From Closterium sp. NIES-65 (lineage: Eukaryota > Streptophyta > Zygnematophyceae > Desmidiales > Closteriaceae), in NCBI GenBank assembly GCA_948144175.1, contig CANXME010000043.1, positions 1,108,501 to 1,172,500 of the forward strand: DNA of 64,000 nt, read 5' to 3'. Made by a program: the position numbers and the translations under genes. The first letter of the stretch is position 1; every line of letters starts with the position of its first letter. The notes under the pieces are model-generated. The model worked only from the letters and a program-made list of their open reading frames with translations. It did no database searches and was not told where the DNA came from. This document shows positions 1 through 64,000 of the stretch, piece by piece.

Positions 1-2744
1 GGCCGAGAGACCCGGGGGTGAAGGTTGAGCTGATGCGCCGCGTACCTCACCGCAAACGGCCACAGAAAATGGGGGGCAGCCGCATGCATCATGGACGTAC
101 GAGCAACATCCATGACCATGCCAATGCGGCGCTCAGCAATCCCATTTTGCTGTGGTGAGTCCGGAAGCGTGAAGGTCTGGTGAATCCCCCGTGCACGACA
201 GTAGTCCCGCAGAAGGCGAGAAGAGAACTCTCCGCCTCTGTCCGAGTGCAGACGCAGAACAGGAAAGTCCGAGCCGAAGCTCTTCCTGAGCTGGAGACGA
301 GCCTCGCGGATCCAGTCGATCAGCACCTCAGTGACCGCACCCTTGCTGCGCAAGGGGAGGACTGTGGTGTAACGCGAGTAGTCGTCAACCACCAACAGGA
401 AGTAGCGCTCGTGACCCTGCCCACGGACGGGGGCTGGGCCCCACACATCCATGTGAAGCGTCTGCAGGGGAGCCTCTGTCGGGGGGAAGTGGGAGGAGTG
501 AGGAGTAGCCCGGAGGCGACCCTCGACACAGGGGACACAAGAAGGTCCTGGCCCGGAGGGGAGAGGAGGGAGAGACTGGGGAAGACCAGAGACAAGGACA
601 CGGGAAGCCATGCTCCGAAGACGGGGCAAGGAGGGGTGGCCAAGACGGTGGTGCCACAGGAGAGTCTCGTGAGACAGGAGGCGACAAGAACAGGGGGCAG
701 ACTCAGGACCTGACCGGGACGCAGCAGCAAGCACCTGACCCGACGCAGCCACCTGACCAGACGCAGGGACAGGAGGAGACTCAACGGTCAGGGTGTAGAG
801 ACTCGACCCCGGCCGACGCGAGAACGTGGCCAGGTGTCGGCCTGTGCGTGCCTCCGTGCAGTGGGTCACCCGCTGACTCGCAGAAGTGAACTGGTGAACC
901 CCCACATCCTGCAGGTCCGCTCCACTCACCAAGTTCGTAGAGAACGAGGGAAGGTACAGACCAGACAGGGTGCCCGAAGGGGCAGCGGGACACGGGAGGA
1001 CAGTGGAGAAGTGAGACAGGACAGGACCCCCAGAGGGGTCAGCAAGGGAGACCGCAACCGGCCGGCCGAGCGGCGTAAGGGTAGTGCGGTCTCGAAAGAA
1101 GGAGCGAGAAGCCCCGGAGTCAAGTGTGAAAGTGAGGGAGGACGAGGACGACGCAGTACCTGAGAGCGCAGTCTCACCAGTACCTGAGAGCACAGACGCA
1201 CTGGCACCCAGAGCAGCAGCCTCACAAGCACCTAGCGTAGCAGTACCAATGCCCGGGTCGGGCTGGAAACACCGGTAACCCTCATTCTCCTCACTATAAT
1301 CCACAGCATACATAGCAGCAAGGAAGCATCAAAATCAAGATCAAAGATCGCTACACCAGCCCTTAGAAGCTCATCCCAGCGAGGGATCTCACTAGCCCCA
1401 GGGAACTGCTGACGCCAAGCGTCCGTCAGGCGGCCAAAGCAGCGCTGGGTGGCGTGGGCACCCCCACACTGCTCACCCGCGCGGTCGCCGGAACGAAGAA
1501 CGTAGGTGCAGGGACCAGTACCCCCACCCCTCTGACGCCCAGCGTACCACTCACGAAGCTGCTGAGGCGGAGGGATGTCCCGCGAGCGCTGCTGCTGCTG
1601 CCGCTGCGAGCGCTGGCCACCACCACCGCCGCTACGCTGCTGGGTACCACCCCGACCAGCTCCACCTCCTCCACCACCACCGCCTCCTCCGCTGCCGCCT
1701 CCACCGCCTCCACCTCCGTCGCCTCCACCTCCGCCGCTGCCTCCACCACCACCGCTGGCACCACCACTACCGTCTCCGCCGCTGTTGCCACCACCACCAC
1801 CACCACCCCCGCCACTAGTCCCGCCGCCACCCCCACTCCCTCCGCCGCCACCCGCCGCCACCGCCACCGCCCCCTCCAGCTCCACCCGCGCCCTTGCCCC
1901 CCTTGCCCTTGCTGGAGCGACGTCTCCCACTAGGGGTAGACGCCGCGCCGACCGACTCAAGACCAAGCAGGTCGGCAGCAGCAGCAGAGGCAACAGAGGG
2001 CAGCAAGGGGGAAGGAGAGCACCCCTCAAAGATGGGGGTGCGAGGGTCACCACGAGAAGCACCTACAGCGACTATGCTCTTCTCCGCTGCGAGGAGGGCC
2101 TTCTCGAGGAGGTCGACGGTGAGGGTGGTGGGACAGACTGCGAGAAAGTGGTCCCTGACGACGCGAAGGGAGTCAGGGAGGCGCGCGACTACGTAGTAGA
2201 GAGCGATGTACATGGGGGGTGGGTTCTTAGCGCAGAACTCAGCAGGAAGGGCGGCGCGGTAGCGAGTGTCACTAGTGCGGAGGTGCGTAATGAGGTCAGC
2301 AACAGTGGGAAAGGCAGAGAGGTCAGGAAAGAGGTAGGGAAGCATGAGACGGCTCAGTGCAGCAGTGGCAGGGGAGGAGTAGCGCGCAACTACAGCGTCG
2401 TACAAGGTCTGAGCACTCTTGTACTGACTAAAGTGCGCACGCTCAGAGGTAGGGAGGTGGCGACGCACAGCAAGACGTGCAGCAGCATCGCGGGTGGCCC
2501 ACTGAGAGCGGACAGTGGGATCAGCATCAGCAGCAGGAGCAGGAGAGGCGCCAGAGGTGAGGTCAAAGAGAGAAAGGTCGTCAGCCCTGTCGCACTGTAA
2601 GAACTGCTGCAGGTCGTCTAACCAGACCTCAAAATCAATGGCGCGACCCTCAGCGTCAAAAGCTAGGACACTAGGGGTAGCCATGGCGACGACAGCGACG
2701 CAGTGCAAGCAGTAGGGAAAGAGCTCGCAGTGTTAGTGGGACTG

Positions 2745-3560
2745 TGCTCACCAGGCAGGGCAGGTCGTGCAGCTCTGCAGAAAGGCGGCTCAGCGACCGG
2801 TCGGCTCGGGTGCACAGCGGCTCGGCTCCCGGGCGGCTGGGCGGCTGGGCGGCTCGGGCGCAGGGCGGCTCGGCTCCCGGGCGGCTCGGCGGCAGGGCGG
2901 CTCGGGTGCAGGGCGGCTCGGGTCCCGGGCGGCTCGGCGTTGGGCGGCTCGGCTCCCGGGCGGTTCGGCTGCTGGGGCGGCTCTGCTGCTGGGGCGGCTC
3001 GGCCGGGAGATGCAGGGGCGGGGCCGTCAGGTGCAGCGGCGGGTCGACCGGTGCAGCGGCGGGCCGGCAGGTGCAGCGGCGGGGCCGTAGGGTGCAGCGG
3101 CGGGCCGAACACGTGAGGCGGCGGGCCGTAGGGTGCAGCGGCGGGCCGTAGGGTGCAGCGGCGGGCCGGCAGGTGCAGCGGCGGGGCCGTCAGGTGAAGC
3201 GGCGGGCCGCTGGGTGCAGCGGCGGGCCGGCAGGTGCAGCGGCGGGCCGGCAGGTGCAGCGGCGGGGCCGTCAGGTGAGGCGGCGGGCCGTAGGGTGCAG
3301 CGGCGGGCCGTAGGGTGCAGCGGCGGAGCCGGCGGTGGGGCCGCGTCAGTGGAGGCGGCGGGGCCGCGTAAAGCAGGCGGCGGGGCCGCGTCAGTGGAGG
3401 CGGCGGGGCCGCGTCAAGCAGGCGGCGGGGCCGCGACGAAGCGGGCGGCAGGGCCGCGTCAGAGCCGGCGGCGGGGCCGCGTCAAGCAGGCGGCAGGGCC
3501 GCGATCAGGAGGGGTGGCGGGGCCGCGTCTGAGGGACAGCGGGGCCGCGAGGGAAATGGC
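2745..3560 (-). repeat. GC-rich minisatellite leader of element A
   Basis: Two tandem families follow one another: a ggcggctcgg-type block (about 2780-3000) and a roughly 20-bp unit like gtgcagcggcgggccgtagg (about 3020-3330). These grade into ggcggggccgcgt units. The array lies between primer site and gag, so it belongs to the untranslated leader. Long open frames across it on both strands are composition artefacts. Confidence 0.75.
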
Positions 3561-3653
3561 GACCCGAGGGGTCGCTAAAAAAAAGGCGCGCCTCGGGGCG
3601 CGCTTCGGTGGGCCCTAAAAAAACGGTCCTAAGGAAGGACCCGCTCTATACCA

Positions 3654-3783
3654 TGTGAAACAAGTGAACATGAATGAAATGACTAAGTCAGAGTTGGGTA
3701 CAAATACAACCCTAGAAAGCTGTACCCCATATGTGCTACCCCACTATAGCCTACAAACATGCATCAGCTATAATACTCTGACA
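3654..3783 (-). repeat. 5' LTR of element A (130 bp)
   Basis: On the plus strand it runs from TGTGAAACAAG to ATACTCTGACA, the reverse of a TG...CA LTR. It shares the core ccccatatgtgctaccccac with element F's LTRs but differs elsewhere. The partner LTR is outside the window. Confidence 0.8.
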
Positions 3784-6700
3784 AAGATAAGACATATATG
3801 TCTTCTATCCGGGCGATGACGGTAGCAAAGTGCAGAAACGCTGATGATCACCAGATTGAAGTGTCTTGGTGAATATATCAGCAGTGTTGGCCTGAGTGGC
3901 CACGTAACGCAGACGAAGCTGACCACGCTGCTGCAACTCTCGAGCCAAGAAGTAACGTAGACTGATGTGCTTCGTTCTGTGCTCAAGTCTGTGCTCCTCA
4001 CACAAGGCAATGGCAGCCTTGTTGTCGACGTACAGCACTGGAGGAGAACGAGGCCGCTCTCCCAGGTCGGTCAGCAAGTAGGTGAGCCAGCGTAACTCCT
4101 GTGCAGCCATGGCTGTGGCGTAGATCTCAGCCTCACAACTGGAGCTGAGAACCGAAGACGAACGCGTAGAACGCCAAGAAACTAAACCAGAGCCAAGGCT
4201 GAAGGTGTAACCCTGTGACGACCGCTGAGTAGCCTGGTCGTCAACCCAAGAAGCGTCTGAGTGCCCAGTGAGAACAACTGAGCTCCTCCCTCCAAGCACG
4301 AGCCCCATGCCCGATGTACTGCACAAGTAGCGCAATAACCTATTTGCAGCTTTCCAGTGCACCTTTCGGTGCCGACCAGGAGCCACGTAGCGAGCCAGAA
4401 GGCCAAGAGGGTACGCGAGGTCAGGACGAGTGCAAGTCATCAGGTACATGAGGCAGCCAACTAGCTCTGGGTAAGGACCATTCGGCTTTACGAACTCGTC
4501 TGAAGAAGGAGCTGAGAGCGAGTGACCTGTAGCCAGAGGAGTGGCCTGTGTCGAGGACCAGGTGAAGCCGAAGCGCTGAAGGACCTGCTGCACCATGTGT
4601 GACTGAGTCAGTGTGATGGTGCGGCGTGCTGTGTCCCGGGTGATCTGCAAGCCAAGGTAGCTGCGCAGTTCACCCAGGTCTGTGCACGTGTGTCTCTTCT
4701 GCAGCTCCGACTTCACGTGGGCGAGAGCCTCAGTGTCAGCAGTGGCAAAGACCAAGTCGTTGACGTACACGAGGATGTAGAACGGCGGCAGCGAAGTGTC
4801 GGTGTGCAGAAACAGCGACGGGTCCGCAGTAGAAGGCGCGAACCCAAGAGCCGCAAGTGTAGTCCTCAGTGTGTCGTGCCACTCACGTGGTGCATGTCGG
4901 AGACCGTAGACCGGCCGCCGGAGGCTCCACTGGGTACCAGGAGGAAACGACCCAGTGAAGCCAGGAGGGCGGCGTAGCCAGGTCTCCTCGTGCAGGCTGC
5001 CCTGCAAGAAAGCTGTGTTGAAGTCAAGAGAGTGAAGCTCGTAGTCACGCTGAGCAGCAACGTGCAGTAGCACCCGAAGATTGGTCATCTTCTGGGTGGG
5101 GGAGAAGGTCTGGAAGAAGTCTACTCCCTCTCGCTGACTGAAGCCTCGAGCAACGTAACGAGCCTTGAAGACAGGCGGAGAACCTGGCGGCCGCTTCACC
5201 CTGAAAATCCACATGCCACTGACGATGTTCGCCCCAGGAGGGGGAACCTCGTCAACATAAGTGCCAGTGGACTTCCAAGATGCCATCTCTGCGTCCATGG
5301 CTGTCTGCCACTGAGAGGAATACTCACCCGTACGAGCGCGGGGTCGGGATGTCTGGTGCATCCGGGTCTCCCTCAGGTGCAATCAGCATGGACACGAGAT
5401 GAGGTACAGCAGCGGCAAAGCACTCAAACTCCTCCTACCTGTCCTCAAGGACGTCCGTGCCTAGAGCACACTCACCCCCGACCGACGGAGGACAGAGAGA
5501 CTCTTACTCAGCAACAAGACTCGCGGCGTAGTCTAGACGACAACGAGCAGCAAAGTCGACAAGTTCAGCAACGAAGTAAGACGCAGGAGCAGACTCAAAG
5601 GAAGGGTCAGTGTCAGCAGTGGCCAGGAGACGCGTGACAGTAGGACTAGCAGCACGAAGAGAGTCAGACTCCGGGTCAGCAAGGGCAGGAAGAGAGGACG
5701 CAGGAGGAGAAGGCAGAGGGACCCGTTGCGGAGCAGTGGAAAGACGAAGCTTCATCTGGTGAGTGCCTGGGACAGCAGGGGGACGCTGACGCGGGACACG
5801 ACGACCAGTGCGAGCAGCACGAACAGGCAACGCAGAACGAGACTCAGGCGACACAGGAAGAGACTCAGGCTCACGATGCTCCGTAAGACCTCATGTTAGA
5901 CCAGTGTAGGGAGAAGGACCAGGGATAGGGGAGGCAGGCTGTAACTGTAACTGCGGCTGGACAGGCTGAGGACACTCTAAGGAGGGAGTAGGACAAGAAG
6001 GAGGACGCTGACCAAGAACCTGCTGAAGGAGCGGAACGAAGTACGGCCACGGCCGTGAAGTGCCCCCAGAACCAGCAGAGACAGCACCAGAACCCCCAGC
6101 AGCAGCTCCAACTCCTGTAGCACTACCAGCAGCTTCAGCAGCGCCAACTCCGGTACCCCCAGTAGTACCAGCTCCAGCCGCACCGTCGGCTCCAGCACCT
6201 GCCGGACCAGCCCCAGGGTTAGCAGCTACACCAACTCCAGTAGGCCCAGCGTCCTCAGCTCCACCGGCAGCTCCAGCAGCGCCAGCACCTGCAGCTCCAA
6301 CTCCAGCACTAGCAGCACCTCCAGTAGCACCTTCTCCAGCAGCTCCAGCTCCAGCAGAACCCCCAGTCCCAGCAGCCCCAGTATCGCCTGTACGAGCACC
6401 TCCAGGTTCTGAGGCTCCAGTACCTCCAGCCGCACTAGGGCCTCCAGCGAGCGGCACCCCAGTGCTAGGAGCGCCGCTCGGAGGCTGCAGCGGCGAGCGT
6501 ACCACTCACGCAGTCGCTGTGGGGAGGGAGGCGCCGGCTGCGACACAGTACCCGAAGCACCACCAGCTCCAACTCCGGTAGAACCCGCAGCTCTAGCAGC
6601 CCCACGCCGGAGGCTATAACGCTGAGAGTACCATTCACGCAGCTGGTGTGAAGAGGGAGCGTCACCAGGCGCAGGACGGTCAGTCTCAGCTCCCTCAGGC

Positions 6701-8911
6701 TCAGCACCCCAAGGATCAGCACCCCCAGGTTCAGCATCCCCAGGCTCAGCACCCCCCGGCCTCACCACCCCCAGGCTCAGCACCCCCAGTCTCAGCACCC
6801 CCAGGCTCAGCACCCCTAGGCTCAGCACCCTTAGTCTCAGCACCCCCAGGCTCAGCACCCCTAGTCTCAGCACCCGCAGACGTCGTACCCCTCGCAGGAC
6901 CAGAGTCGACAGCTACCTTGACAGGCTCGTCCGGGTCTACGTGAGAAACACCTAAGGGAGCAGGACCCTGGGGAGGGAGGGGGTCTACCGAAGTAGCACC
7001 TGGTGTGAGGAAGAGCGGCGGGGGGGGAAGCGGCGCAGTGCGGTAGGGGAACAGACGGTAGAAGGGTACCGACTCGTCAAAAGTGACGTCCTGAGAGGGG
7101 AAGACACGGCGCGAGGTGGGGTGGTAAAACTGCCAGCCAGGCGCATCAGGGACAAAGCCAAGAAAGACGCAGGGAACCGCACGGGAGGAGAGCTTGTCCG
7201 AGGACGTATCGCGGACAAAGGCTCGACATCCCCAGACACGGAACACCGACGCATCGCCAACCTTCCCCGTCCAACGCAGTGTGGGCGAGGTCTCCGGAGT
7301 AGAGACACGGGGCCAGAGGTTGAGCTGATGCGCAACGTACTGTACTGCAAACGGCCATAGAAAATGGGGGGCAGCTGCATGGATCATGGAGGTACGAGCG
7401 ACCTCCATGACTAAGCCAATGCGGCGCTCAGCAATCCCATTCTGCTGTGGAGAGGCCGGAAGAGTGAACGTCTTGCGGATGCAGTGCTCCGCACAGTAGG
7501 CTGCCAAGAGGTCGGAGGAAAACTCACCACCCCTGTCAGAGTGCAGACGCAGGACTGGAAAGTCCGACTGGAACCGGTCGCGGAGCTGGAGACAAGCAGC
7601 GCGGATCCAAGGGATCAAAACATCAGGGACCTCATCCTTGCTACACAAGGGGAAGACCGTGGTGTAGCGCATGTAGTCGTCGACAACCAGCAGGAAGTAC
7701 CGCTTGTGGCCCTGACCACGGAAGCGGGCTGGGCCCCACACATCCAAGTGAAGAGTCTGCAGAGGAGCCTCTGTGGGAGGGAACAAGGAGGAGTGAGGAG
7801 TGGCGCGCTGCCGCCCCTCAACACAGGGAAGATAGGGAGGAGCAGGCGAGGGTGGGAGCGGAGGGAGAACCCTGGGAAGACCAGAGACAAGGTACCGGGA
7901 GTGCATGCCACGAAGGCGCTGCCCTGAAGGGTGACCAAGGCGGTGGTGCCAGAGGACGGTCTAGTGCGACAGGGAGCGACACGAGCAGGGGGCCGATAGC
8001 CGACCTGACGCAGACGCAGACGCAACTACCTGAGGGGACTCAGTGGTCAGTGTGTACAGGTCCGACCTCGGCTGCCGAGTAAAGGTAGCCTGGTGGCGAC
8101 CCGTCCGAGCACACGTACAGTGGGTCACACGCTCATAGGTAGGGGTAAACTGGTGAACACCCCCGTCCTAGAGAGCAGAGCCCGCCACCAAGTTCGTAGA
8201 GAACGAGGGGAGGTAAAGACCCGACAGGGTGCCGGCCGGAATCGCAGGACAAGGGAGGAAAGTGGAGGAGGTCGCAAGGACCGGGCCCCTAGAGGGGTCA
8301 GCTAGGGAGACAGCAACAGGCCGAGCTAGCTGCTCAAGGACAGTGCGGTCATGAAAGAAGCAGCGGGAAGCACCCGAGTCCAGTGTGAAGGTGTGCAGTG
8401 CCTCAGTAGAAGCAGTACTAGCAGGCGCAGACGCACGAGCACCTGGAGCAGCAGACTCACGAGCACCTAGAGCAGCAGCCTCACCAAGACCTAGGGCAGC
8501 AGACGCACTTGCACCTGGAGCGGCAGTCTCACTGGTCCCAAAACCCGGGTCGGGCGGTACACTCAGGTAGCAGACACCCTCAACACTAATATTCAATGAA
8601 TACATAGCACCAAGGATAACATCAAAATCAAGAGCAAAGATATCAATTCCCTTCTTTAGCAGATCAGCCCAGCGGGGCAGCTTAGGGAAGTAAGGGAGCT
8701 GCTCGCGCCAGGCGTCGTCGAGACGAAAGAAGCAGTGCTGCGCCGTGTGAAACCTCCCACAGGTCTGGCCAGTGCGGTCACCTGTGCGGATTACGTACGG
8801 GCAGGTACCTCCACCCCCAGACCCCCCACGCTGAGAGTACCACTCACGGAGCTGTTGGGACGACGGGGTCTTGCCGGGACGCTGCTGCTGCTGCCTCTGT
8901 GTCAACGGGAG

Positions 8912-10005
8912 TTGTTGTTGGCCCCGTCCTCGCTTAGGCGGAGCCGACTACGTGGTCGGGTGTACTAGAGATACAGCTGACTTGCAGTAGTGGGCGACGC
9001 CGACTTGGGCGAGCGGGTTGACGGGGCTGGTCGACTTGCACGGGGCCACTGCAATGCCGCCGACTTGGGAAGCCGGCGGCCGACTTCAACTGGTGGTCGG
9101 CGATGCGGCACGTCGACCTGGAAGTCGGCGCCGACTTGCAAGGTCACCGACTTGCAAGGTCACCGACTTGCAATGTCACCGACTTGCAAGGTCACCGACT
9201 TGCAAGGTTGCCGACTTGCAAGGTCGCCGACTTGCAAGGTCGCCGACTTGCAAGGTCGCGGACTTGCAACGTCGCCGACTTGGGAGGTCGCCGACTTGGG
9301 TGGTTGGCTGACGATTGGGCTGGTCGATGTGGAGCTGGTCGACCAGGAGTGACGTCGACCTGGAGCTGGTCGACCAGAGGTGTGGTCGACCTGGTGTGGT
9401 CGGCTGGAGGTGGCCGTCGACTTGGGAGGTCGACGGGCACATACAGGACCACCTGGTCGACGTGGTTGCCCGGTCGACCAGGTTACCTGGGTGACAAGGT
9501 TCCGCGGAGGAGTGCGACGGTCGCCTTGGCGAAGTTGGCGAGTCCGACCTCGGGGGTGGTATCCCGAGGTCGACGTGGCTGATAAGAGGCAGTCATCAGC
9601 GCCAGGTTGAATTGGTGTATGCGCTGTGCAGGTGACGAGACTCTGCACGCCAAACATCTGCAAGCACCTGCGAAGTGGGTGCGCTACTGTTCTGCGGGAG
9701 CAATGTTGGCTCGCCGTCAACCTGCGACGTTGGCACGTCGTCGACTTTGCACTGCTGGAGCGTGGTCGACCAAGTCGTGCTGGAACGCGGTCAACCATGC
9801 TGCGCTAGCAGTCGACTGACCTGAATGCTAGCTCTGATGTAGTCCAGCCATGCCAACTTCATTGTACCATTGTTGTCAACCTTTCTTAGTGAAATCCTTG
9901 CCAACTTGCCCCGTGAACTAGCAAGCAGTGTGTGCACTAGGAAAACGACTAAGGACCAACGAACGCAGAGATCACACGAGCACCCGTGCCTAGCCCGTGG
10001 TCTAG
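8912..10005. mobile_element. Unclassified insertion X1 inside element E
   Basis: This stretch interrupts the gag region of element E and has no resemblance to any other copia copy here. Its ends resemble a shorter sequence at about 12110-12290: both start tgttggccccg(t/c)cctcgctt and end near a (c/g)cgttgtagtag or ccttgtagtaa motif. The middle is dominated by a 17-bp array and by scattered gtcgac and cgacttg words. Short inverted words CAACGGGAG (8903-8911) and CTCCCGTTG (10006-10014) flank it, but I find no convincing target duplication. No protein domain is recognised. It could be a non-autonomous DNA element. The class is undetermined. Confidence 0.45.
9126..9302. repeat. 17-bp tandem array in insertion X1
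   Basis: About ten copies of a unit like cgacttgcaaggtcacc, changing gradually to cgacttgggaggtcgcc at the right end. The period is not a multiple of three and the open frames across it are repeats of the same words, so it is not coding. Confidence 0.85.
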
Positions 10006-11782
10006 CTCCCGTTGTAGTAGTTATCTCCGCACTCTGGCCACCTCCGACCCCCCCACGCTGCACCGCTCCACCGCGCCCACCACCAGCTCCACTGCCGCCA
10101 CCACTGCCACCACCACCCCCGCCACCCCCGCCACCACCGCCGCCACCACCCCCGGCTCCGCCACTGACCCCCCCACCACCAGCACCACTCCCACCACCGC
10201 CACCACCCCCGCCGCCTCCACCCCCTCCACCACCGCCGCCCCCGCCGCCACCCCCGCCACCCCTGCCCCCCTTGCCCCGGCCGCCCTTGCGTCTCCCACT
10301 AGGAGCAGACGCAGCCCCGACCCCCTCAGCATAGAGGTAGTCGACAGCAGCAGCAGATGCAATGGAGGGGAGGAGGGGGACGGGGGAGGACCCCTAAAAA
10401 AAGGGGGCGCGAGGGTCGCCACGAGAGGCACCTACAGCTACAACGCTCTTCTCAGCTGCTAGGAGTTCCTTCTCGAGCAGGTCGACAGTGAGGTCGGTAG
10501 GGGAAAGGGCGAGAAAGTGGTCCCTGACAGTGCGAAGGGAGTCAGGGAGGCGGGTGACCAGGTGATAAAGTGTGAGGTACATCGGGGGAGGGTTCTTGGC
10601 TAGGAAATCAGGGGGAAGCGCGGCACGGTAGCGAAGATCACTAGTACGGAGGTGCGTGATGAGGTCAGCTACAGTGGCAAAAGCAGACAGATCGGGGAAG
10701 AGATAGGGCAGTGAGAGACGACCTATCGCAGCAGTAGCAGGGGAGGAGTAGCGTGCTACTACAGCATCATATAGCTCCTTAGCGGTCTTATGCTGGTCAA
10801 AGTGCTCGCGCTCATCTAACGGTAGGTGGCTGCAAACGGCTAGGCGAGCATGAGCGTCACGGGTCTGCCACTGTGAGTGAGCAGTGCTGCAAGCAGTAGC
10901 AACAGGTGCGGGAGCGGCGCCGGACGTGTGGTCAAACAGGGAAACATCGTCCTAAGCAGTGATCTAGAGGAACAGGTGCAGGTCATCGAGCCAAAAATCG
11001 AACTTAATCGGACGGCCCTCAGAGTCAAAAGTGAGAACGGTAGGACTGGCCATAGTGGCAGTAGTAGTAACACCAGTAGTAGCAGCAGTAGCAGTAGTAG
11101 CAGTAAGAGCAGTAGTAGTAGCACCTGTAGCAGTAGCAGCAGTAGTAGTAGTAGTAGCAGTAGTAGCAGTAGTAGCAGTAAGAGCAGTAGCAGTAGCAGC
11201 TGTAGCAGAAAGAACACCTGTAACAGTAGGAACAAGAACAGCAGTTGCTGCAGGTGAGGCGGCGCGGCTCGGTCAGGACGGCGCGACTCGGGCGGCGCGA
11301 CTCGGGCGGCGCGGCTCGGGCAGGTAGGGCGGCGCGACGGCGGGCCTATGCACGGTGCGGGGTGGCGCCTAGGGTGCGGCTGTGCGCGGACCGCAGCTGC
11401 GTTCGTGAGGCGGCTAAGCGTGAGCTGCAGCAGCCGACGCACGATCGCCGCTGCGCGCGGGCTGCGACCTGCGGGCGGGCGGCGGTGGGTCGAGCGTCGG
11501 CCTATGGGCGAGCGGGGCCTACGGGCGACGGCCTACTGGCGCGCGCGAGAAAAATCCGGCCGCCCTAGGCGGCGAATTGGCTACTCGCGCTAAAAACGCG
11601 GGGCCGCGCTCGAGCTGCTAGCGGGCTGCAAAACGGGCAGCGTAAGAGGAGGGCGCGCGAGGGCACACTAGGAGAGAGGCGCTCGAGGGCGCTAAGACGG
11701 TAGGGCGCACGAGGGCACCTGTAGCGGATCGGTGGGCCCTTAGGTAAGCGGTCCTAGGTCCCTAACCTAGGCTCTGATACCA

Positions 11783-11910
11783 TGTTAAGAATGAGAAGTG
11801 ATTGAACTAGGAAAAGTGTGGGGTACAAGTAGGAAACCCTAAAGTTATCATACCCCATAGTATCTACCCAACTACAGCCTAAACAACTGTAGCAGATATA
11901 ACATTTGACA
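11783..11910 (-). repeat. 5' LTR of element E (128 bp)
   Basis: Plus-strand ends are TGTTAAGAATG and ACATTTGACA. It is directly followed on the element side by a canonical plant copia primer site (minus-strand TGGTATCAGAGC), which fixes the boundary at 11782/11783. Confidence 0.8.
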
Positions 11911-12754
11911 GTCTCCACTCCACGATCGTCGTTACGGTAATTAGCTGCGTGCCAATATTTCAGTGGCTGACAAAATACGTTGTCAGTGTAATCTTCGCTA
12001 CAAGCCAAGAGCTATTCGTGTGCACTGTGCTTCACCAACTTCCCCAAACCGAACAAGTTGTGCACACATCAACCGCGACTGCTTTCGTCGGGTAGTTCTT
12101 AATATGAATGAACTGTTGGCCCCGCCCTCGCTTGGGCAACGCCGACATTCTGGTCGGATGTACGAGAGAAGCAGTCAACCGTACGCAGTGAGGAAAATCT
12201 TTGCCGAATTCTCCTGTGAATGTGCAAGTACTAGGGAACTAAGCAAAGCTACGATCTCTCATAGAGCTCGTGCCAACACCTTGTAGTAAAGCTCACGACT
12301 AATGTAGAGTGACTCTCTGAAGTAGCCGTCCACGTGGCACGAACATGCTCTGGAATCATATCCGCGGAAGCGCCTGAGCACGAACACACCGGCGAAAAAT
12401 GTGCATCGTTCGTAGAATACACCGGGTCACCGTAACCCAGCCACGACAAACAACGGGCATCCTGTTTCGCCGACGCGAAAGAAACGCGCCGAATACAGGC
12501 CGCGGGTACCCCAAGTATGTGTACAAACATACCCACAAAAATGTGTATCGTCGTGGGGAAACACGATAAGTTTACATCGCGGAACCGTGACCCGCACAGC
12601 TGCCTTGAAATGTGCTACTATTCACGGATGCTCCAACGCATGATTTTAATGTGAACTTTATGTAATATGGTCTATTTTGGTTCACTAAGGCAGCATTTGA
12701 AAATTTTGATGTTGACGTACTGAACCAAATCTCACCGTAATTTATCACGAATGC
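11911..12754. other. Non-element spacer with a second, shorter copy of X1
   Basis: Lower-GC sequence between the LTR of element E and the left LTR of element C. About 12110-12290 resembles the two ends of insertion X1 joined without its repeat-rich middle. The rest shows no gene, repeat or RNA that I can support. Confidence 0.5.
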
Positions 12755-12879
12755 TGTGAAATAATGAGGAATGATTGACTAGGAAATGAGTTGGGTACAA
12801 ATATGTAACCCTAGGAAACTGTACCCCATACTGTCTACCCCACTACAGCCTAGAAAGACTATAGCATAAATGTTTGACA
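12755..12879 (-). repeat. 3' LTR of element C (125 bp)
   Basis: Plus-strand ends are TGTGAAATAATG and ATGTTTGACA. The element side continues with the complement of a purine-rich tract (caccaccataggcaaagtgg), the same motif seen next to the 3' LTRs of B and F. Confidence 0.8.
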
Positions 12880-15569
12880 CACCACCATAGGCAAAGTGGG
12901 GGAGAACAAGGGGTCACAAGACCAGTCAAGCAAAGCAAACTCAGGGTGGATCACAACGTCACCAAACATTCCGAGCACAAGTTCAAGGCCACAAGGCCAG
13001 TTCACATGCAGGATTATATATAAAGGTAAGCAAGCAAGTGCAGGTATAGATAGATCACAGTACAAGCAAGGTCAAGAGGCGAGCAAGTGAGGCCAAGTAG
13101 GCACAAGACCTAGCATCGTACAAAAGCGCTGATGATCACAAGGCTGAAGTGCCTTCGTAAAGATATCAGCAGTGTTGGCCCGAGAGGCCACATAAGCAAG
13201 GCGCAGCTGACCACGTTGCTGCAGCTCACGAGCAAGGAAATAGCGAAGAGAAATGTGCTTCGTTCTGTGCTCCAGTCTGTGCTCTCGACACAAGGCCAAC
13301 AAGACTAGCAGCGTAGTCTTGACGACAGCGAGCAGCGAAGTCGACAAGCTCAGCAACTAGGGCAGACGCAGCAGTGGACTCAAAGGAAGGGTCAGTGACA
13401 ACAGTAGCCAGAAGACGCGTGACAGTAGGACTGGCAGCACGAAGAGAGTCAGACTCCGGGTCAGCAAGAGCAGGAAGAGAGGACTCTGGAGGAGACGGCA
13501 AAGGGACACGTAGTGGAGCAGTGGAAGGACGCAGTGCCATCTGGTGCGTGCCTGGGACCGTAGGAGGACGCGGATGCGGAACACGACGACTAGTGCAAGC
13601 AACACGAACAGGCGACGCAGGACGAGACGCAGGCTCACGACGCTCACCAAGACCTCCAGTAGGACCAGTGTGGGTGAAGGAGCAGGTAGTGGGGAGGCGG
13701 GCTGCAACTGTGACTCGGACTGGACAGGCGGTGGACACTCTAAGGAAGAAGCAGGACCAGCAGAAGGCAGGAGACCAAGAACCTGCTCAAGGAGCGGAAG
13801 AAAGTACGGCCGCGGCCGCGCAGCGCCATCAAAACCAGCAGGTACAGCACCAACACCCCCAGCGGCAACACCAGCGCCAGTAGCACCCCCAGCTCCAGCA
13901 GCGCCAACTCTAGCACCCCCAGAAGCACTAGCGCCAGCAGCACCTCCAGCGCCAACACCCCCAGAAGCTCTAGCTCTAGCCGGACCACCGGAATTCCCAA
14001 CAGCTCCAGCTCCAGCAGCTCCAGCAGCACCTACCCTAGCAACACCGCCAGCTCCAGCACCGCCAGCAGCTCCAGCACAAGGAGCACCCCCAGGCCCAGC
14101 AGCTCCAGTACCTCCAGTACGAGCACCTCCGGGTCCCGTGGCACCAGCAACCTCAGCAGCAGTAGAACCTCTAACTGCAGCAGGACCTCCAGCTCCAGCA
14201 GCACGGCTCCAGCGTTGAGAAAACCACTCGCGCAGCTCCTGTGGAGAGGGTAGCTCCGGCTGGGACGAAACACCCGAAGGACCTCCAGACCCAGTACTGC
14301 CAGACTCCACACGAGCAGGCCCAGCACCCTCAGGCTCCACACCCCCACTCGTAGCACTCCCAGGCTCAGCACCCCCAGACGCAGCACCCCCAGGCTCAGC
14401 ACCCCCAGGCTCCGCAAGCTCAGGCTCTGCACCCCCAGGCTCAGCACCCTCAGACCCCGCACCCGCAGGCTCAGCACCCATAGCAGCACCGGAGTCAACA
14501 GCTACCTCGACAGGCTCGACTGCGTCTACCTGAGACACACCTGAGGGAGCAGGACCCTGAGGGGGAAGGGGGTCTACCGGGGGGGGAACTGGAGCGAGGA
14601 AGAGCGGCGCCGGGGGAAGGGGTGCAGTGCGGTAGGGGAAGAGACGGTAGTAAGGAACCGACTCGTCAAACGTGATGTCCTAGGAGGACAGAACACGGCG
14701 CGAGGTGGGGTGGTAAAACTGCCAACCAGGCGCGTCAGGGGGGAAGCCAAGGAAGACGTAGGGAACCGCACGGGGGGACAGCTTGTCCGCAGACAAGTCG
14801 CGGACAAACGCCCGAGATCCCCAGACACGAAACGCAGACGCATCGCCAACCTTCCCCGTCCACTGCAAGGTGGGGGAGGTCTCCGGCAAGGAGACCCGGG
14901 GCTGAAGGTTGATCTGATGCGCTGCGTACCGAACCGCAAACGGCCACAGAAAATGGGGAGCAGCCGCATGGATCATGGACGTACGAGCGACGTCCATGAC
15001 CATGCCTATGCGGCGCTCAGCAATCCCATTGTGCTGTGGAGAGGCCGGAAGCGTGAAGGTCTGGCGGATGCCTTGTGCACGATAGAAGGCTCCCAGAAGG
15101 GCAAAGGAGAACTCCCCGCCTCTGTCAGAGTGCAGACGCAGAACAGGAAAGTCCGAGCCGAAACTCTCTCTGAGCTGAAGACGAGCTGCGCGGATCCAGT
15201 CGATCAACACCTCAGTGACGTCACCCTTGCTGCGCAAGAGGAACACTGTGGTGTAACGCGAGTAGTCGTCAAACACCAACAGGAAGAAACGCTCGTGACC
15301 CTGGCCACAGACACGGGCGGGGCCCCACACGTCCATGTGAAGAGTCTGCAGCGGAGCCTCTGTCGGAGGAAACTCGGAGGAGTGAGGGGCGGCGCGCTGC
15401 CGCCTCTAGACGCAGGGGACGCAGGTAGGGACAGGCCCAAGAGGGAGGGGAGGGAGGGACCGGGGGAGACCAGAGACAAGGACACGGGAGGCCATGCCTT
15501 GGAGACGAGGCAGGGAGGGGTAATCAAGGCGGTGGTGCCAGAGGAGAGTCTGGTGGGACAGGAGACGAC

Positions 15570-15693
15570 TGTCAGAACATATAGCTTACTTGTTTGTGTA
15601 GGCTATAGTGGGGTATCCCATAGGGGGTACAACACATTAGGGTTTCCTATTTGCATTCACTTCACTTCATAGTCATTCATTCCCTCGTTCACA
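15570..15693 (+). repeat. 5' LTR of element B (124 bp)
   Basis: TGTCAGAACAT ... CGTTCACA, followed directly by the primer site TGGAATCAGAGC. By eye it is identical to the 3' LTR. The core ggctatagtggggta is shared in inverted form with the other copies' LTRs. Confidence 0.92.
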
Positions 15694-15769
15694 TGGAATC
15701 AGAGCAGGTTCCCCTGTGGGAACTGTGCTTCGGACCCACCACCTAGAACCTTTTTTTTCTGCCCTGGCG

Positions 15770-16640
15770 CCCGCCCTAGTGCCCGCCCTAACGCCCGCCC
15801 TAGCGCCCGCCCTTTCGAGCCGCCCGTTCGCGCCGCCCGTTAGCGCCGCCCGTTAGCGCCGCCCGTGCGGCTGCCCGTTTGCGCCGCTTTTTGCGCAGCT
15901 CGTAGCGCCGCCCGTGCGGCCGCCCGTTAGCGCCGCCCGTGCGGCCGCCCGTAGCGCCCACCGTGAGCCGCCGCCCGTCGCCACCCTTTAGCGCCGCCCG
16001 TGAGCGCCGCCCGTGACGCAGCCGCCCGTGAACCGCCGCCCGTGACGCCGCCGCCCGTGACGCCGCCGCCAGTCCCGTCACCCCCCCCCCGTGACGCCGC
16101 CGCCCGTCCCGCCGCCCGCCCGTCACGCCGCCCGCCCGTGAGCCGGCGCTGCCCGCGCACCGCCCACCCGTGGGCCTTCAGCCGGCCCGTGAGCTGCCGA
16201 CGCCGCCCGTGAGCAGCCCACGCCGCCGCCGCCACGCGTGAGCCGCCGACGCCGCCGACGCCGCCCGTGAGCCGCAGACGCCGCTGCCGCTGCCGTCGCC
16301 AGTGAGCCGCCGACGCCGCCGCTGCCGCCCGTGAGCCGCCGACACCGCCGCCGCCGCCCGTGAGCCGCCGTCGCCCGTGAGCCGCCGACGCCGCCCGTGA
16401 GCCGCTGACGCCGCCGCCGCCGCCCGTGAGCTCCCCGCGCGCCGTCCCAGCCGCCCGTGAGCCGCCACCGAGCTGCCCCAGCCGCCCGTGCCGCCGCCCG
16501 AGCCGCCTGAGCCGCCCGCGCCGCCCTAGCCACCCAAGCCGCCCGAGCCGCCCTAGCCGCCCGAGCCGCCCGCGCCGCCCGAGCCGCCCGAGCCGCCCGA
16601 GCCGCCCGAGCTGCCCGAGCCGCCAGAGGAGCTGCTCTCC
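15770..16640 (+). repeat. GC-rich minisatellite leader of element B
   Basis: It begins with gcccgccctagc-type repeats, passes into units like gccgccgacgccgcccgtga, and ends with a gagccgcccgagccgcccga block (about 16500-16620). It lies between primer site and gag. Its repeat words differ from those in leaders of the other copies. Confidence 0.8.
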
Positions 16641-19600
16641 TGCTCCTGTCGGACTGCTGCTGCTCCTGGGCTGTGTACCTGCGCCGCTGACCTACCCGAC
16701 TCTTCCTGCCTGGTGAGACTGTCAGCTGCTGTCATGGCCACCCCCAATGTCCTAGCTTTTGATGCTGAGGGTAGAGCCATTGACTTTGCAGTCTTGATTG
16801 AGGACCTGCAGCTGTACTTACTGTGTGATGCGGTCGATGAGGTCTCTCTCTTTGACTTTGTCTCTGGCGCTGTCCCTGCCCCTCCTCCTGATGCTGATTC
16901 CGCCGTTCGCTCCAAGTGGGCGACCCGCGATGCTGCTGCACGTCTTGCTGTGCGTCGCCACCTCCCTTCCTCGGAGCGTGCCCACTTTAGTCAGTGCAAG
17001 ACCGCTCAGGCCTTGTACGACGCTGTAGTTGCACGCTACTCCTCCCCTTCCTCCGCTACCCTTAGCCGCCTCATGCTACCGTTTCTCTTCCCTGACCTCG
17101 CTTCCTTTCCCACTGTCGCTGACCTAGTTACCCACCTCCGTGCTAGTGACACCCGCTACCGCGCTGCCCTTCCTGCTGAGTTCCGCGCTGCGAACCCTCC
17201 TCCCATGTACATCACTCTCTACTTTCTCGTCACCCGTCTCCCTGAGTCCCTTCGTGTCGTTAGGGACCAGTTTCTCTCTGTCTGTCCCACCACTCTCACT
17301 GTCGACCTCCTTGAGGAGTCCCTGCTAGCGGCTGAGAAGAGTATTGTCGCTGTAGGGGCCTCTCGGGGTGACCCTCGCACCCCCATCTTTGAGGGGTGTG
17401 GTCCTTCCCCCCTGCTGCCCTCTGTCGCCTCTGCCGCTGCGGCCGACCTCACTGGTTTTGAGTCGGTCGGCGCGGCGTCTGCCCCCAGCGGCAGACGCCG
17501 CTCTGGCAAGGGCAAGGGGGGCAAGGGAGCGGGTGGAGCTCGAGGGGGCGGTGGAGGAGGCGGTGGGGGTGGCGGGGGGAGTGGGGGTGGCGGTGGGGGT
17601 GGTGGCGGGAGTGGAGGTACTGGTGGCGGCGGTGGAGGCGGAGGTGGCGGCGGAGGTGGTAGCGGAGGGGGCGGTGGGAGCGGTGGGAGCGACGGTCCTG
17701 GTGGGGGAGGTGGAGGTGGAGACGGGAGTGGCGGTGGAGGCGGGGGTGGCGGTGGAGGTGGGGGTCGGAGTGGCTCGTCCCAGCGGAGCAGCTCTGGGGG
17801 TGGTCAGCGCCAGCAGCAGCAGCAGCAGCAGCCGCAGCAGCAGCCACAGCAGCAGCAGCGCTCTCGCACCGTCCCCGCCCCTCAGCAGCTCCGTGAGTGG
17901 TACTCGCAGCGTCAGCGTGGTGGTGCGCTTGGTCCTTGCCCCTACGTTCTTCGCACCGGTGACCGTGCAGGGGAGAGGTGTGGAGGCGCCCACACAGCCC
18001 GCCGCTGCTTTGGCCGCCTGACTGACGCCTGGCGTCAGCAGTTTCCGGAGGCAGCTGAGATCCCCCGCTGGGGAGAGCTGTCTAGGGCTGGTGTAGCTAT
18101 TTATGATCTTGATTTTGATGATATTCTCTCTGCTATGTATGCTGCGATTGGTAGTGATGAGGATGACTGTTACCGGTGTTTCCCGCCCGACCCGGGCATT
18201 GGTACTGCCGCGTCAGGTACTAGTGAGGCTGCTGCTCTAGGTGCCAGTGCGTCTGTGCTCTCAGGTGCTGGTGAGTCAGCCCTCTCAGGTACTGTGTCGG
18301 CTTCGGCCTCTCACACCTTCACCCTTGACTCTGGAGCGTCTCGCTCCTTCTTTAGGGACCGCACCACTCTCACGCCGCTGAGTCGGCCGGTTGCGGTGTC
18401 CCTGGCTGACCCCTCTGGGGGGCCTGTCCTGTCTCGCTTCTCCACTGTCCTCCCGTGTCCGGCGGCCCCCTCTGGCACCCTGACTGGTCTTTACCTCCCC
18501 TCGTTCTCAACGAACTTGGTGAGTGGTGCTGACCTCCAGGATGCGGTTGTCCACCAGTTCACCCCTGCTCGTCAGCGGGTGACCCACTGCACGGAGGCGG
18601 ATACAGGTCGCCACCTGGCTACGTTTACACGTCGGCCAGGGTCGAGCCTGTACACACTGACCACTGCTTCTCCTCCAGGTGCTGCGTCTGGTAGGGTCCC
18701 TTCGTCTAGTCAGGTGTTTTTTGGCAGCGTCCAGGTCTGGTCCTGAGTCTGCCCCCTGCTCGTGCCGTCGTCTGTCTCACGAGACCCTCCTCTGGCACCA
18801 CCGCCTTGGCCACCCCTCTCTGCTTCGGCTCAGAGGTATGGCCTCGCGAGTCCTTGTGTCTGGTCTTCCCCGGTCTCTCCCTCCCCTTCCTCCGGGCCCT
18901 GGCCCCACCTGTGTCCCCTGTGTCGAGGGGCGCCAGCGTGCTGCCCCTCACTCCTCCCAGTTTCCTCCGACAGAGGCCCCGTTGCAGACGCTTCACATGG
19001 ACGTGTGGGGCCCAGCCCGCGTCCGTGGACAGGGTCAGGAGCGCTACTTCCTGCTGGTGGTTGACGACTACTCGCGTTACACCACAGTCTTCCCCTTGCG
19101 CAGCAAGGGTGAGGTCACTGAGGTGTTGATCGACTGGATCCGCGCAGCTCGTCTCCAGCTTCGGAGGAGCTTTGGCTCTGACTTCCCTGTTTTGCGTCTG
19201 CACTCGGACAGAGGCGGAGAGTTCTCCTCTGGCCTCCTGAGTGCCTACTGTCGTGCGCGAGGCATCCGTCAGACCTTCACGCTTCCGGACTCACCACAGC
19301 AGAATGGGATTGCTGAGCGCCGCATTGGCATGGTCATGGACGTCGTTCGTACGTCCATGATGCATGCGGCTGCTCCCCATTTTCTGTGGCCGTTTGCGGT
19401 CAGTTACGCTGCGCACCAGATCAACCTCCACCCCAGGGTCTCTCGACCGGAGACCTCCCCAGCCCTGCTGTGGACGGGGAAGGTTGGCGATGCGTCGGCG
19501 TACCGGGTCTGGGGATCTCGGGCGTTTGTTCGCGACCTGTCTGCGGACAAACTGTCCCCACGTGCTTCTCCCTGCGTCTTCCTGGGGTTCCCCCCCGACG

Positions 19601-22600
19601 CCCCTGGGTGGCAGTTTTACCACCCCTCCTCTCGACGTGTTCTGTCCTCCCAGGACGTCACGTTCGACGAGTCGGTACCCTACTACCGCCTCTTCCCCTA
19701 CCGCACTCCGTCCCTCCCCCCGCCCCCGCTCTTCTTGGTACCAGGTCCCCCCCCGGTGGTCCCCCTCCCCCCTCAGGGTCCTGCCCCTTCAGGTGTGTCC
19801 CAGGTAGACGCGGTCGAGCCTGTCGAGGTCACTGGTGACTCTGGTGCTGCTGCGGGAGCTGAGCCTGGGGGTGCGGAGTCTGGGGGTGCTGAGCCTGGAG
19901 GTGCTGAGTCTGGAGCTGCTGAGCCTGGGGGTGCTGAGCCTGGGGGTGCTGAGCCTGGGTGTGCTGAGCCTGGGGGTGCTGAGCCTGGAGGTGCTGAGCC
20001 TGGGGGTGCTGAGCCTGGGGGTGCTGTGCCTGGGGGTGCTGTGTCTAGGGGTGCTGAGCCTGGAGGTGCTGTGCCTGGGGGTGCTTCGTCTCGCCTGGAG
20101 CCACTCTCCCCACAGGAGCTGCGTGAGTGGTTTGCCAGGCGCTGGAGGCGTGCTGCTGGTGCTGGTGGTTCTTCGACTGCAGAGGGTACTGCTGCTGCGC
20201 GCCCCGCCGGTGCTCGTACTGTGGGTGCTGGAGCTGCTGAGTCTGAGAGTTCTCCTGGAGCTGGTCCTGCTGAGGGTGTTGGCGCTGAGCCTGCAGTTGG
20301 CGGTCCGGCTGACGGTGCTCCTGGTGCTGCGGCTGGAGGTTCTGGAGCTTCTGGTGGTGCTGCTGGAGGTGCTGCTGGAGTGGGTGCACCTGCCGGGGCT
20401 GCTGGTGCTGTTCCTGCTGTTTCTAGCGTCGCCGCGCGGCCCCAACCGTACTTCGTTCCGCTCCTGCAGCAGGTTCTTGGTCTTACACCTCCTCCTCCTC
20501 CCTTAGAGGGTCCGCAGCCTGTCCGGTCACAGCCACAGCTACAGCCTGCCTCCCCTTTGCCTGCTCCTTCTCCCTACGCTGGTCCGACTGGAGGTCTTAC
20601 TGAGCGTCGTGAGCCTGCGTCTCGTCCTGTGTTGCCTGTTCGTACTGAGCGCGCTAGTGGTCGCGGGTCGCGTCAGCGTCCTCCTCCTGTCCCTGGCACG
20701 CACCGGATGTCACTGCGTCCGTCCACTGCTCCTCTGCGTGCCCCTTTGCCTTCTCCTCCTGCTTCCTCTCTTCCTGCTCTTGCCGACCCGGAGTCGGACT
20801 CTCTTCGTGCTGCCAGTCCTACTGTCACGCGTCTCCTGGCTACTGCTGTCACTGACCCCTCCTTCGAGTCGTCTGCTGCGTCTGCCCTTGTCACTGAGCT
20901 TGTCGACTTTGCTGCGCGCTTTCGTCTAGACTACGCTGCTCGTCTTGTCACTGAGTCTAAGTCCGCCTGTCCTCCGTCCGTCGGGGGTGAGTGTGCCCTT
21001 GGCACGGACGTCCTTGAGGACAGGCAGGAGGAGTTCCAGTGTCTGGCCGCCGCTTCACCTCGTCTCGCGTCTGTACTGCTAGCCCCTGAGGGAGACCCGG
21101 ATGCACCAGACATCCCGACTCCGCGCTCTTACGCGGAGGCGATAGAGGGTCCCTACTCCTCTCAGTGGCAGGCAGCTATGGATGCAGAGATGGCTTCGTG
21201 GAAGTCCACAGGCACCTACGTTGACGCTGTCCCCCCTCCTGGGGCGAACATCGTCAGTGGCATGTGGATTTTCAGGGTGAAGCGGCCGCCGGGTTCTCCG
21301 CCTGTCTTCAAGGCGCGTTACGTGGCTCGTGGCTTCAGTCAGCGGCAGGGGGTTGACTACTTTCAGACCTTCTCCCCCACCCCGAAGATGACCACTCTTC
21401 GGGTTCTGCTGCACGTTGCTGCTCACCGTGACTACGAGCTCCACTCTCTCGACTTCAGCACAGCCTTCTTGCAGGGCAGCCTGCACGAGGAGATCTGGCT
21501 GCGTCGCCCACCTGGCTTCACTGGGTCTTTCCCTCCTGGTACCCAGTGGAGTCTCCGGCGTCCAGTCTACGGTCTCCGCCAGGCGCCACGTGAGTGGCAC
21601 GACACACTGAGGACTACGCTCGCGGCACTTGGGTTTGCTCCTTCCACTGCCGACCCGTCGCTGTTTCTGCGCACCGACACCTCTCTGCCGCCGTTCTACA
21701 TCCTCGTGTACGTCGACGACTTGGTCTTTGCCACAGCTGACACTGCTGGACTCGCCTACGTGAAGTCCGAGCTGCAGAAGAGACACACGTGCACTGACCT
21801 GGGTGAACTGCGCAGCTACCTTGGCTTGCAGATCACTTGGGACAGAGCACGCCGCACCATTACCCTGACTCAGTCACACATGGTGCAGCAGGTCCTTCAG
21901 CGCTTCGGCTTCACGTACTCCTCGCCTCAGGCCACTCCTCTGCCTACTCGCCACTCGCTCTCAGCTCTGCCTTCGGATGAGTCCGTAGAGTCGAGTGGCC
22001 CGTTTTCAGAGCTTGTTGGCTGCCTCATGTACCTGATGACCTGCACACGACCTGACCTCGCATACCCTCTTAGCATTCTCGCACGCTTTGTTGCTCCTGG
22101 GAGACACCGACCAGAGCACATGGCTGCAGCGAAGAGGGTGTTGCGCTACTTGTGCAGTACGTCGGGCATGGGGCTAGTGCTTGGAGGGCGCAGTCCAGTG
22201 GTCCTCACTGGGCAGGCAGACGCTTCTTGGGCTGACGACCAGGCTACGCAGCGGTCGTCACAGGGTTACACCTTCAGCCTTGGTTCCGGCTCTGTCTCGT
22301 GGCGGGCTACCCGCTCGTCTTCTGTTCTCGGCTCCAGTTGTGAGGCTGAGATCTACGCTGGGGCTATGGCTGCACAGGAGTTACGCTGGCTCACCTACCT
22401 GCTGACCGACCTTGGGGAGCAGCCTCGTTCTCCTCCAGTCCTGTACGTAGACAACAAGGCCATGCTGGCCTTGTGTCGAGAGCTGCGACTGGAGCACAGA
22501 ACGAAGCACATTGCTCTTCGCTACTTTCTTGCTCGTGAGCTACAGCAGCGTGGACAGCTGCGACTTGCGTACGTGGCCTCTGAGGCCAACACTGCTGATG

Positions 22601-22889
22601 TCTTCACCAAGGCACTTGCGCCTTGTGATCATTAGCGTTGCTGCACGCAGTTGGGTCTTGTGCCTGTCTTGCCTCACTTGCTCTCCTCTTGACCTTGCTT
22701 GTACCTTCGCATATATATACTCTTGCTCTTGTATATCTCTATATATGATCTTGCATGTGAACTGGCCTTGTGGCCTTTGAACTTGTGCTCGGAATGCGTG
22801 GTGACTTTGTGATCCACCCTGAGCTTTGCTTTGCTTTGCTTGACTGGTCTTGTGACCCCTTGTTCTCCCCCACTTTGCCTATGGGGGTG

Positions 22890-23013
22890 TGTCAGAACAT
22901 ATAGCTTACTTGTTTGTGTAGGCTATAGTGGGGTATCCCATAGGGGGTACAACACATTAGGGTTTCCTATTTGCATTCACTTCACTTCATAGTCATTCAT
23001 TCCCTCGTTCACA
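22890..23013 (+). repeat. 3' LTR of element B (124 bp)
   Basis: Same sequence as the 5' LTR as far as I can compare. It is preceded by the purine tract atgggggtg and followed by the target duplication ACGAC. Confidence 0.92.
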
Positions 23014-24689
23014 ACGACACGAGCAAGGAGCAGACTCAGGACCAGACCTGGACGCTGCAGCAAACACCTGACTCGACGCAGCTACCTGACCAGACTCAGC
23101 AACCGGAGGAGACTCAGTAATCAGTGTGTACAGGCTCGACCGTGGCCGACGGGTAAACGTGGCCAAGTGTCGGCCCGTCCGAGCACACGTACAGTGGGTC
23201 ACCCGCTGACTCGCAGGAGTGAACTGGTCAACCCCCCCATCCTGTAGATCAGCACCACTCACCAAGTTCGTAGAGAACGAGGGGAGGTAGAGACCTGACA
23301 GGGTGCCAGAGGGGGCTGCCGGACACAGTAGCACAGTGGAGAAGTGAGCAAGGACAGGACCCCCAGAGGGGTCCGCCAGGGAGACCGCAACCGGCCAACT
23401 AAGCGGCGTAAGCGTGGTGCGGTCTTGAAAGAAGGAGCGGGAAGCACCCGAGTCAAGGGTGAAGGTGTGTAATGCCTGTGCCGACGTGGTACCTGAGAGA
23501 GCAGACTCACCAGCACCTGGGGCAGCAGACGCACTAGCACCTAGAGCAGCAGCCTCACCAGCACCTAGAGCAGCAGCCTCAATGCCCAGGTCAGGCGGAA
23601 CACACAGGTAACAGTCACCCTCATCACTAGTAGACACAATATATATGGCAGCAAGAATAGCATCATAATCAAGATCAAAGATAGCAACCCCCGACCTCTG
23701 CAGCTCTCCCCAGCGAGGGATCTCAGAGGCGTCAGGGCCACCACTCCCACCACCACCCCCACTCCCTCCGCCTTCTCCACCGCCACCTCCACCGCCCCCG
23801 CCAGCCCCTCCACTGCCCTTGCCCCCCTTGCCCTTGCCGCTGCGGCGTCTCCCGCTAGGGGCAGACGCAGCGCCGACCGACTCGGCAGCAGTAGAGGCAA
23901 CAGAGGGCAAACGGGGGGAGGGGGAGCACCCCTCAAAGACAGGGGCACGAGGATTACCTCGAGAGGCTCCTACAGCGACTATACTCTTCTCAGCTGCCAG
24001 GAGGCGCTCCTCAAGGAGGTCAACGGTGAGTGTGGTGGGGCAAACATAGAGGAATTGGTCCCTGACCGAGCGAAGGGAGTCAGGGAGCCGGGTGACTATG
24101 TAGTAGAGGGTGATGTACATGGGGGGGGGGGGGGTTCTTGGCGCAGAAATCAGCAGGAAGCGCAGCGCGGTTGCGGGTGTCACTAGTGCGAAGGTGCGTA
24201 ACGAGGTCAGCGACAGTGGGAAAGGCGGCGAGGTCAGGAAACAGGTACGGCAGCATGAGGCGGCTAAGAGCAGCAGTGGCAGGGGAAGAGTAGCGTGCAA
24301 CTACAGCGTCGTATAAGGTCTTAGCACTCTTGTACTGACTAAAGTGCGCACGCTCAGCAGTCGGTAAGTGGCGACGCACAGCAAGACGGGCAGCAGCATC
24401 GCGTGTGGCCCACTGTGAGCGAACAGTGCTGTCAGCATCAGTAGGCGGGGCAGGAGAGGCACCAGAGGTGAGATCGAACAGGGAGAGTCCGTCTGCCCTA
24501 TCGCACTGTAGGAAGAGCTGTAGGTCATCGACCCAGATCTCGAAGTCAACAGCACGACCCTCAGCATCAAAGGTAAGGACAATGGGGGTAGCCATGACAG
24601 CAGTGGTCTAGCAAAGAGCGCTCTCACCATTCTGGGTGGGTAGGGCCGGGGCGCGCCGGTAGGAACAGGGCTGCAACCGTGGTAGCAGC

Positions 24690-25270
24690 GGCTTGGCAGT
24701 GGCAGTAGCGGCTCGACGGCGGCTCGGCAGTAGCGGCTTGGTAGTGGCGGCTCGGCGGCCTCGGCGGCTCGGCGGCTCGTCAGCTCGGCTGCTCGACGGC
24801 TCGGCGGTTCGGCGGCTCGGCGGCTCGGCGGCCCGGCGGTTTGGCTGCTTGGCGGCTCGGCGGCTCGGCGGTGAAGGGGCCAGGGAGGGGCCGAGAAGAG
24901 GCCGCGAGGGGCCGTGAAGGGCGGCGACGGGGCCGCTAGAGGCGGCGACGGGGCCCCGAGGGGCGGCGACGTGGCCGCAAAGGGGCCGCGAGGGGCCTCG
25001 AAGGGCGGCGACGGGGCCTTTAGGGGCGGCGACGGGGCCGCGAAGGGGCCGCGAGGGGCCTAGAAGGGCGGCGACGGGGCCGCTAAGGGCGGCGACGGGG
25101 CCGTGAAGGGGCCGCGAGGGGCCTAGAAGGGCGGCGACGGGGCCGCAAAGGACGGCGACGGGGCCGTATAGGGTGGCGACAGGGCCGCTAGGGGTGGCGA
25201 CGGGGCCGCTAAGGGTGGCGCGAGGGGCCACTAGGAGGGCGCGACAGGCCGCTAAGGGCAGGGGACGCGA
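24690..25270 (-). repeat. GC-rich minisatellite leader of element C
   Basis: A ggcggctcgg-type block (about 24710-24880) is followed by roughly 20-bp units like agggcggcgacggggccgct. It lies between primer site and gag and reads open on both strands only because of its composition. Confidence 0.75.
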
Positions 25271-25394
25271 CGAGAGGGCGGCCCATGGGGCGCGCCTCGG
25301 GCAGGGGCGACTCGCGCTCCGGTCAGGAAAAAAAAAATCGATTTCAGTGGTGGGCCCTAAGAAGCGTTCCCACTAGGGAACCTGCTCTATACCA

Positions 25395-25520
25395 TGTGAA
25401 GAAATGAGGAATGAATGAACTAGCAAGCAGGTGGGTACAAGTAGGAAAACCTAAAAGTGTTGTACCCCATATTGTCTACCCCACTACAGCCTACACAGAC
25501 TATAGCATATGAGTTTGACA
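25395..25520 (-). repeat. 5' LTR of element C (126 bp)
   Basis: Plus-strand ends are TGTGAAGAAATG and GAGTTTGACA. It is flanked on the element side by a primer site at 25381-25394. On its other side the coding sequence of element D starts without any spacer. Confidence 0.8.
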
Positions 25521-28500
25521 ACAGAATCAGAGCCAAGACTAAAGGTGTAACCCTCTGACGACCGTTGAGTTGCCTGGTCGTCGGCCCAGGAAGCGTGCAA
25601 GTGACCTGTGAGTACCACTAAGTACCGTCCTCCAAGCACAAGCCCCATGCCCGATGTACTCCACAAGTAACGTAATACCCTCTTAGCAACTTCCCAGTGC
25701 ACCTTTCGGTTTCTACCGGGAGCCACGTAGCGAGCGAAGAGGCTGAGAGGGTACGCGAGGTCAAGTCGTGTGCACGTCATCAGGTACATGAGGCAATCCA
25801 CAAGCTCTGGATACGGACCACTCGGCTCTACGGACTCGTATGAAGGTGGAGCTTAGAGTGAGTGGCCCGAAGGCAGAGGAGTGGGCTGGGAGAACTGGAA
25901 CCCGAAGCGCTGAAGGACCTGCTGCGCCATGTGTAACTGAGTCAACGTGATGGTGCGCCTTGCTCTGTCTTGAGTGATCTACAAACCAAGATAGCTGCGC
26001 AGCTCACCCAGGTCGGTGCAAGTGTGTCTCTTCTGCAACTCCGACTTCACAAGGGCTAGCGCCTCAGTGTCGGCAGTAGCAAAAACCAAGTCGTCGATGT
26101 ACACGATGATGTAGAACGGCGGCAGAGAGGGGTCGGTGCGCAAAAACAGCGACGGGTCAGCAGTCAAAGGAGCAAACCCAAGAGTCGCAAGCGTCGTCCT
26201 CAATGTGTTGTGCCACTCGCTGGGCGCCTGACGGAGACCGTAGACAGGCCACTAGAGGCTCCACTGGGTACCCTTAGGGAACGACCCTCGTGGGCGGCGC
26301 AGCCAGATCTCCTCGTGAAGGCTACCCTGCAAGAAAGCTGCGGAGAAGTCGAGGGAGTGCAGCTCGCGGTCACGATGTGCTGCAACTTGTAGCAACACCC
26401 GAAGAGTAGTCATCTTTGGGGTGGGGGAGAAGGTCAGGAAGAAATCGACCCCCTGTCGGTGACTGAAGCCTTGAGCAACATAACGCGCCTTGAAGGCAGG
26501 CGGAGAACCCGGCGGCCGTTTCACTCTGAAAATCCATATGCCATCGACTATGTTTGCCCCAGGAGGAGGAACCTCGTCGACGTAGGTGCCTGTGGACTTC
26601 CAGGAAGCCATCTCTGCGTCCATGGCTGTCTACCACTGAGAATAGTACTCACTCGCGATCGCCTCAGCGTAAGAGCGCGGGGTAGGGATGTCAAGTGTAT
26701 CCGGGTCTCCCTCAGGGCAAAGCAGCACGGATGCGAAACGAGGTAAAGCAACCGCAAGACACTCAAGCTCAAACTGTCTGTTATCAAAGACGTCACTGCT
26801 AAGGGCAGGCTCACCCTCGACGGACGGAAGACAGACATGCTCAGACTCAGTAACAAGACTCGCGACGTAGTCAAGTCGACTCCTAGTAGCGAAGTCGACT
26901 AGCTCAGTGACTAGGGCAAACACAGCAGTAGACTCAAAGTCAGGGTCAGTGACGACAGTAGCGAGGAGACGAGTGACAGTAGGTTTGGCAGCATGACCAA
27001 GGTCGGACTCAGGGTCAGGAACGTCAGGAAGAGAGGACGGCGGAGGAGATGGTAGAGCAACACGATGTGGAACAGAGGAAGGACGAAGTGCCATAGTGTG
27101 ATTGCGGGGACAGGTGGAGGATGAGAACGACAAGCACGATTGACAAAGAATACAGGGGAGGCAGGACGAGACTCAGGCTCACAACGCTCTGCAAGGGAAC
27201 GTGTCTGCGCAGGGTAGGGAGAAAGGGCAGGCAGTAGAGATTCAGGCAGTAATTGCGGCTGTGACTGGTCAAGCGGAGGACACAGGAGAGGCGGAGTAAG
27301 GTTAGTGGAAGACGGAAGACTATTTACCTGACGAAGTGCCGAGCTTGGTGGTGGTAGGGACGACTGCGGCTGTGGGTAGAAAAACGGTCTGCGCAACGCA
27401 GTACCCGTACTGTAGCATCTCCAGCACCTCGAGCACCCCCAGCTCTAGCACCTCCTATACCACCAACTCTAGCACCTCCAGTACCTCCAGCTCTAGCACC
27501 GGCAGCATCTCCAGCTCCAGTACCTCCAGCTCCAGTACCTCCAGCTCCAGTACCTCCAGTACCAGCAGCTCTAGGACCTCTAGCATCTCTAGCACCAGTA
27601 GCTCCAGTACCTCTAGCACCTCTAGCACCAGCACCTCCAGCACTAGCAGCTCTCGCACCTCCAGTTCCTCCCGCTTTAGTACCTCCAGCACCTCTAGCTC
27701 TAGCACCTCCAGCACCAGCACCTCCAGCACCAGCACCTCCAGCACCTCCAGCACTAGCACCTCCAGCAACAGCACCTCCAGCACCAGCACCTCCAGCAAC
27801 AGCACCTCCCTCACCTCTTGCACCAGTAGCTCTAGAACCTCCAGCACCAGCAGCTCCAGTTCCTCCAGCACCTCCAGAACTAGCAGCTCCAGCACCTCCA
27901 ACACCAGCAGTACCTCCAGCACCAGTAGCTCCAGCACCTCCAGCACCAGCAGCTCCAGCACCTCTAGCACCAATAGTACCTCCAGGACCTCCAGAATTAG
28001 CAGCTCCAGCACCTCCAGCACCACCAGTACCTCAAGTACCAGCAGCTCCAGGACCTGTAAAACTCCAAGCTCCAACACCAGAGCGGCCTCGCTGAACGAT
28101 CCACTCACGAAGATGCTGCGGCGAGAGTGTCTCGAGTCAACTAGGCGGCTTTTGCTGTCGAACGCTAGAACCTCCAGCAGGGGCACCCACGGCCCCACCA
28201 CCACTAGGACTCGCAGCACCCCCAGAGTCAGCACCCCTAGACTTAGCACCCTCAGAACCCTCACCCCCGGTCTCAACACCCCCAGGACTAGTACCTCCAG
28301 AGTCCTCGCCCTCAGTTTCTCCACCCCCAGCAGCACCAGAGTCCACAGCTACAGGCTGCAGAGGCGGCGAAGACGGTCGAGGCGGAAAACCAGGGGAGGT
28401 CTCCAAGCGTGGAGAGCGGCGAGTGGCCACCGTGTTGTCAGCAGCGGGGTCACCCCCCCCTCAATTGGGCCAGAGGTGTCAAAGGACACCTCCAAAGGCT

Positions 28501-30439
28501 CAACCAAGGGGGGTGGGTCTACCTGAGACACACCTGAGGGAGCAGGACCCTGTGGGAGGAGGGGGTCTACCGGGGGGGGGATTGGAAGTAGGAGGACGGG
28601 CGCCGGGGGGACTGGGTGGGACGTGTGTAGGTGGAGACGGTAGAAGCATACTGACTCGACGCGAGGCAGGGTGGTAAAATCGCGAAGGTGGGCCGTCGGT
28701 GGGGAAGCCAAGGAAGACGCATCGAAGAGTGCGATGAGAGAGCTTGCTCGTGGTGGTATCGCGGACAAGGGAGAGCGTGCCCCAGACCCAAAACGCCGAC
28801 GCATCGCCAACCTTCCCTGTCCAACGTAGTGTGGGCGAGGTCTCTGGCACAGAGACATGGGGCCAAAGGTTGAGCTGATGCGCAGCGTATCGGACCGCAA
28901 ACGACCATAGTAAATGGGGAGCAGCCGCAAGGATCATGGAGGTACGAGCAACCTCCATAATCAAGCCAACGCGATGCTCAGCAATCCCATTCTACTGCGG
29001 AGAGGCCGGAAGCGTGAACAACTTGGCGATGCCCTTGTCTCGACAGATGTCTGCAAGGAGGCCGGAAGAGAACTCACCGCCCCTGTCAGAGTGCAGACGC
29101 AGGACTGGAAGATCCCGCCGAAACCGCTCGCGCAGCTGGCGACAAGTAGCACGGATCCAGGGGATCAAAACACAGCGGACATCCGCCTTGCTCTGCAAGG
29201 GGAAGACCGTGGTGTAGCGCGTGTAGTTAACAACCAGCAGAAAGTAGCGCTCCTGGTCCATCCCACGGACGGGGGCTGGGCCCCACACGTCCATATGGAG
29301 AGTCTGCAGAGGAGTAGTGGTCGGAGGAAACAAGGAGTGAGGAGGGCATGGCGGGGCAAGCGGAGGAAATGCGCTGCCGCCCCTCGACGAAGGGAAGGCA
29401 CGGCAGGGCAAGTGAGCATGGGAGGGGGGGCAGGGACCTAGGAAGGACAGTGGCAAGGAGACGAGAGTGCATGCTGCGTAGATGCGGCAGAGAGGGGTGA
29501 CCGAGTAGGTGGTGCCAGAGGAGAGTCTGGTGGGAGAGTAGCCGACACGAGCACGACGTAGCTAACTGACCAGACGCAGACACCTGACTCGACGTAGTCA
29601 CCGGACCTGCCGCAATCACCTGTGCAGACGCAGTGGTCAGGGTGTACAGATTGGACCCAGGCTATTGAGTGAACGTGGCGAGGTGCTCATCAGTGCGGGA
29701 GTCTGTACAGATCGCCACTTGCTTACCCCCAGGAGTAGTCACAGTGACAAATAGGTCCTGGAGGACAGCGTTACTCACCAAGTTCATAGTGAACGAGGGG
29801 AGGTGGAAACCTCCTAGCGAGCCGGAAGGGGCTGCCGGACACAAGAGAACGGTGGAGGGACGGCCCGCAGGGGGGCCAGCCAGACTGACTGGGACAGGTG
29901 CGGTGAGTGGTGTGACTGTGGTGCAGTCTTGGAAGAAGTAGCAAGTCGCGCCTGAGTCCAGCGTGAAGGTGTGAAAAGCCACCACAGGAGGTGCACCTCC
30001 TGCTACCAGGCTAACAGGCACCTAGACTAGCAGCCTCTGCACTACGAGGGACGCGCCGCTGAGAAAACCACTCCCGAAGCTACTGCACTGAGAGGGTCTC
30101 CTCCTGACTCTGCTGCCGCTGGTGTCCAGTACCTCCAGTACCATTACCCCAACCAGAGCGGCCTGGCTAAATAACCCACTCACGAAGCTGCAGCGGCGAG
30201 AGCGTGTCGAGTCGATGGGACTGCCGCTGCTGTCCAATACCGCCAACACCTATGAAATCCCAAGCTCCAGCACCAGATAAGCCTCGCCGAATAACTTACT
30301 CGTGAAGCTGCTGCTACGATAGAGTCTTTGGCTGACGCTGCTGCTGATGTCCATCCCCAGACGCTGCTACGACCGTGATAGTGGCCATGGTAGGCAGTGG
30401 CAGTCAATAGCAGCGGCACAAGGGCGGCAGTGGCAACTG

Positions 30440-31440
30440 CTGTAGTTGTGGCGGTAGGCGCTGTAGTGGCAGGTCAGCTAGGCAGGCGGGTCAGCCGGGC
30501 GGCTCGGCGCGGTTCGGGCAGGGCTAGGCGACTCTGGCAGGGGCGGGGCACAGTAGCAAGCAAGGCGTGCAGTGCACGGGCAGGGCACCGGCCAGGGCAG
30601 CGCGCAGGCAGGGTGCGCAGTGCGCGTGGGTGGCGCCAGCAGCGGACAGGTAGTGCGCGGGCTGCAGGACAGGGCAGTGTGCTGGCTGCAGGGCAGCGCA
30701 AGAAGGGCAACGCGTGGGCTGTTGGGCGTGTGGGCAGGAGGGCGACGCGGGCAGCAGGGCGCCCGGGCTGCAGGGTGACGCGGGCAGCGGGGCGCGTGGG
30801 CTGCAAGGCGACTCGGGCAGCAGGGCGCGCGGGCTGCAGAGCGTGCGGGCTGCAGGGCGACGGGGGCAGCAGGGCGACGAGTTGCAGTGTGTCGCGGGCA
30901 GCAGGGGGACACGACCTATAGGGTACGCGGGCTGCAGGGCGTGCGGGCTGCAGGGCGACGGGGGCAGCAGGGCGACGAGCTGCAGGGCGTCGCGGGCTGC
31001 AAGGCGCGCGGGCTGCAGGGTGACGCGAGCAGCAGGGCGACGCGGGCAGCAGGGCGTGCGGGCTGCAGGGTGACGCGAGCAGCTGGGCAACGCGGGCAGC
31101 AGGGCGTGCGGGCTGCAGAGCGACGCGGGCAGCAGGGAAACGTGGGCTACAGGGCGTGCGAACTACAATGCCACGAGAGCAGCAGGGCGATGGGGGCAGC
31201 AGGACGTGCGGGCTGCAGGGCGACGCGGGCTGCAGGGCAGGGCAGCGCGCGGGCTTCAGGGCAGGGCAGCGCGTGGGCTGCAGGGCAGGGCAGCACGGGG
31301 GCTGCAGGGCAGCGCGGGCAGGGCAGCGCGCAGGCTGCAGGGCAGGGCAGCGCGCGGGCTGTAGGGCTGCGCAGGCAGGGCAGCGCGCGGGCTGCAAGGC
31401 GTGGCGGCGCGCGGGCAGCAGGGCGGCGTGCGGGCAGGGC
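30440..31440 (-). repeat. GC-rich minisatellite leader of element D
   Basis: About 1 kb of degenerate tandem units such as ggctgcagggcgacgcgggc, with longer-order repeats near 30850-30990 and 31230-31400. This is the longest and most irregular leader array in the window. It is not coding. Confidence 0.75.
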
Positions 31441-31517
31441 AAGGAAAAAAACGTGCAATGCCTACGGTTGGTGGGCCCTAACGGAGCGGTCCTACGGACG
31501 AACCAGCTCTGAAACCA

Positions 31518-31645
31518 TGTCAGAATCACTAGGCATGAATGATTGCATTGAGCAGGATGATGAGTACAAGTATGAAACCCTGAAGGGTTGTACTCACTAG
31601 AGTATGCCCCACTACAGCCTAGAGACATACAAACATAATTTGATA
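31518..31645 (-). repeat. 5' LTR of element D (about 128 bp)
   Basis: Plus-strand start TGTCAGAATCAC directly after a primer site. The outer end is placed at aatttgata, by analogy with the TTTGACA ends of the other copies, so it is approximate. Confidence 0.6.
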
Positions 31646-32008
31646 TGGGAAACCCGAAATTGTCATTCGTTTCACTGCTAAGGTGAAATTAGGTTTCGTA
31701 AATTGACAGGTTTTCAATAAAAAAAAAATCAACATGCGCTTATAATACATCATGGTTTTTAAGGGTGTGCGCTTATAATTGAGGACCGAATATAAACGCC
31801 ATATGCCTTTTATAAGCGCCCGACGCTTATTCGAGGCCTGCGCTTATATCCGAGGGCTTACGGTGAATGTAAGATGAGAAATCTTGTCACGCAATGTCCA
31901 CAACTTTAGTCATGGGTTTTAAGTAAAACCCGATCCTGGCGCGCTTACGGAGTTATCGTGTGGAAAACATGCAAGTGCGGAAATGTGGCTTCAGTGGTGC
32001 TTACGGAG
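31646..32008. other. AT-richer spacer with repeated gcgcttata words
   Basis: Non-element sequence left of element F. It joins the sequence after 38805 to form the pre-insertion locus. Between 31735 and 31860 the words gcgcttat or ataagcgc occur about five times in both orientations. It also has an A10 tract at about 31720. No coding potential is seen. Confidence 0.6.
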
Positions 32009-32138
32009 TGTGAGAATAAACGAACAGGGATGGGAAATGACTAAGGAAAGATGGGTACAAATACAACCCTAGAAACCCTGTACCCCATATGTGCTACCCC
32101 ACTATAGCCTACAACAACTATGTCATATAAATCTGACA
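32009..32138 (-). repeat. 3' LTR of element F (130 bp)
   Basis: Plus-strand TGTGAGAATAAA ... TAAATCTGACA, followed inward by the complement of the purine tract (cacccccataggcaaagtgg) and preceded by the target duplication CGGAG. Confidence 0.92.
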
Positions 32139-35100
32139 CACCCCCATAGGCAAAGTGGGGGAGAACAAGGGGTCACAAGACCAGTCAAGCAAAGCAAAGC
32201 AAGCTCAGGGTGGATCACAAAGTCACCACACAGTCCGAGCACAAGAGTAGGGCCAGAGGCCAGTTCACATGCAGGAGTACAGACATATATATAAAACTAG
32301 ACAAACAAGAGCAGGCATATATATATGTCTCAGTACAAGTGAAGTCAAGAGGAGAGCAAGTGAGGCAAGACAGGCACAAGACCCAGCTGGGTGCAAAAGC
32401 GCTGATGGTCACAAGGCGCGAGTGCCTTGGTGAACACATCAGCAGTGTTGGCCTCAGAGGCCACGTACGCAAGTCGCAACTGACCACGCTGCTGCAACTC
32501 ACGAGCAAGGAAGAAGCGGAGAGCAATGTGCTTCGTTCTGTGCTCCAAGCGCTGCTCTCGACACAAGGCCAGCATGGCCTTGTTGTCTACGTACAGCACT
32601 GGAGGAGAACGAGGCGGCTCTCCAAGGTCAGTCAGCAGGTAGGTGAGCCAGCGAAGCTCCTGTGCAGCCATGGCCCCGGCGTAGATCTCAGCCTCACAAC
32701 TGGAGCCGAGAACCGAAGACGAGCGAGTAGACCGCCACGAGACAAAGCCGGAACCAAGGCTGAAGGTCTAACCCTGTGACGACCGCTGCGTAGCCTGGTC
32801 GTCAGCCCAAGAAGCGTCCGCGTGGCCGGTAAGGACCACTGGACTCCGCCCTCCAAGCACTAGCCCCATGCCCGACGTACTGCACAGGTAGCGCAATACC
32901 CTCTTCGCTGCAGCCATGTGCTCCGGTCTGTGTCTCCCAGGAGCAACATAGCGTGCAAGAATGCTCAGAGGGTATGCAAGGTCAGGTCGTGTGCAGGTCA
33001 TCAGGTACATGAGGCAGCCAACAAGCTCTGCATACGGACCACTCGACTCTACGGACTCATCCGAAGGCAGAGCTGAGAGTGAGTGGCGAGTAGGTAGAGG
33101 AGTGGCCTGAGGCGAGGAGTACGTGAAGCCGAAGCGCTGAAGGACCTGCTGCACCATGTGTGACTGAGTCAAGGTAATGGTGCGGCGTGCTCTGTCCCGA
33201 GTGATCTGCAAGCCAAGGTAGCTGCGCAGTTCACCAAGGTCTGTGCACGTGTGTCTCTTCAGCAGCTCGGACTTCACATAGGCGAGTCCAGCAGTGTCCG
33301 CTGTGGCAAAGACCAAGTCGTCGACGTACACGAGGATGTAGAACGGCGGCAGCGAGGTGTCGGTGCGCAGAAACAGCGACGGGTCAGCAGTAGAAGGAGC
33401 AAACCCAAGAGCCGCAAGCGTAGTCCTCAGTGTGTCGTGCCACTCACGCGGTGCCTGGCGGAGACCGTAGACTGGCCGTTTGAGGCTCCACTGGGTGCCA
33501 GGAGGGAAAGTCCCAGTGAAGCCAGGTGGACGGCGCAGCCAGATCTCCTCGTGCAGGCTACCCTGCAGGAACGCAGTGCTGAAGTCAAGAGAGTGAAGCT
33601 CGTAGTCGCGCTGAGCGGCTATGTGCAGCAGCACCCGAAGAGTGGTCATCTTCGGGGTGGGAGAGAAGGTCTGAAAGTAGTCAACTCCCTGCCGCTGACT
33701 GAAGCCACGAGCAACGTACCGCGCCTTGAAGACAGGTGGAGAGCCCGGCGGCCGCTTCACCCTGAAGATCCACATGCCACTGACGATGTTCGCCCCAGGA
33801 GGGGGAACTGCGTCAACGTAGGTGCCTGTGGACTTCCAGGAAGCCATCTCTGCATCCATAGCTGCCTGCCACTGAGAGGAGTAGGGACCCTCTACGGCCT
33901 CCGCGTAAGAACGCGGAGTCGGGATGTCTAATGCATCCGGGTCTCCCTCAGGGGCAAGTAGTACAGACGCGAGATGAGGTGAAGCAGCCGCTAGACACTG
34001 TAACTCCTCCTGTCTGTCCTCTAGGACGTCCGTGCCAAGAGCACACTCACCCCCGACGGACGGAGGACAGACAGACGCAGACTCAGCAACAAGACCAGCA
34101 GCGTAGTCGAGACGACAGCGAGCAGCAAAGTCAACGAGCTCAGCGACTAGAGCAGACGCAACAGTGGACTCAAAAGTGGGGTCAGTGACGACAGTAGCAA
34201 GCAGACGCGTGACAGTAGGACTGGCAGCGCGAAGAGAGTCTGACTCAGGGTCGGCAAGCGCAGGAAGAGAGGACTCAGGAGGAGAAGGCAGAGGGGCACG
34301 CAGAGGAGCAGTGGACGGACGCAGAGACATCCGGTGCGTGCCAGGGACAGGAGGAGGACGCTGACGCGGACCGCGACCACTAGCGCGAGCAGCACGAACA
34401 GGCGACGCGGGACGAGACGCAGGCTCACGACGCTCAGCAAGACCTCCAGTAGGACCAGTGTAAGGAGAGGGAGCAGGCAGAGGAGAGGAAGGCTCCAACA
34501 GTGACTGCGACTGGACAGGCTGTGGACACTCTACCGAAGGAGAAAGACCAAGAACCTGCTGTAGGAGCGGAACGAAGTACGGCCGAGGCCGCGCGGCAGC
34601 TCCAGACTCAGCAGGGACAGCACCAGCACCCTCAGCGACAGCACCAGCGCCACCCACACCTCCAGCGGCAGGACCAACAGCAGTAGGCTCAGCACCAACG
34701 CCCTCAGCACCTCCAGCTGCAGGAGGACCCTCAGGTCCAGCAGCTCCGGGACCGGCAGCACCCGCACCCTCGACGGTCGAAGAAGCTCCAGCTCCAGCTC
34801 CAGCAGCACGCCTCCAGCGGCGAGCGTACCACTCGCGCACCTCCTGTGGAGAGAGGGGCTCCCGGCGAGACGCAGCAGCAGGAGAAACCCCAGGCTCAGC
34901 AGCTCCAGACGCAGCAGGGACAGCACCAGCACCCTCAGCGACAGCACCAGCGCCACCCACACCTCCAGCGGCAGGACCAACAGCACTAGGCTCAGCACCA
35001 ACGCCCTCAGCACCTCCAGCTCCAGGAGGACCCGCAGGTCCAGCAGCTCCAGGACCGGCAGCACCCGCACCCTCGACGGTCGAAGAAGCTCCAGCTCCAG

Positions 35101-37799
35101 CTCCAGCAGCACCTCCAGACTCAGCAGCACGCCTGCAGCGGCGAGCGTACCACTCGCGCAGCTCCTGTGGAGAGAGGGGCTCCCGGCGAGACGCAGCAGC
35201 AGGAGAAACCCCAGGTTCAGCAGCTCCAGACGCAGCACCCCCAGGCTCAGCAGCTCCCAGCTCAGCACCCCCAGGCTCAGCAGCTCCCGACCCAGCACCC
35301 CCAGACCCAGTACCTCCAGGCACAGCACCCCCCGGCTCAGCACCCCCAGGCTCCGCACCCACCGCAGTAGCACCCTCAGGCCCAGCACCCCCAACAGTAG
35401 CACCCCCAGGCTCAGCACCCCCGCGCACAGTACCCCCAGAGTCAGCACCCCCAGGCTCAGCACCCGCAGCAGCACCAGAGTCACCAGTAACCTCGACCGG
35501 GTCAACGGCGTCTACCTGGGACACACCTGAGGGGGCAGGAACCTGAGGGGGGAGGGGGTCTACCGGGGGGGGAACCGGCACAAGGAAGTCCGGGGGAGGG
35601 GGGAGGGAAGGAGTGCGGTAGGGGAAGAGACGGTAGAAGGGGACTGACTCATCGAACGTGACGTCCTGGGAGGACAGAACACGACGAGAGGAGGGGTGGT
35701 AAAACTGCCACCCTGGGGCGTCAGTGGGGAAGCCAAGGAAGACACAGGGAGCAGCACGAGGGGACAGCTTGTCCGCAGACAAGTCGCGGACAAACGCCCG
35801 AGATCCCCAGACACGGAACACAGACGCATCGCCAACCTTCCCCGTCCACAGCAAGACTGGGGACATCGCAGGCCGAGAGACCCGGGGGTGAAGGTTGAGC
35901 TGATGCGCCGCGTACCTCACCGCAAACGGCCACAGAAAATGGGGGGCAGCCGCATGCATCATGGACGTACGAGCGACATCCATGACCATGCCAATGCGGC
36001 GCTCAGCAATCCCATTTTGCTGTGGTGAGTCCGGAAGCGTGAAGGTCTGGCGGATCCCCCGTGCACGACAGTAGTCTCGTAGAAGGCGGGAAGAGAACTC
36101 TCCGCCTCTGTCAGAGTGCAGACGCAGAACAGGAAAGTCCGAGCCGAAGCTCTTCCTGAGGTGGAGACGAGCCTCGCGGATCCAGTCGATCAACACCACA
36201 GTGACCTCACCCTTGCTGCGCAAGGGGAAGACTGTGGTGTAACGCGAGTAGTCGTCAACCACCAACAGGAAGTAGCGCTCGTAACCCTGCCCACGGACGG
36301 GGGCAGGGCCCCACACATCCATGTGAAGCGTCTGCAGGGGAGCCTCTGTCGGGGGGAAGTGGGAGGAGTGAGGAGTAGCCCGGAGGCGACCCTCGACACA
36401 AGGGACACAGGAAGGTCCTGGCCCGGAGGGGAGAGGAGGGAGAGACTGGGGAAGACCAGAGACAAGGACACGGGAAGCCATGTTCCGAAGACGGGGCAAG
36501 GAGGGGTGGCCAAGACGGTGGTGCCACAGGAGAGTCTCGTGAGACAGGAGGCGACAAGTACAGGGGGCAGACTCAGGACCAGACCTGGACGCAGCAGCAA
36601 ACACTTGACCCGACGCTGCTACCTGACCGGACGCGGGGACAGGAGGAGACTCAGTGGTCAGGGTGTAGAGGCTCGACCCCGGCCGACGCGAGAACGTGGC
36701 CAGGTGCCGGCCTGTGCGTGCGTCCGTGCAGTGGGTCACCCGCTGACTCGCAGGAGTGAACTGGTGAACCCCCGCATCCTGTAGGTCTGCACCACTCACC
36801 AAGTTCGTCGAGAACGAGGGGAGGTACAGGCCAGACAGGGTGCCCGAGGGGGCAGCCGGACACGGGAGGACAGTGGAGAAGTGAGCGAGGACAGGACCCC
36901 CAGAGGGGTCAGCCAGGGAGACTGCAACCGGCCGACCAAGCGGCGTGAGTGTGGTGCGGTCCCGAAAGAAGGAGCGAGAAGCCCCAGAGTCAAGTGTAAA
37001 GGTGAGGGAGGCCGAAGCCAACGCGGTACCTGAGAGCGCAGCCTCACCCGCACCTGAGGAAGCAGACTCACTAGCACCTAGAGCAGCAGCCGTACCTGTA
37101 CCTGGAGCAGGAGACTCACTAGCACCCAGAGCAGCAGCCTCACCAGTAGCTAGAGCAGCAGGTCCTATACCTGGGTCAGGCGGGACGCACAGGTGACCGG
37201 CACGGTCAGTACTAGTAGGCAATGCATACATGGCAGTGAGAATAGCATCATAGTCAAGAGCATATATATCTACCCTCTGCCTAAGCAACTCCACCCAGTC
37301 GGGAAGCTCAGCCTCGTCGCCAAACACGGTACGCCAGGCGTCGCTCAGACGGGCGAAGCAGCGGGACGGTGTATGACTACGTGTCCCACAAGGCTGACCA
37401 GTCCGAGTACCAGTGCGAATCACGTACGAGCAGCGAACAGCACTGAGAGACCCTCCACTCTGAGCGTACCACTCACGAAGCTGGCGAGGCGTGAGAGACA
37501 CGGGAGAGGGTCGCGGGAGCTGCATCTGGCCGCCACCACGAGTAGAAGCAGCAGGAGTGGTAGTAGGAGTAGCGTCGCCACCCCTACAGCCCCAACCAGC
37601 GTACCACTCACGCAGCTGCTGGGGCGTGAGGGACTCACGCCGGCGTCGCTGGGGCTGCATTTGGCTCCGCAAGTAGAAGCAGGAGCAGGACTAGCAGCAG
37701 GGAGGCAGGCAGCCAGGCAAGCCAAAAGGCAGGCAGGCAGGCAAGCAGGCGACGCGCAGTGTGCTAGCAGGGCAAGAGCTCACCAGTGGTGGGAAGAGT

Positions 37800-38570
37800 A
37801 GGCTCGGCGACTCAGCGGCTCGGCAGCTTGGCGGCTCGGCGGCTCGGGCGACTCGGGCGGCTCGGCGGCAAGGCGGCTCAGCAGCAACTGCAGCTCAGAA
37901 GCTAAGCGACCCGGCGGCTCGGCTGTGGGGCGGCTCGGCTGCTGCAGGTGAGCGGCTCGGCTGCTGCAGTGGGAGATGAAGGAGGAGGAGAAGCAGGGGA
38001 GGCCACACACCTGCCACCCCTCTGCTGGCGGCCCCCTCAGGTCGCCTCGACAGGCGACGGGAAAAGGGGGGGTGGGTGGTGGGGGGCCGGTAGGTGCAGC
38101 GGCGGGGCCAGCAGATGCAGTTGCGGGGCCGGTAGAAGGGGGGACGGCAGGAGCCGTCAGGAGGAGACCGGGCCGCGACGGGGGCAGGCGGCGGGGCCGC
38201 GTAAGGGCCTGGGCGGGGCCGCGACGAAGCCGTCGGCGTGGCCGCGTGAAAGCCGGGGCGGGGCCGCGTAGAAGCCGGGGCGGGGCCGCGTGAGAGCAGG
38301 CGGCGGGGCCGCGAAGGAGCCGGGGCGGGGCCGCGTGAGAGCAGGCGGCGGAGCCGCGTAAGGGCCTGGGCGGGGCCGCGACGAAGCCGTCGGCGGGGCC
38401 GCGTGAAAGCCGGGGCGGGGCCGCGTAGAAGCCAGGGCGGGGCCGCGCGAGAGCAGGCGGCGGGGCCGCGAAGGAGCCGGGGCGGGGCCGCGTGAGAGCA
38501 GGCGGCCGAGCCGCGACAGAGAGGGCGGCGGGGCCGCGTCAGTGAAGGCGGCGGGGCCGCAGGGGAAATG
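37800..38570 (-). repeat. GC-rich minisatellite leader of element F
   Basis: A short ggcggctcgg block (about 37800-37940) is followed, from about 38160, by units such as ggcggggccgcgtgagagca. These form a higher-order repeat of about 165 bp (38200-38360 resembles 38365-38520). It lies between primer site and the first protein-coding part. Confidence 0.75.
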
Positions 38571-38670
38571 GCGACCCGAGGGGTCGCTAAAAAAAAAGGA
38601 TCGCGCCTCGGGGGGGCGCTTCGGTGGGCCCAAAAAAAAACCGGTCCGTAGAAGGACCCGCTCTATACCA

Positions 38671-38800
38671 TGTGAGAATAAACGAACAGGGATGGGAAAT
38701 GACTAAGGAAAGATGGGTACAAATACAACCCTAGAAACCCTGTACCCCATATGTGCTACCCCACTATAGCCTACAACAACTATGTCATATAAATCTGACA
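38671..38800 (-). repeat. 5' LTR of element F (130 bp)
   Basis: By eye identical to 32009-32138. It is preceded on the plus strand by cccgctctatacca (primer site on the minus strand) and followed by CGGAG. Confidence 0.92.
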
Positions 38801-38805
38801 CGGAG

Positions 38806-40270
38806 TGCTCGCACGAAGCGTTTACCTTCGAAACCACGATGACATTTAGTTAAATACCGTAGACATTTCGCACGATTATGGGGTTGATTTTTGCTGGTAA
38901 GCTGCAAGTTGACATGTTGATACCCCAATGCACGAAAATTCTTGCCTAAACGTTTTACGCAACAACACGAAAACGCCCACGAAAACTGCCATTTTCCTGT
39001 CTTGCCACATGTGTCCGATTCCCTCCACCAGCACCCCCGGCCGAGCAAGCCCGACTATTTCGCAAACACATCATTTTAGCCGTAATGGTCGGGACTGCCC
39101 CGAACTTACCTTGCTCCCCCTGAAGTCGCGAAAGAGTCAGACCAATTGCAGATTATGCAGGTTTCGCTCCTTCGGACCCTCCCGACTTGAGGTAAGTTTT
39201 TCTCAACCAAGCCCCTTTGTGTGTGTTTGTTTTGGGTGTTTTCCTCTTCCTTATCCTCTCCTGCAGCCAACCGGTGCCCCCAATCAGCCACCCGTCTCCC
39301 CCTCAGTCCTCGTCAACAAACACGCCTACCAGCTTCCAGCAACTTGGCCACCCCTCAACAATTCCGAGAAATGTTCTCCTCCGACGACCCGACAAACTCA
39401 ACCACACTCCTCATGATGCCCCCGTGCTGTGTTGGCAACTGCTCTTGACATTCGGCCGACTTCCCCTCGTCGCACGCGAACCACGCTTCCCCACCCACAA
39501 ACAGCAACTCACACCTCTCGAGAAAAATTACGTCAGGCCGCCGCGAACTTCTCGAACGTTTGATACGCTCCCCTACTATCCCTTTGTGTTTGCCCGCTTG
39601 CCATCTCACTTGAAAAATAAACACATTTCTACTCACAGACCCAAACACCCCCCCTGTAATAATTTCAGGCCTCACTGGTTTATACCCTGGCCCTCCCTAC
39701 GAGACGGGAAAGTATCCCCACGTCGAAGAAACGCCACAACCATCATTGCCTCCTGCCTTAAGAAGGTGTGCTGGCAGCCCTGTTGGAGCAGCATTAATGC
39801 TCCGCCCCCCTTCTGCACAGATACAGGCGGCCATCTCTCCCGGGGTAAGCATGGCTGCCACTGCCACCCCTCCACCTCTCCACCAGTCATATGCCATATA
39901 TGCGACACCAGGAGCTCCCTCGCCACTTCCCTGCCAACAAGGTACGTTGAGACACATGCACCCACCTGGCCTCCGCTCTCCGTCACCCCCCTGGGAGCTC
40001 TCTCAGTCACGTCCTTTTTGCTATCTAACACGTTACCTTTACCCCCTCCCGTCACCTCGAAATATGCTCACCACCTCAACCCGACGCCGCGCTCTCAAGC
40101 TGGTACGGTTCTTAGACTCGGAATGCCGATCAAGCTGCCGGTCACCCTTTCGGTTACGCGGTGGCCAACGCCTATGCGCCGGACGCTCTCACCATGCCCC
40201 TGTCCCCATCCGGACGCGACAGTCCCTACGCTCCCCGCGCTCCATGTCACCGCCTTCTGCATGCGATAAC
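38806..40270. other. Spacer and possible upstream exons of an unrecognised gene
   Basis: The first 400 bases continue the locus that F inserted into and show no gene. At 39188-39197 there is a textbook donor (ttgag|gtaagttttt). Further open, pyrimidine-rich stretches follow, including a patch around 40120-40200 whose translation contains VANAYAPDALTMP, which looks more protein-like than its surroundings. I cannot define exons reliably, so the content is left open. Confidence 0.3.
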
Positions 40271-40285
40271 CCCCACGTGGGCTAG

Positions 40286-41021
40286 GCGGCCATCTCCCCC
40301 ACTTCCCTTTCACGGAGTTCCGCACCATCCCGGCCCTGATTCCCATCGGCGGTAACGACCCGGACATACTCGTTAACGTCTTCACCCATGTCTGCTCCAT
40401 CTACGCAAGCAACCACCGCGTGGAGGACCACGCGATCTTCCCCTGTAAGCGCAAGGGACGGATCAGCAACAAGTCGCAGCTCACTATTGCCCAACTGCAG
40501 AAGGCAAATGGTAAAGTCCCCTGCCCCTCTTCCTTTCCCCCGCCCATGCCTCCAACCCACCCCCCACTATACTATTGCCTTTCCATCTTGCCTTCATGCT
40601 GCCTCCCAGTCATAACTTCCAATAATCCGCCCCTCTCCCCGCCCTCTTCACCCGCAACCCCTATCTTCCCCTCCCAACTCCCCCGTCCCCGCCTTTCCCT
40701 ACTGAACCCGACCTACAAGAAATGCCCTTTCGAGCCCGAGTCGCACCCAACGCCTTCCGTGCCGACCCCGGCCTCCTCTTCATTGGCATGGACTTAAACG
40801 TCGAGCCATGGACCTGTGTGACCTGCAACTTCGAATGCGGCCCGGCGCTTGACAGTGTGCTGCAGCACATGGAATCTGCACAGCTCCGCTCCCAGCTGGC
40901 TGCCAACGCACACAAGAAGGCAGCCAAGGAGACATACCTCACCTGGAGCTTCTCCGCCTTCCTGAAGGAAGGGGGTTTCGAGGCCTTCCTCAAGAAGATG
41001 AAGAACACATCCCGCGCCTAA
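40286..41021 (+). CDS. Unrecognised spliced gene, 3' part
   Basis: Two exons join cleanly. The first is open to 40510 and ends KSQLTIAQLQKAN, with donor atg|gtaaag. The second starts at 40720 after tacaag, continues in phase with EMPFRARVAPNAF and stops with TAA at 41019-41021. The 209-base intron is pyrimidine-rich. An AATAAA signal at 41092-41097 lies about 70 bases after the stop, as expected for a real 3' end. The C-terminal 100 residues contain a compact cysteine group (WTCVTCNFECG) and an alanine/lysine-rich helix, with aromatic-rich TYLTWSFSAFLKEGG near the end. I do not recognise the family. The 5' boundary is uncertain: acceptor candidates lie at 40285 and 40317, and more exons are likely upstream. 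A LINE ORF1 is less likely because of the intron. Confidence 0.45.
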
Positions 41022-41091
41022 GTGTCACATGCATGTCCCTGTGTAGATGCCCTTGCTGGATAAGGCTAAGCTGGCTTGCATGTGAAATTTC

Positions 41092-41097
41092 AATAAA
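41092..41097 (+). terminator. Polyadenylation signal AATAAA
   Basis: AATAAA about 70 bases downstream of the stop at 41021, in a short T-rich context. It fits as the 3' end of the unrecognised spliced gene. Confidence 0.5.
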
Positions 41098-41557
41098 TCT
41101 TGAACCCGCTGGTTCTTTGACCACAAACTTTATAATGGCCTTTCCCCCCCAATTGAGAAAATCTGCACTCCCACATAAAATCTCCATCAATAACAGAATT
41201 CTCTACTCACTTAGGCAACTTGCCAGAGCACTCAGAAGCGGAAACCGCCTACTTAGCCCAATGAAACACCACCACACCTACCAAATGAAAGCACACCTCC
41301 CCAACAAACATATTGCGCCTACAGTACTCGACCTTATAACCCACTACCCAGCGCGACTCTCCAAACCGTGCAGGCCACGAAACATCGCTCTCGGATACAC
41401 TAATGTAAGGAATGCCCCCTCCCCCCCAGAATCACAGCACTGCACTCTGTGCCTCCTCCCCCATGCTGTCCACCTAGTGCCTTGGGACAACGCGCCGATC
41501 CCTCGCTACACCTCCCACCCGCCCTACCAGTCCTCGCAACAAACCAAGACCTAGGCC

Positions 41558-44500
41558 GTGGATACGCACGCTTTCCCGTGCGGTGGCCTCCACAGCATGG
41601 CCATGTTAACACACCTACGCATCCTATGCATCAACGTGAACGGAATCAACGAGACACGCAAAATGGATGAGCTCAAGTCGTGGCTGGCGAGACTTCCTGC
41701 CCCCACTAACCTGGTCATCCTCATCGACACCCGGCTCATCCGCAGAATCCCCAATCTCAACTTAAAATTTCGACCTCACGCCCCAGCACTACTTTCTACC
41801 GGTAGCGCTACAGGGAGGCCCACTCTCATCGGTGGCGTCTCCATCCTATCTTTCAACCGGGCTATCTCACTGTCCTCTCCGCTCCCCTCCGCAGATGGCA
41901 GACTTCTCACCGTACACCTCAACTATCTCCGCGAACAATTCCGCCTTATCGCCATCTACGCCCCCACACAATTATATGGACGCCGGATATGGTGGACCAC
42001 TACACTTGTCCTGGCACTGGAAGCCCCCACCGCCGCCTCCGCATCCATGCTTGTCGGAGATTTCAACTCGGTCATCCTTCTCATCGACAGAAGCCGGCCT
42101 CCTAAAGATTTCGAGGCTTGAAAGGGCACTTCTTTCGCCAAGCTCATGGATAATCATGCACTGGTCGACACTTTCCGCGCACTCCATCCCACGCCGACAG
42201 ACAGTTTCTCCTTCTTTGGAAGGCAGTGTCACCGCCTACCTCCTCTTGACTCAACAGGATATACATCTCTCGGGCCTTCCTACCCCGCCTCGCTGCATGC
42301 CCGTACATCCAAACCCGCACGGTAATCACGGATCACCTGTACGCCCCTCTCTGCTCGCTCAGCTTCACCAACCCCACTGTCGCCCCTCGACCATGGCGAT
42401 TCCAACAACACCTTCTCATGCGCCCCCACGTTGCACAAATCATCGACTCCGCCCTCGCAGTCTTCCCATCCTCCCCTTCCCCGGACTCCTGGGACAGATG
42501 GAACCTCAAGTGCTTTTCCAACCAGGAGAGACGCCGCGTCAATACCACGATCGCACATCTGGAATACACCATCGGCTCGCTTCAACGACACGTAGCGTAT
42601 ACGCCCCTGAATCAGACCGACTCTAACCGCCTTGACCAAGCAAGACTCCATCTGGCCTGATATAAAGCCTCGAAAGCCTCAGAGATTACGCTCAAGGCCA
42701 AGCTCAAAGTGGAAGGACACAGAAAAATGGGGGTCTCCTCTCTCCTCTCTGGCCTCAACTCGCGAATCAAGGGCTCAATCATCAGTTCCCTGACCTTGCC
42801 AAATGGACAAACGACTTAGGACCTCCCCAGCATGACCAACTTCGCTCTCACGATGGATTTCCGAAAGGCTTACGGGGGGGCTGGTTTCCTCCGGGGATCT
42901 CCTTAAACCCCAAAAAAAAAAAAAAAAAAAATCCAAGCCCTATCGTGCCTCGGCCTGCCCGAGCCTTTCATCCACTGGGTCCGACTCGTGCACTCGGGCA
43001 CGTCCACACGGATCTCGGTCAACAACATGCTCGGCCCTTCCTTCCTCGTCCGTACGGGCATCTGACAGGGCTGCCCTCTGGCGCCTTTACTGTTCGTCTG
43101 TGTCAACGAGATCTGGCCCTCTTTCTCCCTGGCTTCGCCTTGTCCCCTGCTTAGCACCGCCTCATGGCATGCTATGCGGATGATGTCACGCTTTTCCTCA
43201 CTTCCGATGCAGAGCTCGGCATGGTGGTGATGCTCCTCGGCGTCTTCGGGTCTGTTTTTGGGGAGATTCCCTACTAGAACAAATGCTCCATCAATCCATT
43301 CTAACATCCCCCCAACGAACTCGTGCACGCCGGGCCTATACCCGTCAGAGCCCCCAATGAAGCAGAGCATATCCTCGGAATATATGCCGAACGACTACAC
43401 CCCGGCTCCACTACCTGGAATAAGGCTCTCGCTCGCATACAACGCACTGCCAAATTCCTGGCAGCCCTACATGCCACCGTCACGTGCCGCAAATCCCTGT
43501 CCTCGATCTTTCTGAACTCGGTCATCTCTTACCCTGGACGCTTCCAACCAGCACCACCAGACACCATCAAACGCCTGGACGTGTCAGTCGGGAACTTTCT
43601 CTCATCCTCAAGACGCAAGCAAGACGGTCTCGCACAACGTTTCATCCCCAAATGACTTTTATTCAACTCCCCACTAGACGGCGGGGTTGGGGCGATCGCC
43701 CCGTCCACACAAATCAAAGCTCTCGCCATCCACCATGCCTTGCGCAGATTCGGTCCTACCCCCTCCGAGGAAGTGACACGGACCCTGACCCTGTTCCCCT
43801 TCGGGCTCCATGCTTTGCTCGCCCACAAAGCGATCCTCGAACGAGACTACCTCCCCACTTTCATTCCCCCTCGGGCGCTTGACGAACTCAAAGCTCTCCT
43901 CTCCCTTCCCCTGGAAATTCATGGCCCTCCCTTACACATGCAATGCATCCTCACTGAACCAATCGCCTTCTATCAGTCGATACTTAAACCAGACAACCGG
44001 CCCTTCGGCACCCGCCAACACGAACGGTTCCTCCTTACAAGACAATTCCGCATTGGACATATTGTCCGGGTTACCAACTACGATGTCGGTCCCATCTCTG
44101 CGGCTGAGTTCTGCGCCCAACTCTCGGAGGAATTCTACGCAGATGCAACGCGCATCCTTCCAGACCTCATTGCGGCCATCAAACCTCCTTGGTGGGATGC
44201 CCTTCAAACCCCGTTCCCCTCCACTGCCTCCCTCGGCGAATGGTTTATGCTGTCTGAAGTCCTCTACCCTGCCGCCCATCTCGCCCTCCAAGTCATCTCT
44301 TTCATTCCCCCCTCCCTCGTCTCGGCCACTGTCCATCATGTCTCGACAAAAAAACGCATCGTCCGCATCCCGGTTTCCACCGGAACGTTCCACCTCAAAG
44401 ACCTCGTGGAGGTACACGTCTGGGGTTGGTGGCTTGCTGGGCCACTTCACGTCGGGGCCGGGTTAGGGGCTAGGGTTGGTCTTCTGTAGTACGGTTTCCC

Positions 44501-45375
44501 CAGCATCGCCGACATCCGCCGCCTCCTCCACTCGGCACAACCACATAATCATCACCTTCGCTGGACCCGCGACCTCACCTCCCCTCCTCCTCCTTTTCCT
44601 GATCTTAAGAGCCCGTTCCTCAAAGACCATCCGAGTCGACAGCGAGACATCCCGTTCAGGCTCTACACGCTCACCCTTCCCTCTGGGTCTCGCTTCCAGT
44701 ATTTTGATGACAGGGGGATTTGCCCCAGATGCCCCGCCGCCGTTGTCGAGACGCTGCCGCACATCTTCTTCGAATGTGCCTCTGCTAGCAACCTAATCTC
44801 GGCCCTACACTCAGTCGCTGACTGCCACCTCGGACATACCACCACCACTAAGCATATCTTTTCCCATATACAGTTACGAGTGGAACAATCTCCCCCTTGG
44901 AGTCTCCTAGTGGGAGCGGCTGTTAAGACGCTGTGGAATGCAAGCTGCGACCACAGATATCACAACTCCTCTTCCTCGAGCTTAGAGATCATGCAACTGA
45001 TATTAGCCCAATTCCTCATCGCATTCAAGATTTTTATGTGGAGAAGTCGCCGCCAGTCTACCAAGAAACGCCAGCGTACATCCTCCAGTATCAAACGAGC
45101 ACAAAAGCTTCGGTTCCTCTTATTTGTTAGAAATGGCACACCATCCATCCATCCAGAGCTCAAACTCTTATGGCTCCTAAGGAACCCTTTCCGACCCCCG
45201 TAGGCAATTCCTGCATAGAGCGTCTCCCCAGTCTGCTGGCGGTTGTCCAAGACAAGGAAATAACGTGTGTTCCACGTGCTCCCTATAGGATGCTGGCCAT
45301 CTCGGCCGTGTTTCTAGATAGCTCTATGCTTTGCATTGTGTACATTGATTAAAATCAATATATAGCCTTAACCTT
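41558..45375 (+). mobile_element. L1-like LINE, decayed ORF2
   Basis: A non-LTR retrotransposon. The endonuclease domain starts near 41597 (LRILCINVNGINE) and contains GDFNSV at about 42056. It continues in shifted frames to about 42400 (SDH-like TDHLYAP region). A linker (42420-42780) resembles the region before RT in plant L1 elements. RT follows with DFRKAY (about 42865), LPEPFIHWVRLVHSGTSTRI, QGCPLAPLLF (about 43065) and YADDVTLFL (about 43175). A long C-terminal region carries an RT zinc-binding motif, CPRC...HIFFEC, at 44720-44775 and ends at about 45200. Defects: a frame change after 42121, stops at 42658-42660 and just before QGCPL, a 20-A tract replacing part of RT at 42911-42930, the early RT motifs missing between about 42790 and 42830, and a further frame change near 44488. 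The tail ends in ccttaaccttaaccta rather than poly-A. The element is dead. ORF1 is not found. Confidence 0.8.
42911..42930 (+). repeat. A20 tract inside the LINE
   Basis: An uninterrupted run of about 20 A within the RT region of the LINE, between the DFRKAY and LPEPF motifs. It is too long to be part of the ancestral frame, so it is a later expansion or an insertion scar. Confidence 0.8.
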
Positions 45376-46248
45376 AACCTACGAAAATTGCCAATTGTGC
45401 GAACAGGTTGCGAGTATCACAAGTGCGGTCCACGAAAGCTAAAATAATCGCGACCCATGAGAAAATGTAGTCTTTAGGTGCAAATTTCCATGCTAGTTCG
45501 TTTTATATGTGGGGCGTGAAGTTGAATACCTCGTGAAACCGTGGGCAGAAGGGGAAGTAGTCTGTATTCCACCGTTGCACGAGTGAGAAGCGACTTGCAA
45601 GGGGCAACATGTTCCACAGGTTTTTGCAGGGGCAACATGACGCAAGGTTACGGATTTCGCGAACCCGGAAATTGAACACGAGAAATCGGAAGGCTGTGAT
45701 GCCAGGGCCCAGTTCGGATGGCATTGTGGCCATTATTAGCATTGTCAGCATTTATAACGGGCCCCCAAAAAATGGCGCTTGGGCATTTCTAGAAACAGCT
45801 TCGAAATCGGACTGTAGCTGCAGTGCACCTTCGAAAAAACGGGGCTGAGTGTTCGGTTGGCATTTATTGGGTTTAGATTGATGGCATCAATCGAAAATTA
45901 TCTTCGCAGAAGCTGGTAGGCAGTTGCCCGGATGGATCGCGTGATCATGTGATTGACTGGCATACTTGACCAGTCACTTTTGATTGCCCCGAATCACTGA
46001 CCCTCCGCATGGTGCAGGACCTCGATGCCGCATGGTGCGGCGGATCAGAAAATGGGTACTTTGCTAGAGAGAATGGGGTTGTTGAACATTCAATGGGTTG
46101 AAAACGCCATCGAAAAAGAGTGGTTCGTCCATTATTGTGAGGCTCGGCGTGGAACCGCCTATCCGAGCCTTGAAAACTTTGCATGCGCTTATCATGGAAC
46201 TCTCCAGGGTGGTCGTTTCACTGTAGCCCATCCCCCGCCCGTTTTTTT
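45376..46248. other. Spacer without recognisable features
   Basis: AT-balanced single-copy-looking sequence between the LINE tail and the MITE-like element. Short open frames on both strands have no domain, repeats or splice pattern that I can support. Confidence 0.5.
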
Positions 46249-46605
46249 AAAGCTCGCGGCCCAAATTGTTCAACCTTAGTAAGGTTGACCTTTGGGTGGT
46301 GGGAGAAGAAGTTGACTTGTTGGGAGTTGGGCTGTTTCCTTTCGCCCAGTTTCGCGCTAGACCCTTGGGGTTTTCGTTGACACGGCAAACCCCTGGGAGC
46401 AACCTGGGTTTGCTTCGAGAGTCCCAAATTGCAATCAACATATTGTTGATCCCTGCTCTCCCATTCGACAAAAAAATACTGGCCAATCAGATTGCATCTC
46501 ACTTCTCGTAACCACCCTTCGCAACCCAAACAGCACTCAAAACATCACCCCCGTCAACCTTAGTAAGCTTGGCCAGCGCGCCCCGCAATTTGGGCCGCGA
46601 GCTTT
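46249..46605. mobile_element. MITE-like element with 20-bp terminal inverted repeats
   Basis: Left end AAAGCTCGCGGCCCAAATTG (46249-46268) and right end CAATTTGGGCCGCGAGCTTT (46586-46605) are perfect reverse complements. A second inner pair, caaccttagtaaggttg (46270-46286) and caaccttagtaagcttg (46555-46571), extends the fold, with an extra 13 bases on the right arm. The 357-bp body has no coding capacity. Target duplication is unclear (left flank is T-rich, right flank ggcccagg), so the superfamily is undetermined. It is either a non-autonomous DNA transposon or a foldback element. Confidence 0.65.
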
Positions 46606-47403
46606 GGCCCAGGTAACCAGTCGGGTCTGTGCTGCGTCAGCCAGGCCCAGTCCTGGTCGTCGCTTGGACCAGGGCTGCGTCAGCTTTCGGCCGAGCCACG
46701 TGCGATTGGCTCGGTCCCCAGCCATGCCCAAGGGTGAGCGGCAGGGGTGAGCGGCGAAGTGCCCAGGCGTTGTGTCGTTGTTTTCCTGGCGTGCCCTGCG
46801 TGAGGACACTGTTACCCTCGCCCCATTACGGGGCCCGAGTTACGGAGGCCCGTGTGGGATTTTTCTTCGGTTACGTGTTAGAGATGAGACTTCGCTGATG
46901 TGGCGTTTCGTGCTGTCCATGCAAGCTGGTCGGCATCCCCAAGAACCCGTCCAATGTTTCAACAGCCTCCCGAGAACCTGGAGCCAGCTCAAGAGGTTGT
47001 CAGCAACTCTTTCATGGCAGAATGTCAGGAATTTCTCACACCACCGAAGCTGACCCATTGGACACATGATGCCCAACCACTGCGCGCGAATTTGACTTTC
47101 ACATTTCAGAAACTCTGCACCCGTGTTTTTGACACCCGGTCAGTTGCATTTGGCCGAGAAAACGCCTAAGTATGAATCACGCCAGATAAAAAGAGTTTTG
47201 AAAGCCTTTGCACCGACCCGAACGGATGCCGTTCCCGACATTTGCATTCCAAGAGCAAATTGAGCAAAGCTTTGCATAATCAACTGCATTTCTTGGACTT
47301 ACGAGCGTTGCATCCTCCGTCCTTCAGCTGCATTCGCTTCATTACAAGCCGGCCTCTTAGCACGTAGATCGTCTCTTATCTCCACTCAACGCGGTCGCGT
47401 AAA
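46606..47403 (+). other. 5' flank of the LACS gene
   Basis: About 800 bases upstream of the first LACS codon. It should hold the promoter and 5' leader, but I see no TATA box or initiator convincing enough to name. Short open frames here look random. Confidence 0.4.
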
Positions 47404-50400
47404 ATGGCCGACAAGTTGGATGTCGGTCCTGGGAAGTGGCTGTACAAGGTTGCGGACGCCGTTCCCGCCACTGATGGAAGCCCTTCCAAAGGCGAGTCGG
47501 TTTCGTCCGTCCCGAATTCTTAAGTTTTAAGTTTTCAGATGCCATGAACCTGGTCACGCTTTATCCCGCTAGCGATCGAAGCTTTTCAAAAGGCGAGTGG
47601 ATATCGTCTGTCGTTTTGTTTTCGAGTCAACCATGGTTTTTTTTTCCTTCTTCTTTTCCCTAATTTTTGTTTCAAATAGGTGCACCGCCTGCTCGCAATT
47701 TACGAATGTACAGTCGTACACCCGACGCCACGTGTCAACCCTTTCGGGATTATGCCCGTACTTCTGTTTCCACACCTCTGTTTCCCACGTACCGCGGCAT
47801 AAAAAAGCGTCTATAACGTCCCACGTGCGCAGGTCCCACGTATCGCAGCATCTACGCCAAGGATGCGTACGCCGACCTGGGGCTCGGGGTCGACACCATT
47901 GCGTACCTCGACCTGACCCCAGTCATCGACACCATGTGGAGCCTCTTCACGTGCGTCCTTCTCTTCTCCCTATCACCCGTTTATCCACGCGTTTTTGTAT
48001 CCCTCGTCGTGCATTTCGACCTTCTTATTGCGTACCTCGACCTGACCCCAGTCATCGACACCATGTGGAGCCTCTTCACGTGCGTCCTTCTCTTCTCCCT
48101 ATCACCCGTTTATCCACGCGTTTTTATATCCCTCGTCGTGCATTTCGACCTTCTTGTTGCGTACCTCGACCTGACCCCAGTCATCGACACCATGTGGAGC
48201 CTCTTCACGTGCGTCCTTCTCTTCTCCCTACCGCATGACTCGCTCGCTCGCTTATCCGCGCTTCCTTTATCCCTCGTCGCGCAATCTCACGTCTCTCTTG
48301 TGTCGACACGTGCTGGTTTTATGGTTTTATCATCATAGACGTCTTAAGGTTTAAAATCGCTATCGGTTCATCTATTCTGTGTCACTTTCTGCTTCACTCC
48401 TCACCGTGTATAGAAATGTCCAGGCGTGGGATTTTACCGCCTCTTCATGTGGTCTTTGATTGGCTTGAAATTGTGCTTAAACCCGAAACCCTGCACGAGA
48501 TCGTGACTAATTCGAGGCTGTTCTGTTCTGTACGTGCATCCAATGATCTATCGCCACGTGGCTGCCTTTCAGGGCCTCTGTGTATAGATTCGGCGACAAC
48601 AAGTTTCTGGGGAAGCGCTCAATCGTAGATGGCAAGGTATTACTCGAAGCTCAGTACCTTGTAACGGATTGCCTTGTAACGAATGGTAATTTTCGGCGAC
48701 AACCAGTTTCTGGGGAAGCGCTCGATCGTAGATGGCAAGGTAATATTTGAAGCTCAGGACCTTGTAACGGATTGCCTTGTAACGAATGGTAATGTTCGGC
48801 GACAACCAGTTTCTGGGGAAGCGCAGCCAAGGTGCTGCAGCTGGGATCAGCGTACCCTGCTTCCCTTCTTTCCCTCCACTCCCCCACGCTTTCCCCCATC
48901 TCTCCTCCCCCTTTCCCACTCCCAGGCAGGCCCGTTTGTGTGGGACACCTATTCCCAGGTGCACGACAAGGTGTTGCATCTGGGATCAGCGTACCGTGCT
49001 GCTGGGCTGGAAGCGGTGAGTAGGGGGAGGAAAGGAGGGAGCGGAAGGAGGGAAAGTGGGGGGAGAGAAAGGGAGGTGGGGTCGCTTCGTGTGGGACACG
49101 TACTCCCAGGTGCACGGCAAGGTGCTGCAGCTGGGATCAGCGTATCGTGCTGCTGGGCTGGAAGCGGTGAGTCTAGGGAGGGAAAGGGAGGGGGGGCAAG
49201 AGGGCCGGAGTGAATGGTGGGGGCCAGGAGGGGAAGGAGGAGTGGGATCAGTGTATCGTGCTGCTGGGCTGGAAGCGGTGAGTCCAGGGAGGGAAAAAGG
49301 AAAGGGTGGCACTTTAAGGGGAGGGAGGAGCGGGAGGGGAAAGTGGGGAGGGGCGGAGGGAAAGAGGGAGCGTTCAGCGTATTGTGGTGCGGGATTGGAT
49401 GATGTGAGTTCAGATAGGAAAACAAAAGGGGGGGGAGAGGAAGAGGGAGCGAGATCAGCATATGGTGCTACGGGGCTTGATGCTAAGTCAGGCGGGGACG
49501 AGGAAGGAGAGAGAGACGAGTCTGGTGGGGGGATGAGGCGCGGGACGGGTGAGGAGAGGAAGGGGAGAAGGGCGTTCAAGTTGGGAAAGATCGAAAATCT
49601 TGCTACATTTGCATCTAATCGATTGCGCACAAAGGTGACGCTCTGCCCAGTTCTCCAGGCTCTCCCAACCACTTCACACCTTTCCCAACACCTCTCCCCC
49701 CTCATCAGAACGCCAAGGTGGGCATCTACGGCATCAACTCACCTATTTGGCACCACTTACCCATCTTTAACTCTTCCAACTCCTTCGTACCTGTATCCCA
49801 CTGCCCTCTCTCTCCCATCAGAACGCCAAGGTGGGCATCTACGGCATCAACTCGCCCGAGTGGTTCATGTCTCCCAACCCCTTCCCACCTCGCCCAAACG
49901 ATTTGCACCTCTCCCAGCACCTCTCATCACTCCCTGGAATTGTATCCCACCATACTCCTTGCCCCGCATCAGAACGCCAAGGTGGGCATCTACGTCATCA
50001 ACTCGCCCGAGTGGTTCATTCCTGTTACCCATTGCCTTCCCACCTCTCCCAACTCCTTTCCACCTCTCCCAACCCGTTCTCACCTTTCCCAACACCTCTC
50101 ACCACCATCTCCCCTTCATCAGAACGCCAAGGTGGGCATCTACGGTATCAACTCGCCCGAGTGGTTCATGGCCATGGAGGTACGCTTTCTCTGATGAGAG
50201 GTTGTCATGGTGGGGGGGGTGTATGAGTGCGCATTGGCAGGTGCGCTCTACTCTACGGCATCAACTCGCCCGAGTGGTTCATGGCCATGGTCCATGGAGG
50301 TACGTACGCGCTATGGAAGGTGGGCACTGTGAGAGAGGGGGGAGTGAGTGTGCTCTGGGAGGTGTGCTCTACTCGATGTCACACACTGCCCCACTGCTCG

Positions 50401-52967
50401 CTGTCACTCCGTCCCATCTACAGCATCAACTCGCCCCAGTGGTTCGTGGCCAGGCCATGGATGGAGGTACGTGCTCACTCTGGTGGGAGGGACGCTCTTT
50501 CCAATGAGAGGTATGCATGCATAGGAGGCGACTTTTGAGTCGACTCAAAAGTCACCTAGGTATGCACGCACTGCATGCGTAGGAACGCCAAGGAAACAAA
50601 ACTCACTGCTGCGTGCCTTACCTCTGCTGCACTCTCAAGTGTTGTGACGCGTCTCGGTTATCCTGCATGCGTTTGCTTTGCTTTGCGTCATTGCGTTTCC
50701 TCTGCGCGTCTTTGCAACGCAAGTGTGTTTCCTCTCCATGCTGAACCGACTCAAAGGTCACTTGGTGTGTTTCCTCTCCATGCTGAACCGACTCAAAGAT
50801 CACTTGGTGTGTTTCCTCTCCTCTGCACGCTGAAACCCCTTTTGGTTCTTCCAGGCGTGCAATTGTCAGTCCATGCAGTGTGTGCCACTGTACGATGCAC
50901 ACAATCAGTGCACTCTCTCAGCATGCTGGCCGATCATGAGTCATCTCACATCAAAGAACGCTTCTTGTGTTTTCAATGCACGCTTAACTCCCATCTGTTC
51001 CGCCAGGCGTGCAACTGTCAGCCCATACAGTGTGTGCCACTCTTTGTTTTGAGTTGACTAAAAACACCTTCGTGTGTTTCCTCTGCACGCTGACCCCCTG
51101 TTCTGTTCCTCCAGGCATGCAACTGTCAGTCGATGCAGTGTGTGCCACTGTACGATACACTGGGTGAGTCTATAGCGAGTATGGGTGAAGTGAAACGTTG
51201 CATACAGTGCACTGGATGAGTGGGGGTCGATAGATAGCATACAAATAGCATGAAAAGTAACGTTTTTACTGAGTGAGTTGCTGTGTAGAGTGAGGTTAGA
51301 TTTTTTAGATTCTCGATGTAAGTTGCTGCATGGTATTGTTCGTCGATGCATTGTGCCGTGCATGTCTTATAGTTTGCTCTACTTTGTGAAAATCCCAGAT
51401 AGCTCTTACAAAGTTTGACGATCTCAGCCCCCGTCTCTTTCTAACCTGCGTCCATTGTCCAATAGACCCTCACTCCCCCCCTCCACCCCGCCCCTCCCCT
51501 TTGCAGGCGTGGAGGCAGTGTCAGTCATTCATTCTCAACCATGCCGAAGTGGCGCTCGCTTGTGGTCGTGAAAGCAGCCCTCCTCCTCCTTCCTCCCCCC
51601 CCTGCTGCGTATCACACAGCTCTCTGTCTCTGCTCTCCCTCTCTCCTCTCCCCTCTCTTCCCTCCATGTAGGTGCGGAGGCAGTGTCATTCATTCTCAAC
51701 CATGCGGAAGTGGCTCTCGTGGTCGTGCAAGCAGCCAAGATACCTGCTGTGAGTCATAGACTTTCTGGATCTCACAGGCTGGTTCTTGAGAATTCTCAAA
51801 AGCCAGGTCGTGCAAGCAGCCAAGATACCTGCTGTGAGTCACAGACTTTCTGGATCTCACAGGCTGGTTCTTGAGAATTCTCAAAAACCAGGTCGTGCAA
51901 GCAGCCAGATACCTGCTGTGAGTCATAGAATTTCTGGATCTCACAGGCTGGTTCTTGAGAATTCTAAAAAACCAGGTCGTGCAAGCAGCCAAGATACCTG
52001 CTGTGAGTCATTGACTTTCTGGACTGGATCTCACTGGCTGGTTCTTGAGAATTCTCAAAAACCAGGTCGTGCAAGCAACCAAGATACCTGCTGTGAGTCA
52101 TAGACTTTCTGGATCTCACAGGCTGGTTCTTGAGAATTCTCAAAAGCCAGGTCGTGCAAGCAGCCAAGATACCTGCTGTGGGTCATAGACTTTCTGGATC
52201 TCACAGGCTGGTTCTTGAGAATTCTCAAAAACCAGGTCGTGCAAGCAGCCAGCCAAGATACCTGCTGTGAGTCATAGACTTTCTGGATCTCACAGGCTGG
52301 TTCTTGAGAATTCTAAAAAACCAGGTCGTGCAAGCAGCCAAGATACCTGCCGTGAGTCATTGACTTTCTGGACTGGATCTCACTGGCTGGTTCTTGAGAA
52401 TTCTCAAAAACCAGGTCGTGCAAGCAACCAAGATACCTGCTGTGAGTCATAGACTTTCTGGATCTCACAGGCTGGTTCTTGAGAATTCTCAAAAGCCAGG
52501 TCGTGCAAGCAGCCAAGATACCTGCTGTGAGTCATTGACTTTCTGGATCCACGAAAGCCTTGACTTTCGGCTTTGAATTCCTGGATCTCACAGCATGCTG
52601 CCTGCACATTGACCCTCACAATCTCGTTTTAACATGCCCTTCTGTCCTTAGGGTTTCGGGTTCCTTGCATGCACTCCCTTCGCCCCTCGCCCCTCTCCCA
52701 TCACCCCTCGCGTCTCACCTCGTTCTCGAATCTCTTCAGCTGCTCAAGAGTCTGCCTAACTGCACACGCCTTGTTCTCATCCTGCGCACCCCTTTCTCTT
52801 TCCTCTCCCTCGCATGCACTCCCCTCGCCCCTCGCCCCTCATGCATGTGCAGCTGCTCAAGAGCCTGCCCAACTGCACTGAGAATGTCAAGAGTAAGTCG
52901 CCTGGGGCGTGGGCTTGGAGGCTTGGGGCAGTCCCTTCCATAGATTTTTTTGTTTGCGAATTTTTCC

Positions 52968-53039
<72 letters not shown>

Positions 53040-56000
53040 AGAGAATTGCATCCTTCATAGATGAAGCTCTGATCTACCAGCTTCTCACACACCCGCCTAT
53101 CGCACACTTGGCACTTTCCTAGCATCTATAATCTCCCTCCGAACCTCTCTCCCATCCCACCTTCCATCCAGGAGAATGTCGCCACGGGAATGTTGCCACA
53201 TTCGTTTTTGTCAACCCGCCTGCCGAGTTGACTTTTGAGTCGACTCAAATGTTGCCACATTCGTTTTTGTCAACCCGCCTGCCGAGTTTCCTCCTTTCTC
53301 CCTCCCCCCTCACCTCCCCTTCTCCCTCCCCTCCGTCTCCCCATTCCCTTCTCTCTCACCCTCCGGTTCTCTCTTCTTCCCCCCCCTCCATTCATATAAT
53401 CCTCCCCCTCTCCTCCCCAGCGGTGGTGAGCATGGGAGACCTGGATGCGGATTCAGCCAAGGCGCTGACAGACATGGTCATCCGAGGAGTCAGCTGGGTG
53501 GTGTCTCAACACGCCAGCTGGGTGGTGTCTCAACACGCCAGCTGGCATGTGTCTCAACACGCCAGCTGGCATGTGTCTCAACACGCCAGCTGGCATGTGG
53601 CTCAACACGCCAGCTTCCCCTGGGTTGAATCTAAGGCACCGCACCATCCCCTGTTCCCTCTTTCCCCGTTCCCCCCTCACCAGCGGTGGTGAGCATGGGA
53701 GACCTGGATGCGGATTCAGCCAAGGCACTGGCAGACAGACATGGGCATTCGGGGAGTCACCTGGGACTGGGACTCATGACTCCGTCTCCCTTCTTTTCCC
53801 CTCCCACTCCTGGTGTTTTCCCGCCTCCCCCCCACCAGCCGTGGTGAGCATGGGCGACCTGGATGCGGAGTCCGCCAAGGCACTGACAGACATGGGCGTG
53901 AAGGGAGTCAGCTGGGACGACTTTCTGAAAGAGGTGAGTCAACGCTGGTCAACGCTGGTCAACGCTGGTCAATGGCAGCGAATCAGCTAGGCGCCTGATA
54001 AATCAGAAGGGCGGTTGGCAGGCAGGCATGGGCGGGCAGACATGGGATGGGAGTCAGTGTCGATCAATGCTGGGAAAGGTGATTCAATGCTATTGCCAGT
54101 TACTGCTGGTCAATGCTGGTCAATTCTGGTCCCACGTGTCCCCACTCACGCATCCCCACTCGTCCCATATCCCACCCTGTCCCCTGCCCATCCCATTTCC
54201 TCGACCCATCTCACCAGGTCGAGGCACAGCCAGTGGAGCCACGTTAGGTCCTTCCCTCGTCCCATTCCTCCCTTCCCTCTCCGTCCCCCCTTCTCCTTCT
54301 CTCCCACCCCATCCCCACACTTCCCACTCACCAGGGCGAGGCAAAGCCAGTTGAGCCATGTTAGGTCCTTCCCTCATCCCATTCCTCCATTCCCACTCCG
54401 TCGTCCCCCCTTCTCCTTCTCTCCCACCCCCCCACTTCCCACTCATCAGGGCGAGGCGAAGCCAGTGGAGCCATGCCCCTCCAAGCCAGAGGACATCTGC
54501 ACCATCATGTACACCTCAGGTGGGCTCAGGTGTTTCCTCAGGTGGGACAGGTGCTTCCTCAGGTGGGTTCAGGTGCTTCCTCAGGTGGGTTCAGGTGCTT
54601 CTTCAGGTACTCCTCAGCAGCTCAGCTGAATCCAGGTGGTTTCACAGGTCTTACTTGAGGAATCTGTGCACCATCAGGTACACACACATCAGGTGCACAC
54701 AACGATTTAACCGCCCCCCCTGTTTTCCTGTCACCCCTCAACCGACCGACAGGCACCACGGGAGAGCCCAAGGGCGTGATGATAACGAATCATGCCCTCG
54801 CCACTGCCGTGGCGGGCACCAAGCGCTTCTGCGAGGTTAACAACTGTGTGGTGAGTGGGAGTAAAGGGGGAAGGCGGGGGTGGTGGGAGAGGAGAAGGGG
54901 AGGCAGGGGCTTGGATGCTGTGTTTTGGGTTTCGATTTTAAGGTTTAGGGTAGGGTGCTCTCGCCTCTGCTGTGGCGGACGGGCACCAAGCGCTTCTGCG
55001 AGGTCAATAACTGCGTGGTGCGTGGGAGTAAGGGGGGTGGTGGGAGGTTTAGGTTTAAGGTTTAGGGAATAGGGAGTCTCGCCACTGCCGTGGCGGGCAC
55101 CAAGCGCTTCTGCAAGGTCAACACCGGTGTGGTGAATGGGGATGGGGTTGGGTGGGTGGCAAGCTTTTAAGGCGCCTTAACAGGTGCTTCTGCGAGGTCA
55201 ACAACTGTGTGGTGAGTGGGAGTAAAGGGGGAAGGCGGGGGTGGTGGAAGAGGAGGAGAAGGGGAGGCAGGGGCTTGGATTGGATGTCCCATCAGTGTAG
55301 TGTAGGGTGCTCTCGCCACTGCTGTTGCGGGCACCAAGCGCTTCTGCGAGGTCAACACCTGTGTGGTGAGTGGGAGGGGGGGTGGGGGGAGGGGGATGCA
55401 TAGGCCTGGATGCTGCGTCAGTGGTGGGACTCTCGCCACTGCTGTTGCGGGCACCAAGCGCTTGTGCGAGGAGAGGGTGGAAGTAAGAGAGAGCCTTGGA
55501 TGTTCCATCAGTGTAGGTTAGGGTGCTCTCGCCACTGCCGTGGCAAGCAGGCACCAAGCACTTCTGCGAGGTCAACAACTGCGTGGTGCGTGGGAGTGGG
55601 CAAGGGGCGAGGAGGGGGTGGTGGGAGAGGAGGAGAAGGGGAGGCAGGGGCTTGGATTGGATGTCCCATCAGTGTAGTGTAGGGTGCTCCCTGCCTCTAC
55701 AGTTGCGGGCACCAAGCGCTTCTGCGAGGTCAACACCTGTGTGGTGCGTGGAGGGGAAGCAGGGGGGTGGGGGAGAGAAGGGGATGCATAGGCCTGGATG
55801 CTGCGTCAGTGGTGGGACTCTCTAGCCACTGCCGTTGCCGGCACCCAAGTGCTTCTGCGAGGTTACCAACTGCGTGGTGAGTGGGCAGTAGGGAGTGGTT
55901 ATTGAGAATTCTCAAAAACCAGCACTGTTGCTGCTGTGGCCACAACACAACAGCTGCTCGCATCTTCAACCACCAATTCCTGTTGTTGCCCTCCGCTCCG

Positions 56001-59000
56001 CTCCCCACTCTCTCCCCCTCCCCCTTTCACAGCTCACCCCAGCAGACATCGACATCTGTTGCGCCTCTCTCCCTCTTCCGCACTTATTCGACCACGGAGG
56101 AGACGAGATGAGCTTCTCCCCTTGATATGCGCTGTGTATCCCTCCTTGCCCACCCCCATCACAGCTCACCCCAGCGGACATCTACATATCCTACCTGCCC
56201 CTGGCACATATCTTTGCCCGCGTGGCAGAGCAGCTCATGACGCCTCCCTTTGATGTCCTCTGTATCCCCCACACCCCTCCCACCCTCACAGCTCACCGAA
56301 TCAGACATCTACATTTCCTACCTGCCCCTGGCACACATCTTTGACCGCGTGGCCGAGGAGCTTATGACCCATGTGGGGGGCTCCATTGGCTTCTGGCAAG
56401 GGGTGAGTGAGATGCGGTCGTGAGGGATGGGATGCAGTGGTGAGAGATGGAATGCGGAGGTGGGGGGGTAGATGTGGTGGTGATGGGTTTGACACCGTGT
56501 TGAGAGGTGGGACGCGGATGTGCACAGCACGTCTCCTATCTGCCCCTGGCGCATATCAATTACCGCATCGCGGAGGAGCTTATGACGCACTTGAGCGGCT
56601 CCATTGGCTTCTGGCAAGGGGTGCGACGCGGTGGTGAGGGGTGAGATGCGGTGGGATGCGGTGGTGGGGGGTGAGATGCGGTGGTGAGGTTTGGTGGGGG
56701 GTGAGATGTGGTAGGGTCTATGGCACACATATTCGTGGCAGAGGAGCTCATGGCGCTCAAGCCAGCCCCGCCGCACACACTCGCCCTCTTCCTTTTCGCT
56801 TCCCTTCTCTCCTCCCCTCCACTGCCCTTGTATGCCCGCCAATCCCCTTATCCCACCAGGACGTGAGGCGGCTCAAAGACGACCTGGAGGCCCTCAAGCC
56901 CACCTCGCCTCACACACCGTCCCCTTCCCTTCCTTCCCCTACCCCTCCATTGCCCCTTGAACTCCGCCCTTCCCCCCCCTTCTCCCGCACCCCATCAAGA
57001 CGTGAAGCTGCCCACAGCCAACTCTCCTCACACACCCTGCGCTCCCTCCCCTGTCCTTTCCCCTTCGCTCCCCCGCACTTCCACACCCTTCTTTCCAACC
57101 CCATCAGGATGTGAGGAACCTCACAAACGACTTGGAGGCCCTCAAGCCCACCTTCTTCTGCGGAGTGCCGCGCATCTTTGACCGCATCCACTCGGGTAGG
57201 GGCCTGATTGAGTCAGTGTGCTGTGCTTATCCGCAAACGCCCCTGCCGTCGCATTTCCCACAAGCAAGCCAGCAAGCCAGGGACTAACCTTCGGTATGAC
57301 TTCTGAGAATTCTCAAAAGTCATACCAAGCGAGGATCCTGTGCACCTACCTCATTTCCCCATTCCCTGTGCCTCTCTATTCCCTTCCCTTCATCTCAGCC
57401 GTCATATCTAAGATTGAGTCCACGGGCGGGCTCACCAAGATGCTGTTCGACTGTGCCTACAGCACCAACCAAGCACGGAAGCAAGGGAGCCTGGCAGGAT
57501 CCTGTGCACCTACCTCATTTCCCCATTCCCTGTGCCTCTCTATTCCCTTCCCTTCATCCCAGCCGTCATCTCTAAGATTGAATCAACAGGCGGGCTCACC
57601 AAGATGCTGTTCGACTATGCCTACAGCACCAAGCAAGCGCGCCTGGCGGCAGGGGTGAAGATTCGAGACGCCACGCCAATCTTTGACTTCCTCGTCTTCA
57701 GCAAGGTGAGTGGGTGGCTGTGGGTGGGTGGGTGGGTGGGTGGCAGCAGGAGTGAAGATCCGAGACGCCACTCCCATTTTTTACTTCCTCGTCTTCAGCA
57801 AGGTGAGTGGGTGGCTGTGGGTGGGTGCGAGAGGAGAGGTCTGCGTGTGCGTTCGGAAGAGGTGCCTTGATCAATGAACACGCACCGGTGGCAGCGGCAG
57901 GGGTGAAGATCCGACACGCCAGGCCCATTCTTGACTTGTTTGTATTTAACAGGGTGAGTTTGTGTGGCTGTGGGTGGGTGAGGAGAGGTGAGCGTGTGAG
58001 TCTCTAGAGGTGCCTTGAACGCACACAGCTGGCAGCAGAGCAGCAGGGGTGAAGATCCAACACACCATGCCCATATTCAATCCCCCACCCCACGTCTTTC
58101 CTCCACCTCACTCCTGCCACAGATCAAGGCGCGGCTGGGTGGCAACGTGCGGATTATCTGCTCCGGTGCTGCCCCTCTCGCCCCTCACGTGGAGGAGTTT
58201 TTGAAGATTGCCATGTGCTGCCCCGTGGTGCAGGGGTATGGTGAGTTTGAGAGCGGTACAGTGCGATTGAGAGGGGTGCGGTGAGTCTGCCCCGTGGTGC
58301 AGGGGTATGGTGAGTGTGATCCTATGCGAAAAAAAGGGGGTTTGGGTTGGATGGAGTGACTAGAGTGGTGGGATGCGGTGCTGCCCGGTTACTGTCTGGT
58401 TGGTGTTGCCCTTCTCCTCCTTGTCTGTCCCGCGCCTCACATGGATGGAGGTGTGCTTGAAAGATTGCCATGTGCTGCCACGTGCAATTTCCTTCTCCCC
58501 ACCCCTCCCCCACACACCCTCCCTCCCCTTCCCCCAGGCCTCATGGAGACCAACACGAGCGGCTTCATCTTGTGCGTGGATTGTATCGAGCAGGCCGGCA
58601 CTGCTGGGCCGCCCATGCCCACGCTCGAAACCTCCATCTCACCCCCTCCCCCCTCCCTCTCCGTTCCACAAATCCTTCCCGGCTTCCCCTGGCCAATCCT
58701 CCAGGTCTCACGGAGACCAACACGAGCGGCTTCATCTCGTACGCTGATCGCATTGAGCAGCCCGGCACCATCAGCCCGCCCATGCCCAAGCTCGTGCCCG
58801 CCCATGCCCAAGCTCGTGCCCGCCCATGCCCGGTCGCCTCAACCACATGCTCATAGCAACCCCCCGTCCTCACTCCTTCTCAACACCCTCAGGTCTCACC
58901 GAGACCAACACGAGCGGCTTCATCTCATACGTGGATCACATCGAGCAGACCGGCACGGTCGGCCCGCCCATGCCCACCCTCTAGACCCTTCTCCTCTCAT

Positions 59001-62000
59001 CTCATCCAATGCCCTCTAATTCCCTCCCTCCGTTTCCTAACAGGTCTCACCGAAACCAACACGAGTGGCTTCATCTCGTACGCGGATCGCATCGAGCAGG
59101 CCGGCACCGTTGGCCCGCCCATGCCCACGCTCGAAACCCGCCTCGAATCCATCCCCGAGATGAACTACGATGCTATTGGTGCCAAACTGGAAGGAGAATC
59201 AGGGGAGGCGGTGCATCCCCCGAGGGGGGAGGTGTGCATTCGCGGGCCGATTCTCTTCTCGGGGTATTACAAGCGCGAGGATCTGACCAAAGAGGCAGTG
59301 GATGCGGAGGGGTGGTTCCACACGGGCGACATTGGCGAGTGGCAGGCAGATGGGTCGATGAAGATCATCGATCGGAAAAAGAACATTTTTAAGCTGGCTC
59401 AAGGGGAGTACGTGGCTGTGGAGAATCTCGAGAACGTCTTTGGCAACTGCACTGCTATTGACATGGTGAGTGGTGGGGAGTGATGGGGAGTGGTGGTGAT
59501 GGTGAGTGGTGGGGAGAGGGAGGGAGGATTTGACCAAGGAGGCTGTGGATGCGGAGGGGTGGTTCCACTCGGGAGACATTGGCGAGTGGCAGGCGGATGG
59601 GTCGATGAAGATCATCAATCGGAAGAAGAATATATTCAAGTTGGCGCAAGGGGAATATGTTGCCGCCCTGTCTCACCCCTTCTGCTCTCTCTGCTCTCTC
59701 TTCCATCCCTCCCTTCCCTCACACCAGGTGTGGGTGTATGGCAACAGCTTTGAGGCAGTGCTGGTGGCGGTGGTGGTACCAAACAAGCCGACGCTGCTAG
59801 AGTGGGCCAAGGGGGCAGGTGTGGAGGGGGATTATGCTGCCCTGTGCGCCACTGAGGAGGCAAAGAAATTTATTCTCGGGCAGCTGACTGAGACAGGAAA
59901 GAAGGGCAAGGTGAGAGGGGTGGAAGGGGGGAAAGAGATAGAAAGCAGTTGTGGTATTAGGAGAGGAGAGGCGGGCATTTATATTACCTGTAGGTGGTGA
60001 CTCCCCTTCTCGCGCTCGAGTGGGCCAAGGGGGCGGGCATGGAGGGGGATTATGCTGCCCTCTGCGGCACTGAGGAGGCAAAGAAATTTATTCTCGGGCA
60101 GCTGACCGACACGGGCAAGAAGGGCAAGGTAAGATGCTGAAAGCGAGGGGGGTGGGATGACAAGGGAGGAGTGGTTTGAGGTCGTGTCTATACTAGAGGC
60201 TTTCTGAGGTCAGAGAGAGTACAGCCAGAGGAGAGGTTTGAGGCTTTCTTAGATTTTGAAAGCGTCCATGTGGAAAGCTGCCTTCCCCCCCCCTCCCCTT
60301 TTTCCCTTGTCTTTTTTTTGTTCTCCTGTGATCTGTGCCCCCCTCCAGCTGATGGGCTTATATTGGTTCTCCTGTGATCTGTGCCCCCCTCCAGCTGATG
60401 GGCTTTGAGATGGTGAAGGCGGTGCATTTGGAGTCACAGCCGTTCCACATGGAGAGGGATCTGCTGACTTTCCCCCCTACCACCCCCTCCCCTCCCTTCT
60501 TTACTGCTGCCATGTTTCCCGGTATGTCCTATGCCCCCATGTGCACCAGCTGAAGGGCTTTGAGATGGTGAAGGCGGTGCATTTGGAGTCACAGCCCTTT
60601 GACATGGAGAGGGACCTGCTCACGCCCACGTTCAAGAAGAAGCGTCCTCAGCTGCTCAAGTACTACCAGGTGGGTTCAGGGCTCAGGTGGGTGACTAGAC
60701 TCTGGTATTTACGTGCAGGCAGACTTGTTTAGTGTTGCGGTGGGTGTGTTGTGTTGTCAAGCCGTTCGACTTGGAAGAGTTTGCTGGCGCCCACGTTCAA
60801 GAAGAAGCGCCTGCAACTGCTCAATCACCACCAGGCTGGTTATAGCATCATAAGGCCTGTTCTTGTTGTGAGTTTTTGTTTTAGATTTCTCAAAAAAATC
60901 CTTATAGCATCATAAGGCCTGTTCTCGTTTTTAGCAAGGATTTGCTCTCTTGGGTTGGGAGGCACGTTTGGCACAATGTTTTTATGGTAAAGTAAGGGCA
61001 TATCTTTGGTTTGGGTCAAAAGGCCACTTTCGGTCATGCGTGTTTTCCGCATGACCCAAACAGCACAAAACGCCACCTTATCCGCGCTTCAGAAGGCCAC
61101 TTTGGGTCGTGAGCGATTTCCGCATGACCCAAACAGTAGGATGAACAGTGCCATGACCCGAGCCAAAGGTACGCCCTAAATTGGGTTTTTGGGTCCCTGT
61201 TCGAAGTGCCTCAAGAGTAAGTAATTCTCTCAAATGTGAATATCGGAATGGCATAAGGGTTTGGACACATCCTCCTAGGACAGGAATTTCCAATTGCGCA
61301 TGCACTCATCAACCATGCACAATTTTGGGTTGCTGGTTTCACGTTTGTGTTGGCAGCAGCCTGCGATTGTGCACAGATGATTAACGATGCGCAATTTGAT
61401 TTTTCCATCTTAGGAGGATGTGCGCAAGTTCCGATGCCGTTTGATCATGCCCTTTGTGTGGATTTGTAATTCATTTGTACTCATTGCACCATGTTTTGTG
61501 GAAATAATGCACTGTTGGGATGCACACTTGGCTACACGTTTTTAGCCTCTGAAGAAAAGTTTTTGAATATCTTGTTCAAAGTCGCCTCGAAAAGAACATA
61601 TTGGACCGCCGGTTTGAGACGCCTCAAACAATGCTCTTGGTTTGCCTTTTTTTAAGCTCCTTAAAAACAGATGTGCACAGGCGGAGTTGGCACTGCAAGT
61701 CAAATAAACTTCACGCGAAGGAGCCTGCACTGGTTGAAGTCGTTGGGTGTACTCGTTTGTAACCACCCAGCTTCTGCTATCTTTCAAAAAGGCTGGCTCA
61801 AGCCGGGAGCTTGTCATTTGTCCGCACTGATACCCGAAACCCCTTGCCTTTGCCCCCCGGCTGATGTAATACTAAGGCCTTCAACTTTTGCAAGCAAAAG
61901 CATCCAGGCGGTTTTTGAGGCGCCTCAAAAGTGGTCAAAAGCATCCAGGCGGTTTTCCTGTTTTTTCTCTTTCTCCCCTCCGCTTGCTTCTGCCTGTTAT

Positions 62001-62139
62001 TGGGCACAAATTAACGCCCACCTTATTTGCCATTTCATACCACACGTGCATTCGCCTGCCCACCTTGCTTCTCCCTTATCCCGTCTCTCCCCCCCATCAG
62101 GCGCAAATTGATGCCATGTATGCAAGTCTCAAGAAGTGA
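47404..62139 (+). CDS. LACS: Long-chain acyl-CoA synthetase, 19 exons
   Basis: Activates fatty acids to acyl-CoA (ATP-dependent, via acyl-adenylate). Exons: 47404-47491, 47833-47950, 48573-48636, 48926-49015, 50123-50179, 51115-51163, 51672-51748, 52853-52892, 53839-53933, 54450-54519, 54753-54850, 56292-56402, 57108-57195, 57563-57705, 58123-58240, 59044-59465, 59728-59910, 60550-60669, 62101-62139. All phases match, giving 2070 coding bases and 689 residues; plant LACS proteins are usually about 660-700. Motifs: MYTSGTTGEPKG (about 246-257), YLPLAHIFDRV (about 292-302), QGYGLTE (about 432-438), GWFHTGDIGEW (about 525), IIDRKKNIFKLAQGEY (about 544), LTPTFKKKRPQLLKYY near the C-terminus. The start ATG gives an N-terminus like plant LACS (KWLYKVADAVPATDGSPSKG). 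It ends ASLKK, without a peroxisomal SKL signal, so an ER or lipid-body LACS is more likely than peroxisomal. Intron 1 starts with GC instead of GT. Almost every exon has partial extra copies in the neighbouring introns. Confidence 0.9.
47564..47592 (+). repeat. Degraded copy of LACS exon 1 end plus GC donor
   Basis: cccgctagcgatcgaagc...caaaag|gcgagtgg resembles the end of exon 1 and its GC donor (tccaaag|gcgagtcgg at 47485-47500). The following bases (atatcgtctgtc versus tttcgtccgtc) match too, so the duplicated segment spans the exon-intron boundary. Confidence 0.55.
47901..48235 (+). repeat. 129-bp tandem array: LACS exon 2 end plus donor, three copies
   Basis: The segment from gcgtacctcgacctgacccc through the exon end (cttcac|gtgcgtcc) and into the intron occurs at 47901, 48030 and 48159, with a period of exactly 129 bp. 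The exon parts are 47901-47950 (real exon 2 end), 48030-48079 and 48159-48208. Because 129 is a multiple of three and the units are open, each later donor is in the same phase as the first. Confidence 0.9.
48692..48824 (+). repeat. Two downstream copies of LACS exon 3
   Basis: Copy 2 (48692-48739) has ttcggcgacaaccagtttct and ends gatggcaag|gtaata. Copy 3 (48795-48824) is cut after ggaagcgc and runs straight into an exon 4 fragment. The shift from the real donor at 48637 to the copy donor at 48740 is 103 bp. Neither copy has an acceptor. Confidence 0.85.
48825..48857 (+). repeat. Exon 4 fragment fused to an exon 3 copy
   Basis: ccaaggtgctgcagctggga... matches the middle of exon 4 (aaggtgttgcatctgggatc) and is joined without a gap to the truncated exon 3 copy. 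This is the only upstream copy in the gene that carries neither acceptor nor donor. Confidence 0.75.
49081..49487 (+). repeat. Four downstream copies of LACS exon 4 end plus donor
   Basis: Copies end at 49166 (ggaagcg|gtgagtct, nearly full length), 49277 (ggaagcg|gtgagtcc), 49403 (gatgat|gtgagttc) and about 49487 (gatgctaagtcag, donor lost). They become shorter and more diverged with distance from the intact exon at 48926-49015, suggesting serial duplication. Confidence 0.85.
49709..50019 (+). repeat. Three upstream copies of LACS exon 5 start plus acceptor
   Basis: At 49709, 49822 and 49973 the sequence (c)atcag|aacgccaaggtgggcatc is repeated, with 33-47 bases of exon before divergence. The intact exon is at 50123-50179. 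The intron parts before each acceptor are also similar (cacctctcccaac words), so intron and exon were copied together. Confidence 0.9.
50252..50466 (+). repeat. Two downstream copies of LACS exon 5 end plus donor
   Basis: 50252-50299 ends tccatggag|gtacgtac and 50416-50466 ends atggatggag|gtacgtgc. Both contain the catcaactcgcccgagtggt-type core of the exon but no acceptor. Confidence 0.85.
50526..50557. repeat. 32-bp palindrome, core ttgagtcgactcaa
   Basis: Arms agg(c/t)gactttt...aaaagtcacct pair around a TCGA centre with one mismatch. It lies in LACS intron 5. Confidence 0.85.
50855..51042 (+). repeat. Two upstream copies of LACS exon 6 start plus acceptor
   Basis: ttccag|gcgtgcaattgtcagtcc at 50855 and cgccag|gcgtgcaactgtcagccc at 51007 repeat the beginning of exon 6 (51115). 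Each follows similar intron sequence with tttcctctgcacgctga. Neither has the exon 6 donor. Confidence 0.85.
51507..51570 (+). repeat. Upstream copy of LACS exon 7
   Basis: ttgcag|gcgtggaggcagtgtcag at 51507 repeats exon 7 from its acceptor to cgtggtcgt-like sequence, then diverges. A 4-base duplication (cattcatt) puts it out of frame relative to the intact exon at 51672-51748. Confidence 0.85.
51721..52545 (+). repeat. Tandem array of LACS exon 7 end plus donor, about ten copies
   Basis: A unit of about 82-90 bp is repeated about ten times. Each contains ggtcgtgcaagcagccaaga, then tacctgct|gtgagtca (exon end and donor), a short intron piece (actttctggatctcacaggc) and a palindrome with core ttgagaattctcaa. 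The first copy is the real end of exon 7 (donor at 51749). Every later unit keeps a plausible donor, and one has a duplicated agcc (52248-52256). Confidence 0.92.
52740..52771 (+). repeat. Upstream copy of LACS exon 8 start plus acceptor
   Basis: ctcttcag|ctgctcaagagtctgcctaa at 52740 repeats exon 8 (52853) up to ctgcac and then diverges. The surrounding ctcgcccctc words are also repeated before the real acceptor. Confidence 0.8.
52969..53036 (+). repeat. (GT)34 microsatellite
   Basis: Uninterrupted GT dinucleotide run in LACS intron 8, about 75 bases after the exon 8 donor. Confidence 0.98.
53189..53288. repeat. Palindrome between two 41-bp direct repeats
   Basis: The 41-bp segment starting aatgttgccacattcg and ending tgccgagtt occurs at 53189-53229 and 53248-53288. 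The 18 bases between are gacttttgagtcgactca, the core of the TTGAG-N4-CTCAA palindrome family. Confidence 0.85.
53421..53763 (+). repeat. Two upstream copies of LACS exon 9 plus a small array
   Basis: Copies with acceptor start at 53421 and 53684 (ccag|cggtggtgagcatgggagac) and stay similar for about 75 bases. The first runs into a short array of about five units like tgtctcaacacgccagctgg (53507-53610), derived from its own end. The intact exon, with donor, is at 53839-53933. Confidence 0.88.
54218..54362 (+). repeat. Two upstream copies of LACS exon 10 start plus acceptor
   Basis: At 54218 and 54335, ccag|g(t/g)cgaggca is followed by agccagt(g/t)gagcca, then diverges into ttaggtccttccctc. 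The same tcatcccattcc words precede the next acceptor each time, including the real one at 54450. Confidence 0.88.
54955..55876 (+). repeat. Eight downstream copies of LACS exon 11 end plus donor
   Basis: After the intact exon (54753-54850) come eight partial copies ending near 55017, 55131, 55211, 55365, 55470, 55585, 55743 and 55876. They carry (g)gcaccaagcgcttctgcgag and most end tgtg|gtgagtgg or gcgtg|gtgcgtgg. One (about 55470) has lost the donor. Intron pieces such as gtggtgggagaggagaagg are repeated between them. Confidence 0.92.
55896..55921. repeat. Palindrome, core ttgagaattctcaa
   Basis: tggtta-ttgagaattctcaa-aaacca, an imperfect 26-bp fold in LACS intron 11, directly after the last exon 11 donor copy. 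Confidence 0.75.
56033..56245 (+). repeat. Two upstream copies of LACS exon 12 start plus acceptor
   Basis: cacag|ctcaccccagcagacatc at 56033 (short) and cacag|ctcaccccagcggacatc at 56165 (about 80 bases, readable as LTPADIYISYLPLAHIFARV). The intact exon at 56292 starts LTESDIY, so the copies look more like the family consensus (LTPAD) than the intact exon does. Confidence 0.88.
56527..56760 (+). repeat. Downstream copies of LACS exon 12
   Basis: 56527-56620 contains tctcctatctgcccctggcg through ggcttctggcaagggg without an acceptor. A smaller fragment around 56716-56760 has tggcacacatattcgtggca. Both lie in intron 12 before the exon 13 copies. Confidence 0.8.
56860..57030 (+). repeat. Two upstream copies of LACS exon 13 start
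   Basis: ccaccag|gacgtgaggcggctcaaa at 56860 keeps about 46 exon bases (DVRRLKDDLEALKPT). The copy at about 56999 keeps acgtgaagctgcccacag only. Both then run into tcgcctcacacaccctcccc-type intron words. The intact exon is 57108-57195. Confidence 0.85.
57293..57326. repeat. 34-bp near-perfect palindrome, core tgagaattctca
   Basis: Arms ggtatgactt and aagtcatacc pair around the core with a single mismatched pair. It lies in LACS intron 13. Confidence 0.85.
57399..57499 (+). repeat. Upstream copy of LACS exon 14 start plus acceptor
   Basis: ctcag|ccgtcatatctaagattgag keeps about 95 exon bases (readable SKIESTGGLTKMLFDCAYS) and then changes to gaagcaagggagcctggcag. The preceding roughly 70 intron bases (gatcctgtgcacctacctca onward) are repeated before the intact exon at 57563. 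Confidence 0.9.
57742..58077 (+). repeat. Three downstream copies of LACS exon 14 end
   Basis: 57742-57802 ends gtcttcagcaag|gtgagtgg. 57887-57951 ends tatttaacag|ggtgag with the donor weakened. 58029-58077 lacks the end. All carry gcaggagtgaagatccga-like sequence from the second half of the intact exon. Confidence 0.9.
58287..58485 (+). repeat. Downstream copies of LACS exon 15 end
   Basis: 58287-58309 repeats ctgccccgtggtgcaggggt|atg with donor gtgagtgt. A longer, badly decayed copy follows at about 58376-58485 (gatgcggtgctgccc ... gaaagattgccatgtgctgc). Confidence 0.8.
58539..58985 (+). repeat. Three upstream copies of LACS exon 16 start plus acceptor
   Basis: Copies begin at about 58539, 58706 and 58894, each ag|g(t/c)ctca(c/t)(g/c)gagaccaac and readable as ETNTSGFI with 85-95 exon bases ending near cccgcccatgcccacgctcg. 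The intact exon starts at 59044. The lipid-synthetase signature TETNTSG is kept in two of three copies. Confidence 0.92.
59528..59665 (+). repeat. Downstream copy of LACS exon 16 middle
   Basis: About 138 bases readable as DLTKEAVDAEGWFHSGDIGE and onward to KLAQGEYVA repeat 59280-59415 of the intact exon at high identity (third-position changes dominate). The part with the real donor is not included. Confidence 0.9.
60003..60128 (+). repeat. Downstream copy of LACS exon 17 end plus donor
   Basis: gagtgggccaagggggcggg through aagaagggcaag|gtaagatg repeats the last 110-120 bases of exon 17 (59728-59910), with synonymous and a few coding changes and a good donor. Confidence 0.9.
60318..60468 (+). 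repeat. Two upstream copies of LACS exon 18 start plus acceptor
   Basis: ttctcctgtgatctgtgccc plus ccctccag|ctgatgggctt occurs twice in tandem (acceptors before about 60348 and 60393). The second keeps about 75 exon bases (GFEMVKAVHLESQPF). The intact exon starts at 60550 with ctgaagggctttgag. Confidence 0.88.
60757..60836 (+). repeat. Downstream copy of LACS exon 18 end
   Basis: aagccgttcgacttggaaga ... cccacgttcaagaagaagcg ... caccaccag|gctggtta repeats the last 70-80 bases of exon 18. The donor base has changed (gc instead of gt). Confidence 0.85.
60837..62100 (+). other. Last LACS intron, with small repeats but no exon copies
   Basis: This is the rest of intron 18, the longest intron of the gene. 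It has two tail-to-head copies of a segment containing a ccgcatgacccaaacag word (61020-61064 and 61093-61137), two copies of atagcatcataaggcctgtt (about 60842 and 60903), and palindromes at 61612-61629 and 61913-61930. No copy of the tiny last exon is visible. Confidence 0.6.
61895..61956. repeat. Palindrome with 21-bp direct repeat on both sides
   Basis: caaaagcatccaggcggtttt occurs at 61895-61915 and 61936-61956. TTTTGAGGCGCCTCAAAA (61913-61930) sits between and overlaps the first copy. Confidence 0.85.
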
Positions 62140-62767
62140 AGCTCTCAAGGTGTTAGGTTTTTTTTTTAAAGTGAAGCTTTTATAAAATGAAGCTTTGGAG
62201 AAGTGAGATTCAGCTCTGGCTGAGCCTTGCTCTCGCTATAATCTTAGCATCTGTAAGCAAGTGGGCAGGGCAAGCTTGTGTGGAGGTGAAGAACATGCAT
62301 ATGGATGACACAATCGTACAGCATTAGGGCATATCGGCAGGTTACTAGGTATGGCATGAGGATTTGGAAACTAGTGGTGGCAGGTAATTAACTCGCTGTA
62401 AAATAGCATTGTAGAGTACTGGTAGGTGCCACATCTACTTCAGTATGTGCCGGCATTAGAGAATGGAGATGTTACAGTAATTGACATGCTCAAGGGCCAT
62501 ACTAATATTGTTACTGGATCAGTAGCCTCCTAGCCATTGCTTGTTGCTGATATACACTCCCGGAAGACTAAGCATCACACGGGTTGATTCTTGAGGTGAT
62601 GTTTCTTCTGTTCAGAGAACTCGAACTTGTAAATCCATCATCACAGAGGAAATCGGCTGGTGTTCATGATACCGAAGCACGACTCTATACACGGGTAACA
62701 ATCTCACACTGTCGTCAGTCACATCCCGCTTTTCCCGGCGGGGCTTTGAATTCCGGCCGTTGTACAA
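62140..62767 (+). other. LACS 3' flank and intergenic region
   Basis: After the stop there is a T10 run and two agtgaagctttt-type words, a likely 3' untranslated region, but no certain poly-A signal (ataaaatgaag at about 62182 is the nearest). The remainder before the next reading frame has no supported feature. Confidence 0.4.
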
Positions 62768-64000
62768 TTGTTTCTGATGATACGTGATACGAGGTTGGAC
62801 CATAGAGCGGGAGGCGCTGCGGACGATAGAGCGGGAGGCATGGCGGACGATATAGTGGGAGGCGGGGCGGACGATAGAGCGGGGAGTAACACGCGGGTGG
62901 GCGAGAGAGGTGACGTGGATGATAGCACAAAAGCCTCTCATACTGGAGACGTGCTGATGACAGCCGGCGCGGCCGTGACAGCAGCAGCACATGACCGGAT
63001 GTCTCAAGAGTATCAAGTTGCGGTTCAGAGCGGTGCTGAGGGGTGTGTCGGGGGCGCGTCAGGGGACGATAGAGCGGCAGGTGCGGCGGATAGTGCAAGC
63101 CGTGGCGACACGACCGTGACGGCAGCTCAGGCGATTCGAGAATGTCATACCACGACGGTTGAGAGCGGTGCTGAGGGGTGCGTGGGGGAGGGGGAGGCGG
63201 AGGGCGGACAGGCGGAGAGCGCAAGCGGGGCAGAGCGGAGAGTGGCGGACGGGGAAGTGGCTGCAGCGGGGGCTACTAGCGGACGAGGCGCAGTGGCGGA
63301 GTGTTCGAGGGAGAGATTGGGGGAAGGGTTGGCGGAAGGATTGGCGGAGCGGATCCGCGCGCTGGTTGATGCGGCGGACATGGGCGCAGTGTGGGAGGCG
63401 CAAGGGTCAAGGTGAGGGCGCACGCCCTTGTTACCCTCAGCTATGCGCATTCCCCGCAATCCTCCCTTGTCCCTCTCTGTCTCCCCCACCACGCCTATCA
63501 GTCTCGGCGCACTGCAGGACACGGCAGGCATATCGGCGCGCTACAGGACACGGCAGGCATATCGGCGCACTACAGGACACGGCAGGCATATCGGCGCGCT
63601 ACAGGACACGGCAGGCATATCGGCGCACTACAGGACACGGCAGGCATATCGGCGCGCTACAGGACACGGCAGGCATATCGGCGCACTACAGGACACGGCA
63701 GGCATATCGGCGCACTACAGGACACGGCAGGCATATCGGCGCACTACAGGACACGGCAGGCATATCGGCGCACTACAGGACACGGCAGGCATATCGGCGC
63801 ACTATAGGACACGGCAGGCATATCGGCGCACTACAGGACACGGCAGGCATATCGGCGCATCTCAATGCGTTCTCACTAAAGGCTCTAACTTGCGTTCCGT
63901 GTTCTCCCCTCTCTACCCTCCCTCCTCCCACCTCCCCCCTCCCCATGTATCAGCCTGGGCGCGCTACAGGACACGGCGGCCATCCTGGCGCATTTCAACG
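62768..64000 (+). CDS. Probable KxDL-motif protein, N-terminal exons, runs off the window
   Basis: A first exon open from 62768 to 63411 encodes a long alanine/glycine/acidic-rich tail, with degenerate repeats (GADDRAG and SGAEGCVG types), ending RIRALVDAADMGAVWEAQGS at the donor tcaag|gtgagg. A later exon starting at 63954 (tatcag|cctgggcgcg) continues in phase with LGALQDTAAILAHFN and reaches the window edge. The spacing and pattern (RI..(L/M)V...D(V/M).A...AQ...L..(F/L)...(N/D)..L..FN) resemble the start of the KxDL domain, a small coiled-coil subunit of the BORC and BLOC-1-type complexes that position lysosomes or endosomes. The diagnostic KxDL box would lie beyond 64000, so the family call is tentative. 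The start codon is uncertain. An earlier exon copy lies at 63502-63880. Confidence 0.45.
62795..62885 (+). repeat. Degenerate repeats in the first exon of the KxDL-like gene
   Basis: Three to four units like gcggacgatagagcgggagg, in frame. Related words recur at about 63065-63085. They encode GADDRAG-type repeats in the low-complexity N-terminal region. Confidence 0.7.
63502..63862 (+). repeat. 29-bp tandem array, 12 copies, inside a KxDL exon copy
   Basis: After an acceptor (cctatcag|tctcggcgcactgcag) the exon-like sequence expands into 12 units of cggcgcactacaggacacgg plus caggcatat (29 bp). It then resumes as an exon-like end (gcgcatctcaatgcgttctc). The period is not a multiple of three, so the array destroys this exon copy. 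An unexpanded copy is at 63954 onward. Confidence 0.92.

Follow-up and report, generated by a model that had tools for sequence, protein, structure and literature searches.

All but the last of the 19 exons of a LACS-like long-chain acyl-CoA synthetase gene (47404-62139, forward strand) are accompanied in their adjoining introns by partial, imperfect copies of themselves. The gene lies in a stretch of 64,000 nucleotides that was analysed as a whole and is referred to here as the window. Our searches confirm that these ladders of exon copies are real. They were very probably left by tandem duplication acting locally and repeatedly (exon stuttering), together with unequal exchange, and filtered by selection.

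The gene model was assembled by hand from splice sites. Its exons lie at 47404-47491, 47833-47950, 48573-48636, 48926-49015, 50123-50179, 51115-51163 and 51672-51748 (E1 to E7), at 52853-52892, 53839-53933, 54450-54519, 54753-54850, 56292-56402 and 57108-57195 (E8 to E13) and at 57563-57705, 58123-58240, 59044-59465, 59728-59910, 60550-60669 and 62101-62139 (E14 to E19). Joined together they give 689 codons and a stop with no frame break; a GC opens intron 1, GT opens introns 2-18 and AG closes all 18. Residues 83-511 form an AMP-binding domain (Pfam, 4.1e-79), and among the best 60 of 170 matches in the PDB carboxylic acid reductases come top, followed by long-chain acyl-CoA synthetase and other adenylating enzymes. 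Whilst the domain is computed, the name LACS follows the plant family, the gene being one that we take to encode a plant-type long-chain acyl-CoA synthetase. An earlier reading made from the letters alone had joined the intact exons in phase into a full-length 689-residue LACS and considered the gene functional; the open frame and the domain agree with this, and the gene does look functional. Its GC content (0.549 in introns, 0.578 in exons) is lower than that of most of the window, and it contains 32 G4-like motifs against 1.2 in shuffles, with 40 such motifs in window positions 1-47000.

Partial exon copies and their polarity

When the exons alone were used as queries against the exon-masked gene (score of at least 36, 100 shuffles as control), 17 of the 19 returned copies, 52 on the same strand and none on the opposite strand, with 0.01 expected from shuffles. 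The splice letters AG or GT were kept at the exon edge in 38 of these 52 copies (13 acceptor, 25 donor; rows counted by hand). A second search, in which each exon was extended by 40 nt on either side (score of at least 40, 10 shuffles per exon, best shuffle score 34), gave 54 same-strand copies from 18 of the 19 exons, each lying in an intron that adjoins its exon; a single opposite-strand match, consisting mostly of intron sequence, was excluded. At this threshold E19 had no copy and intron 10 contained none. Copies are present in 17 of the 18 introns and at 25 of the 36 inner exon sides, 11 of these 25 having only one. There are between 1 and 10 copies per exon, with exon parts of 23-140 bp and identities of 75-100%, and for E1 the evidence is one weak copy. 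The sequence-only reading had described partial copies beside 18 of 19 exons, roughly 50 or more fragments in 15 kb and a splice site on most of them, all of which agrees with our counts; it had also given one to nine pieces per exon, of which the minimum stands and the maximum does not, as E7 has 10.

In 48 of the 54 copies the match extends at least 2 bases beyond the exon edge, 19 on the acceptor side and 29 on the donor side, and the direction depends on where the copy lies. The acceptor edge is crossed in 19 of the 20 upstream copies and the donor edge in 29 of the 34 downstream copies, and no copy of either group crosses the opposite edge of its exon. No copy is a complete extra exon with both splice sides (0 of 54), as a mutually exclusive or tandem exon would be.

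All of the copies lie on the forward strand, and those upstream of their exons comprise the acceptor side and the 5' part of the exon. They belong to exon 5 (three copies, 49679-50019), exon 6 (two, 50819-51041), exon 7 (one, 51473-51579), exon 8 (one, 52737-52765), exon 9 (two, 53404-53767), exon 10 (two, 54205-54360), exon 12 (two, 56015-56241), exon 13 (one, 56852-56905), exon 14 (one, 57359-57477, a 164-bp tandem repeat), exon 16 (three, 58517-58988) and exon 18 (one, 60391-60468), the exception being one internal piece of exon 4 without a splice side (48828-48861). Downstream copies comprise the 3' part of the exon and the donor side in the case of exon 1 (one copy, 47564-47612, score 43), exon 2 (two, 48027-48230, a 129-bp tandem), exon 4 (two, 49086-49295), exon 7 (nine, 51806-52549, a tandem array of 85 bp), exon 12 (one, 56534-56654), exon 14 (two, 57746-57980), exon 17 (one, 60014-60134) and exon 18 (one, 60756-60841). 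Some of the downstream ladders are mixed: exon 3 has two copies in a 103-bp tandem (48692-48824) of which the first has the donor side, exon 5 has two copies of its 3' part (50252-50490) of which the second has it, exon 11 has eight (54956-55890) of which seven have it, and exon 15 has two (58287-58484) of which the first has it, whilst exon 16 has one internal part without a splice side (59524-59663).

Taken with their spacers, the ladders span 7642 of the 12666 intron bases of the gene. The repeat units hold intron and exon together, as in 49816-50019 compared with 49967-50169 and 55187-55471 compared with 55561-55862, and purely intronic repeats are few (a 42-bp array at 50723 and repeats at 53189, 60840 and 61016).

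Probable tandem duplication, unequal exchange and a palindrome

The polarity of the copies argues for tandem duplication, since a duplicated block that reaches from an intron into an exon must give an acceptor side and exon 5' part followed by the whole exon, with the mirrored arrangement downstream. We propose that break-and-fill or slippage would duplicate tens to hundreds of bases, from within an exon into the neighbouring intron, and that this would leave the whole exon together with a partial copy on its intron side and the protein unharmed, whilst whole-exon duplications would be purged by selection. Homology between a copy and the conserved exon would then allow unequal exchange, giving more rungs and a longer intron, and the rungs would subsequently decay neutrally. 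The exon may be a good anchor for such exchange, since selection preserves exons while introns drift.

One exchange of this kind is evident. A second LACS gene copy on contig C1835 is 99.7% identical to that in the window. The alignment of the two covers 16841 bases with 52 mismatches and eight small indels (1-21 bp), and C1835 also has insertions of 515 bp in the exon 11 ladder and 598 bp at exon 18. The 515-bp insertion is a tandem duplication that runs from inside exon 11 to the corresponding place in its fourth copy, and the new junction falls inside the stretch that the two share, with the first part of copy 4 before it and the last part of exon 11 after it; the number of copies rises from 8 to 12. 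This event is an unequal exchange between exon 11 and its own fourth copy, so that the exon was itself a partner in at least one of the expansions. The 598-bp insertion multiplies a 46-bp unit (acceptor and exon 18 start), which is present as 14 near-complete units compared with 1 in the window. Both insertions enlarge existing ladders, with no founding event among them, and their presence in a near-identical gene copy indicates that the process is recent. PMC10407611 reports that haploid cells were sampled and that more than half of ortholog groups are duplicated in NIES-65, and C1835 therefore probably carries a recent gene duplicate of one strain, not an allele or the gene of another individual.

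The absence of whole-exon copies can be set against a model of random breakpoints. With 24 unit lengths typed from the spacings and uniform breakpoints, the model predicts about 0.4 whole-exon duplications for each duplication that has a single end in an exon. Finding none at 25 exon sides then has a P of about 2e-4 to 2e-3, provided that the sides are independent of each other. That such copies are absent though expected suggests selection against extra exons. A mechanism that targets exons was considered and rejected. Random duplications would be one-ended in an exon in 21% of cases with the present introns and in 49-54% with ancestral introns of 150-200 bp (by hand calculation, 70-85% of the duplications that are either one-ended or intron-only), so that with short ancestral introns no exon targeting is required.

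Part of the LACS region is also marked by a palindrome, TTTTGAGNNNNCTCAAAA, which with up to 2 mismatches matches the window 17 times (0.16 expected), always within 50.5-62 kb. Nine of these matches are units of one array, and there are 10 distinct places between 50526 and 61930. Across the genome there are 30,327 exact copies, against 4 of the backward pattern, and a sister palindrome has 73 copies against 7 for its control. Members of the family are near-perfect palindromes of 18-36 bp with the core TTTTGAG-NNNN-CTCAAAA and centres that include TCGA, AATT, GCGC and ACGT; among the copies listed, some recur at constant spacing, for example 37, 42 or 53 bp. Window positions 1-40000, unlike the LACS part, have long low-complexity tandem arrays, many with periods in multiples of three (CAG-, CCACCG- and GGCGGC-rich), and contain no match to the core palindrome.

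A mobile palindromic element with this core, inserting with long flanking direct duplications, could have seeded the ladders, and both the clustering of the palindrome in the gene and its abundance in the genome would fit such an origin. So would the finding that, at the loci examined, direct repeats directly flank 5 of 12 core palindromes compared with 40 of 600 random places (Fisher P 0.0009; score of at least 30, one of five thresholds computed), although these random places were drawn over whole loci, exons included. The same flanks occur at 1 of 26 other palindromes, and cases with the core palindrome lie at 53231 (41-bp repeat) and 61913 (18-bp repeat). Against this, a junction palindrome is visible by eye at only 3 of the 25 exon sides (upstream of E6, downstream of E7 and of E11). 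Proximity to boundaries inside the gene is not significant either, with 6 of 10 palindromes at most 12 bp from a duplication boundary compared with 44% of random intron places (P 0.24), a count that rises to 8 of 10 when two further boundary pairs, chosen for flanking palindromes, are included. In a gap-based test, which missed known cases, 3 of 35 gapped repeats at gene loci had a palindrome, compared with 1.3% of random stretches. We regard a seeding element as unlikely. The palindrome may act as an agent, be left as a scar or be an independent repeat with a preference for the same places, and a junction scar is one possible reading. It could be the agent or scar of a tandem-duplication process specific to the lineage of this alga, if its arrival goes along with, or brings about, a doubling of the tens of bases beside it; with exon-copy exchange, that process would then have made much of the intron sequence across the genome. 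This is a tentative proposal to which we give a minor chance. Among the publications listed for the palindrome, the nearest concerns palindromic repeats in Volvox organelle DNA (PMC2670323).

Probable decay of the copies and their distribution in the genome

Raw differences between exons and copies fall strongly at third codon positions (59/39/151 at positions 1/2/3, with 126 synonymous and 96 nonsynonymous codons), which would suggest coding constraint on the copies. This was rejected on polarisation, which puts the bias on the exon branch; the raw excess stems partly from one exon change being counted against every copy. The polarised count uses only sites covered by two or more copies (683/687/694 copy-sites at the three positions) and excludes changes common to some copies (2/2/8). 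Changes private to a copy number 30/20/36 (n=86, P 0.11 against an even distribution), and those in which the exon differs from all copies number 5/1/19 (n=25). Single-copy sites, which are not polarisable, lean towards third positions (15/241, 12/241 and 47/238). With copy-private changes near-even over codon positions and exon-private changes at third positions, the copies look like decaying relics and are probably not spliced.

Use of the copies, whether as alternative or mutually exclusive exons or as splice decoys that regulate LACS, is distinctly improbable. The splice-site side that most of them keep would permit cryptic splicing, and they contain only 1 in-frame stop in 898 codons where a hand estimate for neutral change gives about 4, a shortfall which may reflect recency or some constraint. 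However, none has both splice sides, 9 of the 54 carry a net frameshift, their private changes lack a clear codon bias, and their number varies between near-identical gene copies and between paralogs.

The sequence-only reading had wanted assembly stacking excluded. On this rival account, noisy long reads would have been piled up or joined wrongly where the sequence repeats. Repeats would be error-prone if the assembly is the PacBio CLR one of PMC10407611, and the 515- and 598-bp differences on C1835 could themselves be errors of collapse or expansion. The copies nevertheless diverge from their exons by up to 25%, two contigs share the ladders with the mismatches, eight small and two large indels given above, a paralog holds a different set, and other genes show the same polarity. 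An assembly artefact is very hard to credit.

The paralog was found by searching the assembly (874.08 Mb, 2400 contigs), where it is present on contigs C1756, C423, C1577 and C1931. Of 13 exon cores picked from the C1756 tblastn rows, where composite rows of low identity (64-119 and 138-182) were set aside, 3 are accompanied by copies; these number 11, none of them on the opposite strand. All 11 score higher against their own exon than against LACS-1, the LACS-1 alignment of one of them being slightly more identical over just 22 bases. Since the paralog's copies are closer by score to its own exons, its ladders arose independently. Compared with C1756 there are 8 mismatches in C423, 6 in C1577 and 12 in C1931, the last of which also has, within the aligned gene, a 30-bp deletion in the paralog ladder (indels of at least 12 bp only).

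Ladders also occur in other families. Ten exon matches were taken by rank from the tables for chaperonin, proteasome and kinesin; near-identical twins and matches with stops were skipped, and one proteasome match on C1862 was passed over without a rule. At a score of at least 40, 6 of the 10 have copies, 15 on the same strand and 1 on the opposite strand (shuffle expectation 0), with the same polarity as in LACS. Large conserved HSP70 and AMP-binding blocks gave copies in 3 of 17 clusters (12 same-strand, 0 opposite-strand), in a set where two of the three positive clusters are probably one gene on C501 and some contigs may be bacterial. A rough protein-level scan of proteasome and chaperonin rows, one per near-identical set chosen by eye, found a same-strand partial neighbour in 1 of 23 proteasome and 3 of 47 chaperonin rows, all four with the expected polarity. 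At the protein level, an HSP70 match to 110-213 on C2039 is followed by nested partial matches to 157-215, 163-213 and 172-213, and one to 110-213 on C957 by 156-213 and 172-213, in the manner of a ladder. Two kinesin-like exon matches, on C511 (712945-713361) and likewise on C1725, cover the same profile positions, one on each strand and separated by about 90 bases, and may be an inverted duplication.

Within the window, a 29-bp unit repeated 12 times at 63504-63943 matches the first bases of the exon presumed to come next, near 63954, with 10 matches at a score of at least 36. The sequence-only reading had stated that the next gene shows copies too, which this array bears out, and had suggested a genome-wide process. 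Copies are indeed not confined to one contig, as C1835, the paralog contigs and the other families carry ladders, and the proportions of affected exons in the paralog and in the ten-exon sample speak for a process reaching other genes. Its spread is uneven, with few of the large-exon clusters affected, and this counts against a uniform process; any genome-wide rate would be an extrapolation from these samples. Ladders occur widely but in patches, and this LACS gene is extreme among the genes that carry them. An origin of the copies through RNA, by retro-insertion or reverse splicing, has no supporting point that we found and is disfavoured to the point of being negligible by units that include intron flanks and are repeated in tandem together with them.

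Comparison with known systems

The sequence-only reading had known of no description of such a pattern. One exists for chicken, where Hron et al. 2026 (PMC12954441) define exon stuttering by partial copies of exons that lie in adjacent introns and carry a donor or acceptor. According to that paper, the copies are imperfect, the coding sequence is intact and introns vary in length within the species; 115 genes with 236 introns are affected, 190 of them on dot chromosomes out of 5572 dot-chromosome introns; more than 90% of sources lie within 1 base of an exon border, with a median of 4 copies per expansion; purely intronic repeat expansion is part of the picture, and an association with GC-rich micro-chromosomes is not definitional. 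Gerbil genes are named there as data not shown. Among the Closterium papers listed, judged by titles and the starts of abstracts, none concerned partial exon copies, and 12 of the 21 places in PMC10407611 that mention exons, introns or repeats contain nothing on exon copies.

The LACS ladders resemble those of chicken in that imperfect, direct tandem copies of variable number lie in the adjacent intron, derive from the exon edge with its donor or acceptor side and are accompanied by intronic repeats. The coding sequence is likewise intact, as the 689-residue open frame with its AMP-binding domain demonstrates. Intron length is a separate matter: two near-identical gene copies in one assembly differ by 515 and 598 bp, but these are probably duplicates within a single strain and not individuals of a species. 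The LACS ladders differ from the chicken case in their algal host and in density, with 17 of 18 introns of one gene affected compared with 190 of 5572 dot-chromosome introns in PMC12954441. They differ too in an intron GC of 55%, unlike the GC-rich micro-chromosomes of the chicken association, in the single copy at 11 of 25 exon sides compared with the chicken median of 4, and in the palindrome at some junctions.

Exon stuttering has been reported mostly as a peculiarity of bird dot chromosomes, and the present gene is a dense, independent case in a probable zygnematophyte, a close relative of land plants. This suggests a general mutational process of some genomes, rather than a bird oddity. 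A group I intron at 18S position 1506 is a mark of Zygnematophyceae; the 18S rRNA gene here has an insertion shortly before its 3' end (L028, about 600-1110), of which 669-1076 weakly resembles group I introns (20.2 bits, E 0.0084, compared with a gathering score of 50 bits). The process offers a simple route by which introns lengthen through local duplication with the protein intact. It would also explain exon fragments with a single splice site scattered in introns, of which gene predictors should be wary, and the decaying copies form a record from which the rate of tandem duplication and selection against extra exons could be measured, exon by exon.

Tandem exon duplication, including that which gives mutually exclusive exons, repeats exon sequence in tandem within a gene, and the LACS ladders are unlike it in that no above-threshold copy is a complete exon. 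Another parallel comes from potato, where PMC4974935 describes a tandem duplication across an intron-exon boundary that made a new intron in one event; the boundary-crossing duplication is the same, whereas in LACS many events lengthen existing introns and leave the mRNA model unchanged. In mouse and human cells, as PMC8355091 reports, fill-in at induced breaks whose 3' overhangs are complementary also gives small tandem duplications, and by analogy this would be a plausible source of the founding duplications in LACS. Taken together, these comparisons place the LACS ladders within exon stuttering and not in a separate kind, and what is new here is the lineage, the density and some of the mechanism.
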